The notes below the pieces were generated by a model. It saw only the letters and a program-made list of their open reading frames with translations. It did not search any database and was not told the origin of the DNA. From Planktomarina sp. (GTDB lineage Bacteria; Pseudomonadota; Alphaproteobacteria; Rhodobacterales; Rhodobacteraceae), in contig JAHDCF010000013.1 of NCBI GenBank assembly GCA_020630015.1, positions 1 through 63,518 of the forward strand: a stretch of DNA of 63,518 nucleotides. Reading direction: 5' to 3'. This document shows positions 1 to 63,518 of the stretch, one piece after another (within the stretch, counting starts at the first letter, position 1; each line of letters starts with the position of its first letter). Position numbers and translations under genes: made by a program.

Positions 1-9
1 TTTCAAGTT

Positions 10-37
10 AAGGGGCCACAGGGCCCCTTTTCTTTTC
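10..37 (+). terminator. Rho-independent terminator of an upstream gene
   Basis: Perfect 8-bp arms (AAGGGGCC at 10-17, GGCCCCTT at 22-29) around a 4-nt ACAG loop, followed by a TTCTTTTC tract. It must end a plus-strand gene that lies left of the window. Confidence 0.8.
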
Positions 38-160
38 TGCAGACCCCTGACTTTTTCGATTCTTTAAACTTTTGCCTTTACCGATTTCCCAAAATTATCG
101 CTCCGCCCGGTCCGCAAAGGGCGCATCACAGGCGCGAGATTGGATTGATTGGGGGCAATA

Positions 161-646
161 ATGCCAAGTTATGATCTTGAAGTAATTCTGCGTTCGGAAA
201 CTGATGCGGCAAGTGCGAATGATTTTGTCAACAATGGCTGGGTCTTTACTGGGGATTACAGCACGATCACTTATTCCGATGAGGATAATTTTGGTCTTGG
301 GGATGATGCCCCCAACACCGAAACGGATGCGCCGGCGGTGATCACGCATGTTGATGGGGATCCAAATCATCCCCTTGTTGGCACTGATATCTTCGCCGCC
401 TATGTCCGAACAGACAACAACGATGGCGATTCTGATACCAATGCCGATGTGGTATTTTTGAATGATGGGGGGTTCAGCGGGACGTTTGGGATTGCCCAAT
501 ATCCGGGTTCAGGTTGGGCAATGGAGCAAGGTGACACATTTACATCTGGGTTTTCCGTGACCGATCACCCAACAGGGGCATCATGGTCAACCGAAGGCAT
601 GCTTGGGGGTAAGATCAGACCCCACAATGTTTCACCAAAGGCATGA
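161..646 (+). CDS. N-terminal part of a Hint-domain protein (hypothetical, frameshifted from the next reading frame)
   Basis: 161 residues, acidic and rich in Asp, Asn, Gly and Thr, with no recognised domain and no obvious signal peptide. The ATG at 161 is preferred over the TTG at 149 because a GGGGG ribosome site sits 5 nt before it. In this frame the gene stops at 644-646. The neighbouring frame holds Cys-Phe-Thr-Lys-Gly at 628-642, the usual opening of a bacterial Hint (Hedgehog/intein-like) domain, continuing into the next reading frame. In Rhodobacterales such proteins are normally one chain: a variable N-terminal region followed by a C-terminal Hint domain that starts with Cys-Phe-Thr. 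I therefore read 161-1188 as one gene split by a one-base shift near the CCCC run at 620-623. It could instead be two coupled genes. Confidence 0.55.
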   Translation: MPSYDLEVILRSETDAASANDFVNNGWVFTGDYSTITYSDEDNFGLGDDAPNTETDAPAVITHVDGDPNHPLVGTDIFAAYVRTDNNDGDSDTNADVVFLNDGGFSGTFGIAQYPGSGWAMEQGDTFTSGFSVTDHPTGASWSTEGMLGGKIRPHNVSPKA

Positions 647-1188
647 TGATAAAAACCCTGATCGGCCCAATGGCCATTGAAAACATTCAAATCGGAGACA
701 TGGTTTGGACCTTGGACAATGGCTTCGAAGAAGTTGAATATGTCTATCGCAGGAAAATGTCAGCAAGCGGATCTTTGGCCCCTATTTTGTTCGAACCCGG
801 TACGATTGGGAATTCGCGCCGGATCATCGTTAGTCCGAAACACCGCTTTCACGTGGGCAGTTTACCCCCCGCATTGCGAGACCAATTTGGCGAAAACGCA
901 GATACCCTGTTGCAAGCGAATGCTTTTTGCAACGGAACTTCTGTGCGGCCTTATCCGGAAATTGGCACGGTTGAATACATCCATCTATTGTTTGCAGATC
1001 ATCAATTGATCGAATGCGATGGAACAATTTCTGAAAGTTGGCAACCGACAGCCAAAACCTTGAAAAACGCGCCTGATGTTGCCGAAGAATTATTATCGAT
1101 CTTCCCCGAAATGAAGACAAGGCGGTCTTGTAATCCGGGGGCCTTGGCACGCCATGAGATCAAGTTGAAGGATCAAGACATTCGATAA
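628..1188 (+). pseudogene. Hint-domain (Hedgehog/intein-like) C-terminal segment, out of frame with its N-terminal part
   Basis: The frame from 628 reads Cys-Phe-Thr-Lys-Gly, then a segment of the type IxTLxGPxxIExIxIGDxVWTLDNGFEEV, which matches the start of Rhodobacterales Hint-2 domains, followed by a histidine-containing block (SPKHRFHV) and a second one (LLFADHQLIECDG). Translation from the ATG at 643 would overlap the upstream stop by ATGA and make a 181-residue protein, but would lack the Cys that acts as the splicing/cleavage nucleophile in this fold. A TAA at 610-612 closes the frame upstream, so the Cys can only be reached by frameshift. Either a real pseudogene, a base error, or a coupled cysteine-less variant. 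Confidence 0.55.
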
Positions 1189-1195
1189 TCCGTCG

Positions 1196-1759
1196 TTATT
1201 CGATCGCTTTTGGAACGGCGCGAAAACATCCCACGGTATGATTGTTTAAAAGGCCACATGCCTCCATCCAGGCGTAAACAATGGTGGGGCCGCAAAATTT
1301 GAATCCGGCCTTCTTGAGGTCTTGGCTGATCTGCTTTGACAACGGCGACTGGGTTGGAACATCCGCTTGGGTTTCGTATCCTCCGACAATTGGACTTCCC
1401 CCTACGTATGCCCACATTCGATCTGAAAAAGGCATTTCTTGATCCAACCTCAAATAGGCTTGGGCATTTGTTATTGTCGCTTCAATTTTCCCACGGTGAC
1501 GAACGATGCCTTGGTTTTGCAACAAATGCTTCACTTCTTCTTCACCCCAAGTGGCGATGACACTTGGCTGAAAGCCTTGGAAAGCCTCTCGAAATGCGTC
1601 GCGTTTACGCAGAATTGTGATCCAACTCAAACCCGCCTGAAACCCATCCAAAATCAGCTTTTCCCACAGGGCGCGACTATCATATTCAGGCACACCCCAT
1701 TCTTGGTCATGATAGGCTGTGTAAATTGGATCGTCACTTGGCCAAGAACATCGTCGCAT
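1196..1759 (-). CDS. tag: DNA-3-methyladenine glycosylase I
   Basis: 187 residues, the usual length of Tag, a base-excision enzyme that removes 3-methyladenine from alkylated DNA. The Zn-snap ligands of E. coli Tag are all present: Cys4, His17, His174 and Cys178. The helix-hairpin segment with Gln-Ala-Gly-Leu-Ser-Trp (residues 41-46) and the IRHRGKI block (85-91) are conserved. Position 38, the catalytic Glu in E. coli, is Asp here in an otherwise ungapped match (LDGFQAGLSW). It is a lone gene, divergent from the EAL-domain gene that begins 64 bp away, and its stop lies close to the Hint segment's stop. Family assignment is secure. Confidence 0.95.
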   Translation of the reverse strand: MRRCSWPSDDPIYTAYHDQEWGVPEYDSRALWEKLILDGFQAGLSWITILRKRDAFREAFQGFQPSVIATWGEEEVKHLLQNQGIVRHRGKIEATITNAQAYLRLDQEMPFSDRMWAYVGGSPIVGGYETQADVPTQSPLSKQISQDLKKAGFKFCGPTIVYAWMEACGLLNNHTVGCFRAVPKAIE

Positions 1760-1823
1760 ATTTTATCTTTAACCCTGTCTTAGTGTGACTGCCCCATTGT
1801 GCCTGTCAATGACGGAGGCATCA

Positions 1824-2654
1824 ATGGCACGCAAAAATGACAGATCGATCGGGCAAGGTTCCATGGACCCCCTATCCCACGCGGTGACAGAACGGGACGC
1901 AAACGTGGTGGATATGGTGAACGAGGCATTGATGCTCAACCGATGTGTGTTGGCATATCAACCAATCGTACAGGCACAAAGGCGCGAACATGTGGCCTTT
2001 TACGAAGGCCTTATTCGGATTGTCGATTCCAACGGCAGGTTTATTCCCGCCAGGGATTTCATGGGCGATGTGGAAGATATTGAAACAGGCAGGATGATCG
2101 ATTGTTCAAGCTTGCGCATGGGGCTGAATGCCCTTGCCGCCCAACCCAATCTGCGACTTTCGATCAATATGTCTGCCCGTTCCATTGGATATCGAAAATG
2201 GCTTGAGGTTTTGGAACTTGGGCTGACCCTCCACCCCACCATTGCCGACCGGCTGATCCTTGAAATCACCGAGAGCAGCGCCATGACGACCCCAGAATTA
2301 GTGGTTAGCTTTATGAAAGACATGCAGGAAAAGGGTATTTCCTTTGCGCTTGACGATTTTGGGGCGGGCCAAACGTCGTTTCGATATCTCAAAGATTTCT
2401 TTTTCGACATTTTGAAGATCAGCGGCAAATTCACCAAGAATATCGGCCGTAATCCCGACAATCAGGTTTTGGCAGAAGCACTGGTCAGCATCGCCAACCA
2501 TTTTGAGATGTTCACTGTTGCTGAAAATGTAGAATCAGAAGCCGATGCCCGGCTTTTAACCGCCTTACACGTTGATTGCCTTCAGGGGTTTCATCTGGGG
2601 CGGCCGTCTGTGCGACCACCATGGCACCAACGCAAATCGTCGCAGTCCGCTTGA
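1824..2654 (+). CDS. EAL-domain protein (c-di-GMP phosphodiesterase type)
   Basis: 276 residues and essentially only an EAL domain (about residues 30-262), with no sensor, GGDEF or membrane segment, so it is probably cytosolic. The ATG at 1824 is chosen because GGAGG at 1814-1818 is spaced 5 nt before it; GTG at 1785 and ATG at 1809 lack this. Catalytic residues can be read: Glu61 in the EGL variant of the EAL signature, Asn115, Glu147 (LEITE), Asp177-Asp178 (DDFGAG), Lys198, Glu234 and Gln254. The residue usually Asp in the KID motif is Ser200 (KISGKF). With the main metal ligands and Lys kept, activity on c-di-GMP is plausible but not certain. Confidence 0.88.
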   Translation: MARKNDRSIGQGSMDPLSHAVTERDANVVDMVNEALMLNRCVLAYQPIVQAQRREHVAFYEGLIRIVDSNGRFIPARDFMGDVEDIETGRMIDCSSLRMGLNALAAQPNLRLSINMSARSIGYRKWLEVLELGLTLHPTIADRLILEITESSAMTTPELVVSFMKDMQEKGISFALDDFGAGQTSFRYLKDFFFDILKISGKFTKNIGRNPDNQVLAEALVSIANHFEMFTVAENVESEADARLLTALHVDCLQGFHLGRPSVRPPWHQRKSSQSA

Positions 2655-2707
2655 TGCTGCATCGCAGAAACCCTTTGCGTATTATATTTTCAATATTGTG
2701 CATCTTT

Positions 2708-2724
2708 ACGTAATTTTATTACGT
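2708..2724. promoter_or_regulatory. Inverted repeat upstream of phaA
   Basis: Perfect 7-bp arms ACGTAAT / ATTACGT around TTT, in the 153-bp gap before phaA. The position suits an operator, but I know of no regulator for it and no clear -35/-10 pair. It may only be a small hairpin ending the EAL transcript. Confidence 0.35.
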
Positions 2725-2807
2725 TTCAAAATCTGACTCCCATTGACTCTGGGCGATTTATCCTTTTTTGGGTCTGTATCACAGGACCAAACCAAGAGGA
2801 TCGCCCA

Positions 2808-3986
2808 ATGACAAATATCGTTATTGCATCTGCAGCAAGAACCGCCGTCGGCAGTTTCAGTGGATCTTTTGCAACCACACCGGCCCATGATTTGGGTGCG
2901 ACGGTGCTGGAAGCAGTGGTTGAAAGAGCAGGCATCGACAAAGCAGATGTATCTGAAACGATCTTGGGTCAGGTATTAGCCGCAGGTCAGGGACAAAATC
3001 CGGCCAGACAAGCCCACATTAATGCGGGCCTTCCCGTTGAAAGCGCGGCTTGGGGAATTAATCAGGTGTGCGGTTCAGGCCTTCGTGCCGTGGCACTTGG
3101 CGCGCAGCACATCCAATTGGGCGATGCTGATGTTGTTGCCGCTGGTGGTCAGGAAAACATGACGCTTTCACCCCATGTTGCGCATTTGCGCGCCGGAACC
3201 AAAATGGGCGACGTAAAATATATCGACAGCATGATCCGCGATGGTCTGTGGGATGCATTTAATGGTTACCACATGGGCCAAACTGCCGAAAATGTTGCCG
3301 AACAATGGCAGATCAACCGCGACGCGCAGGATGAATTCGCCTTGGCCAGCCAAAACAAAGCTGAGGCGGCCCAAAAAGCAGGCAAATTTGCCGACGAAAT
3401 TACCCCATTCGTTGTGAAAACACGAAAGGGCGACATCACCGTGGACAGCGATGAATACATTCGCCACGGCGCAACAATCGAAGCCATGCAAAAAATGCGC
3501 CCTGCCTTTGTACGCGATGGCGGAACAGTAACAGCGGCGAATGCATCCGGTCTGAATGATGGGGCTGCTGCTGTGTTGTTGATGTCGGCTGACAATGCCG
3601 AGAAGCGCGGCATTCAACCTTTGGCCCGCATCGCAAGTTATGCCACCGCCGGCCTTGACCCATCGATCATGGGTGTCGGCCCCATCCATGCCAGCCGCAA
3701 AGCATTGGAAAAAGCGGGATGGTCTGTTGGGGATTTGGATTTGGTCGAAGCAAACGAAGCCTTCGCCGCCCAAGCTTGCGCCGTGAATAAAGACATGGGT
3801 TGGGATCCAGAAATCGTGAACGTCAACGGCGGTGCCATCGCAATTGGCCACCCGATCGGCGCGTCAGGTTGCCGGATTTTGAATACGCTTTTGTTTGAAA
3901 TGCAACGCCGCGACGCAAAGAAAGGCCTTGCCACTTTGTGCATTGGCGGCGGCATGGGCGTTGCAATGTGCCTTGAACGCGATTGA
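2808..3986 (+). CDS. phaA: Acetyl-CoA acetyltransferase (beta-ketothiolase)
   Basis: 392 residues, the standard thiolase II length. It condenses two acetyl-CoA to acetoacetyl-CoA, the first step of polyhydroxybutyrate synthesis, and can also run in the degradative direction. Nucleophile Cys88 lies in [10 protein letters not shown], and the catalytic His348 (GHPIGASG) and Cys378 (CIGGGMG) match the numbering of the biosynthetic PhaA enzymes. An AGAGGAT ribosome site precedes the ATG. phaB follows 60 bp downstream in the same direction, which supports the polymer pathway rather than fatty-acid degradation. No PHA synthase or phasin gene is in the window. Confidence 0.97.
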
Positions 3987-4046
3987 TCTGAAACCCAAGG
4001 GCGCCAAATGCGCCAAACCCGAAAATATCACATGAAGGAGACTAAC

Positions 4047-4772
4047 ATGTCCCGAGTAGCCCTTGTCACTGGTGGATCCCGCGGGATCGGTGCCGCAATT
4101 TCAAACGCGCTGAAAGACGCAGGATATTCTGTTGCGGCAACTTATGCCGGTAATGATGAAAAAGCGGCGGCTTTTACCGCGGAAACCGGCATTAAAACCT
4201 ATAAATGGGATGTGGGTGATTATGACGCCTGCACCGCAGGTATTGCCCAAGTTGAAGCCGATCTTGGCCCTGTGGAAGTTTTGGTGAACAACGCTGGTAT
4301 CACCCGTGATGCGCCTTTTCACAAAATGAGCCGCGAACAATGGCAACAAGTTATGGATACAAACCTGAACGGTATCTTTAACATGACACACCCATTGTGG
4401 CCTGGCATGCGCGAACGAAAGTTTGGCCGCGTGATCAACATTAGTTCAATTAATGGGCAAAAGGGCCAGTTTGCACAGGCAAACTATTCTGCTGCTAAGG
4501 CCGGGGATATTGGATTTACCAAGGCACTGGCCCAAGAAGGGGCACGCGCAGGCATCACCGTGAACGCCATATGCCCGGGTTACATCAACACCGAAATGAT
4601 GAGCACTATTCCAGAAAAGGTGATGAACGAGGTTATCTTGCCACAAATCCCCGTCGGCCGTCTGGGAGAAGCGGAAGAAATCGCCCGTGGCGTTGTTTTC
4701 CTAGCCGCCGATGACGCTGGCTTTGTGAACGGTTCGACGATGACAATAAACGGTGCGCAATACCTCACCTAA
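4047..4772 (+). CDS. phaB: Acetoacetyl-CoA reductase (NADPH, SDR family)
   Basis: 241 residues from the ATG at 4047, which has AAGGAG at 4035-4040. The upstream in-frame ATG at 4008 would add 13 residues before the Rossmann start and has no ribosome site. The cofactor motif TGGSRGIG is at residues 8-15, the NNAG motif follows, and the catalytic Ser plus Tyr-x-x-x-Lys (NYSAAKAG) are present. It reduces acetoacetyl-CoA to (R)-3-hydroxybutyryl-CoA, the monomer for polyhydroxybutyrate. Placement right behind phaA and the typical 240-residue length separate it from FabG. Confidence 0.95.
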   Translation: MSRVALVTGGSRGIGAAISNALKDAGYSVAATYAGNDEKAAAFTAETGIKTYKWDVGDYDACTAGIAQVEADLGPVEVLVNNAGITRDAPFHKMSREQWQQVMDTNLNGIFNMTHPLWPGMRERKFGRVINISSINGQKGQFAQANYSAAKAGDIGFTKALAQEGARAGITVNAICPGYINTEMMSTIPEKVMNEVILPQIPVGRLGEAEEIARGVVFLAADDAGFVNGSTMTINGAQYLT

Positions 4773-4797
4773 TTGGAATTATCATTCCAAAGACAAA

Positions 4798-4827
4798 GGG
4801 CTGATCCAAATGGACCAGCCCTTTTTT
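4798..4827 (+). terminator. Rho-independent terminator of phaAB
   Basis: GGGCTGATCC (4798-4807) pairs with GGACCAGCCC (4812-4821) with one G-T wobble around AAAT, and is followed by six T residues. It starts 25 bp after the phaB stop. Confidence 0.88.
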
Positions 4828-4849
4828 CATGACATTCGGTGACGCGGCC

Positions 4850-5005
4850 TTAACAGGCTGAGGCCACCGGAGTGACATGTAACTTTTGGCGGCGTTTGAA
4901 AAACGAAGCGATCCAAACGAAGAATTCGGTTAAAGCGGCACCCCGGGCTTCGTGGGCGGCGTTAAACGCGTTTTTGGTGGCGGTTGATGTGGTGGCTTCG
5001 ATCAT
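4850..5005 (-). CDS. Small hypothetical protein divergent from the LysR gene
   Basis: 51 residues from the ATG at 5005, preceded by GAGG about 8 nt upstream. A longer reading from 5170 would run across the LysR promoter and is rejected. The sequence is Ala/Thr-rich at the start, has a central amphipathic stretch with FFVWIASFFKRRQK, and ends in Cys. I do not recognise the family. Small basic helical proteins divergent from LysR genes are common in Rhodobacterales, and the arrangement suggests that the LysR protein controls this gene. Confidence 0.5.
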   Translation of the reverse strand: MIEATTSTATKNAFNAAHEARGAALTEFFVWIASFFKRRQKLHVTPVASAC

Positions 5006-5110
5006 CGTATCATCCTCAACTCTGGCATCTTTCTTTACTGAATATGCGGATGCCAAGGTCACTTTACAAACGAGACTTGCCACTGCTTCAGTTAAGTATA
5101 TCTTGTGTGT

Positions 5111-6055
5111 ATGTCTGACCGCCTTCCACCGCTGACCGCCCTTCGCGCCTTTGAAGCCGCCGCGCGTCATATGTCATTTGCATTGGCAGCCGCGGAATTA
5201 AATGTGACACCCGCCGCGCTCAGCTTTCAGATTAAATCTTTGGAAGATCACTTAGGCGCCCAAGTCTTTAAGCGCCTTAATCGTGCGATAGAGCTGACGG
5301 AGGTGGGGCAACTTCTGGTGCCAGGCACCCGAGATGGCTTTGAAACCTTAACCTCTGCATGGCGCGGGGCCCGGCGTTTTTTGGATCAGACTCATATAAC
5401 GGTAACTGCTGGACCGGCCTTCACATCAAAATGGCTTGCCCCACGCATGTTTGATTTTGCACAAACCCACCCGGATATCGAACTTCGATTTTCAGCTGCA
5501 TTGCGAATGATGGACCTTGATCGGGATGATGTGGATGTGGCGATCCGGTTTGGATACGGCCCCGACAATGGGGTATATTCAGAACGTATTTTAGAAGATT
5601 ACTTTGCCCCTCTTTGCACGCCAGAGGTCGCCGAAAGTTTGAAACACCCAACTGATCTTTTGTCAGTGCCTCTGCTTTACAGTGACGACACGTCTTTCTT
5701 GAATCCCCCCTGTGATTGGGGCGCTTGGTTCAACGCCGTCGGAGTGGAAAATCCACCGCCAAATGGGGCACATTTTAACCAAGCGGATCACGCAATCGAT
5801 GCGGCCTTGGGAAATGCTGGTGTGGTTTTGGGGCGTCTGGCATTGGCCCACAAAGCAATGGCTGAAGGCAGGTTAATCGCACCATTCCAGGTGGCCTTAT
5901 CCACCAAAGCCCATTTCAGGGTTCTGTGCCCAACAGGTGCTCAAACACGACCGCACATCGCAAAGTTTCTGCAATGGCTTCGTGCCGAAGTTCAAAAGGC
6001 GGACATGATCACCGATCAATTTGAAATCATATCCGCCGAGGATGCGGTGGCCTAG
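5111..6055 (+). CDS. LysR-family transcriptional regulator, GcvA-like
   Basis: 314 residues. The N-terminal winged helix starts with the GcvA-type pattern LPPLTALRAFEAAARHMSF and continues AAELNVTPAALSFQIKSLE (about residues 5-50). The rest is the two-lobed type 2 periplasmic-binding-like effector domain, with the GcvA-like string DVDVAIRFGYG near residue 140. GcvA regulates glycine cleavage in E. coli, but this subfamily is broad and includes AmpR-type regulators, so the effector here is unknown. ATG 5111 is chosen over the GTG two codons earlier; neither has a strong ribosome site. The divergent small gene starts 105 bp away. The stop codon overlaps that of the convergent DUF465 gene in the tetranucleotide CTAG. 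Confidence 0.9.
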   Translation: MSDRLPPLTALRAFEAAARHMSFALAAAELNVTPAALSFQIKSLEDHLGAQVFKRLNRAIELTEVGQLLVPGTRDGFETLTSAWRGARRFLDQTHITVTAGPAFTSKWLAPRMFDFAQTHPDIELRFSAALRMMDLDRDDVDVAIRFGYGPDNGVYSERILEDYFAPLCTPEVAESLKHPTDLLSVPLLYSDDTSFLNPPCDWGAWFNAVGVENPPPNGAHFNQADHAIDAALGNAGVVLGRLALAHKAMAEGRLIAPFQVALSTKAHFRVLCPTGAQTRPHIAKFLQWLRAEVQKADMITDQFEIISAEDAVA

Positions 6056-6219
6056 GCATCGGCCAGTCGGCTGATTTCCTCTTTCAGACGAAGTTTTTGT
6101 TTCTTCATTTCCGCAAGTTCAAGTGTATCAGACGCCGGCGATCGTTGGGCGGTTTCAACTTGTTCAGACAGATTTTGGTGCTTTCGCTTTAGCTCCGTCA
6201 GGTGGGAATTCAGGCTCAT
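6052..6219 (-). CDS. DUF465 (YdcH-like) small protein
   Basis: 55 residues: starts MSLNSHLTELKRKHQNLSEQ and ends in EEISRLADA. The pattern HLxxLxxKHxxLxxxV followed by LKxxKLxLKEEI is the DUF465 signature, predicted as an antiparallel helical hairpin. Function is unknown. A strong purine-rich ribosome site (GAGGAG) sits 7 nt before the start. Its stop overlaps the LysR stop by 4 bp. Confidence 0.88.
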   Translation of the reverse strand: MSLNSHLTELKRKHQNLSEQVETAQRSPASDTLELAEMKKQKLRLKEEISRLADA

Positions 6220-6337
6220 GCAGTCTCTCCTCTTCCTTGGATGCGTAAGGTCATCTGACCATAGATTTTATCATGTGTCACGCTGCAGATGCGAAATCAT
6301 CGCCGATCTCTGCGGTTCCACACTAAATACGTATGTC

Positions 6338-7084
6338 TTAATCAAAGACAAACAAGGGTGCCCCTGACCGCAAAACATTTGTGAAAGTTTCGGAATAATC
6401 GTCACCATCCTTCTGATGGGTGGGGCCAGAATGCATAGGCAAAGCAGTGTTCATCTGGAATGCGGCCCGCCCGGCCTTTCGCGATTGCATCAAGAATAAT
6501 TTTGGCGGCCTGCCTTCGCGGGCCACCAAAGGTTGGACAATTATTGATCCCAACCGGCTTTGCGATTCCGCCAAAACCTCTGGCAGGCGTTCAATGTGTT
6601 GGATCATTGTTAAAGTGCCTTTGGGGGCCAATCTTTTGCATGCAAATTCAATCCAACTTGAAAGAGGGGCGCTTTCTTGACGACCAGACGCCCGGTCCTT
6701 GTTCGCCGCCGCGGTGCCCTGTTTGAAATATGGAGGATTGGTAATGATGTGATCGTATTGCGCCGTAGAGATTGGCCTTGGTGGGCTCAGCAGATCCCCA
6801 CAATAAGTGGTCATTGAAAGACCCGTTGTTTGGGCGTTTGTTTGGGCCAACGCGACATAGTTGGGCAAAATTTCAAGCCCGGTCACCTGCACCCCCCGCA
6901 CACGGTGGCACAAGCACAATCCCGCAGTGCCCACACCACAACCAAGGTCCAATACGGTTTGACCGGGCTTTGCCGTACACGCCGCCGCCAAAAGCACCGG
7001 ATCAACACCCGCCCTATACCCCTCGCGCGGCTGTGCCAGTGTCAAAGCACCCCCCAAAAAGTTATCGTGGGTTACATCATCCAC
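6338..7084 (-). CDS. tRNA1(Val) (adenine37-N6)-methyltransferase-like protein
   Basis: 248 residues with a class I methyltransferase fold. The SAM motif LDLGCGVGTAGL is near residues 45-56 and the N6-adenine methylase motif NPPY near residue 116, followed by a TrmN6/YfiC-type C-terminal part (REGRPPKLFLMQ). The gene opens with NFLGGALTLAQPREGYRAGVD, as in YfiC relatives. The likely start is GTG at 7084, inside the end of the DUF2007 gene, with an 8-nt overlap that points to coupling. The exact RNA target is inferred from the family. Confidence 0.85.
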   Translation of the reverse strand: MDDVTHDNFLGGALTLAQPREGYRAGVDPVLLAAACTAKPGQTVLDLGCGVGTAGLCLCHRVRGVQVTGLEILPNYVALAQTNAQTTGLSMTTYCGDLLSPPRPISTAQYDHIITNPPYFKQGTAAANKDRASGRQESAPLSSWIEFACKRLAPKGTLTMIQHIERLPEVLAESQSRLGSIIVQPLVAREGRPPKLFLMQSRKAGRAAFQMNTALPMHSGPTHQKDGDDYSETFTNVLRSGAPLFVFD

Positions 7085-7295
7085 CGGTCACTTCGACCCC
7101 ATTGTCACGCAAAACGGCCTTGGCCAAAAAGTGGTCTTCATCGGCAACCATCAACCTGCGCGGCAAAATGCCTATGCCGCCTTCAAGGATGCTGATGTTT
7201 ACGTCAAATTCAAAGCAGTCTATGTCTTCGCCAGCAAGCAACGCCTTGGCAAAAGGAATGATCGTGGGGTCCGTTGTTCGCAAAAGTTCTTTCAT
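7077..7295 (-). CDS. DUF2007 domain protein
   Basis: 72 residues, starting MKELLRTTDPTIIPFAKALL and containing the GLP-type segment GGIGILPRRLMVADED. This matches the short DUF2007 family, with a fold like the GlnB-type signal proteins. Role is unknown. It is the first gene of a pair with the methyltransferase and is divergent from the polyprenyl synthase gene, whose start is 57 bp away. This pairing is common in alphaproteobacteria. Confidence 0.85.
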   Translation of the reverse strand: MKELLRTTDPTIIPFAKALLAGEDIDCFEFDVNISILEGGIGILPRRLMVADEDHFLAKAVLRDNGVEVTGG

Positions 7296-7352
7296 GTCTT
7301 TGACATAAGGGTCACCCCCCCGTGTGTCGAGACGCAGGGTAAGGGAAAACCC

Positions 7353-8351
7353 ATGTCATTGGATCACGCACAAACAAAACCGCATGAGCGTTTGGCCGCG
7401 GCCTTGGCCGGTGATCTTGCCCAAGTGAATGAATTGATCAAACAACGTATGGCCAGTGAACATGCGCCCCGAATTCCAGAGGTCACAGCCCATCTGGTAG
7501 AGGCCGGGGGAAAACGCCTGCGCCCCATGCTTACGTTGGCCAGTGCCCGCCTGTGTGGGTATGATGGGCCCTATCACATTCATTTGGCCGCCACCGTTGA
7601 ATTTATTCATACGGCGACGTTGCTGCACGATGATGTGGTGGATGAAAGTGCGCAACGCCGTGGGCGCCCGACGGCCAACCTTTTGTGGGATAATCAGTCA
7701 AGCGTGCTTGTGGGTGATTATCTTTTTGCGCGGTCATTCCAATTGATGGTTGAAACGGGATCCTTGCGGGTTTTGGATATTTTGGCCAATGCCGCCGCCA
7801 CAATCGCGGAAGGTGAGGTTCTGCAACTTTCAGCTGCGCAGGATATAAACACCACCGAAGACATTTATTTCAAAGTAATTCGCGGGAAAACCGCCGCATT
7901 GTTTTCCGCCGCAACCGAAGTGGGCGGTGTCATCGCCGGCCAAGACGATACAACAATCAAGGCCCTGTTTGATTATGGCGATGCATTGGGCATTTCGTTT
8001 CAGATTGTGGATGATTTGTTGGATTATCAAGGCACAGATGCAACGGGCAAAAATATAGGGGATGATTTCCGTGAACGGAAATTAACACTTCCCGTGATCA
8101 AAGCGATTGCCGCCTCATCCAGCAAAGAGCGTGAATTTTGGGATCGTGTCATTGGCAAAGGTAAACAGGACGATGGTGATCTGGAAATGGCGCTATCGCT
8201 GATGCATCAGCACGACACGTTGCACCAAACACGTGAACAAGCCGTCCTATGGGCAAACCGCGCCAAAGATGCTTTGGCCCCCCTCCCCGATCAAGACATC
8301 AAAACGATGTTGATCGATCTGGCGGATTACGTTGTGGCGCGGGTGGTGTAA
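7353..8351 (+). CDS. ispB: Long-chain polyprenyl diphosphate synthase (probably decaprenyl, ubiquinone side chain)
   Basis: 332 residues from the ATG at 7353 (AAGGGA before it); the open frame extends upstream but only into the DUF2007 region. The first Asp-rich motif DDVVD and the second DDLLD are present, along with GGKRLRP near residue 50. Residues before the first motif are small (Ala-Thr-Leu-Leu-His), as expected for long-chain products. It elongates farnesyl diphosphate with isopentenyl diphosphate to make the ubiquinone tail. Alphaproteobacteria generally use C50, so decaprenyl is inferred. It converges on ispE, with stops 1 bp apart, so two isoprenoid genes meet here. Confidence 0.92.
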   Translation: MSLDHAQTKPHERLAAALAGDLAQVNELIKQRMASEHAPRIPEVTAHLVEAGGKRLRPMLTLASARLCGYDGPYHIHLAATVEFIHTATLLHDDVVDESAQRRGRPTANLLWDNQSSVLVGDYLFARSFQLMVETGSLRVLDILANAAATIAEGEVLQLSAAQDINTTEDIYFKVIRGKTAALFSAATEVGGVIAGQDDTTIKALFDYGDALGISFQIVDDLLDYQGTDATGKNIGDDFRERKLTLPVIKAIAASSSKEREFWDRVIGKGKQDDGDLEMALSLMHQHDTLHQTREQAVLWANRAKDALAPLPDQDIKTMLIDLADYVVARVV

Positions 8352-8352
8352 T

Positions 8353-9180
8353 TCAACCCAACAGGGTCGATTGAACCCACCAATTCGGATTCAACGAAAG
8401 ATCAGAAGCCGCGCAATCGGCGGCGGTTTGGGTTGCAAAAATTCCAAAACACGTGGCACCTGAACCCGACATTCGCACCAATCGGGCCCCCGTCGCGGAC
8501 AAAGCATCCAAAACATCTTGGATCACCGGTTGGTGCGATATTGCCGGGGCTTCCAAATCATTGCGGCAATTTTCAAGCCAATCGCAGGCCGAAGGTGCAT
8601 CGGAAAATGTGGGGATGCGATCGGGCATCGGTAAATTGTTTTTTGATTGAAGCGCCATAAAAACCTTAGGCGTCGACACAGCAACACCGGGGTTGACCAA
8701 AACCGCAGGTAAAGGCGGCAATCCTGAAACAGGGTTTAGAACATCCCCGATACCCTGCATACGTTGTGCTTTCGCCGTCATGCATACCGGCACATCCGCC
8801 CCCAATATTGCGGTGTTTTGTGGCAAGGGGCATGCCCAAAATCGGGACAAAAGGCGCAAAGCCGCGGCGGCATCGGCGCTGCCGCCACCGATACCTGCGG
8901 CGGCAGGCAACATTTTCGTCAGCGTCAAATGTGCACGCCCATTCGGATTAAGATGACGAGCGGCTTTGATCACCAAATTCCTGTCGTCGGTTGGAACGCC
9001 TTCGCAACAAGGCCCTTCAACGGTCAGGCCCAACCCATCCGATGGATCCGCACGCAAGTGATCACCGACATCCGCAAAGGCAACGAGGCTGTCTAATTCA
9101 TGATACCCATCTGCACGCTGCCCGGTGACATGCAGCGTCAAATTAATTTTTGCAGGCGCAAATTCAGCGTCAGTTTTCAT
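8353..9180 (-). CDS. ispE: 4-diphosphocytidyl-2-C-methyl-D-erythritol kinase
   Basis: 275 residues, GHMP kinase family. The N-terminal APAKINLTLHVTGQRADGYH and the ATP-binding glycine loop PAAAGIGGGSADAAAAL are clear, and the third motif SGSGATCFGIF is near the end. It phosphorylates CDP-methylerythritol in the non-mevalonate (MEP) pathway. The start lies 11 nt inside the end of the TPR gene, so the two are probably translated together. Confidence 0.95.
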   Translation of the reverse strand: MKTDAEFAPAKINLTLHVTGQRADGYHELDSLVAFADVGDHLRADPSDGLGLTVEGPCCEGVPTDDRNLVIKAARHLNPNGRAHLTLTKMLPAAAGIGGGSADAAAALRLLSRFWACPLPQNTAILGADVPVCMTAKAQRMQGIGDVLNPVSGLPPLPAVLVNPGVAVSTPKVFMALQSKNNLPMPDRIPTFSDAPSACDWLENCRNDLEAPAISHQPVIQDVLDALSATGARLVRMSGSGATCFGIFATQTAADCAASDLSLNPNWWVQSTLLG

Positions 9181-10843
9181 CTGCCGCTTTCAACGGGCTG
9201 GCCCCTTCGTTTTTCAAAACTGCATCCAATCCAAGATCCAATTTTGATTTTACACGTTCTGGATCAATGTCACGCAAATCCGTGTCTTCGGTGATAAAGC
9301 TCAGGGTTCTAAGCCACTGAAATTCAGCTTCGGGTTTGCGCCCAACCGCCCAATACACATCGCCCAGATGATCATTCACCACAGGATCCGTGGCCATCAG
9401 CGACACTGCCTTTTCCATCGGATCCAATGCCCGCTCATACTGGCCGAGCTTGAACAAGGCCCAACCAAGACTGTCGGCGATATAACCGGCGTCTGGGGCT
9501 TGCGCCACGGCACGTTCAATCATCGACAAAGCTTCGTCCAGTTTTTCGCCCCGTTCCACAAGCGAATACCCAAGATAGTTCAGCACCCGATATTGATCTG
9601 GTTGCAATTCCAATGCCGCCCTGAAATCACGTTCCGCCTTACGCCATTTCCCACGGCGTTCGAATGTAATTGCACGGGCGTAATACAAGCTCCAATCACT
9701 GGCTGCGGGCGTTTCAATCAGCTTTATCGCCCGTCTATAGGATTTCTCAGCCCCGCGATAATCTTCTTGATCACGTAACAGATTGCCAAGCTGTCTGTGC
9801 GCTTCTTGTTGATCGGGATATGCATCAACCAACGCGCGCGCCAATTCCGTCGCTGCGGTTGTTTTCCCATCCCGCCATGTTGCATCGATCAATCCAAGTT
9901 GTGCACGAAAATGATACGGATCTTCTGCGGCGATATTTTTAAAGCTGTTTTGCGCCAATCCATAGGCCCGAAAATCACGCAAGTTTTGTGCCACTAACAG
10001 ATGCGCTTGCGCATTGGCCCCAACCAATGCCGTGGCAAGACGACCATAAATGAGGCCCGCTTCGCTGACTTCCTCTTGGGATTGGGCCACGGTGAACAAA
10101 ATCTCTGCAATGCCTTCGGTAGGTGAAACAACTGTGTCGAAATCTAGCTTCTGCTCTTTCGTCATTGCCTCAACTGCGGCTGAAAGTGCTGGATCGTTTG
10201 GGAAACGTTTTGCCATCACAAGCGCATCTTCCATGCGATCAGAATTGGACAACACCTGAGCATAGGTCATTCCATTTCGCGATCCACCAAACGGGCCAGA
10301 TGCATCATATTCAATTACCGCTTTGTCAAAATCACCGGCCTGCGCATGGGCCAAAATTTTGTGAAGGGAGGCAACCGGGGCTAAGTTTTCAATTTGGGAA
10401 ACTGCTTCGAATTTTTCAAACGCTGCATCTTGGTCACCAAGTGCAAGATGACCCCACGCCCGCAAAAACATATCAAGGTCAGGCGTCGAAACAGTTCCGC
10501 TGTTCAGAACATCCATCGCGGCGGTGAAATTTTCGTCTTTCACCTGCCCGACAAAGGCCACCAAACGCGAATTTCCAATGGCCGCGCCATTTGTTTGCAA
10601 CACGTCTGCCAATTCAAATGCGCGATCCAAGTTGCCTGCCAAAACAAACGATTCAAGGGCACGCCCCAGAAGCCTGACATTAAATTCTTCTTTTTGCGCG
10701 GCCTGAAAATAATATTCAGCAGCGACAAGAAAATCATTGCGCGCTTTGGATTGGCTTGCCGCCAAATAGGCACCAGATTGTGCAAAAGCCGCGCCGGACA
10801 ACATTGCCACCAACACACCGGTCAAAATATTCTTGATCACCAA
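9170..10843 (-). CDS. Exported tetratricopeptide-repeat protein
   Basis: 557 residues. A signal peptide (MVIKNILTGVLVAMLSGAAFAQS) is followed by many TPR helices. Clear units lie in the C-terminal half, for example AHRQLGNLLRDQEDYRGAEKSYRRAI and the unit with LGYSLVERGEKLDEALSMIERAV. The start is TTG 10843 or GTG 10840, with AGGAGG 5-8 nt upstream. Homologous exported TPR proteins sit upstream of ispE in many Rhodobacterales, and some resemble the BamD/lytic-type scaffold proteins in layout, but a specific role is not known. The gene overlaps ispE by 11 nt. Confidence 0.88.
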   Translation of the reverse strand: MVIKNILTGVLVAMLSGAAFAQSGAYLAASQSKARNDFLVAAEYYFQAAQKEEFNVRLLGRALESFVLAGNLDRAFELADVLQTNGAAIGNSRLVAFVGQVKDENFTAAMDVLNSGTVSTPDLDMFLRAWGHLALGDQDAAFEKFEAVSQIENLAPVASLHKILAHAQAGDFDKAVIEYDASGPFGGSRNGMTYAQVLSNSDRMEDALVMAKRFPNDPALSAAVEAMTKEQKLDFDTVVSPTEGIAEILFTVAQSQEEVSEAGLIYGRLATALVGANAQAHLLVAQNLRDFRAYGLAQNSFKNIAAEDPYHFRAQLGLIDATWRDGKTTAATELARALVDAYPDQQEAHRQLGNLLRDQEDYRGAEKSYRRAIKLIETPAASDWSLYYARAITFERRGKWRKAERDFRAALELQPDQYRVLNYLGYSLVERGEKLDEALSMIERAVAQAPDAGYIADSLGWALFKLGQYERALDPMEKAVSLMATDPVVNDHLGDVYWAVGRKPEAEFQWLRTLSFITEDTDLRDIDPERVKSKLDLGLDAVLKNEGASPLKAADEN

Positions 10844-10895
10844 CTGATCCTCCTGCTGCTTTTGACACTAAGCCCCGATTTTGCGGGTGGCAACG

Positions 10896-10921
10896 AAAAC
10901 GGGCCGGAAAATCCGGCCCGA
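10896..10921 (-). terminator. Rho-independent terminator after ETF-QO
   Basis: Arms CGGGCCGGA / TCCGGCCCG (10900-10908 and 10912-10920) around AAA. Read on the minus strand the stem is followed by TTTT. It lies 24 bp past the ETF-QO stop and before the TPR start. Confidence 0.82.
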
Positions 10922-10944
10922 AATTGATCACAGTTTAGAGAACA

Positions 10945-12582
10945 TCACATGTTGGGATAGTTCGGCCCATCACCACCTTGTGGCGTGACCCAAGTAATGT
11001 TTTGGCTTGGGTCTTTGATGTCGCATGTTTTGCAATGCACACAGTTTTGGAAGTTAATGACAAACTTGTCATCAACCACTTCGTAAACGCCGGCTGGGCA
11101 ATATCGTTGCGCAGGTTCAGCAAATTTCGGCATGTTCACTGACATTGGAATAGAAGCATCCGCCAAGCGCAAATGCGCAGGCTGGCTTTCTTCGTGGTTG
11201 GTGGCCGAAAAACTGACGTTTGTCAGGCGATCAAAGCTAAGCTTTCCATCCGGTTTCGGATAGTCGATTTCTTTGTGTTGCGACGCAGGTTCGGTCGCTT
11301 CGGCATCGTTTTTCCCGTGGCTGAGCGTGCCAAAAGGGCTGAACTTCAAAAGCGTCTGACACCACATGTCCAAGCCGCCGCCCACAAGTGAAGCAACCAA
11401 ACCAAACTTCGACCACAATGGTTTTACGTTGCGAACTTTCTTCAGATCTTTGCCGATCGCGCCAGTGCGCACCTCATCCTCGTAAGAGGTCAATTCATCA
11501 CCGGAACGATCCGCCTTGATGGCCTCAAACGCAGCTTCAGCCGCGGCCTTCCCCGACAACATTGCGTTGTGGTTACCCTTGATGCGCGGCACGTTGACCA
11601 TACCAACCGAACAGCCCAACATTGCAACACCCGGTGCCACCATTTTCGGCATGGATTGGTATCCACCCTCTGAAATGGCCCGCGCGCCATAGGCCACGCG
11701 TTTACCGCCTTCCAACAGATCCGCCACCATTGGATGATGCTTGAACCGCTGGAATTCCATGTATGGGAACAGATGTGGATTTTTGTAGTTTAAGTGCACA
11801 ACAAAGCCCACGTAAACTTGATTATTTTCGAGGTGATAAATGAAAGATCCACCTCCGGCGTTGCTGTTCAGCGGCCAGCCCATTGTGTGGGTAACGCTGC
11901 CTTCACGGTGTTTGGCGGGATCGATTTCCCAAATCTCTTTCATACCGATGCCGAACTTCTGCGGCTCTTTCCCTGCAGACAGATCGTATTTTGCGATAAC
12001 CTCTTTTGCCAAAGACCCGCGAACGCCCTCTGACAAGAAAACATATTTCCCGTGCAATTCCATGCCAGGCTCGGTGTCTTCTCCGATGCTGCCATCGGCC
12101 TCAAGCCCGAAGACGCCTGCAACCACGCCCTTCACTTCGCCGTTGTCACCATAAACCAGTTCGGAACAAGCCATGCCTGGGAAGATTTCAACACCCAGTT
12201 CTTCTGCTTGTTCTGCCATCCAACGGCAAACATTGCCCATTGAAACGATATAGTTCCCGTGGTTGTTCATCAGTGGCGGCATGGGGAAGTTGGGAATGCG
12301 TAATTTGCCAGCTTCACCCAACATATAAAAATTGTCGTCTTTGACGGCGGTGTTCAAAGGCGCGCCTTTTTCTTTCCAATCTGGGATCAATGCATCCAAA
12401 CCGCAGGGATCAAGAACAGCGCCTGACAGAATATGAGCGCCAACCTCGGACCCTTTTTCCAGCACAACAACTTGAAGATCAGCATCCAATTGCTTCAGAC
12501 GAATGGCTGCCGACAGGCCCGCAGGACCCGCCCCAACAATCACCACATCATATTCCATTGCTTCGCGTTCGATTTCGGCCAT
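10945..12582 (-). CDS. Electron-transfer flavoprotein:ubiquinone oxidoreductase
   Basis: 545 residues, typical length. The FAD-binding motif DVVIVGAGPAGLSAAIRL is at about residues 10-27, a membrane-associated ubiquinone region lies in the middle, and the C-terminal ferredoxin-like domain carries the [4Fe-4S] cysteines in CPAGVYE and NCVHCKTCDIKDP. It moves electrons from ETF, and so from acyl-CoA and amine dehydrogenases, into ubiquinone at the inner membrane. A GGGGAG ribosome site lies 9 nt before the ATG. It fits functionally with the acyl-CoA dehydrogenase at 22-24 kb, but the ETF subunits are not in the window. Confidence 0.96.
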   Translation of the reverse strand: MAEIEREAMEYDVVIVGAGPAGLSAAIRLKQLDADLQVVVLEKGSEVGAHILSGAVLDPCGLDALIPDWKEKGAPLNTAVKDDNFYMLGEAGKLRIPNFPMPPLMNNHGNYIVSMGNVCRWMAEQAEELGVEIFPGMACSELVYGDNGEVKGVVAGVFGLEADGSIGEDTEPGMELHGKYVFLSEGVRGSLAKEVIAKYDLSAGKEPQKFGIGMKEIWEIDPAKHREGSVTHTMGWPLNSNAGGGSFIYHLENNQVYVGFVVHLNYKNPHLFPYMEFQRFKHHPMVADLLEGGKRVAYGARAISEGGYQSMPKMVAPGVAMLGCSVGMVNVPRIKGNHNAMLSGKAAAEAAFEAIKADRSGDELTSYEDEVRTGAIGKDLKKVRNVKPLWSKFGLVASLVGGGLDMWCQTLLKFSPFGTLSHGKNDAEATEPASQHKEIDYPKPDGKLSFDRLTNVSFSATNHEESQPAHLRLADASIPMSVNMPKFAEPAQRYCPAGVYEVVDDKFVINFQNCVHCKTCDIKDPSQNITWVTPQGGDGPNYPNM

Positions 12583-12715
12583 ACGCTTGCTCCCCTTAAC
12601 GGCTTGGCATTTTCATGAAAAAAACGCCAAAATTTTCAGTGTTCCCTATTGCCTTTATGACAGGCCGTCCCCATCGGTCAATCGTGACGCGGCGGTGCCT
12701 TGCCGAAAGGCGACA

Positions 12716-13162
12716 CTATTTCGCGCCTTCTGGCCTGTCTCCTAGTAAGAAACGTGGCCCGGGGCCTTTATCGGAAACAGAATCATTCGGATTATAAAGT
12801 TGACAGCTTTCCAAACTCAGGCACCCACACCCGATGCATCCGTCCAGTTTGTCCCTCAAATTTTCCAAAGCAGCGATACGGCCATCCAAGTGTTGTCGAA
12901 ACGTTTCTGACAATTTGGACCAATCGGATTTGGTTGGCGTTCTGTTATCCGGCAGTTGCTTTAATTGCTCACAAATCATTGAGATCGAAAATCCAAGCCT
13001 CTGCGCGATCATAATAAAGCTCAACCGACGAATGTCAGAGGAACGGTAACGCCGTTGTCCACCGGCGTTTCGACCCACCTGCAACAGACCTTCTTCCTCG
13101 TAATATCGTATCGCGGACACGGCCAGTCCTGTCCGCTCTGAGACTTTTCCAATGCTCATCAT
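12716..13162 (-). CDS. soxR: Redox-sensitive MerR-family regulator SoxR
   Basis: 148 residues from ATG 13162 (a second ATG follows directly). The MerR helix-turn-helix occupies residues 1-70, then a dimerisation helix, then the cluster site Cys109-x2-Cys112-x-Cys114-x5-Cys120 (GCIGCGCLSLESC), the exact spacing of the SoxR [2Fe-2S] cluster. SoxR senses redox-cycling compounds and activates promoters with a long spacer by untwisting the DNA. Its operator is 9 bp upstream of its own start, and the GAGG of the operator's arm is placed to act as its ribosome site. Outside enteric bacteria SoxR usually acts directly on small sets of genes, not through SoxS. Confidence 0.96.
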   Translation of the reverse strand: MMSIGKVSERTGLAVSAIRYYEEEGLLQVGRNAGGQRRYRSSDIRRLSFIMIAQRLGFSISMICEQLKQLPDNRTPTKSDWSKLSETFRQHLDGRIAALENLRDKLDGCIGCGCLSLESCQLYNPNDSVSDKGPGPRFLLGDRPEGAK

Positions 13163-13167
13163 TTCAC

Positions 13168-13198
13168 TTGACCTCAAGTTAACTTGAGGAATTATGAC
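13168..13198 (+). promoter_or_regulatory. SoxR box within a 19-bp-spacer promoter
   Basis: The 18-bp palindrome CCTCAAGTTAACTTGAGG (13172-13189) is identical to the SoxR box in front of E. coli soxS. It lies between a -35 TTGACC (13168-13173) and a -10-like TATGAC (13193-13198) with a 19-bp spacer, the overlong spacing typical of MerR-family targets. It points at the VOC gene starting at 13229. Confidence 0.92.
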
Positions 13199-13228
13199 GT
13201 GTTGGTCTTCTGAACAAAAGGACCAAAA

Positions 13229-13609
13229 ATGATGGAACTTGAACACGTAAATGTAACCGTAACCGACGCACACGCGACCGCCGCTTGGCATTCGGCTGTC
13301 TTTGGTTGGAAAATTCGATGGGAAGGGGCATCAATGAATGGCGCGGGTTATACAATTCACAGCGGCACTGAAAATTCATATGTCGCGCTGTACCAACCCC
13401 AAAATGTTAAACCAGCCTTATCGAATAATTACACAACAGCGGGCGGATTAAACCACATTGCAGTGGTCGTTGATGACCTGGATAAAGTTGAGAACGCCGT
13501 GACATCAGCCGGGTTCAAAACAATGAACCACGGTGATTATGAACCCGGGCGTCGTTTCTATTTCTTGGATGGAGATGGCATCGAATACGAAATTGTCAGC
13601 TATCCTTGA
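13229..13609 (+). CDS. VOC-family (glyoxalase/bleomycin-resistance-like) protein, predicted SoxR target
   Basis: 126 residues (ATG 13229 or the adjacent ATG 13232; AAAAGGA upstream). The vicinal-oxygen-chelate fold is shown by the two beta-alpha-beta-beta-beta halves: LEHVNVTVTDAHATAAWHSAVFGW and then LNHIAVVVDDLDKVENAV with GRRFYFLDGDGIEYEIV. Possible metal ligands are His6, the second-half His (LNHIA) and a C-terminal Glu. The SoxR box directly upstream makes this the predicted output of SoxR, so it probably deals with a redox-active or electrophilic compound. Substrate is unknown. Confidence 0.88.
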   Translation: MMELEHVNVTVTDAHATAAWHSAVFGWKIRWEGASMNGAGYTIHSGTENSYVALYQPQNVKPALSNNYTTAGGLNHIAVVVDDLDKVENAVTSAGFKTMNHGDYEPGRRFYFLDGDGIEYEIVSYP

Positions 13610-13654
13610 GGATATTAGGTGCATATCTTTTCAGGACTTCCTTGGTGTGACCCC

Positions 13655-13684
13655 TTGAAAAAAGGGGCTCACTCTGGCCATGTA
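13655..13684 (+). promoter_or_regulatory. Candidate greA promoter
   Basis: TTGAAA (13655-13660) and CATGTA (13679-13684) with an 18-bp spacer, 33 bp before greA. The -35 overlaps a CCCCTT/AAGGGG hairpin at 13651-13667 that has no T tract. Plausible sigma-70 promoter by eye only. Confidence 0.35.
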
Positions 13685-13716
13685 GCGGGAACATCTTCCA
13701 ATTGCATGAGATCCCA

Positions 13717-14187
13717 ATGGAAAAGATACCTTTGACACGCGCCGGATATGACCGACTTGAAGAAGAGATGAAGCATCTCAAATCAGTTGAACGTCCTGCG
13801 ATCATCGCCGCCATCGCCGAGGCGCGTGAATTGGGCGACCTAAAGGAAAATGCGGAATATCATTCGGCCCGCGAAAAGCAGGGATTTATCGAAGGTCGCA
13901 TCAAAGAGCTTGAAGCGATTTCAGGCTTGGCTGACATCATCGATCCAGAAACCTTGTCAGGCCCCATAAAATTCGGCGCCACAGTTGAACTGGTTGATGA
14001 AGACACAGATGAAGAAAAGACCTTTCAGATTGTTGGCGAACCTGAGGCCGATATCGAAAAGGGGCTTTTGAACATTGCTTCGCCTTTGGCCCGATCTTTG
14101 ATCGGAAAGGAAGAAGGCGACAGCGTCGAGGTGCGAACCCCCGGCGGCAATAAATCATACGAAGTTCTCAGCGTTAAATACATTTGA
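13717..14187 (+). CDS. greA: Transcription elongation factor GreA
   Basis: 156 residues from ATG 13717, the usual GreA length; an in-frame ATG five codons upstream is less likely. The N-terminal coiled coil carries the conserved tip [19 protein letters not shown] near residues 37-55, with acidic residues that reach the RNA polymerase active site, and the C-terminal FKBP-like domain ends in [12 protein letters not shown]. GreA rescues backtracked RNA polymerase by stimulating transcript cleavage. Confidence 0.97.
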
Positions 14188-14225
14188 ACCAGATCTGAAT
14201 AGGCCAGAAGTTTTTAGGATTTTTT

Positions 14226-15245
14226 ATGCCGGCCGACGAAACACAAAAGCAGACAACCGAAAAACGGGCCTCTATCTTTGGCCCCTTGGAACTTGTGTGT
14301 ATCGTCTTGTGCTTGATCTGGTTGGCGTTGGGTGTTTATGGCGCCATTGTTCTGGGCGCATTGGCAGATACCGCACAACCCCTTGAACGGATCATGGCGT
14401 TGATCGCGATTGTTTTCCCTGTGGCAGTTATTGCCATGGTCGGGGCGGCCGCACGCCATCACAGAAACCTTCGCCAAGAAGCCACAGCATTGCGCACAAG
14501 CGTGGCCCAACTTCAACATTCGATGGATGTGGATGCGCGGGCGCGCCGTGCAAACACAAACCCCAATGTTCAAGAAAAACTGGATGAGATTGCCAAATCC
14601 ACACAGCAAACTGAAACGGCATTGGCTACTTTTGTATCTTCCCGATCCTCAGGGCGTGCCCGCGCTAAGGTATCCACAGATGCGGCCCCACCGGTAGAGG
14701 CGAAACCAAAACTGGATGTGTCAGAGGCACAAACCAGCATTGATTTTTCAGAAGAAACGCCACCGGCCACCGATCCCATTCCTGCAGAAACCCTCATTAC
14801 TGCGCTGCATTTCCCGAGTGATGCCGACGACAAAGAAGGGTTCGCCGCTTTGCGGACTGCTTTGGCCGATAGGCGATATCGCCCATTGGTTTACAGCGGC
14901 CAAGATGTTTTGACCCGCTTGGCCAAAGACCAAATATTTATGGATACATTGGCGGTTGATCGCACCAGACCAGAGGTATGGCGAAAATTTGCGGAGGGCG
15001 AACGTGGACCTTTGGTTTCAAGCGTTGGGGGCATTCGCGACAGGCAACCCCTTGCCCTTGCTGCACGCGCCCTGAAGACCGAACCTGCCTTTCGCGACAC
15101 AGCCCATCAATTTGTGCAAAAGTTTGATGCTTTGCTGACGGATGTCGCACCAACCATGGACGACGAGACACTTACAAAATTTACCCAAACACGCTCTGCA
15201 AAGGCATTCATGGTTTTGGGACGGGTGTTGGGAATGTTTTCTTAA
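14226..15245 (+). CDS. Conserved hypothetical membrane protein with coiled coil
   Basis: 339 residues. Two transmembrane helices near residues 20-45 and 55-78 are followed by a predicted coiled coil (about 80-125), a Pro/Ala/Ser-rich linker, and a conserved helical C-terminal domain (about 185-339) rich in short Leu/Ala helices. I recognise the layout from Rhodobacterales hypothetical proteins but know no function. It follows greA by 38 bp. Its TAA stop overlaps that of the convergent GNAT gene as TTAA. Confidence 0.75.
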   Translation: MPADETQKQTTEKRASIFGPLELVCIVLCLIWLALGVYGAIVLGALADTAQPLERIMALIAIVFPVAVIAMVGAAARHHRNLRQEATALRTSVAQLQHSMDVDARARRANTNPNVQEKLDEIAKSTQQTETALATFVSSRSSGRARAKVSTDAAPPVEAKPKLDVSEAQTSIDFSEETPPATDPIPAETLITALHFPSDADDKEGFAALRTALADRRYRPLVYSGQDVLTRLAKDQIFMDTLAVDRTRPEVWRKFAEGERGPLVSSVGGIRDRQPLALAARALKTEPAFRDTAHQFVQKFDALLTDVAPTMDDETLTKFTQTRSAKAFMVLGRVLGMFS

Positions 15246-15826
15246 ACTGCGCAACGCATTTGTGTGCTTGCCCGGAACCCCAAAATGGGTTGAAAAATTC
15301 CTGTTCGGGTGGTTGCCACTGCTTCGAACCCTTGCCGACGGTACAAATCTTTTGCCTTTGGATTGTTGTCCACCACATCCAGCAAAACCGCCTCTTTCTT
15401 CAAAGATCGTGCCTTTTCCTTGATGCCGCCCAAAAGGGCCGTTCCAACCCCCTGCCCCCGGGCATCTGAATGCACAAAGATACCGTCCATCAACAATTCA
15501 TTTTCAGGCAAATCCCTTTCATAAAGGCTGAGGGCCGCGCCGCGCCAACAGGCGCCAACCCATCCATACACCTTCGCCAAATCATGCACCCCACCTGTCA
15601 AAAGCCCACCCTGTTCTGTTTTGAAACCCGCGATACCAATTAATTCATTCTGGTTGTTCAGCGCACACAACGCGAAATTCGGATTCATATTTTCGCTTAG
15701 AAACGAAATGGCCTTCGGTTTCGGCCCAAGGGAAAATGACAGTTTTTGCGAAAAAGCATCCCAAAACAAATGGGCCGCAACATTGCTGTGATCAGATGAA
15801 AACCCCACAACAACTTGATGTTTCAA
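15242..15826 (-). CDS. GNAT-family N-acetyltransferase
   Basis: 194 residues. The acetyl-CoA binding motif appears as VHSDARGQGVGTALLGGIKEKA (about residues 118-139), followed by a VxxxNxxAKxLYRRxGF motif near the end (DVVDNNPKAKDLYRRQGFEAV). Substrate cannot be told. It is the last gene of the fdhD-mobA-mobB-moeA operon and overlaps moeA by ATGA, so it is co-translated with cofactor genes, though acetylation has no known place in that pathway. Confidence 0.87.
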   Translation of the reverse strand: MKHQVVVGFSSDHSNVAAHLFWDAFSQKLSFSLGPKPKAISFLSENMNPNFALCALNNQNELIGIAGFKTEQGGLLTGGVHDLAKVYGWVGACWRGAALSLYERDLPENELLMDGIFVHSDARGQGVGTALLGGIKEKARSLKKEAVLLDVVDNNPKAKDLYRRQGFEAVATTRTGIFQPILGFRASTQMRCAV

Positions 15827-17076
15827 ATCCCAAACTCCGAAAATGGGATATATTTGACCAAGGTGCCATGGGTGACATCAACCGCCTCATCCGGCAGTTC
15901 CACCAACCCATTTGCCCATGTCAAACCCGAGATGCGCCCGGACCCTTCTGATGGGAAAACCTCTGCCCCCGCCTTTCCAAGGCGCGCGCGCAAATATTCA
16001 CGACGGCCGTTCTTCTTGGCTTTTTCGAATGCAGCGGGAACCATCATGCCCGTTGGGTTTTGAAAAGATGCACCGGCCATTTGCAACATTGCTGGCCGCC
16101 CAAAAACCAATGTGCACACAAAGGCGGCAACTGGGTTTCCCGGCAAACCAAATACAGGCGTCCCGTTCCAAATACCCAAGGCCAAGGGCCGCCCGGGTTT
16201 GATTGCAACCCGCCACAACGCCATTGATCCCGTGCTGTTCAAGGCGGCGGATACATGATCTTCATCCCCTGCGGATGCACCACCAGATGTGAGTATCACA
16301 TCCGCCGCAGTCGCCGCATCAGAAAGCGTTCTTTGCACTTGTTCGGCGTTGTCCGGCTGAATGCCGAAATCAATCACTTCAAATCCCCACGCGCGTATCA
16401 ACGCCGATAACATCGGACGATTGGCATCAAAAATTTGTCCATCTTTGGCTTGCACGTCCGGGGGCACCAACTCATCCCCGGTTGAGATTATCGCAACGCG
16501 CAACTTTCGGTATGCCGATGCAGCGGCAACACCAACGCTTGCCATGGTTCCAATGTCAGCCGGGGTAATGCGTCGACCTTTGGGAAGTATCGATTGCCCA
16601 ACCTGCATATCTTCACCTGCAGATCTGGCATTTGCACCCTCTTTCAAAGGCCCGCGCAGGTGGATGTCCCCATCTTCGACGGACACGTCTTCTTGTAATG
16701 CGATTGTTGTGACACCATCGGGCAAAGGTGCACCTGTTAAAACCCTGATGGCGTTTCCGGCCGGAACTTTTCCATCAAATGGACCACCCGCCGCTGCACG
16801 CCCTTTTACCAAAGGCAAACGATGTTCACCGGGTGCCAACGCCCCGTGAAAGCCATACCCATCAACCGCCGAATTGGGCAGTGGGGGGTGGGCGCGTTCG
16901 GCAACAACATCTTTGGCCAATATACGACCCGCAAGATCCGCCAAGGGCGTTTCCTGCGCGGGTACGATGCAATGCAAACGTTCGCGCAACATGGACAATG
17001 CTTCATCAACAGGTGTCCAATGCACACCCGGTGGTAAGGCAAAGCAATCGTTCTTCAAAACTGGGGCCTTGGTCAT
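15823..17076 (-). CDS. moeA: Molybdopterin molybdotransferase
   Basis: 417 residues, usual MoeA length. Landmarks are PPLPNSAVDGYGF near the N-terminus, STGDELVPP, the gephyrin-type loop TSGGASAGDEDHV, and PGNPVAAF near the C-terminus. It inserts molybdate into adenylylated molybdopterin to give Mo-cofactor. It overlaps mobB by 4 nt and the GNAT gene by 4 nt. Confidence 0.95.
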   Translation of the reverse strand: MTKAPVLKNDCFALPPGVHWTPVDEALSMLRERLHCIVPAQETPLADLAGRILAKDVVAERAHPPLPNSAVDGYGFHGALAPGEHRLPLVKGRAAAGGPFDGKVPAGNAIRVLTGAPLPDGVTTIALQEDVSVEDGDIHLRGPLKEGANARSAGEDMQVGQSILPKGRRITPADIGTMASVGVAAASAYRKLRVAIISTGDELVPPDVQAKDGQIFDANRPMLSALIRAWGFEVIDFGIQPDNAEQVQRTLSDAATAADVILTSGGASAGDEDHVSAALNSTGSMALWRVAIKPGRPLALGIWNGTPVFGLPGNPVAAFVCTLVFGRPAMLQMAGASFQNPTGMMVPAAFEKAKKNGRREYLRARLGKAGAEVFPSEGSGRISGLTWANGLVELPDEAVDVTHGTLVKYIPFSEFGI

Positions 17077-17567
17077 TTCAATCCCACCTCAGCCAATATG
17101 AAATCAGCGATCGCTTTGGTGTCATCCAGATCAAACAAAGGACGATCAATTTCCAATTTTGTGTCACTTGCCACAGCACGAATTGTTGGATCATTTGGCG
17201 CAATCAAAGGGTTTTCTGCTTGGGCCCGCCAAGCCTCTATCTTTGGATGGGTGTCCCGTTTCCACCCTTCAATTAAAACCAAATCCACGGGAGAGAGTTT
17301 GGCCAATAAATCCGCCAGCGGTGGTTCATCGGCACCCCGCAATTCAGCCATCAGTGCCCATCGGTTTCCTGATGACAACAAAACCTCTTGTGCGCCAGAC
17401 ACACGGTGACGGTGGCTGTCTTTGCCCGGGTGATCCACGTCGAAGCTGTGATGGGCATGTTTCAGGGTCGACACACGAAACCCACGGTCGGAAATTTCAG
17501 ACACCAACCTTTCCATCAGCCCCGTTTTGCCCGCATTCTTCCAGCCCGTGACACCATAAACCTGCAT
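17073..17567 (-). CDS. mobB: Molybdopterin-guanine dinucleotide biosynthesis protein B
   Basis: 164 residues. The N-terminal P-loop GWKNAGKTGL binds GTP; HAHHSFDVDHPGKDSHRHRVSGA and IEGWKRDTHPKIE are MobB hallmarks. MobB is a GTPase partner of MobA in bis-MGD cofactor synthesis. Its start shares a base with the mobA stop region and its end overlaps moeA, so all are one transcript. Confidence 0.94.
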   Translation of the reverse strand: MQVYGVTGWKNAGKTGLMERLVSEISDRGFRVSTLKHAHHSFDVDHPGKDSHRHRVSGAQEVLLSSGNRWALMAELRGADEPPLADLLAKLSPVDLVLIEGWKRDTHPKIEAWRAQAENPLIAPNDPTIRAVASDTKLEIDRPLFDLDDTKAIADFILAEVGLK

Positions 17568-18169
17568 TACAATACCTCTGCCTTTGCAAGATCATCGGGT
17601 GTGTTGATATTAAAAAATGGATCAACTGGGGTGCTGGGAAACTCTGCCAAGGCGGTGCCGTGTTGATCTGTCCATTGAACCACCTTTCGAACACCATCAT
17701 CCAAGGCATCAGACAGATTTTCCTGCAAAGATACTGGCCACAGTCCAAACGTTGGTTGTCGCCAAAGTTTTCCCCCATCCCGCGTGGCGGCCAAAGCGAT
17801 GGGTTTGTTTTCATTTTCTGCAGAAAGAAGAAGTTGCGGCACAAGATCCTGTGGGAAAAATGGTGTATCGGCAGCCACCGTAATGATGTGATCTGCACCT
17901 TGTTCCGCCGCCCAATTCATCCCCGCCAATACGCCTGCCAAAGGGCCGGAAAAATCTGGCTTGGCATCGGGAATGATGGGAAGATCATACCGATCCCACC
18001 GTCCGGGATCCCCATTGGCGTTCAAGGCAACCTCCGCAACTTGCGGTTCCAACCTTTCCAATACAAAATCGATCACGCATCGACCACGCAGCGGCAATAA
18101 CCCTTTATCACCGCCGCCCATGCGGGTGGCCAATCCTCCGGCCAAAATAACGCCCAATGGTTGTTTCAT
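17567..18169 (-). CDS. mobA: Molybdenum cofactor guanylyltransferase
   Basis: 200 residues. The nucleotidyltransferase signature GVILAGGLATRMGGGDKGLLPL opens the protein, and ITVAADTPFFP holds the metal-binding Asp. It attaches GMP from GTP to Mo-cofactor, giving the MGD form used by formate dehydrogenases and other DMSO-reductase-family enzymes. It overlaps fdhD by 4 nt, a link that fits a formate-dehydrogenase maturation role. Confidence 0.95.
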   Translation of the reverse strand: MKQPLGVILAGGLATRMGGGDKGLLPLRGRCVIDFVLERLEPQVAEVALNANGDPGRWDRYDLPIIPDAKPDFSGPLAGVLAGMNWAAEQGADHIITVAADTPFFPQDLVPQLLLSAENENKPIALAATRDGGKLWRQPTFGLWPVSLQENLSDALDDGVRKVVQWTDQHGTALAEFPSTPVDPFFNINTPDDLAKAEVL

Positions 18170-19023
18170 CGGTCCGACCTTCGATTTGAAACACTGTCTT
18201 CTTTTGCCGACAGATCAACATCCCGCACCAAACGATCTTCCCCGGCCACACATTGATATCTTTGTCCGCGCATGCGACCGATCAGCGTCAACCCAACTTG
18301 TTGGGCCAGTTCAACACCCCATGCCGTAAATCCAGATCGCGATGCCAAAACAGGGATCCCCATGATCGCGCATTTGATAACCATTTCAGACGTCAGGCGC
18401 CCGGTCGTGTACAAGATCTTATCTTGTGCGGTGGCATTGTTTGCCCGCATCCAGCCCGCCACTTTGTCAACGGCGTTATGGCGACCGACGTCTTCCATAT
18501 AAACCAATGGCTGATCCTTTTGGCATAATACGGTTCCGTGTATGGCCCCTGCCGATAGGTATAAACTGGGCATCTGATTAATCTGATGGGCAAGGGAATA
18601 AAGCCAGCTGCTGTGTACTTTGGCATCAGGCAAAGTGACGCCCGAAATCCCTTCCATAATATCGCCGAAAACAGTTCCAACCGCACATCCCGAAGTGCGG
18701 GTTTTTTTCTTTAACTTGTCTTCGTAATTTGTTTGGGCGGCTGTGCGCACCACGACGGTTTCCAATTCTGCATCAAAATCAACGGCTGTGACATCCTCTT
18801 GTTCTGACAGCATCCCTTGATTGGCCAAAAACCCAAGTGCCAAATATTCTGGATGATCCCCGATTGTCATGGCCGTTACGATTTCTTGACTGTTCAACCA
18901 AATCGTCAATGGGCGCTCTTCCACCACTGTCACCTCAAGTGGGGCCCCGGTGTGATCGGTTCCGATCACCCGCCGTGTCAGGCCGGGGGCATCAGGGGTG
19001 GGTGCCAAAATAGGTTTGGACAA
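18166..19023 (-). CDS. fdhD: Formate dehydrogenase accessory sulfurtransferase FdhD
   Basis: 285 residues from a TTG at 19023, chosen because AAAGGAG lies 6 nt upstream of it; ATGs at 19080 and 19047 are in frame but have no ribosome site and would run into the azlC start. Conserved pieces: RPLTIWLNSQEIVTAMTIGD, YMEDVGRHNAVDKVAGW, ILYTTGRLTSEMV. FdhD moves sulfur from a cysteine desulfurase to the Mo/W-bis-MGD cofactor of formate dehydrogenase. The E. coli CxxC pair is reduced to one Cys here (SGCAVGTVFG). First gene of the operon; no formate dehydrogenase gene is in the window. Confidence 0.93.
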   Translation of the reverse strand: MSKPILAPTPDAPGLTRRVIGTDHTGAPLEVTVVEERPLTIWLNSQEIVTAMTIGDHPEYLALGFLANQGMLSEQEDVTAVDFDAELETVVVRTAAQTNYEDKLKKKTRTSGCAVGTVFGDIMEGISGVTLPDAKVHSSWLYSLAHQINQMPSLYLSAGAIHGTVLCQKDQPLVYMEDVGRHNAVDKVAGWMRANNATAQDKILYTTGRLTSEMVIKCAIMGIPVLASRSGFTAWGVELAQQVGLTLIGRMRGQRYQCVAGEDRLVRDVDLSAKEDSVSNRRSDR

Positions 19024-19059
19024 TTGAAACTCCTTTCCCGAAGGCATAGTCGGGTCCAC

Positions 19060-19776
19060 ATGCAAGACTATCCAACGCATACGATTTCCGCCAGAGGCCT
19101 CTTTTGGAAGGGGTTTTTGGATACATTGCCTTATGTCTTAATGGTGGTGCCCTTTGGTGTTTTGTTCGGTGTGATCGCCACAGAGGCAGGGTTGCCCATA
19201 GCACAAGTATTGGGGTTTTCGGTCACAATCATTGCCGGTGCCGCACAATTCACCGCCGTGTCGTTGATGCAAGACAATGCCCCCACCATTGTGGTGATCC
19301 TAACCGCGCTGGCCGTCAACCTGCGCATGGCGATGTATTCGGCAACGTTGGCACCGTTTTTGGGTGGTGCCCCGTTTTGGCAAAAAGCATTTATGGCCTA
19401 TGGTTTGTTCGACCTGAACTTCATCATGGCCGATACAAAGTTCCGTCAAAAAACCGAATGGACTTCGGTTCAAAAGGCTTTCTATTTTTCAGGGACTTCC
19501 CTTGTCATTATCGTTACGTGGGTATTGGCCACATATCTGGGCGCGTTGGGCGGACAGGCCTTACCTGATTGGTTGGAATTGGATTTCGCTTTGCCGCTTT
19601 CGTTTGTTGCGATGGTGGCCCCGACCATTCGATCCCTGCCCCATGTGGCTGCGGCGATCTCATCCGTTGTTTTTGCATTGGCATTCGCCCCAATACCCTT
19701 TGGATTGGGCCTTCTTTTGGCGGCGTGCATTGCGATGTTGATCGGTGCCGAAGTTGAAAGGCGGTTGGTGAAATGA
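19060..19776 (+). CDS. azlC: Branched-chain amino acid exporter large subunit, AzlC family
   Basis: 238 residues from ATG 19060. Five or more hydrophobic helices, with the family motif PFGVLFGVIATEAGLP near the start and GAAQFTAVSLM following. AzlC and AzlD together form an inner-membrane exporter for branched-chain amino acids or analogues. Divergent from fdhD, 36 bp apart. azlD overlaps by ATGA. Confidence 0.9.
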   Translation: MQDYPTHTISARGLFWKGFLDTLPYVLMVVPFGVLFGVIATEAGLPIAQVLGFSVTIIAGAAQFTAVSLMQDNAPTIVVILTALAVNLRMAMYSATLAPFLGGAPFWQKAFMAYGLFDLNFIMADTKFRQKTEWTSVQKAFYFSGTSLVIIVTWVLATYLGALGGQALPDWLELDFALPLSFVAMVAPTIRSLPHVAAAISSVVFALAFAPIPFGLGLLLAACIAMLIGAEVERRLVK

Positions 19777-20102
19777 ACTATTCAGACCTAACTGTTTGGA
19801 TCATTATTGCCGGGATCGGGGCAGGCAGTTGGGCCCTACGCTTTTCTTTCATGGGGCTTTTGGGGGACCGAGTGTTGCCACAGTGGGTTATGCGTCATTT
19901 GCGATATACGGCCGTGGCCATCATTCCCGGCTTGATTGCGCCGATGATCCTTTTGGCCCCTGCTGGGGCAAATGCCCCTGATCCTGCCCGAATGGCCGCT
20001 GCGGCGGTCACATTGGGCGTGGGTGTTTGGTCCAAAAACATCTTCGCCGCCCTCGCATGCGGGGCGGCGGTGTTTGCTGTCTTACTGAATGTAGCGAGTT
20101 AA
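19773..20102 (+). CDS. azlD: Branched-chain amino acid transport small subunit, AzlD family
   Basis: 109 residues with three or four transmembrane helices. The first half contains GAGSWALRFSFMGLLGDR and LRYTAVAIIPGLIAP, typical for AzlD. It overlaps the azlC stop by 4 nt, and its own stop lies 1 bp from the end of the convergent lipoprotein gene. Confidence 0.9.
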   Translation: MNYSDLTVWIIIAGIGAGSWALRFSFMGLLGDRVLPQWVMRHLRYTAVAIIPGLIAPMILLAPAGANAPDPARMAAAAVTLGVGVWSKNIFAALACGAAVFAVLLNVAS

Positions 20103-20103
20103 C

Positions 20104-20700
20104 TCAGAAATTGGCGTGCCGTTTCAACGCCGATTCTTTGTCGGGATCATCATCGCGAAATTCTTCGGTCACAACGCCGGGAAGTTTGGCAAATTGATCA
20201 TCCAACTTGTTTGGAAAGAAGGATGCGCGAAGATGTTCAAACCCAGGCGTTTCTTTCAACAAGCCATATGTTGAATTGGTGCAATACGCATTCATCACAG
20301 CACCATGTGCCATGGCCCGGCGCATCAAATCTTCTGCCACATCTGCCGGCACTTCGATCGTGCGCGCAACGGTGTAGTAGCTTTCCCGGGAATGATAATC
20401 GACATAAACGTTTAACGCGGCAGGTGACATCCCAAAGATCACGTCATTGCGTTCTGGCATCTGCGGATGTTTGAACGTGCCTGATGGATCCCACATGATC
20501 CGTTCAGATGCATTGATCAGCATAGAGGTATGGGCCCCATTCCCCGATCCCACGTTTTTCATCGTATAAAGCGTGATCGATTTTGGCCCCGGATGTATAT
20601 ACCTGACGCGATTTACATCTTCATCCGGTGCCCAAATGGGATCCGCGGCACAGCCCATCAGACCAACCAACGCTAGAACCAAAAAACCGTACCGCAACAT
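20104..20700 (-). CDS. Hypothetical lipoprotein, possibly a permuted papain-like fold
   Basis: 198 residues. Signal peptide with lipobox LMGC, lipid Cys17. The mature part has GNGAHTSMLINASERIMWDPSG (His57) and, about 80 residues later, NAYCTNSTYGLL (Cys140). A His near the start and a Cys near the end, with these local contexts, resemble circularly permuted NlpC/P60 or DUF4105-type proteins that act on amide bonds or thioesters. This is inference from motif order only; no family name is certain. Confidence 0.65.
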   Translation of the reverse strand: MLRYGFLVLALVGLMGCAADPIWAPDEDVNRVRYIHPGPKSITLYTMKNVGSGNGAHTSMLINASERIMWDPSGTFKHPQMPERNDVIFGMSPAALNVYVDYHSRESYYTVARTIEVPADVAEDLMRRAMAHGAVMNAYCTNSTYGLLKETPGFEHLRASFFPNKLDDQFAKLPGVVTEEFRDDDPDKESALKRHANF

Positions 20701-20706
20701 TTCAGA

Positions 20707-20847
20707 TCATCCGTTTATCAAATACAAAAGAACCAAAGAAACCAAAATGATAACCACGGCCCAGCTTACCCATGCCATGAAACCATCAAAGGTTTTTTCC
20801 TGCGTTGTAATGTCCATTTCACCGTGGACGTGTTTTTTATCAGCCAT
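20707..20847 (-). CDS. aa3-type cytochrome c oxidase subunit IV
   Basis: 46 residues: a polar start (MADKKHVHGEMDITTQEKTF), then one transmembrane helix FMAWVSWAVVIILVSLVLLYL. This is the bacterial COX IV pattern, with EMDITxQExTFxGFM before the helix. The small subunit packs against subunits I-III in the inner membrane. GGAG lies 7 nt before the ATG. It is far from any other oxidase gene in the window. Confidence 0.85.
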   Translation of the reverse strand: MADKKHVHGEMDITTQEKTFDGFMAWVSWAVVIILVSLVLLYLING

Positions 20848-20927
20848 TTGAAATCTCCAATCACTGTCTGTTTGCCCGCCCTATGCGATACTTTCCCCGA
20901 AATGTCACGGGGTAACCACGTCGCAGG

Positions 20928-21389
20928 CTAGGTGTCTTCTTCCAGATCTTGTGCCAAGCGAAACCCGATCCGCCGCGCGTCTGCGGTTTTGTCCATTTTT
21001 GGCAACGCGCGCAGCATGACATTGAGCTGAGACACGTGTTGCACTTGTTGGGTTTTCACGCCGGCTTGATCCGATCCGTAAAAAGTCAGGATATCAGGAT
21101 CGAAATACCCCATCCCTTCAATGCGCATCACCCCGGTATCCCCCCCGGTGAACCCCATTGCCGCTTCGTGATCCGCATCCAGTTGTTTTTCAAAGTTTTG
21201 AATATACAGGATCAGCCTTTCATAGGCCCATTGGGCCGGCGATTTTTGTGCCACGGGTTGTTGTTTCGCGGCCCCCGGCAAACCCTCTGGACTGGCCTTT
21301 GGTGCATTTGGATCTTGGTGCGTTTCATGTGCTTTGGGCAGGGCTGCTGCCTCTAACGCATCGGCGGTGGTGTGCATATCTTTCGTCAT
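20928..21389 (-). CDS. DUF6173-like hypothetical protein
   Basis: 153 residues. A low-complexity Pro/Ala/Gln N-terminal half leads to a conserved C-terminal block: SPAQWAYERLILYIQNFEKQL, then MGFTGGDTGVMRIEGMGYFDPDI and QLNVMLRALPK, ending acidic. I associate this block with DUF6173 from Rhodobacterales; function unknown, no membrane segment or signal peptide. Stands alone between the COX IV and hydrolase genes. Confidence 0.7.
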   Translation of the reverse strand: MTKDMHTTADALEAAALPKAHETHQDPNAPKASPEGLPGAAKQQPVAQKSPAQWAYERLILYIQNFEKQLDADHEAAMGFTGGDTGVMRIEGMGYFDPDILTFYGSDQAGVKTQQVQHVSQLNVMLRALPKMDKTADARRIGFRLAQDLEEDT

Positions 21390-21450
21390 ACCCCTTCCTG
21401 CGAAGGGTCAGACACAATGTCCAGAAGAATCACACCTGCTTGAGTAGAAT

Positions 21451-22476
21451 CTATGTGATCTGCCACCTGTATGCGCCGTCATCATGTAAGCTGCGCGTGA
21501 CATCGCCTTTAAGCCAAAGGTAATTGCAATGGGCCAAGGCCTCTACCAATGCCAGACCGTATTCACCATCTTTTATGGTGCGCTTGAACACCGGTTCCAA
21601 AACTTCCCCTGCTGTTTTTGGTGTTTTCAACGCATCACGCAAACGATCCAACGCACCGTGATGATTTTCAATCAACTGGTGCATACGCAACGGCAAACCC
21701 CGAAAAGGCGTTTTATGTCCGGGAAGAACCAATTGTTGTTCTGTCCCCATATCGGCAAAACGCGCGCAACTGTTCAGCCAATCATCCAGCGGATTTGCAT
21801 CAGGTTCGGTCGGATACACGCCGATATTTGAACTGATCGATGGGATGATTTGATCACCTGACAACGCCAAAGGTTCGTCTTTGCACCAAAACGTTGCATG
21901 CGATGGCGCATGCCCGTGTCCGATGTGAACGTCCCAATCACGCCCCCCCATGTTCACAACATCCCCTTCACGCAATCGCGAAAACCCAAGGGGAATGGGA
22001 TGCACCATATCTGCGAAATTAAAGGGGCGTTCTTTGGAACGGGTTTCGAATAAATCACCCCGCATGCCCGCGCGGCGGTAAAACGTCAGCTGCGTTTCAT
22101 TATAGGCTGGTTGTTCATCCAACGTCAGCATGCGCCCCATCAAATAAGACGTCCGGGTTGAAAACAGTTGCGCACCAAATTTTTCCACGAACCACCCATT
22201 GAAACCAATGTGATCGGGATGATGATGGGTCGACATAACGCGTGTGACAGGTTTGCCCGCCAGCGGACCGTCAAGAACAGCTTGCCACATTGCGGGCACC
22301 TTGCCCCACTTCATGCCGGTGTCGATCAACGTCCATCCATCACCATCATCCAGCGCATAAATATTCACATGATCCAAGGCCATGGGAAGCGGCAGTCGCA
22401 GCCACAATATACCATCGGCAACCTCGATCACCTGACCGTTTTCGGGTGGTGTGTCCCAAGGATAGGAAATTTTCAT
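21451..22476 (-). CDS. Metallo-beta-lactamase-fold hydrolase
   Basis: 341 residues from ATG 22476. The metal motif THHHPDH (about residue 82) and later IGHGHAPSH, SGDQIIP and LPGHKTPF complete the dinuclear site; a C-terminal winged-helix-like extension (BLACT-type, DRLRDALKTPKTAGEVLEPVF) follows, as in LACTB2 relatives. Substrate unknown; LACTB2-type members are RNases or thioesterases. It starts 9 nt after the acyl-CoA dehydrogenase stop and is in the same operon, so a thioester substrate is a fair guess. Confidence 0.85.
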   Translation of the reverse strand: MKISYPWDTPPENGQVIEVADGILWLRLPLPMALDHVNIYALDDGDGWTLIDTGMKWGKVPAMWQAVLDGPLAGKPVTRVMSTHHHPDHIGFNGWFVEKFGAQLFSTRTSYLMGRMLTLDEQPAYNETQLTFYRRAGMRGDLFETRSKERPFNFADMVHPIPLGFSRLREGDVVNMGGRDWDVHIGHGHAPSHATFWCKDEPLALSGDQIIPSISSNIGVYPTEPDANPLDDWLNSCARFADMGTEQQLVLPGHKTPFRGLPLRMHQLIENHHGALDRLRDALKTPKTAGEVLEPVFKRTIKDGEYGLALVEALAHCNYLWLKGDVTRSLHDDGAYRWQIT

Positions 22477-22485
22477 AATGGTCAA

Positions 22486-24177
22486 TCAGGCCGCAAAATC
22501 ATCAAGATCAAGGGCATAAATGGCGTCAGATCCGGCGCGGGCTTGCAGGCACAACGAAACGTATTCAGGCATCACACTGTCCAGATAAAATCTGGCCAGT
22601 TTTGCCCGGCTTGCATCCGCTTGCGCCGCCAACATATGGAAGTACCCGCCCAACACACGGCTGAACGCCTTTTGATACGCGACGGCACCGGCGAAACGCG
22701 TATTCATATCTTTGGTTTCAACAATCCATTGTGTTGTTTGGCGCACCTCTTGGATTGCGGCACACAACCCCGCCTCTCCGGATGCGTCAGCCGCAGCCGC
22801 GATTTCATCCAGCAAGGCAAAAGCAGCTTCGCCACCATCCATCATTTTGCGACCCACCAGATCCATCGCTTGGATACCGTTGGTGCCTTCATAAATCGGC
22901 AAAATTCGGGCATCGCGCAAAAATTGTGCCGCGGCTGTTTCTTCGATGAAGCCCATGCCGCCGTGGATCTGCACACCCATATCGGAAACCTGCACACCCA
23001 CATCCGCACCAAATGATTTTGCCATTGGGGTCAGCAAAGCTGCACGCGCCTTCCACGCGGCATCACCGGTGGCGGTGGCCATATCAATCGCCACAGCGCA
23101 GGCCGCCCCAAGGGCGCGGCTGGCAAAAACATCCGCTTTCATATGGCTTAACATGCGACGCACATCTGCATGATCGATGATCTTTCCGGTGCCATTTTCG
23201 ATTGTCGACCGCCCTTGTTTGCGATCCATGGCATAGGCAAGTGCGTGTTGGTACGCGGCCTCGGCCACGCCAACACCCTGCATGCCAACCCCCAACCGGG
23301 CATTGTTCATCATGGTAAACATGCAGGCCATGCCGTTGTGTTCTTCGCCCACAAGCCAACCTTTGGCCCCAGAATATTCCATTACCGCTGTGGGTGATCC
23401 GTGGATGCCCAATTTATGTTCAAGGCTGACACAGCGCAGATCATTACGTTCCCCCAAGCTGCCGTCTTCGTTCGGAATGAACTTAGGCACGACAAAAAGG
23501 CTGATGCCCTTGGGCCCCGGAACGCCATCGGGCAGGCGCGCCAACACAAGGTGGCAGATATTTTCGGCCGCGTCGTGTTCACCCCAAGTGATAAAAATTT
23601 TCTGGCCAGTGATATTATATGTTCCATCGCCATTGGGTTCTGCCTTGGTTGTTAAGGCCCCAACATCCGATCCCGCGTGGGGTTCAGTCAGGTTCATTGT
23701 CCCCGTCCATTGGCCTGAAATAAGGCGTGGCAAATACATTTGTTGCAGTTCTGGTGTGGCGTGATGTTCCAAGGCTTCAATCTGGCCTTGGCTTAACAAT
23801 GGGCACAAATGCAGTGAAATGCACGCACCCGCCATCATGTCATTCATTGCGGTGTTCACGGCCAAAGGCAGGCCCATCCCGCCATGTTCTTGCCCTGCAG
23901 AAATGCCAACCCATCCACCCTCGGCAATGGCGTTCAGCCCATCTGCAAAACCGGGTGACGTGCGCACCACTCCGTTTTCCAATTTCGCGGGTGTCATATC
24001 ACCAACACGCTGCAAAGGGGCCATCACCTCATCACACAGCTTTGCCCCTTCGGTTAACACGGCGGCCACCATATCGGGCGTCGCCTCTGCAAAACGATCA
24101 GTTTCGGCCACAGGGGCCAAAGGGACCACATGGTCAAAAATAAACTGGTAATCTTGGGCAGCTGCGCGATAGGGCAT
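22486..24177 (-). CDS. Acyl-CoA dehydrogenase, DmdC-like (3-methylmercaptopropionyl-CoA dehydrogenase family)
   Basis: 563 residues from ATG 24177, with GAGAGG upstream. Longer than ordinary acyl-CoA dehydrogenases, with the N-terminal YRAAAQDYQFIFDHVV and C-terminal helical extension of the DmdC group. FAD-contact motifs: TMNLTEPHAGSD and ITGQKIFITWGEHD; the active-site Glu is in LPIYEGTNGIQAMDL. DmdC oxidises methylmercaptopropionyl-CoA from DMSP demethylation; many paralogues use other acyl-CoAs, so the substrate is not settled. Electrons would go to ETF and the ETF-QO at 11-12.6 kb. No dmdA, dmdB or dmdD in view. Confidence 0.88.
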   Translation of the reverse strand: MPYRAAAQDYQFIFDHVVPLAPVAETDRFAEATPDMVAAVLTEGAKLCDEVMAPLQRVGDMTPAKLENGVVRTSPGFADGLNAIAEGGWVGISAGQEHGGMGLPLAVNTAMNDMMAGACISLHLCPLLSQGQIEALEHHATPELQQMYLPRLISGQWTGTMNLTEPHAGSDVGALTTKAEPNGDGTYNITGQKIFITWGEHDAAENICHLVLARLPDGVPGPKGISLFVVPKFIPNEDGSLGERNDLRCVSLEHKLGIHGSPTAVMEYSGAKGWLVGEEHNGMACMFTMMNNARLGVGMQGVGVAEAAYQHALAYAMDRKQGRSTIENGTGKIIDHADVRRMLSHMKADVFASRALGAACAVAIDMATATGDAAWKARAALLTPMAKSFGADVGVQVSDMGVQIHGGMGFIEETAAAQFLRDARILPIYEGTNGIQAMDLVGRKMMDGGEAAFALLDEIAAAADASGEAGLCAAIQEVRQTTQWIVETKDMNTRFAGAVAYQKAFSRVLGGYFHMLAAQADASRAKLARFYLDSVMPEYVSLCLQARAGSDAIYALDLDDFAA

Positions 24178-24267
24178 GTGCAACCTCTCTTATGTTCAAG
24201 TCAGGCATGGTTTCGGCGCAAGCTATACCGTATCACGGCTGAGACAAGTAAAACCAAACGTAAGTCG

Positions 24268-25200
24268 ATGATAGATTTTACCACCACTGACGCCGACGTG
24301 CAAAAAGCCGCCAAGATTTTGCAAAATGGTGGCTTAATCGCCTTTCCCACCGAAACGGTGTATGGTTTGGGGGCTGATGCCACACAAGAATCTGCGGTCA
24401 AAGCGATTTATGATGCCAAAGGCCGCCCATCATTCAATCCTTTGATTGCGCATTTTGGCGATCCAGATGTGGTCAAAACCTTTGTTGAAATTTCGGACCA
24501 AGCGCAAAAATTAATGGATGCTTTTTGGCCCGGTGCCTTGACGCTTGTCTTGCCAATGAAGCCTGATATCAAAATCGCCCAAAGTGTGACGGCGGGTTTG
24601 CCGACTTTGGCGGTCCGGATGCCTGATAATCCCGTGGCCTTATCGTTGCTGCGGTTTGCCGCCACCCCTATTGCCGCCCCGTCGGCCAATCCATCTGGCC
24701 AGATCAGCCCCACCACCGCAGATCATGTGCGTGCAGGGCTGTCCGAAAAGATTGATGGTTTGATCGATGGCGGACCTTGTGCCATTGGCTTGGAAAGCAC
24801 CATTCTGGTGTTAGAGCCCAAACCAACCATTTTGCGGCCCGGCGGTGTGACCCGACAACAAATTTCAGACATCTTGCGACGGCCCGTGGCATTCGCCGAT
24901 GATGCAACCCCCCTTCAAGCCCCGGGGCAAATGATATCCCACTATGCCCCTAAGGCATCCGTGCGGTTGGGTGTCACAAAACCCAAGCCGGACGAAGTGT
25001 ACTTGGGATTTGGCCCCATGGAATGCGATGTCAATCTGTCACCAAACGGCGTTTTGACAGAGGCGGCAGAAACACTTTTCGCGGCGTTGCACCATTTGGA
25101 TGGGTTAGGAAAACCAATCGCCGTCGCCCCCATACCCAACACAGGTGTGGGGCGCGCAATCAATGATCGTTTGAAACGGGCCGCAGCCCCCAGAAACTAG
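24268..25200 (+). CDS. Threonylcarbamoyl-AMP synthase, Sua5 type
   Basis: 310 residues from ATG 24268. YrdC domain (about 1-205) with GGLIAFPTETVYGLGADA, KGRPSFNPLIAH and PSANPSGQISPT; then a short Sua5 domain (about 225-310) opening with QAPGQMISHYAPKA. Makes threonylcarbamoyl-AMP for the t6A37 modification of tRNAs reading ANN codons. Divergent from the dehydrogenase gene by 90 bp. Its stop TAG overlaps the yqgE stop as CTAG. Confidence 0.95.
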   Translation: MIDFTTTDADVQKAAKILQNGGLIAFPTETVYGLGADATQESAVKAIYDAKGRPSFNPLIAHFGDPDVVKTFVEISDQAQKLMDAFWPGALTLVLPMKPDIKIAQSVTAGLPTLAVRMPDNPVALSLLRFAATPIAAPSANPSGQISPTTADHVRAGLSEKIDGLIDGGPCAIGLESTILVLEPKPTILRPGGVTRQQISDILRRPVAFADDATPLQAPGQMISHYAPKASVRLGVTKPKPDEVYLGFGPMECDVNLSPNGVLTEAAETLFAALHHLDGLGKPIAVAPIPNTGVGRAINDRLKRAAAPRN

Positions 25201-25757
25201 GCATGCCCTGCGTCTGCAGACAACAAAAGCGGGTCAACCCCGATACTTTTCAATGCGGCAGACCATTTATCGGCATCACCTTCGTTGAATACCAAATCAT
25301 AACTGGCCGGGCAGGTCAGCCAACCGTTTTGAAGAATCTCGTCTTCCAATTGGCCGGGTCCCCATCCAGCGTATCCCAATGCAAGTAAGCTTTCTTGCGG
25401 TCCGTTGCCATCTGCCAAATCTTCAACAACATCCAAGGTGGCTGTCATCCCAAACTGATCATCCACCTTCAGGGTGCCCGGCCCATCGCCATATTCCGGC
25501 GTGTGCAACACGAACCCCCGTCCTTGTTCCACCGGTCCACCTGCGTACACGCGAATGTCGCGCAAGCCATCGGCAGGAACGATTTCCAACTGTTTCAGCA
25601 TATCTGAAAAATTCAAATCAGCTGCGGGTTTATTCACTACAAGCCCCATCGACCCGTCCTCGGAATGGGCGCACATATAAATCACCGTGTGGGCGAAACG
25701 GTCATCGCTCATGCCTGGCATGGCAAGCAAAAGTTTACCTGTAAGATCATCACTCAT
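25197..25757 (-). CDS. yqgE: YqgE/AlgH family protein (UPF0301)
   Basis: 186 residues from the ATG at 25757 (the frame is open 17 codons further, without a ribosome site). Family markers: LTGKLLLAMPGMSDDRFAHTVIYMCAHSEDG at the start, GLVVNKP, YAGGPVEQGRGFVLH, and GYAGWGPGQLEDEI. Molecular role unresolved despite the AlgH name. Confidence 0.92.
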   Translation of the reverse strand: MSDDLTGKLLLAMPGMSDDRFAHTVIYMCAHSEDGSMGLVVNKPAADLNFSDMLKQLEIVPADGLRDIRVYAGGPVEQGRGFVLHTPEYGDGPGTLKVDDQFGMTATLDVVEDLADGNGPQESLLALGYAGWGPGQLEDEILQNGWLTCPASYDLVFNEGDADKWSAALKSIGVDPLLLSADAGHA

Positions 25758-25870
25758 GCTTTGTAATGTGGGGATGCATTGGCATCCGTGCAAGCGGAAT
25801 TGCAACACTCACGGTTTGGTCGCTTGATCGTGAGTTTTTATTTTAATCAGATCACGCTAACCCCTGCCGC

Positions 25871-26665
25871 ATGAAATGCCTTAGATCCATTTTGTCATTG
25901 ATCTGTGCCAGCCTATTTTGGGCTGGTTTCGCGCATGCGCAAATCGTTGACAACGTTGTCCAAGTCTCATTTCGCAGCGGTTGGACCCAATCAGACGGAA
26001 CCCATATTGCCGGCATGCAGATCGACCTTGCGCCGGGTTGGAAAACATATTGGCGCCAACCGGGTGATGTTGGAATTCCGCCGCAGTTTGATTGGACCGG
26101 TTCGGAAAACCTAGAAAACCTCAGCGTTCTTTGGCCCCGTCCAAAGGTCACTTGGGATTTTGGTGCCAGATCAATTGGGTACGATACGCGGGTAATTTTA
26201 CCGCTGGTCATTCACCCAAAACACGACGGCCCAATCACGTTGCGTGGCCGTCTTTCCATTGGCGTTTGCGAAGATGTGTGCATCCCCGTGGACATGAATT
26301 TGAAGGTATCGCTGAAACGAACGGGCGCAACAGATGCGGCCCTTTCAGCGGCGATAAAAGCCCAACCTGATGTGAAACGCACAAAAGTTGTTTGTTCCTT
26401 TCAACCGTTTGACGGGGGCGTCTATGCACGCCTTTCCATCAAAACACCGAAACTGGGGGCGGACGAACACATGGCCGTGGAAATGGATGATCGCGATCTT
26501 TGGATCGGAACACCGAAACTGTCGCGCAACGGACGGGACTTGCGCGCAGAGGTTAAGATCTTATCCAACAGCGGCAAAACCCCCGCGATCCAAAGGGCAG
26601 GTTTGCGCACCACTTTGATTTCAGGAAATCGTGCGGTGGAATTTCATGGGTGTCAGGCGCGCTGA
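25871..26665 (+). CDS. Exported DsbD N-terminal-like (DsbC/DsbD-alpha) domain protein
   Basis: 264 residues. Signal peptide ending FAHAQ. The mature protein carries GWKTYWRQPGDVGIPPQFDW and the redox motif GVCEDVCIP (Cys-x3-Cys near residues 138-142), as in the N-terminal domain of DsbD/ScsB-type proteins. It lacks the membrane and thioredoxin domains, so it is probably a periplasmic partner in thiol exchange. Its 3' end overlaps the convergent RND gene by 13 bp. Confidence 0.85.
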   Translation: MKCLRSILSLICASLFWAGFAHAQIVDNVVQVSFRSGWTQSDGTHIAGMQIDLAPGWKTYWRQPGDVGIPPQFDWTGSENLENLSVLWPRPKVTWDFGARSIGYDTRVILPLVIHPKHDGPITLRGRLSIGVCEDVCIPVDMNLKVSLKRTGATDAALSAAIKAQPDVKRTKVVCSFQPFDGGVYARLSIKTPKLGADEHMAVEMDDRDLWIGTPKLSRNGRDLRAEVKILSNSGKTPAIQRAGLRTTLISGNRAVEFHGCQAR

Positions 26666-29600
26666 TGCCGCCACATCAAGGTGCCGAACACCACCGCTGA
26701 AACCGTGTAAATCAGCAAAAGCCCCACCGCCGATCCAACAACAAACATCGCAACCGCACCCGTCATTGCAGGCATTGCACCGATGCCGGGCAAACCGGCC
26801 AAGGCGGGGAACAGTGTCCCAGTCCAAAGTGTGTATCCAACAGTGGCGGCAAAAAGACCAATCAACATCAACCCAGCAATCACCGTGGGAACCACTGGCC
26901 CACGCCCAGCGCGAACACCGCGAATGGCGCGTTTGGCACCGGCGATCTGGGCTGCAAAATCTTGCTGCATGGCCATCAAAGCGGGCACAACAATCAGCAC
27001 CAAGATCACACCAAACCCAAGGCCATAAACCAAGGTAATCACCGTCGGTTTCAAAAACTGTGCCTGAACAGATTGTTCGTACAACAAGGGCGACAAACCC
27101 AAAACGGTGGTCAATGTGGTTAACAATACTGGGCGCAGTCGGTCTGTCACACCATCCACGATTGCGGGAAATAACCCGCGTTCTTTGGCGTAATTGTCAA
27201 TTGTGGTCACCAGCACAATGCTGTCATTGATGATGATACCAACCATCCCAATCAAACCCACGACCGAAAACATTGATAACGGCACATCATGCCACCAATG
27301 CCCAAATATCGTTCCAACCAACCCAAAGGGAATGATCGCCATCACCACAATCGGTCTGGTCCAGCTTGAGAATATCCAAGCAAGGGTCAAAAAGATCCCT
27401 GCCAGTGTCAAAACCAATCCTGTCATTGCCTCTGATTGGAACCGTTCTTCTTGTTCTGCCAATCCGGCAAGGGCAAAGGCAACACCCGTTTCTTCTGCAA
27501 TCCGAGGCAGGATATCATTGCGCAATTCTTCTACGATTTCCGTGGCGCGGGCGGGATCGTCTTCGGAAATATCACCCGTGACAGAAATCACCTGAATGCC
27601 ATTTTCACGGCGAACCGTTGAAAACCCAGTCCTGCGATCAATGCTGACAATATCCGCCAAAGGCACGTAATCCCCTGCCTGTGTTCGGATCAGCATGCGT
27701 TCGGCAAAATCTGCTGATACTTCCCCTTTTTGCAATTGCACGCGAATGGCGGCTGAACGCGCGCCATCGGGAAATGTTGCTGCTTCGATGCCATTCAATC
27801 GATCGCGCAACACACGGCCCAAAGCATCAATCGTCAGACCAAGCGACTGCCCTTGTGGGGTCAGGTCTAAGATCAGTTCTTCTTTGTCATAGGATAAGTT
27901 GTCTTGAACTGCAGAAACCTCTGGGAATTTCGCAACTGCGGCCTGCAATTTTTCGGACGCTTGTTTTAACGTGTCAGCATCAGCACCTGAAAACTGAACA
28001 TCCATCGCATCACCGCCCGGCCCTTGCCGCCATCCCCGAAACGAAATCGTTTCCACCTGTGGATGACGTCGTACCGCATCTTGAACATCCGCAACAAAGG
28101 CAAAGGATGAATAAGGTCTCAAATCTGGATCAATCAATTCAACCGCGATTGATCCCAATTGATCTGCGTCTTTTGTGTTGGCACCGGCAAGACCACGCCC
28201 AGAGTTCCCCCCGATTTCGGCCATCGCAAAGGCAATGGGGTTTCTGCCGTGTTCCTCTTCATATCTTTTAGCGACGGTATCCACGGCCTCTTGGAATGCT
28301 TGCATCTGTGCCAAGCTGTCTTCGCGGCTGGCCCCCGGGGCCATGGCAAAGTTGCCCGTGACCGATGATCTTTCTGGTGCATTGAAGAAACGCCATTGCA
28401 CATCCCCATTGATGAACAACACCATTTGGCTGGCCAAAGCCACAAATATCGATGCAAACACCGGATAACGGGCCCAAATCACAAATTTTACAAATGGTCT
28501 AAACACCCATGTTTTGAACGCATCCAACAATTTGTTCATCAAATGCGATGGAACGTCATACCACTTCATGGATCCACTTGCCGCCAAGGATTTTGCCATG
28601 TGATGCGGCAAAATCAAAAAGCATTCAGCAAGCGACGCAATCAAAACTACGATCACGGTAAAGGGAATATCCCGGATCAAATCCCCAAAACGCCCGCCGA
28701 TGGCCACAAGACCGAAGAATGCAATCACCGTGGTAAGCGTTGCCGAAAACACCGGGGTAAACATTCGCGATGCGGCATTGGCCGCCGCATCATAGGGGGC
28801 TTCTTTCAAGGTGCGGGCGCGAAAATCGGCGTGTTCCCCCACCACAATGGCATCATCCACCACGATCCCCAAAGTGATAATCAGCGCAAAAAGGGAGATC
28901 ATGTTGATCGTCAGACCACTGAGGTACATCAGCGCAATCGCCGCTGACAACGCGGCAGGTATCCCCATCGCCACCCAAAACGCCGTTCGCACATTCAAAA
29001 ACAAAAACAGCAGCAAAAGAACCAAACCAAGCCCTTTGATCGCATTGTCCATCAGCATTGATATCCGCGATGATATCGCCTCTGATCGGGTGCGGATCAG
29101 TTTCACTTCCACCCCACTTGGCAGGCTTTCCATCATTGTGTCGGCGGTGTCTTGCACCTTGGATTGAATATCGATGGCATCGCCTTGGTTCGATCTGTCG
29201 ACCCGAATTGAAATTGCGGGCGCATCCCCAACGAAATAGGCCCTGTCCCGGTCAATTCCTTCTTCAATAACAATTCCAACATCCCCGATTGTCAGGGATG
29301 ATCCATCCGGATTGGTGCGCAAAACGATGCTGCGGATATCCACCGCAGATCGCTTGGCAACACCCGTTCTGACACGCGCACTTCCTGTCACATCCCCGGC
29401 TGGGTCTGCCTGCGCCTCTGCCGCGATGGCGGCTGCGATTTCTGACATTGATACGTCATGGCGAATTAACGAAAGGGCTGGTATTTCGACCAAGGTTGAT
29501 CCCGCGGCAACACCCCGAAGTGTTGTTCGCGTCACACCTTGGGCAAATAGGCGTGTTATAAATTCATCCGCAAACAATCCCAACTGATCGACACCAACCG

Positions 29601-30057
29601 GGCCCGTGATCACCACATCCGTCACCCGGTCGCGCCATAACCCACGTCTTACGCTGGGCTCATCCGCGTCAGAGGGGAATTGGCTGGCAACACTGTCGAC
29701 AGCGACTTGTGCATCGTCGGCCGCACGCCCCATATCCCATCCGGGCTCAAATTCCATCAGAATGCTGGCGCGCCCTTCTGTGGATGTTGCCGCCGTTGAT
29801 GAAACCCCTTCCACGGCCAACAACGCAGGTTCCAAAAGTTGAACTACAGCCCGATCAACATCTTCAGACCCAGCGCCATCCCAACGGACACTCACCGTTA
29901 CGTTGTCTATGACAACATCAGGAAAAAACTGGGACCGCATTTGTGGGAAAGAAACCGCCCCTGCGATCAACATGATGATCAAAAACAAATTCGCCGCCGT
30001 CTTATGGCGGGTCATATAAGATAAAATACCTTGGGACGTGTTGCGCATCACCGACAT
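26653..30057 (-). CDS. RND-family efflux permease (AcrB/hydrophobe-amphiphile type)
   Basis: 1134 residues, full length. First helix about residues 17-37, large periplasmic loops, and the proton relay Asp-Asp in helix 4 (LGIVVDDAIVVGEHADF). The second half repeats the layout, with a helix-rich end. With the adaptor gene 3 bp upstream it forms the inner-membrane part of a tripartite pump; the outer-membrane channel is not encoded here. No local repressor gene is seen. Substrate unknown. Confidence 0.94.
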   Translation of the reverse strand: MSVMRNTSQGILSYMTRHKTAANLFLIIMLIAGAVSFPQMRSQFFPDVVIDNVTVSVRWDGAGSEDVDRAVVQLLEPALLAVEGVSSTAATSTEGRASILMEFEPGWDMGRAADDAQVAVDSVASQFPSDADEPSVRRGLWRDRVTDVVITGPVGVDQLGLFADEFITRLFAQGVTRTTLRGVAAGSTLVEIPALSLIRHDVSMSEIAAAIAAEAQADPAGDVTGSARVRTGVAKRSAVDIRSIVLRTNPDGSSLTIGDVGIVIEEGIDRDRAYFVGDAPAISIRVDRSNQGDAIDIQSKVQDTADTMMESLPSGVEVKLIRTRSEAISSRISMLMDNAIKGLGLVLLLLFLFLNVRTAFWVAMGIPAALSAAIALMYLSGLTINMISLFALIITLGIVVDDAIVVGEHADFRARTLKEAPYDAAANAASRMFTPVFSATLTTVIAFFGLVAIGGRFGDLIRDIPFTVIVVLIASLAECFLILPHHMAKSLAASGSMKWYDVPSHLMNKLLDAFKTWVFRPFVKFVIWARYPVFASIFVALASQMVLFINGDVQWRFFNAPERSSVTGNFAMAPGASREDSLAQMQAFQEAVDTVAKRYEEEHGRNPIAFAMAEIGGNSGRGLAGANTKDADQLGSIAVELIDPDLRPYSSFAFVADVQDAVRRHPQVETISFRGWRQGPGGDAMDVQFSGADADTLKQASEKLQAAVAKFPEVSAVQDNLSYDKEELILDLTPQGQSLGLTIDALGRVLRDRLNGIEAATFPDGARSAAIRVQLQKGEVSADFAERMLIRTQAGDYVPLADIVSIDRRTGFSTVRRENGIQVISVTGDISEDDPARATEIVEELRNDILPRIAEETGVAFALAGLAEQEERFQSEAMTGLVLTLAGIFLTLAWIFSSWTRPIVVMAIIPFGLVGTIFGHWWHDVPLSMFSVVGLIGMVGIIINDSIVLVTTIDNYAKERGLFPAIVDGVTDRLRPVLLTTLTTVLGLSPLLYEQSVQAQFLKPTVITLVYGLGFGVILVLIVVPALMAMQQDFAAQIAGAKRAIRGVRAGRGPVVPTVIAGLMLIGLFAATVGYTLWTGTLFPALAGLPGIGAMPAMTGAVAMFVVGSAVGLLLIYTVSAVVFGTLMWRHQRA

Positions 30058-30060
30058 GGG

Positions 30061-31521
30061 TTATCCCCCCATCCGGCCACGAAGACGTTCCACCATCTGC
30101 GCTGGTACTTCTGGCTTCTTCAGCTGTGAAAGGACACGTTTTTTCGCCTCGGCGGGCATGCGGTTGTTGGCTTCAATGAAGGCGATCATTTTGGCGCGCT
30201 CTTCGTCATCCAATTTCACCATTGCGGGGGCTTCGGGTTCTTTGTTGGCATCTTCGGGGCGAAGGGGGCGCACTTTGATACCCGCACCCAAAAGTGGCGA
30301 TCTTTCTGCAACAACAAGACGATCCCGCAATCCACGGGCGCGCACCAAAACATCGTCACCTTGCCTCCGCACCAAGGCGACTTCAATTTCTTCTAGGCGA
30401 TCTTCTTGCCCCACGACCAACACCCGAGAGGTTGAGGAAACAGCCGTCGCCGGCAGCCGTGCCACCCATTCCAAAGGTGCTTCGATAATTGAAACTGTCA
30501 CAAAATCACCGGGGCGGACCCCAGATGCATTTGCAAGACTGGCAAACAAAAGGCGACCTGTGGCCCCTTCCCCCACAACCGCGGCCTCGCGGGAAAGCTG
30601 TCCTTCGATGTCGATGGATGTCCCCAGAACATCCAAAGTTGCAGTGACGGCCGATGGGCGCAATGCACCATTTTCATCCAGCAAGCGAGCATGCTGGCTG
30701 GTTGAGACCCGAAATGCAACTTCCAGCATGGTGGGGTCCACCAATTGACCCAGCTGTGCGTTTCCAGAAACGGTGCCACCTTCCACCAATGTCACACCTG
30801 ACAACACACCATCAAATGTTGCGTATATTTTTGTGTCCGTCAGATTGCGCTGTGCTTCTTCAAGGTTGATTTGAATACGTGTCACACGCGATTGGGCTGT
30901 GCTGACCCGGCCTTGGGCGGTTTGCAGCGCTTGCCTGCGCGACAAAATGGATTGTTCAGCGCTGGAGGCAGCCAATTCTGCGGATTCAAGTTGCGCGGCG
31001 GTCCCTACACCCCGGTTCAACAAATCCCGTTGACGCTGTGCTGCTTTCTCTCGCAGTTGCGATTGTTCGCGGGCGGCCAGAACTTCGTCTTCGGCCAAAG
31101 TAACTGCATCGATTGCCTGCTTAAGATCAGCTTGGGCATCAATTAAATCCGCTTCGATCAAAGCAACGGCCGTTTCTGCATCAGATGGATCAATCCGAAC
31201 CAAAAGATCACCCTTTGCCACGGTACCCCCATCCGCAAACGAAGGATGAAGTTCAATGACCGTTCCCCCAACAGATGATCTGAGGTCCAGCACACGTCTG
31301 CTTTGCACTTCGCCAAAGACAACCAATTCTGGTATTTCTTGGCCAGGTGTGAATGGCACAACGTTAACGGCAAACACACGTTCGCGCCCGCCGCCCCCAC
31401 GGCGTTCATTATCACCGCGCGCTTCAATCGCGGAACGCACCATATCAAGCGCAAAAATGGCCAATGCCAAAGTTGCCGCCAACAGGAACAATCCCACAAA
31501 ACTTTTTCTTAAAAATCGCAT
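30061..31521 (-). CDS. RND efflux periplasmic adaptor (membrane fusion protein)
   Basis: 486 residues. An N-terminal membrane anchor (about 8-28) is followed by a Gly/Arg-rich patch (ERRGGGGRERVF), a beta-barrel/lipoyl half (LVRIDPSDAETAVA), a long coiled-coil hairpin (about 150-235), then the second lipoyl and barrel segments (DGVLSGVTLVEGGTV) and the membrane-proximal domain. It links the RND permease to a TolC-like channel. First gene of the pair. Confidence 0.93.
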   Translation of the reverse strand: MRFLRKSFVGLFLLAATLALAIFALDMVRSAIEARGDNERRGGGGRERVFAVNVVPFTPGQEIPELVVFGEVQSRRVLDLRSSVGGTVIELHPSFADGGTVAKGDLLVRIDPSDAETAVALIEADLIDAQADLKQAIDAVTLAEDEVLAAREQSQLREKAAQRQRDLLNRGVGTAAQLESAELAASSAEQSILSRRQALQTAQGRVSTAQSRVTRIQINLEEAQRNLTDTKIYATFDGVLSGVTLVEGGTVSGNAQLGQLVDPTMLEVAFRVSTSQHARLLDENGALRPSAVTATLDVLGTSIDIEGQLSREAAVVGEGATGRLLFASLANASGVRPGDFVTVSIIEAPLEWVARLPATAVSSTSRVLVVGQEDRLEEIEVALVRRQGDDVLVRARGLRDRLVVAERSPLLGAGIKVRPLRPEDANKEPEAPAMVKLDDEERAKMIAFIEANNRMPAEAKKRVLSQLKKPEVPAQMVERLRGRMGG

Positions 31522-31599
31522 TGCCGCTTCACGCCTTATCTCTTTCGGTATGACCTAGGTCACACAAAGGGTTTGTCAGCCTTATACGATCAAAACAGA

Positions 31600-32142
31600 T
31601 CACTTCCGTCGCAAATGTTCGTCAAGGCGGGGTAATATTTCCACGAAATTGCAGGGGCGGTGCCGTTTATCCAACTGTTTGATAAGAATTTCATCCCACG
31701 CATCTTTGCAGGCGCCAGTGGATCCCGGCAAAGCAAACAAATAGGTGCCATTTGCAACGCCACCCGTCGCGCGTGATTGCACGGCCGAGGTTCCGATCTT
31801 ATTCATACTAACAATCGTAAAGACGGTTCCAAAGGCATCGATTTCTTTTTCGTAAACGTCGCGATGCGCCTCTACGGTGACATCGCGACCGGTTAACCCT
31901 GTCCCCCCGGTGGAAATCACAACGTCGATGTCGGGATCATCGATCCAGCTTTGAAGTTGCTGGGCAATCAAATCACGCTCATCCTTCACAATCTTTCGGG
32001 CGGCCAAGATATGCCCAGCGTCCGTAAGCCGTTTCACCAATGTATCGCCCGACCGATCATCCGAAGGGGTGCGTGTGTCTGAAACTGTCAAAATTGCGAT
32101 ATGAACTGGAATGAAATCCAAGCTTTCATCGATGCGCGACAT
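31600..32142 (-). CDS. moaB: Molybdenum cofactor biosynthesis protein B
   Basis: 180 residues, single MoaB/MogA domain. LTVSDTRTPSDDRSGDTL opens the fold and STGGTGLTGRDVT is the phosphate-binding motif. Members adenylylate molybdopterin. The start ATG follows the UDG stop directly (TAAATG), with AAGGA in the end of the UDG gene. A third separate locus for molybdenum cofactor genes in this window. Confidence 0.92.
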   Translation of the reverse strand: MSRIDESLDFIPVHIAILTVSDTRTPSDDRSGDTLVKRLTDAGHILAARKIVKDERDLIAQQLQSWIDDPDIDVVISTGGTGLTGRDVTVEAHRDVYEKEIDAFGTVFTIVSMNKIGTSAVQSRATGGVANGTYLFALPGSTGACKDAWDEILIKQLDKRHRPCNFVEILPRLDEHLRRK

Positions 32143-32919
32143 TTAAGTTTCCTTCAACCAAGACTTCAGGCTTAACAAATCTGCCCAAGCATTCTTTTTC
32201 GCCTGCGGTTGGCGCAAAAGATAGGCCGGGTGCAACATCGGCAACACCGGTTTGCCCATCGCCTGATCCCACTGCCCGCGCAGCTTTGTTATCCCCCGCT
32301 TACCCAAAATGGCATGACATGAATGGTTCCCCATGCACACCAAAACATCTGGCGCGGCCAATTCGATATGCCGACGAACAAACGGCATCATCATCGCCAC
32401 CTCATCGGGTTTTGGATCTCTGTTCTGGGGCGGGCGATACGGCAAGATGTTTGTGATATAGACGCCATCACCACGCGACAGATCGATGGCGGCCAACATT
32501 TTATCCAACAATTGCCCTGCGCGGCCGACAAAGGGTTTTCCTTGAATATCTTCATCGCGGCCCGGTGCCTCACCTATGATCATCACACGCGCGTCAGGTG
32601 TTCCATCCGAAAAGACGAGGTTTTTTGCGCCCTTTTGCAGGTCACAATGGGGGTAGGCCGCGATGGCCGCACGCAATGCGACCAAATCGTTGGCGGCTTT
32701 GGCGGCGCTTTCGGCGGCTTTGATCACATCGGTTCGCATCACCGGCACCGGGGTTGGTTGCACATCAGATGGCTTTGCCGCGACTTTTGGTTTGGGTTTG
32801 GCGATTTGATCCGGTAATTCATAGCGATTGATCGGATCTTCACCAATCGCATCCGTCACGCCCAATTCGCGCTGCCAATCCAACGCCGCTTTTGCTTGAT
32901 GCCAATCAAAGTGATCCAT
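32143..32919 (-). CDS. Uracil-DNA glycosylase, family 4/5-like
   Basis: 258 residues. A variable, Lys/Pro-rich N-terminal part (about 1-85) leads to the UDG domain: GEAPGRDEDIQGKPFVGRAGQLLD (motif A region), TNILPYRPPQNRDP, and the C-terminal LPMLHPAYLL (His of motif B). One cysteine of the usual Fe-S set is seen before it (YPHCDL); others are not obvious, as in alphaproteobacterial members. Excises uracil from DNA. Operon with moaB. Confidence 0.88.
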   Translation of the reverse strand: MDHFDWHQAKAALDWQRELGVTDAIGEDPINRYELPDQIAKPKPKVAAKPSDVQPTPVPVMRTDVIKAAESAAKAANDLVALRAAIAAYPHCDLQKGAKNLVFSDGTPDARVMIIGEAPGRDEDIQGKPFVGRAGQLLDKMLAAIDLSRGDGVYITNILPYRPPQNRDPKPDEVAMMMPFVRRHIELAAPDVLVCMGNHSCHAILGKRGITKLRGQWDQAMGKPVLPMLHPAYLLRQPQAKKNAWADLLSLKSWLKET

Positions 32920-33030
32920 GAATCATGGTATACCCCGCGCATCAGGCGACATCCAGCCAAGCCACTTGTTTAACCTTGCTCGCATGTCGACAGGTTTCTA
33001 TAAACGGCCGAACCGATTGAGGGGGCGCAC

Positions 33031-33981
33031 ATGACAGCCGGTCTTAAGCATCTTTTGGGCATCGAACCCCTGACCCCTGATCAAATTACGGCAATATTGG
33101 ATTTGGCGGACAGTTACGTTGATTTAAACAAGCGTCAGATCAAACGAACGGACACGCTGGCCGGTCGTACGCAGATCAACATGTTTTTCGAAAACTCAAC
33201 CCGAACGCAGGCTTCTTTCGAATTGGCGGGGAAACGGTTGGGAGCTGACGTAATGAACATGGCCATGCAGGCCAGTTCGATCAAGAAGGGGGAAACCCTC
33301 ATTGATACGGCATTAACCTTGAACGCCATGCATCCGGACCTTTTGGTTGTGCGACATCCAAATTCGGGTGCTGTTGATTTGCTGGCGCAAAAGGTGAACT
33401 GCGCTGTTTTAAACGCTGGTGATGGCCGGCATGAACACCCCACGCAAGCTTTGCTGGATGCATTGACCATTCGTCGGGCCAAGGGGCGTTTGCATCGTTT
33501 GTCCGTCGCAATTTGTGGCGATATTGCCCACAGCCGCGTGGCGCGATCCAATCTCATTTTGTTGGGAAAAATGGAAAATCGAATTCGCCTTGTTGGGCCT
33601 TCGACCCTGATGCCGTCGGGCATCGCTGATTTGGGCTGCGAAGTTTATCACGACATGGAAGAAGGCCTGAAGGACGTGGACGTTGTTATGATGTTGCGCC
33701 TTCAAAAAGAGCGGATGGATGGCGGGTTTATCCCATCAGAACGGGAATATTATCATCGGTATGGGCTGGATGCCGCAAAACTGGCCCGCGCCAAAAAAGA
33801 TGCCATCGTCATGCATCCCGGCCCGATGAACCGCGGGGTGGAAATCGACGGTGACATTGCCGATGATATCCATCGTTCCGTGATCCAAGAACAAGTCGAA
33901 ATGGGTGTGGCCGTTCGTATGGCTGCCATGGATTTGCTGATGCAAGGACGCGCGGCAAAATCCAAGGAGGTTTGGGTTTGA
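33031..33981 (+). CDS. pyrB: Aspartate carbamoyltransferase catalytic subunit
   Basis: 316 residues. Carbamoyl phosphate site [14 protein letters not shown] near residues 53-66; [29 protein letters not shown] and [12 protein letters not shown] are further signature blocks. It makes carbamoyl aspartate in pyrimidine synthesis. GAGGGGG precedes the ATG. No regulatory chain (pyrI) follows; in its place comes an inactive-looking dihydroorotase homologue, three small genes downstream. Confidence 0.97.
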
Positions 33982-34376
33982 TACGTCTGGGGTGTTTTCT
34001 GGCATTTGCTTTTTGCCCAATGGTGGGGGCGGCTGGATATTACGCCGACACCTATTGCACCACGATCTCGCAAAATGATCGCCATAATTCCAAAGGGGTG
34101 CGGCTCACATCCGTGGCGCAGATCATCCAAAATGAACGTGCGAATTTCCATCTGAACCGCCACCGCGACACAGGCGACGAAGGGGATGATTCCTTTGCGC
34201 GGCGTGAAGACCGTGCCCAAATCCCGGGAATGTTCCGCGCCAATTCCGTGGGTCCGTTTTTGGACCATGAGATTACATCGTGGAACGAAGATATTCATAT
34301 CTGCGTGCGCATCGAAGGCAGCGATATGCCCAGCGATGACCTGATCATCGAAATCTGGAGGAACGGCCGTGGATGA
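33978..34376 (+). CDS. Exported hypothetical protein in the pyr operon
   Basis: 132 residues from a TTG at 33978, chosen because AAGGAGG (33964-33970) lies 7 nt upstream; the start overlaps the pyrB stop as TTGA. A signal peptide ([18 protein letters not shown]) is followed by a mature part with two Cys residues and a run of charged residues around [18 protein letters not shown]. It is followed by a start of the next gene inside its own last codons. Function unknown. Confidence 0.65.
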
Positions 34377-34470
34377 TCCCAAAGACCCGCGCATGTCTGG
34401 CAAAATCGCCATGTACGTGTTGATCTTTATCGCCGCCCTTGTTGGCCTGATGATCTGGATTGGGGGCTAG
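34369..34470 (+). CDS. 33-residue membrane microprotein
   Basis: GTG start at 34369 with GGAGG at 34357-34361, 7 nt upstream, inside the end of the previous gene. Encodes a short polar head ([14 protein letters not shown]) and one helix (MYVLIFIAALVGLMIWIGG). The next gene starts 1 nt after its stop. The good ribosome site and tight packing argue that it is real. Confidence 0.65.
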   Translation: MDDPKDPRMSGKIAMYVLIFIAALVGLMIWIGG

Positions 34471-34471
34471 C

Positions 34472-34981
34472 ATGATCCAATCGGCAACAGCCATTTTGGA
34501 ATTCCGGCCCAGTCGAAAGGTGTTTGTGCGCAACAAAATCATGGCCGTTTTGGCATGGTCGCTGGTGATTGGTTTGCCGGTCTATGGGTTTTTCACAATG
34601 GGGTTGGGCGTGCCAATCCTGCCAAATATGTTGGACCATCTTTCCACCACATTGGCCTTTGGCGTTGTGGCCATAATTTTGGTATTGGGGTCCATCATCA
34701 TGACGGCCCTGCATTTATCCGTGTTTGGTGAATTGTCAGGTTGGGCAACATTGCAGCATGAATCCTGGCAGGTGTTTTCAGACCGCATCGTGATCCATAA
34801 ATCCGACACAAACGAACAAGGGCAGCTTCTGTTTCAAGAGGTGGCCTCAGTACACAAACATTTCCCCAACAGCATTCGAATGCGCCTTCACAATGGGCAA
34901 GCCGTCGTAATGCAGTATCTTGATAACCGCGATACATATTATGATGTGTTGGCGGCGCAGCTTAGTGGACACCCGGCATGA
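34472..34981 (+). CDS. Two-helix membrane protein with a PH-like C-terminal part
   Basis: 169 residues. Two transmembrane segments (about 30-50 and 62-85) are followed by a soluble part with short beta strands (WQVFSDRIVIHKSD, LLFQEVASVHKHF, NSIRMRLHNGQAVVMQYL) that looks like a bacterial pleckstrin-homology domain. This is inferred from pattern only. It overlaps the following pyrC-like start by ATGA. Confidence 0.6.
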   Translation: MIQSATAILEFRPSRKVFVRNKIMAVLAWSLVIGLPVYGFFTMGLGVPILPNMLDHLSTTLAFGVVAIILVLGSIIMTALHLSVFGELSGWATLQHESWQVFSDRIVIHKSDTNEQGQLLFQEVASVHKHFPNSIRMRLHNGQAVVMQYLDNRDTYYDVLAAQLSGHPA

Positions 34982-36234
34982 GCACGCTTTTCAAAAACGC
35001 CCGTTTGATCGATCCTGCGCAAGGAACCGAAACCTTGGGCGAGCTTCGGATTGATGACGGGAAAATTACAGCACCCGGCCCTGCTGACACCGTTATTGAT
35101 TGCGGCGGAAAATGTCTGGCCCCCGGAATTGTCGACGTGGGTGTAAAAGTTTGCGAACCGGGCGAACGCCACAAAGAAAGCTTTAAATCCGCGGGCCTTT
35201 CTGCGGCGGCGGGTGGGGTAACAACCATTGTCACCCGCCCCGATACCATCCCCGCCATCGACAGCCCAGAAACCCTGTCTTTCGCGATGAAGCGCGCGGC
35301 GGATGTTTGCGCCGTGAAGGTCCGCGCCATGGCGACGCTGACCAAAAACCGGGCGGGCCAAGAAATGGCAGAGATTGGTTTTTTGCAGGATGCCGGGGCC
35401 GTTGCCTTTACCGATTGTGACAGCGTTGTCACCAAAACCAAGGTTTTGAACCGGGCTTTGGGATATGTTCAGCAATTGGGTGGACTGGTTGTGGCACATC
35501 CGCAAGACCCAGGCCTAAGCGATGGTGCGGCGGTGACATCAGGGAAATTCGCAACTTTGCGCGGGCTTTCAGGTGTCAGCCCAATGGCGGAACGCATGGG
35601 GCTTGAACGTGATTTGGCCTTGGTGGAAATGACAGGTGTCGCCTATCACGCAGATCAAATCACGACCGAAGGTGCCTTGGGCGCATTGCGCGCCGCCAAG
35701 GAAAAGGGATTGAACGTCACGGCAGGAACATCCGTTCATCACGTCACCCTTAATGAATTTGACGTGGCAGATTATCGGACGTTTTTCAAAGTTAAGCCCC
35801 CCTTGCGATCCGAAGATGATCGTATGGCAATCGCCCACGCCATCGCAGATGGAACGATTGATATCATTTCATCCATGCACACACCCCAAGATGAAGAAAG
35901 CAAGCGCCTTCCGTTTGAAGAAGCGGCAAGTGGCGCCGTTGGTTTGGAAACATTGTTGCCCGCATCTTTGCGATTGGTTCACAGCGGGATAATGGATTTA
36001 CCAACCCTGTTCCGGGCACTGTCCCACAACCCAGCTGAACGATTTGGCTTGGAAGGGGGCACCTTGTCAGAAGGGCATGCCGCCGATTTGGTGTTGTTTG
36101 ATCCAGACGCCCCGTTCATTTTGGATCGCACAAAATTACATTCAAAATGCAAGAATACCCCTTTCGATGGACAGCGAATGCAGGGACGTGTTTTGGGAAC
36201 ATGGGTCGCAGGTCAAAGGGTTTTTGAGAAATGA
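34978..36234 (+). CDS. pyrC: Dihydroorotase homologue without metal ligands (PyrC-prime type)
   Basis: 418 residues of class I dihydroorotase fold. The metal-binding His-x-His of active enzymes is Gly55-Val-Lys57 (IVDVGVKVCEPGERHKES), and the catalytic Asp-His motif is Met300-His301 (ISSMHTPQDEESK). The HH pair (SVHHVTL) and the surrounding fold are kept. It is therefore probably not catalytic. In Pseudomonas an inactive PyrC-prime chain is needed to build the ATCase holoenzyme with PyrB; the location beside pyrB here fits the same role. A true dihydroorotase would be elsewhere. Overlaps plsY by ATGA. Confidence 0.9.
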   Translation: MSTLFKNARLIDPAQGTETLGELRIDDGKITAPGPADTVIDCGGKCLAPGIVDVGVKVCEPGERHKESFKSAGLSAAAGGVTTIVTRPDTIPAIDSPETLSFAMKRAADVCAVKVRAMATLTKNRAGQEMAEIGFLQDAGAVAFTDCDSVVTKTKVLNRALGYVQQLGGLVVAHPQDPGLSDGAAVTSGKFATLRGLSGVSPMAERMGLERDLALVEMTGVAYHADQITTEGALGALRAAKEKGLNVTAGTSVHHVTLNEFDVADYRTFFKVKPPLRSEDDRMAIAHAIADGTIDIISSMHTPQDEESKRLPFEEAASGAVGLETLLPASLRLVHSGIMDLPTLFRALSHNPAERFGLEGGTLSEGHAADLVLFDPDAPFILDRTKLHSKCKNTPFDGQRMQGRVLGTWVAGQRVFEK

Positions 36235-36845
36235 TGCCAGACATAACCACATCCCTGACAGGATTGATCGCTTGGGCCAGTTTGGGATATCTTTTTGGTT
36301 CCATCCCCTTTGGCATTGTTATCGCCCGATTGTTGGGATTGGGTGATCTTCGCAAAATCGGTTCGGGCAACATTGGGGCCACCAATGTGTTGCGAACAGG
36401 ATCTAAACTTGGCGCATTTTTAACATTGATCTTGGATGCGGGTAAGGCCGGTATCGCCGCCCTGCTTGCGTTGGTTTTTGCCGGGCCGGATGCGGCGCAA
36501 CTGGCTGGATTTTCCGCGTTCTTTGGTCATTGCTTCCCGGTTTGGTTGGGGTTCAAGGGCGGCAAAGGTGTTGCCACATTTTTCGGCCTCATCTTTGCCT
36601 TGGCGTGGCCTTTGGGATTGGCCACCGGGGCAACTTGGCTTGCCACCGCTGCGATTTTTAGGATGTCTTCGCTTGCCGCGCTTATATGTTCTGTCGGCGC
36701 AATTTTGTGGGCATGGCTTTTGGGTGCCCCTCAGATGATTTTATTATGTGTGGTCTTGGCAGCCTTGATATTCTGGCGACACCGCGAAAACATCTTACGC
36801 ATCCAAAACGGAACAGAAACCAAGATTGGGCAAAAGTCTGATTGA
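36231..36845 (+). CDS. plsY: Glycerol-3-phosphate acyltransferase PlsY
   Basis: 204 residues with five hydrophobic segments. Conserved loops: LGYLFGSIPFG, GSGNIGATNVLRT, and FGHCFPVWLGFKGGKGVATFFG. Transfers the acyl group from acyl-phosphate to glycerol-3-phosphate in the membrane, the first step of phospholipid synthesis. Its start overlaps the end of the pyrC-like gene. Confidence 0.95.
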   Translation: MMPDITTSLTGLIAWASLGYLFGSIPFGIVIARLLGLGDLRKIGSGNIGATNVLRTGSKLGAFLTLILDAGKAGIAALLALVFAGPDAAQLAGFSAFFGHCFPVWLGFKGGKGVATFFGLIFALAWPLGLATGATWLATAAIFRMSSLAALICSVGAILWAWLLGAPQMILLCVVLAALIFWRHRENILRIQNGTETKIGQKSD

Positions 36846-36891
36846 CATGTGCCCCCATATTGTTGCCCCCTCTCAAAAAAAGGAGAGCGCA

Positions 36892-37254
36892 ATGGGATTT
36901 GTAGATTCAATCAAAGCTGGATTTTCAAAATATGTTGATTTTGGAACCAGATCATCACGATCAGAATATTGGTATTGGACGCTGTTTGTCGTGCTTGCCA
37001 CATTGGCACTGACATTGATCGACATCGCCATTTTGGGTGTCGATCATATTGCTGGCATTGCTGATCTATTCGGCCTTGCAACATTGGTTCCCGGCATCGC
37101 CGTGGGTGTGCGTCGTTTGCACGACTATGACAAAAGCGGATGGTGGATGCTTTTGTGTTTTGTGCCCATCATCGGTTGGATCGTTTTGATATATTGGTTT
37201 GTTCAAAAAGGGACGGATGGCAATAACCGCTTTGGTGCTGATCCGCTGACCTAA
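36892..37254 (+). CDS. DUF805 membrane protein
   Basis: 120 residues from ATG 36892 with AGGAG upstream; an earlier in-frame ATG at 36826 lies inside plsY. Starts GFVDSIKAGFSKYVDFGTRSSRSEYWYW, with three or four transmembrane helices and VRRLHDYDKSGWW, the DUF805 signature. Function unknown. Confidence 0.9.
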   Translation: MGFVDSIKAGFSKYVDFGTRSSRSEYWYWTLFVVLATLALTLIDIAILGVDHIAGIADLFGLATLVPGIAVGVRRLHDYDKSGWWMLLCFVPIIGWIVLIYWFVQKGTDGNNRFGADPLT

Positions 37255-37282
37255 CACTTTCAGAGCAACCAACCAAAATTGG

Positions 37283-37311
37283 ACGGCCGCGGTTAATTGC
37301 TGCGGCCGTTT
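37283..37311 (+). terminator. Hairpin after the DUF805 gene
   Basis: Arms ACGGCCGC / GCGGCCGT with an 11-nt loop, followed only by TTT. Placed 28 bp after the stop. Probable terminator with a weak T tract. Confidence 0.5.
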
Positions 37312-37350
37312 CCATAACCGCCACCGAAAAAGAAAACGCATCTACAATAC

Positions 37351-37393
37351 TTGACATCGCAGTAATTACTGTTATTTCTGTTTTATCAGAAAT
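37351..37393 (+). promoter_or_regulatory. Promoter region with two palindromes upstream of the GbsR-type gene
   Basis: TTGACA (37351-37356) could be a -35. Next comes the perfect 12-bp palindrome CAGTAATTACTG (37360-37371), then an inverted repeat ATTTCTG / CAGAAAT (37374-37380 and 37387-37393). The regulator gene starts 15 bp later. Overlap of palindromes and promoter suggests autoregulation. Confidence 0.55.
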
Positions 37394-37408
37394 TTCAGGA
37401 ATGGAAAA

Positions 37409-37939
37409 ATGAAACTAACACCATCAATGCAAGGCTTCATCCTTCACTGGGGGGATATGGGCTCTAAATGGGGTGTTAGCCGGTCTGTGGCGCAGGTGCA
37501 TGCGTTATTGCATATCTCACCCAAACCCATGACCGCAGATGAAATTTGCGAGACCCTTTCCCTGGCGCGGTCAAATGTTTCCACCGCCCTAAAAGAACTT
37601 CAATCGTGGGAAATGGTGAAAGCAAATCGTCAATTGGGCGATCGGCGTGATCACTTTCATTCGGTGCGCGATATGTTTGATCTGGTTACCTTGGTGGTCG
37701 AAGGTCGCCGCCAAAGGGAATACCTGCCCACCATCAATGCCCTTTATGACGTGGCGAAGGACGCTGAATCGGATGGAACGTCAAAGGATGTCCAAGATCG
37801 TATAACGGATACGTTACACACGATGCAGATGTTCGATGATTGGTATTCTGAGGTCAGCCGCATCCCACGTGGATTGCAAAAAACGCTGCTGAAGCTTGGC
37901 GCAAAAATCACGCGTTTCATTCCAAAATCAGGCGGATAA
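37409..37939 (+). CDS. GbsR/MarR-type transcriptional regulator
   Basis: 176 residues. The winged-helix block spans about residues 15-85, with VSRSVAQVHALLHISPKPMTADEICETLSLARSNVSTALKEL as the core, then LGDRRDHFHSVRDMFDLV of the wing, and a helical C-terminal part probably for dimerisation. This is the GbsR-like group of MarR regulators; GbsR itself senses choline in Bacillus, and the ligand here is unknown. It sits behind two palindromes and in front of a terminator and two small membrane protein genes, which are its likely targets. Confidence 0.88.
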   Translation: MKLTPSMQGFILHWGDMGSKWGVSRSVAQVHALLHISPKPMTADEICETLSLARSNVSTALKELQSWEMVKANRQLGDRRDHFHSVRDMFDLVTLVVEGRRQREYLPTINALYDVAKDAESDGTSKDVQDRITDTLHTMQMFDDWYSEVSRIPRGLQKTLLKLGAKITRFIPKSGG

Positions 37940-37958
37940 TCCGCCGTCCCTTTTTTTT
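37931..37958 (+). terminator. Intrinsic terminator overlapping the regulator's stop codon
   Basis: GGCGG / CCGCC stem (extendable through ATAAT) at 37931-37945, then GTCCC and eight T residues. It includes the stop codon of the GbsR-type gene and lies only 18 bp before the next start, so it could limit downstream expression. Confidence 0.7.
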
Positions 37959-37975
37959 GTCGAAGGATTTCTCAA

Positions 37976-38431
37976 ATGTCAGAAATAATGATAAAATCTG
38001 AAAAACCTGCAATTCCTGTATTGCTTCCCTCTTTGCACGTCAGGCACAGCGTTAAACCATGGCGTTTCGCCTTGGCCCTGATATTGGCGCCAATCATTGT
38101 CGCCATCTTGTTTTTCTGGGCATACTTCATCCCTGTTGCCGCCGTTGTGTTTGGGGGCATCCCTTATTTGTTGTTTGGTGGGCCGGTCTTTTGGCACCTC
38201 ATCCACAGAGGGAAAAAAGGGATTTGGCCTTTTGCGCTTGGTGGTTTCGTTGCCAACGCCGCCTTCTGCATCCTTGGTGTGATCTGGATATTTGGCGCGG
38301 CACTGTTGAATGGGCGGGTTCCTGTATCTTTTCACGACTTTGAAGCATTCCTCATACTTTATGCCGGGTTTGGGTCCGTTCACGCCATCGCTTGGTCGAT
38401 CGCATTCGCAATTTTGTACTTCGAAGATTAA
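37976..38431 (+). CDS. Hypothetical four-helix membrane protein
   Basis: 151 residues. About four transmembrane helices (around 32-50, 52-70, 85-105 and 122-145) after a polar N-terminus. AAGGAT lies about 8 nt before the ATG. Not recognised. Lies just past the terminator of the GbsR-type gene. Confidence 0.7.
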   Translation: MSEIMIKSEKPAIPVLLPSLHVRHSVKPWRFALALILAPIIVAILFFWAYFIPVAAVVFGGIPYLLFGGPVFWHLIHRGKKGIWPFALGGFVANAAFCILGVIWIFGAALLNGRVPVSFHDFEAFLILYAGFGSVHAIAWSIAFAILYFED

Positions 38432-38451
38432 TCAGGACAGAGGAGATCAAC

Positions 38452-38790
38452 ATGTCCCTAATCATACCTTTCTTCATCGCCGGTGGTCTGGCATTGGCCG
38501 CAATGGTGTTCATCATTCTGCAGATTGGCAAAGACATGGGGGAATGTCCGCAAAGTGGCGCATCTGCGCGTGCGGCATCGCGTGTCATTGCGGTTGGTTA
38601 TGCGGCATGTGGATTGGGGGGGTTAATATTTGCCTCTTCGATCATGGTGTCTAAATCGATCCCGCTTGAAGGTTTTCTGTTGTCGCTTGGCTTGGTTATC
38701 TTTGCCTTGGGCATCGGCTTTGGCATCGCCATGAGCAACCTGCGCGAAGTGGCCAACAAAGCCGCAATTGCCGCCAAGGTTATGGCCTAA
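38452..38790 (+). CDS. Hypothetical three-helix membrane protein
   Basis: 112 residues from ATG 38452 with AGAGGAG upstream. Three hydrophobic segments (about 2-22, 43-64, 74-95) and a short Ala/Lys-rich tail. Not recognised; 20 bp after the previous membrane gene and probably on the same transcript. Confidence 0.7.
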   Translation: MSLIIPFFIAGGLALAAMVFIILQIGKDMGECPQSGASARAASRVIAVGYAACGLGGLIFASSIMVSKSIPLEGFLLSLGLVIFALGIGFGIAMSNLREVANKAAIAAKVMA

Positions 38791-38800
38791 TACATTACCA

Positions 38801-38827
38801 AGGTTGGCCCCAAAACGGGGCCGACCT
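38801..38827. terminator. Hairpin between convergent genes
   Basis: AGGTTGGCCCC / GGGGCCGACCT (one wobble) around AAAAC, between the small membrane gene and gshA. Long stem but no T tract on either strand, so it may be a Rho-dependent or blocking structure for both transcripts. Confidence 0.45.
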
Positions 38828-38831
38828 AAAA

Positions 38832-40202
38832 TCAGTAAGCGTATTCACCATAGATACGCTTCAAATCCCCACCCCATTCACCATGATATTTTGCCAACAA
38901 TTCGTCGGCGGGTGTTTGGCCTGTTTCAAGGCTGTCTTCCAAGGCATTTAAGAAATGGGTCTCATCTGGCACCAATCCCCCTGCCCCTTCCCGGGCACGG
39001 GCGGCCAAACCAGACCGGGATATATCAACCGCCGCTTTGGCCAAATCCATCATTTTATGGCCGCCAACCTGGGCCGCTAAACCATCAACAGAGGCGGCCA
39101 CCCGCAAGGCCTCTCGCGTTTCGACGTCAAATCCTTTGACCAGATCCAATGCCGCCTCAAGCGATGGATCATCATAAAGAAGACCCACCCAAAATGCGGG
39201 CAATGCACACAGGCGACGCCAAGGGCCACCATCCGCCCCGCGCATTTCCATGAACTTTTTGATCCGCGCCTCCGGGAAAATGGTGGTTAAATGATCCGCC
39301 CAATCCGACAACGTTGGCATTTCACCAGGCAATGCCGGCAATTCCCCTTTCAGGAAATCCCGAAAAGACATGCCCAGCGCATCAATATAAACCCCGTCCC
39401 GGTACACAAAATACATCGGCACATCGAGGGCGTAATCAACATACCGTTCAAACCCCATGCCGTCTTCAAAAACAAAAGGCAGCATCCCGGTGCGATCCGC
39501 ATCCAAATCCCGCCAAATCCGAGACCGCCATGATTTGTGGCCGTTGGGCTTGCCATCAAAGAATGGCGAATTCGCAAAAAGGGCGGTCGCCACAGGTTGC
39601 AATGCCAAAGCGGCACGGAATTTTTTGACCATGTCAGCCTCGGACGAAAAGTCGAGGTTCACTTGAACAGTGCACGTCCGATACATCATTTGCGTTCCAT
39701 GGGTGCCAACGCGCCCCATGTAATCCGTCATCAGTTTATAACGGCCTTTGGGCATCACGGGCATCTGATCATGCGACCATTCAGGGGCCGCCCCAAGACC
39801 GATAAACTTTGCCCCCATTTCATTTGCAACAGATTGCACCTCTTTCAGGTGCTGGTTCACCTCGTCACAGGTTTCATGAATGGTTTCCAAGGGGGCCCCG
39901 GACAATTCAAGTTGACCACCCGGTTCAAGCGATACATTGGCCCCTTCTTTGGTCAGGCCGATAATGTTTCCGCCCTCTTCCAAAGGGGCCCAACCATATC
40001 GATCCCGCAAGGCCGACAAAATCGCCTTGATCGAACGATCCCCATCATAGGGAAGGGGTTTCAAACTGTCTTCGCAAAAGCCAAATTTTTCATGTTCGGT
40101 TCCGATGCGCCAATCGGATTTGGGTTTGCATCCTGCTTCCAAATAACCTGCAAGCTGATCAAAGCTTTCGATCGGGCCGCCGCCGGATTGAGGAATAGAC
40201 AT
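38832..40202 (-). CDS. gshA: Glutamate-cysteine ligase, proteobacterial/plant type
   Basis: 456 residues. Opening SIPQSGGGPIESFDQLAGYLEAGCKPKSDWRIGTEHEKFGF with the glutamate/ATP-binding GTEHEKFG motif, then LEPGGQLELSGAPLETIHET and MMYRTCTVQVNLDF, then FWVGLLYDDPSLEAAL. Makes gamma-glutamylcysteine, the first step to glutathione. Downstream of the rsmE-membrane protein pair by 63 bp. Confidence 0.95.
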   Translation of the reverse strand: MSIPQSGGGPIESFDQLAGYLEAGCKPKSDWRIGTEHEKFGFCEDSLKPLPYDGDRSIKAILSALRDRYGWAPLEEGGNIIGLTKEGANVSLEPGGQLELSGAPLETIHETCDEVNQHLKEVQSVANEMGAKFIGLGAAPEWSHDQMPVMPKGRYKLMTDYMGRVGTHGTQMMYRTCTVQVNLDFSSEADMVKKFRAALALQPVATALFANSPFFDGKPNGHKSWRSRIWRDLDADRTGMLPFVFEDGMGFERYVDYALDVPMYFVYRDGVYIDALGMSFRDFLKGELPALPGEMPTLSDWADHLTTIFPEARIKKFMEMRGADGGPWRRLCALPAFWVGLLYDDPSLEAALDLVKGFDVETREALRVAASVDGLAAQVGGHKMMDLAKAAVDISRSGLAARAREGAGGLVPDETHFLNALEDSLETGQTPADELLAKYHGEWGGDLKRIYGEYAY

Positions 40203-40265
40203 TTGAACGCTCCGATCTGTGCTTTAGACAAATCCACAGGTGACCAAACCGACAGGCGAAGTCAA

Positions 40266-40778
40266 CTAGTGCAATTTCCGCTTATCACGCTGAAAGATCA
40301 AAAAAATGTCAGGGCCTTGCCCGTTTCGGGCTGCTTCGGCCTGCGCATAGTTGACGCCGGGCAAGGCAACCAATGTATCAAACAGGCGGTCCGTGCCTTC
40401 CGCGTCACCGGGCACTTCCAACATGCCTTCGGTGTCGTAAAATACCCAAGTCATCCGACCCCGTGTATTTCGGTGTAATTCCACCCTTTCCAATGCATCA
40501 ACAGAAACGGAACCACCTTGTTGGGATGCAAAATAACTGATCCGGCGTTCCTTGATATCCACAACACCGTGGCCGCCTGATCCTTTTGGAAACCGCATCC
40601 TGCGCCAGCCGTCCAACGCGATTAAACCCCCCATGACAATGGCGAAAACACCTGCCAACCGGGACAGGCCAAACCACGCAAACAGCACATAAACACCCAC
40701 GGCAATGATCAAGCCGCCAAAAATCACTTGTTTCCAATCATCCCACAATTGACTTGCCTCTGGTCGAACAAAGCTCAT
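40266..40778 (-). CDS. Conserved hypothetical membrane protein
   Basis: 170 residues from ATG 40778. Two adjacent transmembrane helices (about 18-55), then a soluble part with beta-strand pattern (KERRISYFASQQGGSVSVDALERVELHRN) that may be PH-like. Overlaps the rsmE stop by 4 nt. Common in Rhodobacterales beside rsmE; no known role. Confidence 0.75.
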   Translation of the reverse strand: MSFVRPEASQLWDDWKQVIFGGLIIAVGVYVLFAWFGLSRLAGVFAIVMGGLIALDGWRRMRFPKGSGGHGVVDIKERRISYFASQQGGSVSVDALERVELHRNTRGRMTWVFYDTEGMLEVPGDAEGTDRLFDTLVALPGVNYAQAEAARNGQGPDIFLIFQRDKRKLH

Positions 40779-41494
40779 GCCCAATCCCCGTTTTGTTGTT
40801 GCCACACGGTCAAGGCGGCCACCACCGCGGTATCAGCGCGCAATATGCGGGGGCCAAGGGACACGGCTTGCGCCAAATCCATGCTTAACAATCGATCTCT
40901 TTCTTTGGGGCTGAACCCACCTTCGGGTCCGATCAAAATCGCCCATTTTTCACCCGCCTTGGGCAGATCAAGCCCCTGCCCCACGGCGACTTCGTCACAA
41001 AACATCATGTGACGATCTTTGGGCCAACCGTCCAAAACAGATGTTAACTTCTGCAAATCTTCCACCGGCGGCACGTATGTTCCACCACATTGTTCGGCGG
41101 CCTCTATTGCGTGGGCTTGCAAGCGGTCTTGTCGAATGCGTTCCGAGTTTGTGAAATCAGTTTGAACCGGAAGAATTCGGGATGCCCCCATTTCGGTTGC
41201 TTTTTCCACGATGAAATCTGTTCTTGCTTTTTTGATGGGGGCAAACATCAACCAAACATCAGGCGGGTTTTGCTGGGGTCTGGTGGAAACATCACACCGC
41301 AAGGCACCTTTCTTTTTGCCAGCCTCAACCACCGTGGCTGACCAAGCGCCATCCCGACCATTAAATATTTCGACCGTGGCACCAACGCCCAAACGCATGA
41401 CACCAAAAAGATAATGCGCATGATCCCGCGACAGCGCGACCAATTGCCCTTGGTGCAAATCATGATCTAAGAAGAGGCGAACAGTTGATCCCAT
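40775..41494 (-). CDS. rsmE: 16S rRNA (uracil1498-N3)-methyltransferase
   Basis: 239 residues from ATG 41494; an earlier open stretch has no ribosome site. PUA-like N-terminal part (VRLFLDHDLHQGQLVALSRDHAHYL), then the SPOUT knot with IGPEGGFSPKERDRL and SLGPRILRADTA. Methylates U1498 of 16S rRNA. Confidence 0.95.
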   Translation of the reverse strand: MGSTVRLFLDHDLHQGQLVALSRDHAHYLFGVMRLGVGATVEIFNGRDGAWSATVVEAGKKKGALRCDVSTRPQQNPPDVWLMFAPIKKARTDFIVEKATEMGASRILPVQTDFTNSERIRQDRLQAHAIEAAEQCGGTYVPPVEDLQKLTSVLDGWPKDRHMMFCDEVAVGQGLDLPKAGEKWAILIGPEGGFSPKERDRLLSMDLAQAVSLGPRILRADTAVVAALTVWQQQNGDWA

Positions 41495-41505
41495 GGACCC
41501 TAGAT

Positions 41506-42459
41506 ATGACCGACGCGCCCAAATCACCAGAGGGACAAGTGGCAGATGCCGTATCCGGCAACTGGGTTGACACAACTGCACCCGAATGGACACGCCCGTT
41601 CCTAAGGCTCAGCCGTGCAGACCGCCCCATCGGAACATGGCTTTTGTTTCTGCCATGTGTGTGGGGCATCGCATTGGCGGCGGTTTTTGATGGTAATCTA
41701 CGCCTGTGTGATCTTTGGCTTATCCTTGGTTGTGGCGCCGGTGCCTTTTTGATGCGCGGGGCGGGTTGCACATGGAACGACATCACCGATCGTCACATTG
41801 ATGCCCAAGTGGCGCGCACGCGATCAAGGCCCATTCCATCTGGGCAAGTAACAGTCTCAAACGCCATTCTTTGGATGGCCTTACAAGCGTTCATCGCCTT
41901 TGGCATTTTGATCAGCTTTGGAATGACGGCAACGATTGTCGGGGTGACCAGCCTGTTTTTTGTGGCGATATATCCATTCGCCAAACGCTTTACTTGGTGG
42001 CCACAAATGTTTCTGGGTCTTGCCTTCAATTGGGGGGCCTTGCTTGGCTGGGTGGCCCACAGAGGAACATTGGATTGGCCAGCGGTGTTGCTTTATGCCT
42101 GTGGGATTTCTTGGACATTGTTTTACGACACAATATATGCCCACCAAGATAAAGAGGACGATGCCCTGATCGGGGTAAAATCCACGGCACGGCTTTTTGG
42201 CGAAAAAACCGCCACATGGCTGGCGGGATTCTTGGTGATCTCTGCCCTTTTGATGCTGACAGCCATTTTGGGAAGCGCGAGTCGGACTTGGGTATTGGTG
42301 ATCGCTTTTTGCGGCTTGGCGGGATTTATCGGGCACATGATTTGGCAGTTAAAGCGCCTGAACATCAACGATGCCGATAATTTGATTGAATTGTTTCGCG
42401 CAAACCGTGATGCGGGGCTGTTCCCAGCTGTGTTTTTTCTGATCGCGGCATTCCTTTGA
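41506..42459 (+). CDS. ubiA: 4-hydroxybenzoate polyprenyltransferase
   Basis: 317 residues from ATG 41506. Multi-helix membrane prenyltransferase. First Asp motif NDITDRHIDAQVARTRSRPI and second YDTIYAHQDKEDDALIGVKSTA. Joins the polyprenyl tail (product of the 7.4-8.4 kb gene) to 4-hydroxybenzoate in ubiquinone synthesis. Start-to-start distance to divergent rsmE is only 11 bp. Confidence 0.95.
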   Translation: MTDAPKSPEGQVADAVSGNWVDTTAPEWTRPFLRLSRADRPIGTWLLFLPCVWGIALAAVFDGNLRLCDLWLILGCGAGAFLMRGAGCTWNDITDRHIDAQVARTRSRPIPSGQVTVSNAILWMALQAFIAFGILISFGMTATIVGVTSLFFVAIYPFAKRFTWWPQMFLGLAFNWGALLGWVAHRGTLDWPAVLLYACGISWTLFYDTIYAHQDKEDDALIGVKSTARLFGEKTATWLAGFLVISALLMLTAILGSASRTWVLVIAFCGLAGFIGHMIWQLKRLNINDADNLIELFRANRDAGLFPAVFFLIAAFL

Positions 42460-42513
42460 TTGAACGTCTGAGCCTGACCCCGTAATAAGGGATCGGGATT
42501 GGAGTGATCGCAG

Positions 42514-44367
42514 ATGCGCCTATCGACCATTGCTATTGTCTTGGCTGTTTTTGGGGCAGCTGCTGGTGGGGCTTATGTCTCTGCCCGGGCGGCGGCTGGC
42601 TGGATTGAAACGACAACGGTCGATGCTGTTGAAAACCGTTTGAAAGTCGATGGACATAACTGGGCCACGGTCAGTGCGGATGGCCTGCGCGTGACATTGG
42701 ACGGAGAAGCCCCAAGCGAGGCTGAAAGGTTCAAGGTTCTTTCATCGGTTGGATCAGTTGTGGATGCATCGCGCGTGTACGACAATTTCACAGTTGCGGA
42801 ATTGGGCGGATTGGAAGCGCCAGATTTCTCTATCGAAATCCTCAGAAACGATGCCGGAATTTCTTTGATCGGACTCATTCCTGCACAAACTTCGCAAGAA
42901 GAAATCCTTCAACAAATTAATGCGCGTGTCCCCGGCGTTGGTGTTTCTGATTTCCTTGAAACGGCCGATTATCCCGTTCCGGCGAATTGGGATGCATCCG
43001 TCGATTATGGCATAACTGCGCTTGGAATTTTGGAACGCACCAAAATCACAATAAAAGAAGAACTGGTTTCGGTAGAGGCCATCACCCAATCCGAAGAAGA
43101 AAAGAAGCGGCTTGAAACCAATCTTTCGCGCCGCCTTCCCGAAGGTGTTAAAGGCGAATTTGCCCTGAACGCCCCCTTGCCAGTGATCACACCCTTTATC
43201 CTTCGCTTCCAGATCACGGATGGAACCGCACGCATGGATGCATGTTCTGCCGAAAGTGAGGAAAGCGCCGCAAAAATATTGAAGGCCGCTGCCGAAGCGG
43301 GCCTTGATGGCAAATCTGAATGTCGCATTGGCCTTGGCGTTCCAAGCCCCGATTGGGCAGATGCGGCAAGTTCCGGAATGGCTGCGATTGCCGAACTGGG
43401 CGGTGGGAAACTCACCATATCTGATGTTGATATGGGATTGATCGCCGTGCCAGGTTCCGACCCCGCGAAATTCGAGGCCACAACAACCAAGTTAACTGAA
43501 GGCTTGCCCCCAGCCTTTGCCCTGAACGCCAGCTTGCCAGAGCTGCGCTCAGCCGATGACGCCAAGCCAGAGGAATTCACCGCAACGCGTTCCCCCGAAG
43601 GCCAGCTGCAATTGCGTGGGGCAATGCTGGACGATCAAACCAAAGGCATTATGGAAACATTCGCCCGTGCAAAATTTGGAACACAGGGGATTTCGGAATC
43701 GGTTGAAATCAACCCAGACCTGCCAAGTGGTTGGACCGTCCGTGTCTTGGCCGGGTTAGAAGTTCTGGGCGAACTGAATTCAGGTTTGGTGACTGTGACC
43801 CCAAGTTCAATCGATGTGCGCGGCAGATCCGGCAATCAGAACATTGGGGCTTTGGTGTCTCAAAGCTTGATCAAACGATTGGGAAGTGAAACTGATTTCG
43901 ATCTGGACTTGACCTATGATGCCATCCTTGATCCGGTGGCCAATCGCCTTAAGCCTGCTGATTGTGTTCAGGAAATCACAAAGGTTGCGGAAACCAAGAA
44001 AATCACGTTCGAGCCCGGCTCAACCAATTTGGATGGATCAAGCCGCGCTGTGGTTGATCAAATCGCGGCGATCATGGCCCGCTGCCCTGATGCTGAAATT
44101 GAAATAAGCGGCCACACCGACAGCCAAGGTCGCGAAGAAATGAACCTGTCCCTCAGCCAAGATCGGGCCAATGCCGTGCTGGGCGCCCTGACATTAAAAC
44201 GGGTTGAGATGAAAACGCTGGTCGCGCAGGGGTATGGTGAAACCCAACCCATCGCCGACAACGGAACCGAAGCCGGACGGGAGGCCAACCGCCGCATTGA
44301 ATTCCGCTTGATTACGCCTGTTCCTGTCCCGCTGGACGGTGAAGACAGCCCTGCAGAGGAAAACTAA
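42514..44367 (+). CDS. Envelope protein with BON-like repeats and a C-terminal OmpA domain
   Basis: 617 residues, N-terminal membrane anchor or uncleaved signal (about 5-28). A long middle region (about 40-480) shows repeated BON-like units (for example WATVSADGLRVTLDGEAPSEAERFKVLSSV), and the C-terminus (about 500-605) is an OmpA peptidoglycan-binding domain with GHTDSQGREEMNLSLSQDRA and NRRIEFR. Probably links the inner membrane or periplasm to the cell wall. GGAG precedes the ATG. The next small gene starts 1 bp after its stop. Confidence 0.85.
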   Translation: MRLSTIAIVLAVFGAAAGGAYVSARAAAGWIETTTVDAVENRLKVDGHNWATVSADGLRVTLDGEAPSEAERFKVLSSVGSVVDASRVYDNFTVAELGGLEAPDFSIEILRNDAGISLIGLIPAQTSQEEILQQINARVPGVGVSDFLETADYPVPANWDASVDYGITALGILERTKITIKEELVSVEAITQSEEEKKRLETNLSRRLPEGVKGEFALNAPLPVITPFILRFQITDGTARMDACSAESEESAAKILKAAAEAGLDGKSECRIGLGVPSPDWADAASSGMAAIAELGGGKLTISDVDMGLIAVPGSDPAKFEATTTKLTEGLPPAFALNASLPELRSADDAKPEEFTATRSPEGQLQLRGAMLDDQTKGIMETFARAKFGTQGISESVEINPDLPSGWTVRVLAGLEVLGELNSGLVTVTPSSIDVRGRSGNQNIGALVSQSLIKRLGSETDFDLDLTYDAILDPVANRLKPADCVQEITKVAETKKITFEPGSTNLDGSSRAVVDQIAAIMARCPDAEIEISGHTDSQGREEMNLSLSQDRANAVLGALTLKRVEMKTLVAQGYGETQPIADNGTEAGREANRRIEFRLITPVPVPLDGEDSPAEEN

Positions 44368-44368
44368 T

Positions 44369-44701
44369 ATGAACAGATCAGAGTTCATCATCACCATTGC
44401 AATTATCCTGTTTGTTGCCTTCCTTTTGGGATGGTTTGCCAACTGGTTGGTAAACCGTTTCACACGCGTCAGCCGCGCCGATGTTGGGGAACTGGATAAA
44501 ATGGCACAAGCCCTGCACGAGGCGGAAGAAACCCGTGATCAGGCCATCGTATATCTGCAAGAACGCGAAGCAGAACTTTCAAACCAAATGTCACAGACAG
44601 AGGCAGAATTGCGCGCCGCCATGGACGGCCTGCGCGATGCACGCACCGAAGCCGAAGAATTAAAAGCCTATATTGAACGGCAGGAAAGCGGCGCGTCTTA
44701 A
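44369..44701 (+). CDS. Membrane-anchored coiled-coil protein
   Basis: 110 residues. One transmembrane helix (about 6-28) and a long helix with heptad pattern (about 45-108, rich in Glu, Ala, Arg). Starts 1 bp after the OmpA-domain gene, so the two are probably made together. Function unknown. Confidence 0.75.
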   Translation: MNRSEFIITIAIILFVAFLLGWFANWLVNRFTRVSRADVGELDKMAQALHEAEETRDQAIVYLQEREAELSNQMSQTEAELRAAMDGLRDARTEAEELKAYIERQESGAS

Positions 44702-44722
44702 CCCGGGCGTTGGGTCAATCCT

Positions 44723-45157
44723 TCACCATTCTTTCAGCGCATCCTCGTCTGCGATTTTGGCATCCACCCAATCGGCCCCATTTTTTGTGATCTCTTTTTT
44801 CCAAAACGGGGCCCGGGATTTAAGGTAATCCATCAAAAAATCCGCGCCTTGAAACGCCTGTTTTCTGTGTTTGGCGGCGGTGGCAACCATCATGATCACC
44901 TCACCCGGCTTTAACGTTCCAAAACGGTGAATGACCATGACATTTGTCAGGTCAAACCGTTCCTTTGCCGTTACAGCAAATTCTGTCAGGGCCGCTTCTG
45001 TCATGGCTGGGTAATGTTCAATTTCCATGGCCTGCAAGGTGCCTGTATCGTCGCGGACCACACCATTAAACGTTACAACGGCCCCGCCACCGTTGGCATC
45101 AAAATCCGCAGCTTCTTGCGATGGATCAAACACATCTGATTGAACAGAAACCCGCAT
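44723..45157 (-). CDS. moaE: Molybdopterin synthase catalytic subunit
   Basis: 144 residues from ATG 45157. GGGAVVTFNGVVRDD near the start, EHYPAMTEAALTE, VIHRFGTLKPGE, and the C-terminal APFWKKEITKNGADWV with the catalytic Lys region. Works with MoaD to insert sulfur into precursor Z. Start overlaps the moaD stop (TGATG). Confidence 0.96.
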   Translation of the reverse strand: MRVSVQSDVFDPSQEAADFDANGGGAVVTFNGVVRDDTGTLQAMEIEHYPAMTEAALTEFAVTAKERFDLTNVMVIHRFGTLKPGEVIMMVATAAKHRKQAFQGADFLMDYLKSRAPFWKKEITKNGADWVDAKIADEDALKEW

Positions 45158-45408
45158 CACCCACCCGTCATCGGCGGAAAAAAGGCCACGGTACGCACAC
45201 CATCCAAGCTGGCATCCATATCGCACAACACTTCGTCAGCGGCGGCGCGTAAGGCCGGAAGATCCGAAAATGCAGCTTCATATTCAGGGCCCTTGGCCCG
45301 CAAATCATTCACAAGTTCGGAAATTGTCTTGGCGGTTGTTTCAATCGTTTCTTGCCCATGACCCACGCGTTCACGCACCCAAGCGAAATACAGCACGGTC
45401 ACCTGCAT
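45157..45408 (-). CDS. moaD: Molybdopterin synthase sulfur carrier subunit
   Basis: 83 residues from ATG 45408. Ubiquitin-like fold starting VTVLYFAWVRERVGHGQE and ending in Gly-Gly, the site of thiocarboxylation. Lies 5 bp after pgsA and overlaps moaE. Confidence 0.95.
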   Translation of the reverse strand: MQVTVLYFAWVRERVGHGQETIETTAKTISELVNDLRAKGPEYEAAFSDLPALRAAADEVLCDMDASLDGVRTVAFFPPMTGG

Positions 45409-45413
45409 GGCAT

Positions 45414-46070
45414 TCAATCCTTCAAATAGGGCAGCGATTTTTTGAAATAATCCCACCCTGTGATCACGGTTAAAACCGCAGCAATCCACAGTAAGGCAAT
45501 CCCAACATACCAGGTGATCTGCATGCCCAAAAATTGCAAACGCAATCCAACGGGATCATCGGCAGCACCATCCAAAATGGAATTTATGGTCGCTTCGTCC
45601 ATTCCAAAGGACAGCATGCCCAAATTGTGTTCAAAAACACCCACCCCAAATAACACAGCGATTGCCACCATTTGAACCGTGGTTTTCCATTTTGCCAATT
45701 GGGTCACCTTCAAAGTACCTGCGGTATCACCCAAAAATTCACGCAGGCCTGACACGAAAACTTCACGGAACAGGATAAAGGTGGCTGGCAAAAGAATATA
45801 TGGGTTCATCCCGTTGAAACCTGTGATTACACATAAGGCAATCACCACCATTGCCTTATCGGCAATTGGGTCCAACATCGCACCCAACTTACTTTCTTGT
45901 TTCCACTTACGGGCCAAATACCCATCAACAAAATCGGTCAGCGCCGCCAACACAAACAGCACAAGCGCCGCCCAATCCGCATAAGGCCGGGTGAAATATA
46001 AAAACATAACCGCAACCATGGGGGCCGCGGCCAAACGAATATAAGTTAAAATATTTGGTATCGTCCACAT
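45414..46070 (-). CDS. pgsA: CDP-diacylglycerol-glycerol-3-phosphate 3-phosphatidyltransferase
   Basis: 218 residues. The CDP-alcohol phosphotransferase motif is complete (DFVDGYLARKWKQESKLGAMLDPIADK) near residues 45-72, with several transmembrane helices. Makes phosphatidylglycerophosphate. First gene before moaD and moaE. Confidence 0.96.
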   Translation of the reverse strand: MWTIPNILTYIRLAAAPMVAVMFLYFTRPYADWAALVLFVLAALTDFVDGYLARKWKQESKLGAMLDPIADKAMVVIALCVITGFNGMNPYILLPATFILFREVFVSGLREFLGDTAGTLKVTQLAKWKTTVQMVAIAVLFGVGVFEHNLGMLSFGMDEATINSILDGAADDPVGLRLQFLGMQITWYVGIALLWIAAVLTVITGWDYFKKSLPYLKD

Positions 46071-46416
46071 GGGACATTGATAACCTCGGGCGCACTGGCT
46101 TGCCAGCCCCTGTCACAAAATTGCGATCACATCGCCGCACGAATTTGCCAAGTCACCTGAATATTGAACCATTGGGAAACAGTGACCGGAAAAAAATTTA
46201 AAAAATGACATCTAAGGAAGCCGCGTTAACCTTTGGCGATCCTGCACCATTGGCGAACGCCCGGTGTACGGGTTGTGTACGGGTTGTGTACAGGTTGTGC
46301 GACTTGTTTCGCGGGGGTGGCACAATTGGTTAATGCGGCGCACGCCCATTGGTTGACTGTGTAACCTCAATACCTTGGGCAGGCATTGTTTCGCGTGCGA
46401 AACATTTTAAGCGTTA
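46071..46416. other. Intergenic spacer uvrC-pgsA with tandem repeat and palindrome
   Basis: 346 bp without a convincing gene. It holds three copies of an 11-bp unit (GTGTACGGGTT, GTGTACGGGTT, GTGTACAGGTT) at 46264-46296, an A-rich stretch at 46189-46206, and near the uvrC end the 8-bp arms TGTTTCGC / GCGAAACA (46387-46404). A 42-codon plus-strand reading frame across the repeats was not accepted. The pgsA promoter should lie in the left half. Confidence 0.5.
46264..46296. repeat. Three tandem copies of an 11-bp unit
   Basis: GTGTACGGGTT at 46264-46274 and 46275-46285, then GTGTACAGGTT at 46286-46296. The unit length is one helical turn. Too short for CRISPR; may be slippage or a stacked protein-binding site. 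Confidence 0.7.
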
Positions 46417-48273
46417 TTATTCGCGGAAATAGTCATAAACCGTCTGCGCCATAGCAGCAGACACCCCTTCCACGGCTTTCAAATCCTCTAACGCGGCCCC
46501 GGCCACCGCTTTGGCTGATCCAAAATGCGTCATCAAAGCTTTCTTTCGTTTCGGGCCAATGCCTTCGATCCCATCAAGTGGATTTTTGAATTGTGATTTC
46601 GCACGTTTCGCACGGTGCGTTCCAATGGCAAACCTATGTGCTTCGTCACGCAACCTTTGAATAAAATACAGAACCGGATCATTGTGGCGCAACGCCATCA
46701 CAGGGTGACCCGTGCGATAAAATTCTTCCTTTCCCGCATCACGATCCACACCTTTGGCGACCCCAATCATGGCAATGTCGCCAACGCCCCAATCTGTCAT
46801 GATTTGTCGTACAGCGCTGACTTGACCTGCGCCACCGTCAATCAACAACAGATCCGGCCAGATATCGGTTTTTCGATCTGGATCTTCCTTCAACAATCGC
46901 TTGAACCTTCGGTTCAAAACTTCTTTCATCATGCCAAAATCATCGCCCGGCGTCAGGTCTTCGCCCTTGATGTTGAACTTACGATACTGCGATTTTACGA
47001 AACCTTCCGGCCCCGCGACAATCATCCCGCCCACAGCATTTGTTCCTTGGATATGAGAGTTATCATAAACCTCTATCCGTTCGGGGGGTGCATCTAAATC
47101 AAAGGCCTCTGCCAAACCTTTCAGCAATTTTAGTTGGGTTGCACTTTCTGACATGCGGCGGGCAAGGCTTTCACGGGCGTTTCGCTGCGCGTTCACAACC
47201 AATTCATGCTTTTCACCTCTTTGGGGGACTGCCACCTCAACCTTGCGACCCAATTTATTGGACAAGGCTTCTTGCATAAGATCGGGGTCTTCAATCGCGT
47301 CCGATAGCAAAATCAATCTTGCTGGATCGCGGTCTGAATAAAATTGCCCAACAAAGGCTTGCATCACCTCGGTTGGGCTAAAGTCCGTTCCAACACGTGG
47401 ATAATAATCTCGATTTCCCCAGTTTTGATTGGCCCGTATGAAAAACACCTGAACGCAAGCTTGGCCCCCTTCCATGTGCAATGCGATGACATCGGCCTCT
47501 GCCACAGATTGCGGATTGATACCTTGGGCGGTTTGAACTGCCGTCATGGCTTTGATCCTGTCACGCAACGCCGCGGCGCGTTCGAACTCCATCTCTTCTG
47601 AGGCTTTTTGCATTTCTGCGGCCAGTGTCGCTTGGATTTCACTGGTTTTACCCGACAAAAACCGTTCTGCGTCTTTCACCAAATCGGCGTAATTGGTTTG
47701 GTTGATGTGGCCAACGCATGGGCCGCTGCAGCGCTTGATCTGATATTGCAAACAAGGGCGGGTGCGGGTTGCAAAATCATTGTCTGAACAGTTTCGCAGC
47801 AAGAAAACCCTTTGCAATTGGTTAAGCGTTCGGTTCACAGCACCAGCGCTGGCAAATGGGCCGTAGTATGTTCCTTTTTCCTTTTTCGCACCTCTGTGCT
47901 TTTTGATCATCGGAAAATCATGCGATTTGGTCACCAAAATATTGGGGAATGATTTGTCGTCGCGCAGCAAAACATTATACTTTGGCTTCAGTTGCTTGAT
48001 TAAGTTTTGCTCCAGAAGCAGGGCTTCTGTTTCGGTTTGCGTTGTCAGAAACATCATGCTGGATGTTTCTGAAATCATGCGGGCAATGCGTGCTGAATGG
48101 CCCGTTGGCCTTGCATAAGATGAAACACGGTTTTTAAGATTGCGGGCTTTACCCACATATAAAACCCGACTTTCTGTATCCAGCATCCGATAAACACCCG
48201 GAGATCCATCCAATTGCCGAAGATATTCCGCAATTACCGTTGATCCAGTTTTTGGCGAAGCGTCCTGTGTCAT
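46417..48273 (-). CDS. uvrC: Excinuclease ABC subunit C
   Basis: 618 residues from ATG 48273 (AAGGA 4 nt upstream), or 635 from ATG 48324. GIY-YIG domain: [27 protein letters not shown] motif near 200-240; UvrC-homology endonuclease region with [17 protein letters not shown] and [11 protein letters not shown]-terminal helix-hairpin-helix ([18 protein letters not shown]). Makes both incisions in nucleotide excision repair. Confidence 0.96.
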
Positions 48274-48342
48274 CTGATCCTTGGTTTCGGGCTGATTCTT
48301 ACCTTGGCTGCCCTGAAATGCCATCGCAAGCAAGTGTTAAGC

Positions 48343-48564
48343 TATCCACTTTTTCTGTGGATAAGTCTGAGGAAAGAACCTGCGTATCCAGAATTTTTCC
48401 TTGTTTTCTGGTTACTTCGCAGAAGTGCCTATTTTTTAGGCACTTATTTAAGTTATTGATTTTAAATACTATTTTTTTGGACCGCAGGCAACCTACTGAA
48501 AACATTAAATTTTTTGTAAATAAAACGTAATCGATTTAATGAAAGTGCACAACTTTACCTTCGG
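48343..48564. other. AT-rich spacer with DnaA-box palindrome and hairpin
   Basis: From uvrC to the SDR gene. Inverted arms TATCCAC / GTGGATA (48343-48349, 48357-48363) include a perfect DnaA 9-mer TTATCCACA on the minus strand at 48356-48364. A 9-bp perfect inverted repeat AAGTGCCTA / TAGGCACTT surrounds TTTTT at 48423-48445. The segment 48428-48535 is visibly rich in A and T. No gene seen. Confidence 0.55.
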
Positions 48565-49344
48565 TCACTCCACCCCTTGGATATCGCGGGTTTGCCAAGT
48601 CAGATGTTGGCCACCGTCCACACACAGGATTTGGCCCGTCACAGCCGGAGCATTTAAGAAATAGTTAAGCGCTCCAACAATGTCAGATGGGTTGGAACCC
48701 CGTTCCAAAATGGTTGATGCCCGCTGTAAATTGAAATGATCCACGCTTTGCCGCATTCCTTGAATGGTTGGCCCCGGACCGATTGCGTTCACCCTGATAT
48801 CAGGGGCCAGTGCCTGTGCCCCTGTTTGGGTCAACGTCCATAAGGCCGACTTGGCCAGGGTATACGTCATAAACTCAGGCGTCAGTTTTCGAATGCGTTG
48901 ATCGATCATGTTCACAATCAAACTTTGGGCTATTGGCTCTCCTAATTCATCGATCGCACCTTTTGGAACTTGGGCAGCAAAATCCTGAGACAAAATAAAT
49001 GGCGCTCGAAGATTGCTTTGGAAATGTCTGTCCCAACTGGTTCGATCGGCGGTCGGCAATGTGTCATATTCAAAGATTGACGCGTTGTTGATCAGAACGG
49101 TCAACGGACCACCCAAGGCGTCCGTCGCACGCGCGATCAGGTTGCCCGTTTGCGTGTCATCCAAAAGATCGGCCTGCAGTGCCACGGCGGTCCCGCCAGT
49201 CGAAACAATATCATGTACGGTTTGATCCGCATCATTTGCCGATCCCGCATAATGCACCCCAACAGAATATCCTTGTTGCGCAAGATGAAGGGCCATTTCC
49301 CGGCCCAATCGTTTTGCAGCGCCTGTCACAAGTGCATGTTTCAT
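48565..49344 (-). CDS. Short-chain dehydrogenase, pteridine reductase-like (FolM/PTR1 type)
   Basis: 259 residues. TGAAKRLGREMA carries the Arg-containing cofactor motif typical of pteridine reductases; NNAS; active site NMIDQRIRKLTPEFMTYTLAK, where Asp replaces Ser and Tyr-x-x-x-Lys remains, as in PTR1/FolM. C-terminal GPGPTIQGMRQS and VTGQILCVDGGQHL. Likely reduces dihydromonapterin or dihydropterins. Fourth gene of a minus-strand run with sppA-like, microprotein and antiporter genes. Confidence 0.85.
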   Translation of the reverse strand: MKHALVTGAAKRLGREMALHLAQQGYSVGVHYAGSANDADQTVHDIVSTGGTAVALQADLLDDTQTGNLIARATDALGGPLTVLINNASIFEYDTLPTADRTSWDRHFQSNLRAPFILSQDFAAQVPKGAIDELGEPIAQSLIVNMIDQRIRKLTPEFMTYTLAKSALWTLTQTGAQALAPDIRVNAIGPGPTIQGMRQSVDHFNLQRASTILERGSNPSDIVGALNYFLNAPAVTGQILCVDGGQHLTWQTRDIQGVE

Positions 49345-49357
49345 CGGTTTTCCTAAA

Positions 49358-50284
49358 TCAAAACAATATGAACCAAAGATAGGTCACATAAAACGCAAGC
49401 AAAGCCAAACCCCACCTGCGCCCGATCCGCTGACCAAAAAACACGAAAGGGATCAAAAGTAATGATGCCGCGCACATAACCCAAATATCTATTTTAAGAA
49501 TTTCTGTGGGCACAGGAAGATTGCCCACCAATGCACCAACACCAATGATCCCAAGAAGGTTGAACATGTTCGACCCAATTACGTTGCCAAGGGCAACATC
49601 CGCCTGTCGGCGGATCGCAGCCATGGTTGTTGTGGCCAACTCAGGCAACGATGTACCGATCGCAACAAGCGTCAGGCCAATCACCGTCTCAGACATGCCA
49701 AAATCCTGTGCGATGACAACTGCGTTGCGCACCAACAGTTCAGCCCCCAATGGCAGACCAATCAATCCCAACACCAAAAACATTGCAATCTTTCGCCCGG
49801 GCATGGTGGGATCCAAACCCTCCAAATCATCTTCGGCGGACGCGTCGCCCCCGCGAGATTGATCGTACAGCATGAACGCAAGCACGGCCAAACAGATCAG
49901 ACCATGCCACCAGACAAACATGCCTGTCATAGCGAAACCAGCGAACACTGTGGTGGCAATCAACATTAAAACAAAAGAACGTCGTGTATCAAATTGGCGC
50001 GTATCAAGGGTTGCCATGACAGCTGGCAAACCCAAAACCAACAGAACGTTTGCCGTATTGGACCCCACAACGTTACCAACGGCCAAAGTGGGCGCCCCTT
50101 CATAAATCGCGGACAAAACAATCAAAAGTTCTGGGGCCGATGTACCAAAAGCAACGACCGTTAAACTGACGACAAGTGCAGGGATGCCCAACCGCATGGC
50201 AAGATTCACAGCGCCCCGCACAAGAAAATCACCTGAAAACAGCAGGATCACCAGTCCCACCGCAACCCAAAGCCATGCCATCAA
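49358..50284 (-). CDS. Calcium/sodium antiporter, CaCA family (YrbG-like)
   Basis: 308 residues, about ten transmembrane helices in two inverted halves. Alpha-repeat motifs FGTSAPELLIVLSA and IGTSLPELATTTMA with GNVVGSN and GNVIGSN. Exchanges Ca2+ for Na+ or H+ at the inner membrane. Starts 2 bp after the microprotein stop. Confidence 0.93.
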   Translation of the reverse strand: MMAWLWVAVGLVILLFSGDFLVRGAVNLAMRLGIPALVVSLTVVAFGTSAPELLIVLSAIYEGAPTLAVGNVVGSNTANVLLVLGLPAVMATLDTRQFDTRRSFVLMLIATTVFAGFAMTGMFVWWHGLICLAVLAFMLYDQSRGGDASAEDDLEGLDPTMPGRKIAMFLVLGLIGLPLGAELLVRNAVVIAQDFGMSETVIGLTLVAIGTSLPELATTTMAAIRRQADVALGNVIGSNMFNLLGIIGVGALVGNLPVPTEILKIDIWVMCAASLLLIPFVFFGQRIGRRWGLALLAFYVTYLWFILF

Positions 50285-50286
50285 AA

Positions 50287-50460
50287 TTAAGCGCCTTTAT
50301 CGATGTCGCGGCATTGGCAGCGATTTTTCCCAAACTTTAATCGTTTGCACGTCTTGCATCTGGCGGCCTCTAATTGGCGGCGACCCGGAAAATCGAGTTT
50401 TCCGAACATGGCCAACGCACACATAAACACCAAGAAAAGAACGATTACCTTGATGAACAT
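50287..50460 (-). CDS. Membrane microprotein with a four-cysteine zinc-ribbon-like tail
   Basis: 57 residues. One transmembrane helix (about 3-20), then Cys35-x2-Cys38 and Cys48-x-Cys50 in a basic tail (RCKTCKRLKFGKNRCQC). Spacing fits a small metal site. It lies 3 bp after the sppA-like gene and 2 bp before the antiporter gene. Not recognised by name. Confidence 0.7.
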   Translation of the reverse strand: MFIKVIVLFLVFMCALAMFGKLDFPGRRQLEAARCKTCKRLKFGKNRCQCRDIDKGA

Positions 50461-50463
50461 AGG

Positions 50464-51249
50464 TTACATTCCGAACCGGGCAAATGCTGCGCGTTCTTCC
50501 AATTGATGGAACGCATCATCCACGATGTTCACACCGAACCGTGACATCAGGCCTTTTTTGGGACCAAAGACTTTGAACTTTGTTTTGTCCCCAAAGATTT
50601 CTTTCATTTTTGGCACCAGATGCCCAACGCCATCAGCCAGTCCATCATCAACCGCTTTTTGACCGACCCAAATTTCACCAGTGAACAAATCTCGGTCCGC
50701 CAACTTTCCTGCGCGACGTTCGGTTATGTGGGTTTTGAACGCCGTGTGAATATCTTCCAAGATTACTTTCAGACGTTTGATGTCTTCTTTGTTTTCGGGT
50801 TTGAACGGATCCAACTGCGATTTAGATTTGCCGGCGGTATAGACCCGGCGTTCAATGCCGTATTTTCCAATCAGCTCATGCAATCCGAAACCTGCTGAAA
50901 TCACACCAATTGAACCAGTGACGGATGAATGATCAACGTAAATTTCATCAGCGGCAGCCGCCAACCAATATCCACCAGATGCGGCGACATCTTCGACAAA
51001 GGCGTATACCGGGATTTCCTTTTCTTCCGCCAATCTTCGAATGCGCGCACCGATCAAAGATGATTGAACGGGGCTTCCACCAGGGGAATTAATGGCCAAG
51101 GCGACAGCGTCAGGTTTACTGCCAAACGCTTTTTCCAGTAATGGGGCGACGCCGGCATCATTGAGCCCGCGTCCTGTGGTGATTGTTCCAGTTAACCGAA
51201 CAACATTGACTTTGGGTTTTGGGGTGCGAAATGGGATTTTGAGTTTCAT
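50464..51249 (-). CDS. Signal peptide peptidase SppA-like serine protease (S49)
   Basis: 261 residues, short S49 form. INSPGGSPVQSSLIGARIRRL, then the nucleophile Ser in VAASGGYWLA and the base Lys in AGKSKSQLDPF. There is no clear N-terminal membrane helix, unlike SohB/SppA, so it may sit on the membrane through a partner. First gene of the run towards the SDR gene. Confidence 0.92.
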   Translation of the reverse strand: MKLKIPFRTPKPKVNVVRLTGTITTGRGLNDAGVAPLLEKAFGSKPDAVALAINSPGGSPVQSSLIGARIRRLAEEKEIPVYAFVEDVAASGGYWLAAAADEIYVDHSSVTGSIGVISAGFGLHELIGKYGIERRVYTAGKSKSQLDPFKPENKEDIKRLKVILEDIHTAFKTHITERRAGKLADRDLFTGEIWVGQKAVDDGLADGVGHLVPKMKEIFGDKTKFKVFGPKKGLMSRFGVNIVDDAFHQLEERAAFARFGM

Positions 51250-51298
51250 GGGATGGATTTAGGGACCTTCCACCATGTGAACAAGGCCCCCATCTGCG

Positions 51299-52060
51299 TC
51301 AGCTTCGAATTTTCCAACCAGTCTTGAATATCCACCACACAAAACCAAGGCATGCCAAGGTGAACAAACCGATGGCTGCCAAACTTAAGCCAACGGGAAC
51401 ATCCGCAGTACCGAAAAATGACCAACGGAATCCCGATACCAAGTAAACAACAGGATTAAACAAAGTGACCTTCTGCCAAAACGGAGGAAGCATCGAGATC
51501 GAATAGAATGATCCCCCCAAAAACACTAAAGGAGTAACCACCAACAAAGGCACCAATTGCAATTGTTCGAAATTACCGGCCCAAATCCCAAGGATGAACC
51601 CCAACAATGCAAAGCTGAGACAAGTTAAAATCAAAAATGCTAGCATGGCGAATGGGTGTTGTATGTCCAGGTCCACAAAGAAAAAGGCGGTGCCAAGGAT
51701 CACCATCCCGATGATAAACGCCTTGGTCGCAGCTGCGCCCACATACCCGACAACGATTTCAAGAAAACTGACCGGGGCTGACAACAATTCGTAAATCGTG
51801 CCGATGAATTTGGGGAAGTATATCCCAAAACTGGCGTTAGAGGTGGACTGTGTCATGACTGTAAGCATGATCAAACCCGGCACGATAAAAGCGCCATAGG
51901 CCACGCCTTCAACCTCTTGAATTCGGCTGCCAATGGCAGATCCGAACACGATAAAATACAATGAAGTCGACAGAACTGGTGACAAAAACGATTGCGCCAC
52001 AGTTCGGAAAAACCGCGACATCTCGGATTTATAGATCACTTTTATTGCTTGCAGGTTCAT
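51299..52060 (-). CDS. ABC-2 type exporter permease
   Basis: 253 residues, six transmembrane helices of the ABC-2 family, with [21 protein letters not shown] and [18 protein letters not shown] near the end. Overlaps the ATPase gene by ATGA. Substrate unknown; the pair resembles YadG/YadH. Confidence 0.92.
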
Positions 52061-52986
52061 TGGGCATCCTCCTGCACCAAACCAACGAAAATGTCTTCAA
52101 GGCTGGATTGACTGGTTTGAACATCCCGAAACGTTAATCCCGCTTTTTGGATATCAGTCAGCAACGTTGTAATTCCCGTCCGCTCGCCTTTGGTGTCATA
52201 GGTGTATGTCAGATTCAAACCATCCTCGGAAACTGTAAGCCCATATGATTTCAACGCCTTCGGGATCGCTGTGATCGGTGAATTCAGTTCGATCACCAAA
52301 TTCTTTTTGCCCATTTGCGACATCAGGGTGTCTTTATCTTCGACCAGCAGAATTTCACCATGATTGATCACCGCAACACGATCGGCGATTGCTTCGGCTT
52401 CTTCGATGTAATGTGTGGTCAAGATAATCGTGACACCTTGTTTTTTTAACTCTGCGACGGTTTCCCACATGTCTTTGCGAAGTTCGACATCAACACCGGC
52501 GGTTGGTTCATCCAAAAACAAAACGCGCGGTTCATGGGACAATGCTTTGGCGATCAGAACACGGCGTTTCATGCCGCCAGACAGCATCATCACACGGTTC
52601 TCCATTTTATCGCCCAAGGACAATGTTTTCAAAACACCTTCGACATATTCTTGATTTGGTTTCTTTCCAAACAAGCCACGCGAAAATGAAACCGTGTCGA
52701 TCACCTTTTCAAAAGGCTCTAGATTGATTTCTTGCGGGACCAAGCCAATCAACGATCGCGCAGCGCGATAATCCTTTTCAATATCATGCCCACCGACCTT
52801 TATTTCGCCAGACGTCATAGTGGTGATTCCACATATCGTTGAAATCAGTGTGGTTTTCCCAGCGCCATTCGGCCCAAGAAGCGCGATAATTTCGCCTTCC
52901 TGAATCTCAAGCGAAGCGCCCTTCAGCGCTTGGAAACCACCGTCATAGGTTTTGGTGACATTCTTTACGGAAACGATTGAAGACAT
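52057..52986 (-). CDS. ABC transporter ATP-binding protein
   Basis: 309 residues from ATG 52986. Walker [11 protein letters not shown], signature LSGGMKRR, Walker [14 protein letters not shown]-loop [10 protein letters not shown]-terminal accessory part of about 90 residues. Pairs with the ABC-2 permease. Confidence 0.95.
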
Positions 52987-53049
52987 TAGAAGGCCCCCTT
53001 TGGCCAATGGGCTTTATCTGTCGCCGATCCGATGCTTCGAAGCAAGGGC

Positions 53050-53847
53050 TCAACGGGAATAAAGTACCGGAAACCAATCTTCGCGCAAACGTTGGCCTTG
53101 TGTCATATTGTGGCCGGGAAACGGCGGGGATGTTCGTCCCGGCCGTTCCACATAACGTGCATCATCCCCAACAAGCCGGAGGGAAAACGCCCGTCGCCGA
53201 CTTTTTGATGTATTTCCACGTGCGCCGTGCAAAATGCCATAGTTAAAAGCGACAGCATCCCCAGGTTCCATGGACCATTCCCGAACATCCATTCCTTCGG
53301 CATCTGGATCTGGAACCGGCATGTAATCATCAGGGTTTGGATAAAAGTTTTCTTCTGACAACCAACGCGTCGGCAAAACGGGTTTGGGCCATCTATGTGA
53401 CCCAGCCACGCATCGCAGGCTTGCGTCTGTCACAGGATCAAGTGGAGACCAAAAGCTGACTGTTTGTTGCCCTTCGACAAAATAATATGGCCCGTCTGTG
53501 TGCCATGGGGTGGCCTTGCTGGTGCCAGGTTCTTTGACCAAAACATGATCATGGAACATCTGAACAGTATTTGATTGCATCAAATCCGCAGCAACGGCCG
53601 CAACCGGCGATGTTTCAATAACCTTGCGAAACGTATCTATCCGGGTCCAGTTGCAATAATCATCGAAAAAACGCCCCCCTTCACCTGCCTTCAGGTTTTC
53701 GGCGGCGAATGGGCCGGGTTCCACCATGTTTTGATCAATACCGGCGCGCAAATCGTCCACGTGATCTGCAAACAAACCTTTGATCAGAACAACGCCATCC
53801 GTTTGAAAGGCATCAATGTGGTCTTGGGTGATCATCGGATGGGGCAT
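53050..53847 (-). CDS. Phytanoyl-CoA dioxygenase (PhyH) family protein
   Basis: 265 residues from ATG 53847 (AAAGGA 8 nt upstream). Fe(II)/2-oxoglutarate site: WHTDGPYY (His-x-Asp) and the distal His in ILHGARGNTSKSRRRAFSLR with the Arg for 2-oxoglutarate. Bacterial members hydroxylate diverse small molecules. 39 bp after eda in the same direction, so possibly part of the edd-eda transcript. Confidence 0.88.
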   Translation of the reverse strand: MPHPMITQDHIDAFQTDGVVLIKGLFADHVDDLRAGIDQNMVEPGPFAAENLKAGEGGRFFDDYCNWTRIDTFRKVIETSPVAAVAADLMQSNTVQMFHDHVLVKEPGTSKATPWHTDGPYYFVEGQQTVSFWSPLDPVTDASLRCVAGSHRWPKPVLPTRWLSEENFYPNPDDYMPVPDPDAEGMDVREWSMEPGDAVAFNYGILHGARGNTSKSRRRAFSLRLVGDDARYVERPGRTSPPFPGHNMTQGQRLREDWFPVLYSR

Positions 53848-53886
53848 GGGGCAAGTCCTTTCAAACCCCATGTCCCCCATTTCAAA

Positions 53887-54522
53887 TCAGCGTGCAAGCC
53901 CCGCTGCCGCGTGCGCCAGTGCTTCGATCTTGTCCCAGTTCCCTGCATCCATCAAAGATTGCGACGCGACCCAACTGCCGCCGACGCAAATTACGTTGGC
54001 CAACGATAAATAATCAGAGGCATTTTGGGGGCTGATACCACCCGTTGGGCAAAAGGCAATGTCGGGCAAAGGAGAGGCCAAGGAACCCAGTGCTTTGGCG
54101 CCGCCAATTGCCTCTGCCGGAAAAAACTTAAGGGTTTCATATCCACGGTCGGCCAGTTGCATCGCCTCGCCCGCCGTTGCAACACCGGGTAAAAATGGAA
54201 GGGCTTCTTTTTCAACTGCTTGCAACAGATTTTCCGTCGCACCGGGAGACACCCCAAAGGTGGCACCAGCTGCCTTTGCCGCAGAAACATCCTGCGGTGT
54301 TCTGAGGGTTCCTGCACCAACTTGCGCACCGGGCACCTGCGCCATTTCAGCGATTGCATCCAATGCGCAATCTGTTCGCAGCGTCACCTCAAGCGATGGC
54401 AGACCACCTGCCACCAATGCTTCGGCCAATGGGCGGGCATGTGCGATGTTACGGATCACGATAACAGGAACAACCGGAGCCGCTGTGCACACGGCGCGCA
54501 CGTCTTCTGCCATTTGTTTCAT
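53887..54522 (-). CDS. eda: KDPG aldolase (2-keto-3-deoxy-6-phosphogluconate/4-hydroxy-2-oxoglutarate aldolase)
   Basis: 211 residues. Active-site Glu45 in LEVTLRT, GAGTLRTPQDV, Schiff-base Lys132 in TLKFFPAE and CPTGGI. Splits KDPG to pyruvate and glyceraldehyde-3-phosphate, the second Entner-Doudoroff step. 12 bp after edd. Confidence 0.97.
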   Translation of the reverse strand: MKQMAEDVRAVCTAAPVVPVIVIRNIAHARPLAEALVAGGLPSLEVTLRTDCALDAIAEMAQVPGAQVGAGTLRTPQDVSAAKAAGATFGVSPGATENLLQAVEKEALPFLPGVATAGEAMQLADRGYETLKFFPAEAIGGAKALGSLASPLPDIAFCPTGGISPQNASDYLSLANVICVGGSWVASQSLMDAGNWDKIEALAHAAAGLAR

Positions 54523-54534
54523 TCAATTATTTCC

Positions 54535-56340
54535 TTATACTGCAACACCACCACCTGTGGTCGCGGGGCCTGCGGCACGTCGGAATGTTGCGAAAAGTTC
54601 ACGCCCCAACCCCCATTCATTCGCAGACAAATCAGGATGAACGATTGGTCGATCATCCCACCCTTTGGTGATAATCTCCATATCCCCTGATATGGCATCT
54701 ATGCGTACAATATCATCATCGCGAAGTTGTGCGATGGGGCCACCATCCGCGGCCTCTGGTGTTACGTGAATTGCTGCAGGCACCTTGCCAGACGCGCCAG
54801 ACATGCGCCCATCAGTGATCAGCGCAACTTTGTATCCCCGATCCAGCAACACTGAAAGACTGGGGGTAAGGTTGTGCAATTCAGGCATGCCGTTTGACGA
54901 TGGACCTTGATACCGAACCACGACAATCACATCACGGTTCAGTTCACCGGATTGGAAAGCCTTTTTCACACTTTCCTGATCTTGAAACACCGCCACGGGT
55001 GCTTCAATCACACGGTTGTCTTCGGCCACTGCAGAAACCTTCATCACCCCTTCACCCAGATTACCAATCAGACGGCGCGTTCCACCAGTTGATTGAAACG
55101 GATCATTGCTGGGTCGTAGGATCTTTGTGTTCAGACTTTTGGTTGCCGCTGGACGGAAAGCTATGTCGCCATTTTTCAAAACGGGTTCTTGTGAATATCT
55201 TTGCAACCCTTGTCCCATAATGGTGGTGACATCTTCATGCAGCAACCCTTGTGCCAAAAGATCCCCAATTAAAAATCCAAGCCCACCTGCCGCATGAAAA
55301 TGGTTCACGTCGGCCATGCCATTTGGATACACCCGCGTCATTAACGGAACGAGGGCGGAAATATCCGCGAAATCCTCCATCATGAGTTGGATACCAGCGG
55401 CCCGGGCCATGGCAGGTAAATGTAAAATAAGGTTGGTGGACCCGCCCGTGGCCATCAAGCCGACAATCCCATTCACAAATGCTTTTTCATCCAAAATCCG
55501 GGAAACCGGCGTGAACGTTTCCCCCAATGCAGTCAATCCCAGAACCCGATGTGTGCCAGCGCGTGTCAATGCATCACGCATCGGCGTATTTGGGTTCACG
55601 AAGGATGCACCTGGAAGATGCAAACCCATAAATTCCATCAGCATTTGGTTTGTATTGGCAGTTCCATAAAACGTGCATGTGCCCGGCCCATGGTAACTGG
55701 CCATTTCCGCCGCCATAAGCGCCTCTCGATCACATTCGCCGGATGCAAATTGTTTACGTACCGCCGCCTTTTCGTCGTTTGGCAAACCACTTGTCATTGG
55801 CCCTGCAGGCAGAAAAATCGCGGGGATATGCCCGAACGTGGCAGCAGCCATCACCAAACCCGGCACGATTTTGTCACACACCCCCAAAAAGACAGCCGCA
55901 TCAAATGTGTTGTGGCTAAGCGCCACACCAGCAGACATGGCGATGATATCGCGGGAAAACAGACTAAGCTCCATTCCCGGTTGTCCTTGCGTTACCCCAT
56001 CACACATGGCAGGCACGCCACCAGCCACCTGTGCTGTCGCCCCAGCGTCTCGTGCCGTTTCCTTTATCAAATCAGGAAATGTCTTGAACGGCTGGTGCGC
56101 CGACAACATGTCATTATAGGCCGTCACAATACCCAAATTGGGTTGGCGGCCCTTTGACAAGGCATCTTTGTCTTTCCCCATCGCGGCATATGCATGGGCC
56201 TGATTTCCGCAGCTGAGATGCGCCCGCTGCGGCCCATTCCCAATCGCCGTTTCCATACGTTGCATATAAGCGTCTCGCGAAGCCTTTGAACGTTCAACGA
56301 TCCGTTGGGTGATTTTTTGAATATGAGGGTTTGCAGACAT
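54535..56340 (-). CDS. edd: Phosphogluconate dehydratase
   Basis: 601 residues from ATG 56340, standard Edd length. ILVD/EDD family landmarks: [35 protein letters not shown], the cysteine-containing GVCDKIVPG and [14 protein letters not shown] (Fe-S ligands), and [16 protein letters not shown] near the C-terminus. Dehydrates 6-phosphogluconate. A LacI-type operator sits just upstream of it. Confidence 0.97.
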
Positions 56341-56363
56341 GGTAGATTGCTTTTTCAGATTAC

Positions 56364-56377
56364 TGTTATCGCTAACA
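56364..56377. promoter_or_regulatory. LacI/GntR-type operator in front of edd
   Basis: TGTTATCGCTAACA, matching the GntR-type pattern TGTTAnCGnTAACA with the central CG. It is 24 bp upstream of the edd start, between the LacI-family gene and edd. Confidence 0.72.
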
Positions 56378-56405
56378 TCATAAACTGCGCAAAATTGCAA
56401 CCCGC

Positions 56406-57425
56406 CTATAATTCATGTTTCGCTGTTGAACCGCGTGGCAATAAACGAACATCGCATTGCCAAGTTGCAGGAACGTCCGTTTGCCCGGCAATCAAGCGTC
56501 CAAGCGTTTTGGCAGCTCTTTGCCCAATCTCACGCGCAGGAAGGCGCACAGTGGACAAGGCGGGTTCGGTTTCATCCGATCCTTTGAAATCGCCAATTCC
56601 CATGATGGACACATCTTTTGGTACGGAAAGCCCAATGCGGGCGGCCGCATACATTGCCCCAATTCCGATCACATCATTTCCACACAAAATCGCGGTGGGT
56701 TTTTGGGTTTCTAAAACTGACAAACAATCCCGCTTTGCTGCGCTGACTGAATATTGCGTTGAAACTTCTGCGATTGGGGTGATGCCCCGGTTTTTCATTG
56801 CCTTCCGGGCACCATGCAAACGATCTGCGGCACGGTCATTTCCTCCCGCGGAAGAAATGATCAACGCAATTTCTTTGTGACCCAAATCCATTAAGTGTTC
56901 AGCAGCCATCGCCCCAGCAGAGATGTTGGAGGCCCCAACACAAGGAATGCGCGTATCACTTGCATAGTTCCACATTGTCACGGCTGGGGTGTTTTGGCTT
57001 TCCAATACACCATATGTTTCGTCCAAATGTTCGAACCCAATTAGGGCGACACCATCAACACGGTGTTCCAATAATTTCCGTAAAAGTTGATATTCGCGTT
57101 CCAAATCATATCCATGGGTCGCAAGGATCAAAGAAAACCCTTGTTCTTCGACCGCCTCTGAAAACACTTGGATCAATTCAGCAAAGATTGTGTGATCGAT
57201 TGTTGGCACCACCAATCCAATGGTGCCGCTGCGCCGTCCGTGCATCATTTGGGCTGCCCGATTGCGAATATAACCCGTGGCTTTTATCGCGTCTTCGATT
57301 CGCTTTCGCGTATCAGGTTTCACCAGATTGGGATGGTTCAAGACCCGAGAAACAGTTGAAATTGAAACGCCAGCTGCACGGGCAACATCAAAAATATCTG
57401 AATTTGCTGATTTTTTCTGTGCCAT
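56406..57425 (-). CDS. LacI-family transcriptional regulator
   Basis: 339 residues. Helix-turn-helix about residues 11-60 (IFDVARAAGVSISTVSRVLNHP), then hinge (RNRAAQMMHGRRSGTIGLVVP) and a periplasmic-binding-like effector domain, ending GQTDVPATWQCDVRLLPRGST as in GntR-type members. It precedes edd-eda in the same direction and is divergent from the TTT transporter operon by 91 bp, with operators at both sides. It may control one or both. Confidence 0.92.
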   Translation of the reverse strand: MAQKKSANSDIFDVARAAGVSISTVSRVLNHPNLVKPDTRKRIEDAIKATGYIRNRAAQMMHGRRSGTIGLVVPTIDHTIFAELIQVFSEAVEEQGFSLILATHGYDLEREYQLLRKLLEHRVDGVALIGFEHLDETYGVLESQNTPAVTMWNYASDTRIPCVGASNISAGAMAAEHLMDLGHKEIALIISSAGGNDRAADRLHGARKAMKNRGITPIAEVSTQYSVSAAKRDCLSVLETQKPTAILCGNDVIGIGAMYAAARIGLSVPKDVSIMGIGDFKGSDETEPALSTVRLPAREIGQRAAKTLGRLIAGQTDVPATWQCDVRLLPRGSTAKHEL

Positions 57426-57447
57426 GGGGCCACATACTAATAATTTA

Positions 57448-57461
57448 TGAAAACGTTTGCA
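57448..57461. promoter_or_regulatory. LacI-family operator between regulator and TTT transporter operon
   Basis: TGAAAACGTTTGCA, matching the LacI-family palindrome TGnAAnCGnTTnCA with central CG. It lies 22 bp from the regulator start and 55 bp before tctA, so it can act on both promoters. Confidence 0.75.
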
Positions 57462-57516
57462 AAACTATTTTCATGGGCTAGCGTTACTACTCGAAATTCG
57501 GCGCAACGGGGGGCCA

Positions 57517-59010
57517 ATGGATTTTCTAAACTATTTTGGAGAGGTCTTTTCCCTCTGGTCGTTTTTGATTTTGCTGGGCGGCACAATCATCGGTTTGATC
57601 CTTGGTGCCACGCCGGGTCTGTCCCCCACTATGGCAGTTGCCTTGGCAATTCCATTCACGTTTCAAATGGATGCGGTGAATGGATTAATCCTTTTGGGGG
57701 CACTCTATACATCAACGGTTGCGGGGGGTGCTGTTAGTGCAATTTTGTTAAAAATCCCCGGCGCACCTGCCAATATCGCAACCACGCTTGACGGAAATGC
57801 GATGGCCAAAAAAGGGGAAGGGAAAAAGGCACTGCAGCTTTCTTTCTTGGCCTCTTTGGTTGGAGGGGTGTTGGGCGTGCTGCTTTTGATTTTTGCCACG
57901 CCGGTTTTGGCAAAATGGACCCTTGCCTTCAAATCATCCGAAAGCTTTTGGATTGCCATTGTCGGCATCACAATCATCGGAACATTGGGAAGTAAGTCCG
58001 TTGTAAAGGGCCTTTTGGCGGGTTGCATCGGAATGTGGATTGGCACAATCGGCTTTGACGATATCCAAGGGGCCCAAAGATTTATTTTCCACCCTTCCCT
58101 GTCTGGCGGTGTGCACATCATTCCCGCCCTGATTGGGCTTTTCGCGATACCACAAATCATCGACATGTTCCTGAAAGGGCGGTCGCGTGATGACATGGAG
58201 GTGATCAAGGTTGCCCCACACCCAATAACGAAGGCCGTAAAGGAAGTGGCGCGCCGAACACGCGCATTGGGAATTGGGACTGCTGTTGGATCAATTATCG
58301 GGATCATTCCCGGTGTGGGCGGCCAGATCGCAGGACTGGTTGCTTATGATCAATCTCGGAACTTCAGCGCAGAGCGTGAAAAATTTGGGACGGGCCATTC
58401 GGAAGGCATCATTGCCGCTGAATCGGCAAACAACGCCATGGTAGGGCCGTCACTTGTTCCTTTACTTACACTTTCCATCCCTGGCAGCCCAACAGCAGCG
58501 GTTCTTTTGGGCGGACTGATCATCAACGGCATTTTTCCAGGCCCAGGTATTTTCAAAACCGATCCCCATGTTGTTTGGCCATTCATTAATTCAATGCTGA
58601 TCGGGCAAATCCTTATGTGTATTTTTGGCCTGTTGATTGCGGGTTGGGCTGCGCAAATTGCGCGCGTACCACGCCACGTAATGGCACCGATGGTTCTGGC
58701 CTTGGCCGTTTTCGGAAGCTATTCCGTGCAGCTGTCGATGGATCACGTTTACATTATGCTGATTATCGGCGCAGGTATGTTTGTATTAGAACGCTATGGA
58801 TTTTCTGCCGCCCCGTTGGTTTTGGGTTTGATCCTGGGACCGATCGCCGAAGAACACTTTGTAACCGGTGCCGCGATTGCGCAGGCACAAGATGGCATCA
58901 TTCCGTTCTTTTTCACAGGGACGCTAAACCTGTGCCTGATTGCGATTGTTGTTGCCTCAATCACCTATTCGGTTTGGATGGAAATTCGCAATCGTAAGGT
59001 TCGGGGGTAA
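57517..59010 (+). CDS. tctA: Tripartite tricarboxylate-type transporter large permease (TctA)
   Basis: 497 residues from ATG 57517 (GGGGGG upstream). About twelve transmembrane helices, with GLILGATPGLSPTMAVALAIPFTF near the N-terminus and GIIPGVGGQIAGLVAYDQS, LTLSIPGSPTAAVLLGGLI in the middle: the TctA signatures. Secondary transporter driven by an ion gradient, working with TctB and the periplasmic TctC. Substrate inferred from neighbours. Confidence 0.95.
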   Translation: MDFLNYFGEVFSLWSFLILLGGTIIGLILGATPGLSPTMAVALAIPFTFQMDAVNGLILLGALYTSTVAGGAVSAILLKIPGAPANIATTLDGNAMAKKGEGKKALQLSFLASLVGGVLGVLLLIFATPVLAKWTLAFKSSESFWIAIVGITIIGTLGSKSVVKGLLAGCIGMWIGTIGFDDIQGAQRFIFHPSLSGGVHIIPALIGLFAIPQIIDMFLKGRSRDDMEVIKVAPHPITKAVKEVARRTRALGIGTAVGSIIGIIPGVGGQIAGLVAYDQSRNFSAEREKFGTGHSEGIIAAESANNAMVGPSLVPLLTLSIPGSPTAAVLLGGLIINGIFPGPGIFKTDPHVVWPFINSMLIGQILMCIFGLLIAGWAAQIARVPRHVMAPMVLALAVFGSYSVQLSMDHVYIMLIIGAGMFVLERYGFSAAPLVLGLILGPIAEEHFVTGAAIAQAQDGIIPFFFTGTLNLCLIAIVVASITYSVWMEIRNRKVRG

Positions 59011-59014
59011 GGGA

Positions 59015-59470
59015 ATGCAAAGACTTCAGACGATATTACCCGCAGCAATTATCTTGGTCCTTGGGATTTGGGTTGCCTTCATCAGCTTTACCCAAGAACC
59101 CGCCGCTGCATATATCTTTCCACGTTTGTTTTCTGCAGCTTTCGTTGGGTTGGCCTGTATCGGGGCGATTACAGCACTGTTGGGGAAATCGTCCTCAGAA
59201 CAAGGCATTTCCCTTATCGATTTGCGCAATATGTTGCCCGGCGTAATCGTCGCCTGCATCTATGTTTTTTGGGGGGCAAAGTTCTTTGGATTTTACACGG
59301 GTACCACATTGGCGGTTTTTGCCATGCTAACCCTTTACGATCCTGCACCGCATACATCTGCGATGACTTGGATTAAACGTATCGTCATCACAGCCTGCTT
59401 CATGGCTGTTATGTATGGTCTCTTCGCACTTATCCTGAATGTGTACACACCGCGAGAGATTTTTGCCTGA
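59015..59470 (+). CDS. tctB: Tripartite tricarboxylate-type transporter small permease (TctB)
   Basis: 151 residues, four transmembrane helices, DUF1468-type pattern (ILVLGIWVAFISFTQEPAAAYIFPRLFSAAF, then GFYTGTTLAVFAMLTLYDP). Starts 4 bp after the tctA stop with AAGGGA in the gap. Confidence 0.9.
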   Translation: MQRLQTILPAAIILVLGIWVAFISFTQEPAAAYIFPRLFSAAFVGLACIGAITALLGKSSSEQGISLIDLRNMLPGVIVACIYVFWGAKFFGFYTGTTLAVFAMLTLYDPAPHTSAMTWIKRIVITACFMAVMYGLFALILNVYTPREIFA

Positions 59471-59513
59471 ACCGAATATCGGCAGGCGTAACCAACCCTT
59501 GGGAGGAACCAAC

Positions 59514-60482
59514 ATGAAGAAACTACTAGCAAGCGCCGCATTGGCCCTGATGGCCCTAACCGGCACAGCACAGGCAGATGGTCACGGAAACTATCCTGAT
59601 CGTCCGATGATGCTCATGGTCAGCTATGGCGCCGGTGGGGCAACAGATTTCCAAGCCCGGATCGTAACCATGACAGCCGGGAATGAAGATGCCTTGGGAA
59701 TGCCCATCGCAATCATCAACAAGCCAGGTGCCGGCGGCCGTGTTGGTTGGAACTGGTTTGCAACACAAGCAGAGGCTGATGGATACACCATGGGAGCTTA
59801 CAACATCCCACACTTCATCGCACAGTCAATCAAAGGTGGTGTTGAATATTCAGCCGACAGCTTTGAGCCCATCGCAAACTGGGGCGCTGATCCAGCGGTG
59901 TTTGTGGTTGCCGCTGACAGCGACATGAATTCAATGGCTGACGTGGTTGAATTTGCAAAAGCAAACCCAGGCAAATTGACATTCTCTGGCGCTGGTCTGT
60001 TTGTGGGTCACCACATCGCAGCCCTGCAAATCGAGAAAGCTGCTGGCGTGAAAATGGCATACATCCCCAACAAAAAGGGTGGTGCTGGCGCGATGAAAGC
60101 TGTGATCTCGGGCGAGGTTATGGCAGGCGTCAACAACTTGTCTGACGCTTTCCGTGCGCAAGAAGCTGGTACCGTGAAAATCCTCGGTGTGGCGGATCTT
60201 GAGCGTAATGCATTCTTGCCTGACGTTCCAACAATGATGGAACAGGGTCTGGATGTCGACAATTCATCCGTGAACTTTCGCGGTGTGATGGTCCCAAAAG
60301 GTACTCCAAAAGCAATCATCGACAAATTGGCCGCCACAGTTCCAACAATGTTCGAGAACAGTCGTGTTCAAGGTAAAATGAAGGCTGGTGGCTCACCAAT
60401 GCACATCATGACACGCGATGAGGTATTGGCTATGTGGGCCGCACGTGAAGAAACTTTGAAAGAGCTGCTTGCAGGTCTTTAA
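59514..60482 (+). CDS. tctC: Tripartite tricarboxylate-type transporter substrate-binding protein (TctC)
   Basis: 322 residues, GAGG before ATG 59514. Signal peptide ending TAQADG. Bug/TctC fold: YPDRPMMLMVSYGAGGATDFQAR, NKPGAGGRVGWNWFA and GMKAVISGEVMAG-like loop. The binding loop (YGAGGATD) is the usual place for carboxylate or sulfonate coordination. Followed by a hairpin and sauS. Confidence 0.94.
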   Translation: MKKLLASAALALMALTGTAQADGHGNYPDRPMMLMVSYGAGGATDFQARIVTMTAGNEDALGMPIAIINKPGAGGRVGWNWFATQAEADGYTMGAYNIPHFIAQSIKGGVEYSADSFEPIANWGADPAVFVVAADSDMNSMADVVEFAKANPGKLTFSGAGLFVGHHIAALQIEKAAGVKMAYIPNKKGGAGAMKAVISGEVMAGVNNLSDAFRAQEAGTVKILGVADLERNAFLPDVPTMMEQGLDVDNSSVNFRGVMVPKGTPKAIIDKLAATVPTMFENSRVQGKMKAGGSPMHIMTRDEVLAMWAAREETLKELLAGL

Positions 60483-60492
60483 GACAAAATGC

Positions 60493-60517
60493 GTGGGGCG
60501 CAGTACTTGCGCTCCAC
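60493..60517 (+). other. Intercistronic hairpin between tctC and sauS
   Basis: GTGGGGCGCA (60493-60502) pairs with TGCGCTCCAC (60508-60517), ten pairs with one G-T wobble, loop GTACT, no T tract directly after. Placed 10 bp after the tctC stop, as often seen after binding-protein genes, where it keeps that mRNA segment stable and lowers downstream expression. Confidence 0.65.
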
Positions 60518-60545
60518 CGCTTCCCATTTTTCAGAGGAATTCCCC

Positions 60546-61949
60546 ATGAACGCCCAAGATGAAGTTCTTGAAGTTGAAGCCGTCATGGCCCGCGCCCGCG
60601 CCGCACAAGCGCAATACGAGGCGACCGGCAGCCAAGACCTTTACGACCGCGCCGCACAGGCCGCTGGCTGGGCGATCATGGAACCCGCACGCAATCGTCA
60701 CTTGGCAAAACTCGCCGTTGAAACCACGGGCCTTGGTAACGTGCCTGACAAGATCACAAAGAACCATCGAAAGACACTGGGTTTGTTGCGCGACATCGCT
60801 GACGCCAAAACACATGGCGTTGTCAGGGATGATGCCGCAACGGGTATCACCGAAATCGCCCGCCCTGTTGGTGTGGTGGGCGCCGTGGTGCCATCGACAA
60901 ACCCCGCCGCGACACCGGCCAATAACATCATCAATGCCTTGAAAGGCGGGAATGCCATTGTGCTATCACCATCCCCCAAAGGCGTGCCTGCATGTGAGGT
61001 TTTGCTGGGATATATTTATGCGGAATTTGACAAGCTGGGGCTTGATCATGATCTGGTCCAAATGGTGCCGGCACCTGGGTCAAAGGTCAAAACCCAACGG
61101 ATGCTCGAACTCAGCGATTTGGTGGTGGTCACCGGCAGTCAAGACAATGTGCGCCGTGCCTACACCTGTGGCCGACCGTCGATTGGTGTGGGCGCGGGCA
61201 ATGTGACGGTGATCATTGATGAAACGGCCGATCTGGCTGCTGCTGCGGCAAAGGTCACGGCATCAAAGACATTTGATAACGCGACGTCCTGTTCATCTGA
61301 AAACGCCCTGATCGTTGTTGACGCGGTCTACGACGACTTTGTTGCCGCAATGGCCGCAGAGGGCGGTGCATTGGTCAAGGATGAAGCTGGGATTATTTCA
61401 AAGCTTTGGCCGGACGGGCATCTGAACCGCAGCGTGATCGCCCAAGACGCGGACAAAATGTTGGTTGCCTTGGACATGGTTGGTCAGGTTCCTGAAGATA
61501 CAAAATTCTTGGCGGTTGAAACCAATGGCATCGGTCCTGATCACCCGCTTTCGGGCGAAAAACTCAGCCGTGTCGTTGCGCTTTACCGGGCGCGCGATTT
61601 TGACCACGCCGGCAAAGTTGCCGCTGAGATTTTGGCACATCAAGGCGCGGGACATTCCATCGGATTGCATTCAACCGATGACGCCCGCGCCCTTGCTTTG
61701 GGGGCAAGCATCCCGACCTGTAGGGTGATCGTAAATCAAGCGCATTGTTTCGCTACGGGCGGTGCATTTAACAATGGGATGCCTTTTTCCCTGTCGATGG
61801 GGTGCGGCACGTGGGGTGGCAATTCAATTGATGACAATTTGAATTGGAGACACTTTATTCAAACCACAAAAATTGTGCGTGAGATCCCACCAGTCGAACC
61901 AAGTGTAGAAGAAATATTTGGAAGTTATTGGGCGGATTTTGGAAAGTGA
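60546..61949 (+). CDS. sauS: Sulfoacetaldehyde dehydrogenase (acylating), SauS-like
   Basis: 467 residues from ATG 60546 (AGAGGA 7 nt upstream). CoA-acylating aldehyde dehydrogenase. Nucleophile Cys249 in FDNATSCSSENA; GVVGAVVPSTNPAATPANN, TGSQDNVRRAYTCGRPSIGVGAGN, and the C-terminal GGAFNNGMPFSLSMGCGTWGGNS, which I associate with the sulfoacetaldehyde dehydrogenase group. It would reduce sulfoacetyl-CoA to sulfoacetaldehyde. There are no microcompartment shell genes, so it is unlikely to be a PduP/EutE enzyme. Substrate not proven by sequence. Confidence 0.85.
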   Translation: MNAQDEVLEVEAVMARARAAQAQYEATGSQDLYDRAAQAAGWAIMEPARNRHLAKLAVETTGLGNVPDKITKNHRKTLGLLRDIADAKTHGVVRDDAATGITEIARPVGVVGAVVPSTNPAATPANNIINALKGGNAIVLSPSPKGVPACEVLLGYIYAEFDKLGLDHDLVQMVPAPGSKVKTQRMLELSDLVVVTGSQDNVRRAYTCGRPSIGVGAGNVTVIIDETADLAAAAAKVTASKTFDNATSCSSENALIVVDAVYDDFVAAMAAEGGALVKDEAGIISKLWPDGHLNRSVIAQDADKMLVALDMVGQVPEDTKFLAVETNGIGPDHPLSGEKLSRVVALYRARDFDHAGKVAAEILAHQGAGHSIGLHSTDDARALALGASIPTCRVIVNQAHCFATGGAFNNGMPFSLSMGCGTWGGNSIDDNLNWRHFIQTTKIVREIPPVEPSVEEIFGSYWADFGK

Positions 61950-63439
61950 TGATTGATCCAAATACCCCCCCGGACGGAACGATACGGGACTGGATCGACG
62001 ACCGCGCAAAGCGTGGCGGCACAGCCTTCGTTTTTCCAGCTGATCGCGGATTGCTAACTTGGCATGCATTGCGAAATGCAGCGATCTCTGTCGCGCGGGA
62101 TTTGACCCTTCAAGGGTGTCAAAAGGGGGAAAGCGTCGCCATCCTTCAACCCAATGGCCGGGACGCTGTCATTGCATTTTACGGTGCGCTTTACGGTGGT
62201 TTTCGAGCCACGATGGTAAACCTAGCAGCTGGACCTGATGCAATTTCTTATGCGCTTGATCATTCGGATGCGCGATTTGCATTCGTGCACACCGACGCAG
62301 AAGAAGTTTATATTCAAGCCAAACCAGATGGGATGGAACGGCTCAAGTTTATTGATGTTGAAGAGAACGTGCAGCTTCATGATGTGTCTGCAAATGATGA
62401 TGCGTTGTTGATGTATACTTCCGGCACAACCGGAAGACCCAAAGGTGTGATTCATACCCATGCAAGTCTTCTTGCCGGGGGATGGACAACCGCTGTCGCA
62501 CATAAGTTAACTGCGGCCGATCGCGGTTTTTGCGTTCTACCGATTTATCACATCAACGGCCTGTGTGTGACGGTTATGGGGTCATTGGTTTCGGGCGGCT
62601 CTCTTTCAATGGTGCCAAAGTTTTCAGCGAGCCGTTTCTGGGATCAAGTTGGATCAAGTGCCGCGACTTGGTTTTCTGTCGTTCCAACAATCATTAGTCA
62701 TCTTGTTCATGGTGATTTCGAACCAAGCCCAGATGTTAAAGCAAAAATCAGATTTGGAAGATCAGCATCGGCACCGTTGGCCCCAGAGGTTCAAACCGCT
62801 TTCGAAAACAGGTTTGATGTTCCAATCGTTGAAACCATGGGTTTGACGGAGACAGCGGCTCAGATATTGTCAAATCCACTTCCACCGGGGGAACGAAAGA
62901 TAGGCTCTCCCGGTATACCCTTCGGAAACGAAATCTCGATATTGAGTCCTACCGGTGAGGAATTGGGACCGGGTCAAGAAGGTGAAATAGCGGTACGCGG
63001 GCCCAACGTATTGAAGGAGTATCTTAAGAATCCAGAAGCTACGTCAAAAACATTTAATCAAGATGGTTGGTTGTTAACCGGTGACTTGGGACAAATAGAT
63101 GATGATGGGTATGTTTTCGTTACGGGTCGGCTGAAGGAACTGATTATTAAAGGTGGTGAAAATATCGCACCGCGTGAAGTTGACGAAGCATTGTACCAAC
63201 ACGCAGATGTCGTAGAAGCCGGTGCTTTCGCCCGGCCCTGCGACAAATATGGTGAACGTGTCGAGGCCGCCGTTCGCCTAACAGTTGGATCTGCAGCGAC
63301 AGAAGACGAGCTGATAAAAATTTGTCACGATAGGCTGGGTGCTTTCAAATCACCGGATGTAATCCATTTAATGTCCGAGCTTCCGAAAGGGCCATCGGGA
63401 AAAATTCAGCGCCTGAAACTCGCCGACCTATTGCCGTAA
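61949..63439 (+). CDS. sauT: AMP-forming acyl-CoA ligase, SauT-like (candidate sulfoacetate-CoA ligase)
   Basis: 496 residues from ATG 61949, which shares one base with the sauS stop (TGATG). ANL family: YTSGTTGRPKGVIHTH (P-loop), ETMGLTETAA, LLTGDLGQID, and KELIIKGGENIAPREVDEAL with the C-terminal Lys in GPSGKIQRLKL. Position beside sauS fits sulfoacetate activation to sulfoacetyl-CoA. Other small carboxylates cannot be ruled out. Visibly more A/T at its codon third positions than sauS in its last third. Confidence 0.85.
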   Translation: MIDPNTPPDGTIRDWIDDRAKRGGTAFVFPADRGLLTWHALRNAAISVARDLTLQGCQKGESVAILQPNGRDAVIAFYGALYGGFRATMVNLAAGPDAISYALDHSDARFAFVHTDAEEVYIQAKPDGMERLKFIDVEENVQLHDVSANDDALLMYTSGTTGRPKGVIHTHASLLAGGWTTAVAHKLTAADRGFCVLPIYHINGLCVTVMGSLVSGGSLSMVPKFSASRFWDQVGSSAATWFSVVPTIISHLVHGDFEPSPDVKAKIRFGRSASAPLAPEVQTAFENRFDVPIVETMGLTETAAQILSNPLPPGERKIGSPGIPFGNEISILSPTGEELGPGQEGEIAVRGPNVLKEYLKNPEATSKTFNQDGWLLTGDLGQIDDDGYVFVTGRLKELIIKGGENIAPREVDEALYQHADVVEAGAFARPCDKYGERVEAAVRLTVGSAATEDELIKICHDRLGAFKSPDVIHLMSELPKGPSGKIQRLKLADLLP

Positions 63440-63465
63440 AATCGAATTTGATTTGGTGATTTACT

Positions 63466-63518
63466 TGGTTGCGGGAGTAGGATTTGAACCTACGACCTTC
63501 AGGTTATGAGCCTGACGA
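63466..63518 (-). tRNA. Initiator tRNA-fMet (anticodon CAT), 5' end cut by the window
   Basis: Read on the minus strand: anticodon loop CTCATAA with AGG/CCT stem bases, then the extra loop, T-loop GGTTCAAATCC and 3' CAACCA with encoded CCA. Anticodon CAT and the alphaproteobacterial initiator stem fit fMet rather than elongator Met. About 53 of 77 bases are visible, so the D-arm and acceptor 5' end cannot be checked. Confidence 0.85.

Follow-up and report, generated by a model that had tools for sequence, protein, structure and literature searches.

The regulator of the sauRSTU cluster of Cupriavidus necator, SauR, is reportedly of the GntR type. As described in the accessible text of PMC12625764, the cluster of strain H16 encodes the enzymes SauS and SauT and the MFS transporter SauU. 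Bilophila wadsworthia carries sauSCD together with a TTT transporter, SauXYZ; its ligase, SauCD, is ADP-forming, and sulfoacetaldehyde undergoes reduction to isethionate, which is cleaved by IseG (accessible parts of PMC12625764 and PMC12890257). In sponge symbionts, sauST clusters with a TTT transporter are called the 'hybrid type' in the available portion of PMC12625764, which cites SauXYZ of Bilophila as a precedent and names Puniceispirillales and Rhodobacterales for some of the carriers. The available section of PMC5812351 lists a further TTT system, SlcHFG, as a sulfolactate transporter of Roseovarius nubinhibens and Chromohalobacter salexigens. Sulfoacetate is presented as a product of taurine and sulfoquinovose breakdown in excerpts of PMC12625764 and PMC12890257; as far as the literature searched shows, its marine consumers have been little studied.

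We have analysed a 63,518-nucleotide stretch of Planktomarina DNA (the window), for which an earlier note had proposed an operon for sulfoacetate uptake and activation. Five intact genes in the order tctA-tctB-tctC-sauS-sauT, all on the plus strand, occupy positions 57517–63439, and the contig ends 79 bp past sauT. The note had placed the genes on one strand with gaps of 1–63 bp; the strand is right, while the real spacing is 4, 43 and 63 bp, followed by a 1-bp overlap of sauS and sauT. The large membrane subunit TctA (57517–59010) matches PF01970 with 441.1 bits and is 72.9% identical to its Ruegeria counterpart, the small membrane subunit TctB (59015–59470) matches PF07331 with 37 bits (cut-off 29.1; 49.7% identity to Ruegeria), and the periplasmic binding protein TctC (59514–60482) matches PF03401 with 134.7 bits (83.5% identity to Ruegeria). 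With all three families over their Pfam cut-offs in adjoining genes, this is a full TTT set, and it stands beside sauST in the place of the MFS protein SauU, as the note had read it. By eye, the start of tctC looks like a signal peptide, and a profile search of PDB sequences with TctC retrieved 25hk, a TTT binding protein, and Bug-type proteins.

The same gene order, LacI, tctABC, sauS, sauT, is found on a plasmid of Ruegeria sp. THAF33, and it recurs in cultured relatives such as Ruegeria denitrificans and Ruegeria meonggei (L060 and L069). A scan of contigs yielded at least 560 SauS relatives, and we kept the 80 closest, a sample biased to close relatives. Transporter genes within 6.5 kb of sauS were labelled A (the window's TTT type), B (the Sulfitobacter TTT type), C (MFS) or D (a further TTT type); these best 80 of at least 560 comprise 64 loci of type A, six of B, one of C, eight of D and one with none of them. 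Since the Ruegeria plasmid carries all five genes in identical order with a LacI gene diverging from them, and the same TctC type recurs in 64 of the 80 closest loci, the cluster is not a chance arrangement. It very probably serves the import of sulfoacetate and its preparation for breakdown.

SauS (60546–61949, plus strand) is over the NCBI curated cut-off for the CoA-acylating sulfoacetaldehyde dehydrogenase (equivalog NF047625, 674.5 bits where 600 are required), and Cys249, in the motif TSCSSEN, is invariant in a 13-row alignment. Its identity to the SauS proteins of Caballeronia and Azospirillum is just 52–54%, and it ranks 17th among the 24 over-cut-off SauS proteins of a class-wide sample, which score 624–811 bits; a shifted specificity of the window's SauS is therefore possible. 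SauT (61949–63439, plus strand) carries both AMP-ligase domains, PF00501 (236.4 bits) and PF13193, and is predicted to be an AMP-forming sulfoacetate–CoA ligase. Among the 25 NCBIfam matches listed for it, none reaches its cut-off (the best, FadD7, gives 334.3 bits against 650) and none is a model named for SauT. The protein is 38.7% identical to the product of the Caballeronia gene located between sauS and the MFS gene, and in 78 of the 80 loci (best 80 of at least 560 SauS relatives) a SauT gene lies no more than 6.5 kb from sauS.

The solved structures nearest to the two enzymes bring in another candidate substrate class. SauT is closest to oxalate–CoA ligases (5ie0, E 7.1e-82), and SauS to 8cei, by name a succinate-semialdehyde dehydrogenase (acetylating). 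Oxalate is, like the proposed substrate of SauT, a small doubly charged acid, and the match of SauT to its ligases counts in favour of sulfoacetate as well. The operon might alternatively handle oxalate, malonate or an unsulfonated relative, with the ligase forming an acyl-CoA and the dehydrogenase a semialdehyde or glyoxylate, and TTT systems for several carboxylates are indeed listed in the available section of PMC5812351. We consider this unlikely: SauS passes the sulfoacetaldehyde-specific model, while other acylating aldehyde dehydrogenase models in the NCBIfam scan give it at most 334 bits, and sauS is associated with xsc, to which it is linked in some relatives.

As the earlier note had said, xsc lies outside the window; it is encoded on another contig of the same genome (G000:C21:2796-4529; TIGR03457, 912.2 bits, cut-off 676.4). 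Directly behind it lies pta (TIGR00651, 339 bits, cut-off 311.2). The note had asked for both genes to be sought in the genome and had counted a missing xsc against its own reading; both are present, and they adjoin. A TauE/SafE gene (PF01925) is also next to xsc, and after pta and this gene comes a molybdopterin oxidoreductase gene, cut by the contig end, whose product we take to resemble a Soe-type sulfite dehydrogenase.

In 394 genomes of the window's family, SauS is over the cut-off in 51 and intermediate in one (G410), and the remaining 342 have none at E 1e-150; sulfoacetate use may therefore be fairly common in the family. Xsc exceeds its cut-off in 48 of the 51 SauS-positive genomes versus 25 of 51 SauS-negative ones, the latter taken in handle order from the 342 (Fisher p 4.5e-7); a 26th SauS-negative genome has a partial Xsc match at a contig end. 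The three SauS-positive genomes that showed no Xsc are drafts (G416, G542 and G563). In Paracoccus sp. TOH, Azospirillum, P. onubensis L083, L104 and G398/L174, sauS and xsc are no more than about 10 kb apart. Xsc has a role in the use of taurine and other sulfonates too, and since it is present in half of the SauS-negative genomes tested as well, finding xsc is not proof of sulfoacetate use.

The presence of xsc also bears on the direction of the pathway. If the enzymes ran oxidatively, for export, sulfoacetaldehyde would be converted to sulfoacetyl-CoA and on to sulfoacetate, with the ligase working in reverse; a SauS-like dehydrogenase, SqwD, runs oxidatively alongside an ADP-forming ligase, SqwKL, in sulfoquinovose degraders according to an excerpt of PMC12890257. 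Against this direction speak not only xsc but also the transporter, since a binding-protein-dependent TTT system is an importer, and the ligase, which in the window is of the AMP-forming kind. The AMP-forming ligase step is practically irreversible in cells, and we regard the oxidative direction as exceedingly improbable.

The import of sulfoacetate that we favour instead draws further support from the distribution of the binding protein. The window's TctC type was searched for at E 1e-50 or better in 30 of the 51 SauS-positive and 30 of the 51 SauS-negative genomes, and was found in 26 of the former and none of the latter. All 26 matches adjoin sauS, the TctC and SauS start coordinates being 1.05–1.50 kb apart; in G416 the TctC match is partial. 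As the type occurs only beside sauS in these 60 genomes, TctC is best read as a component of a dedicated importer paired with sauS. Together with the SauS model and the xsc–pta pair, this pairing argues for the note's reading of the locus as one of sulfoacetate uptake and activation, which in the main is right.

Divergent from tctA, with 91 bp between it and the tctA start codon, lies a gene on the minus strand (56406–57425; PF00356, PF13377) whose product we propose to be the repressor of the sau operon and of its own gene. Its assignment to the LacI family agrees with the note, which had a LacI-family regulator in place of the GntR-type SauR. The protein shares 52.8%, 53.1% and 49.2% identity with LacI-type proteins encoded divergently from sau genes on plasmids of Ruegeria, Sulfitobacter and Paracoccus, respectively, and a divergent LacI gene is present in 68 of the 80 loci (best 80 of at least 560). 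The intergenic regions of the window, Ruegeria, Sulfitobacter and Paracoccus have in common ATGAAAACRTTTGCAANNCNNTTTTCAT. From the window and three plasmid loci we derived the pattern of a 28-bp site, the proposed operator, which in the window reads ATGAAAACGTTTGCAAAACTATTTTCAT (57447–57474, plus strand).

Searched for with up to two mismatches, the site was found in 36 of the 394 family genomes, once in each and with 0 or 1 mismatch, and the reversed pattern, used as a control, gave 0 occurrences in the same 394. All 36 genomes are SauS-positive, and in 35 of them no more than 6 kb separates the site from sauS; G540 has the two on separate contigs. In the 68 LacI-linked loci (best 80 of at least 560), the site stands beside the divergent LacI gene every time, without mismatch in 54 loci, with one in 12, and with two and three in one locus each. 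The LacI gene has other neighbours that might claim it: behind it on the minus strand, Pfam and NCBIfam scans identify edd, eda and a PhyH-family gene, consecutive with it, and its best NCBIfam match is the regulator GntR (232.5 bits, under the cut-off of 400). It could then control sugar-acid use through the Entner-Doudoroff genes, its place next to tctA being an accident. We think this very unlikely. It is the sau genes from which the LacI gene diverges in those 68 of the 80 loci, the site next to it is found in all 68, and the window's genome contains one full copy of it; moreover, tblastn of edd and eda against the 80 closest loci, some of which are cut short, gave no match over half of the query. 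We have rejected a role as edd–eda regulator because, in the sequence available around these 80 loci, edd and eda did not recur beside the LacI gene.

For the proposed sau repressor, the position of the site is informative. A predicted promoter on the plus strand (57456–57484) consists of a –35 box TTTGCA (57456–57461), a 17-bp spacer and a –10 box TAGCGT (57479–57484). By eye it is far from consensus, with 4/6 matching positions in the –35 and 3/6 in the –10 box, and the pair is not among the promoters listed by a promoter scan of the window. Conservation across loci nevertheless points to it: TANNNT, which lies outside the searched motif, follows the site's TTTGCA at a distance of exactly 17 bp in all 68 LacI-linked loci, and its three fixed bases are invariant over 73 sequences (69 loci, three plasmids and the window), while most of the flanking bases vary. 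The site would therefore span the –35 box together with most of the spacer, and such a position over a predicted promoter is as expected of a repressor site.

Around sauS, the transporter and the regulator vary. Sulfitobacter alexandrii has LacI, sauS and sauT, followed by a different TTT set, tctCBA, whose TctC and TctA are 32–33% identical to those of the window. Paracoccus sp. TOH has a LacI-type gene, sauS, sauT and an MFS gene, with xsc about 5 kb off, and Caballeronia has IclR, sauS, sauT and MFS. In Azospirillum brasilense, tctCBA and sauS are accompanied by two genes annotated as ADP-forming ligase beta subunit and CoA-binding protein; xsc follows about 7 kb on. L126, the type D locus examined for its regulator, has an IclR gene ahead of the TTT genes. 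The one locus with none of the labels A–D, L070 (Tritonibacter), has genes for a CitMHS-type permease, a 4Fe-4S protein and a DmsC-type protein before sauST and a GntR gene after; TctC- and TctA-like genes lie about 8–10 kb upstream, so a TTT system may serve this locus as well. The 80 loci and the 394 genomes probably share some genomes, as the contigs of L117 and L169, and those of L126 and L170, match in length.

On a SauS tree of 86 rows with five transporter labels (A–D and one unassigned row), the labels require 9 changes; the least possible number is 4 and the mean after shuffling 19.5, the placement of the long branches of Caballeronia, Azospirillum, L117 and L124 being unsafe. From these changes, the transporter was probably swapped more than once across sau loci, yet the labels are strongly clustered. 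The 28-bp site is also found with TTT type B and with MFS, and it is absent from the two class A clusters that lack LacI and whose upstream side is covered (L171 and L117, the latter apparently identical to L169): by its sequence distribution, it goes with LacI and not with the transporter. Fifteen SauS-positive genomes are without the site, and 12 of them were inspected (all except G392, G539 and G715). Five have a further TTT type with SauT, among them G429, a genus mate of the window's genome; two have the window's TTT type without LacI; in four, SauS is closest to that of Azospirillum and there is no SauT match; and in one (L173), the contig end truncates the stretch that carries sauST.

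Within the window's genome, the regulator appears to be local, given that there is one full 28-bp site and that the next LacI relative is 36% identical. The xsc gene is located away from the sau operon, and upstream of it no full site was found with up to two mismatches. The 14-base core, with up to one mismatch, has nine matches in the genome, of which two are the two strands of the known site; the other seven compare with seven for a reversed control. Membership of xsc in the LacI regulon was rejected on the single full site and the control-level core matches. Set apart from the operon and with no such site upstream, xsc must be induced otherwise, and the LacI regulator appears to act locally, with xsc outside its control.

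Gene content, families and gene order, the presence of xsc and pta, the pairing of TctC with sauS and the conserved site are read directly from the sequence; from them we infer substrate, reactions, repression and inducer. We are confident, if short of certain, that the operon imports sulfoacetate and turns it into sulfoacetaldehyde by means of TctABC, SauT and SauS, that Xsc and Pta complete the pathway and that the LacI protein represses the operon. TctC would catch sulfoacetate in the periplasm and pass it to TctAB, an ion-driven permease. SauT would convert sulfoacetate, ATP and CoA to sulfoacetyl-CoA, which SauS would reduce to sulfoacetaldehyde; from this and phosphate, Xsc would release acetyl phosphate and sulfite, and Pta would form acetyl-CoA from the acetyl phosphate. 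When substrate is lacking, the LacI protein bound to the 28-bp site would block tctABC-sauST, and probably its own gene too, until it is released by an inducer, either sulfoacetate or a compound formed from it.

The 28-bp site and the TctC type, found only with sauS in 60 genomes, could serve as metagenome markers, and the site with its LacI module is a candidate biosensor part, a ready sulfonate sensor if the proposal is true.

With the system of Cupriavidus necator H16, the locus shares the enzymes SauS and SauT; transport there is by SauU (accessible text of PMC12625764), here by TctABC. There is no SauU beside sauST in the window, where 79 bp of contig remain past sauT, and no GntR-type SauR, so this is not a sauRSTU cluster of the Cupriavidus type. 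Bilophila wadsworthia resembles the window in its TTT transporter and SauS and differs in its ADP-forming SauCD, where the window has an AMP-forming SauT, and in the route through isethionate and IseG, where Xsc would act here (available parts of PMC12625764 and PMC12890257). SlcHFG, likened here by description only, is a TTT system for a sulfonate as proposed for the window, with another substrate (available section of PMC5812351). In the hybrid clusters, SauT, SauS and a TTT transporter are likewise combined in one cluster in marine bacteria (accessible text of PMC12625764). The earlier note had seen in the TTT transporter a distinct solution for a sulfonate; that solution was already in print in 2025 as the 'hybrid' of sauST and TTT (same portion of PMC12625764), and with the hybrid clusters and SlcHFG described, the operon adds one more member to a type already published. 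In the main text of PMC12625764 the words LacI, repressor, transcriptional regulator and operator do not occur, and a LacI regulator of sulfoacetate use or its site was not found among the matches listed from the open-licence literature. The arrangement and the basic pathway are known, and the repressor and its DNA site seem not to have been described before. We think it likely that a LacI-type sulfoacetate regulator and its near-invariant 28-bp operator–promoter have stayed fixed as a sensor module while the accompanying transporter was replaced, with an MFS carrier and two distantly related TTT types in that role, and that the site marks a large share of the sulfoacetate users of the Roseobacter group. 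The main interest of the locus lies in this operator, and in the exchange of transporters under one switch.

The sample of 394 genomes holds a single other member of the window's genus (G429), and sauST is present there as well. At this locus (L164) the transporter adjoining sauST is of a TTT type unlike the window's, and neither a LacI-family gene of the window type nor the 28-bp site proposed as operator was found. Judged from these two sequences, the composition of the sau cassette is variable inside one genus.

Behind the LacI gene of the window lie, consecutively, genes for a PhyH-family dioxygenase, eda and edd (53050–56400). When these were compared with the loci of 80 SauS relatives (the best 80 of at least 560), the PhyH gene alone was matched, in locus L096; edd and eda had no match covering half of the query in these loci, some of which are truncated. 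At the contig end, a candidate tRNA gene on the minus strand (63465–63518), cut by that end, was picked out by eye; ARAGORN lists no tRNA gene in the window, this candidate included.

The SauS copies of locus L112 and of G542:C107:3812-5182, both in draft assemblies, carry an in-frame stop, and are either broken genes or the product of sequencing errors.

In Tritonibacter multivorans (L070:3-15042) the stretch upstream of sauST holds genes similar to tctC and tctA, others of the 4Fe-4S and DmsC types, and one for a CitMHS-type permease, while a GntR gene lies downstream; perhaps a second transporter is encoded next to sauST here. In Paracoccus onubensis (L083:1232-18900) the LacI-sauST-tctCBA cluster is flanked on both sides by xsc-pta, two pairs in all.
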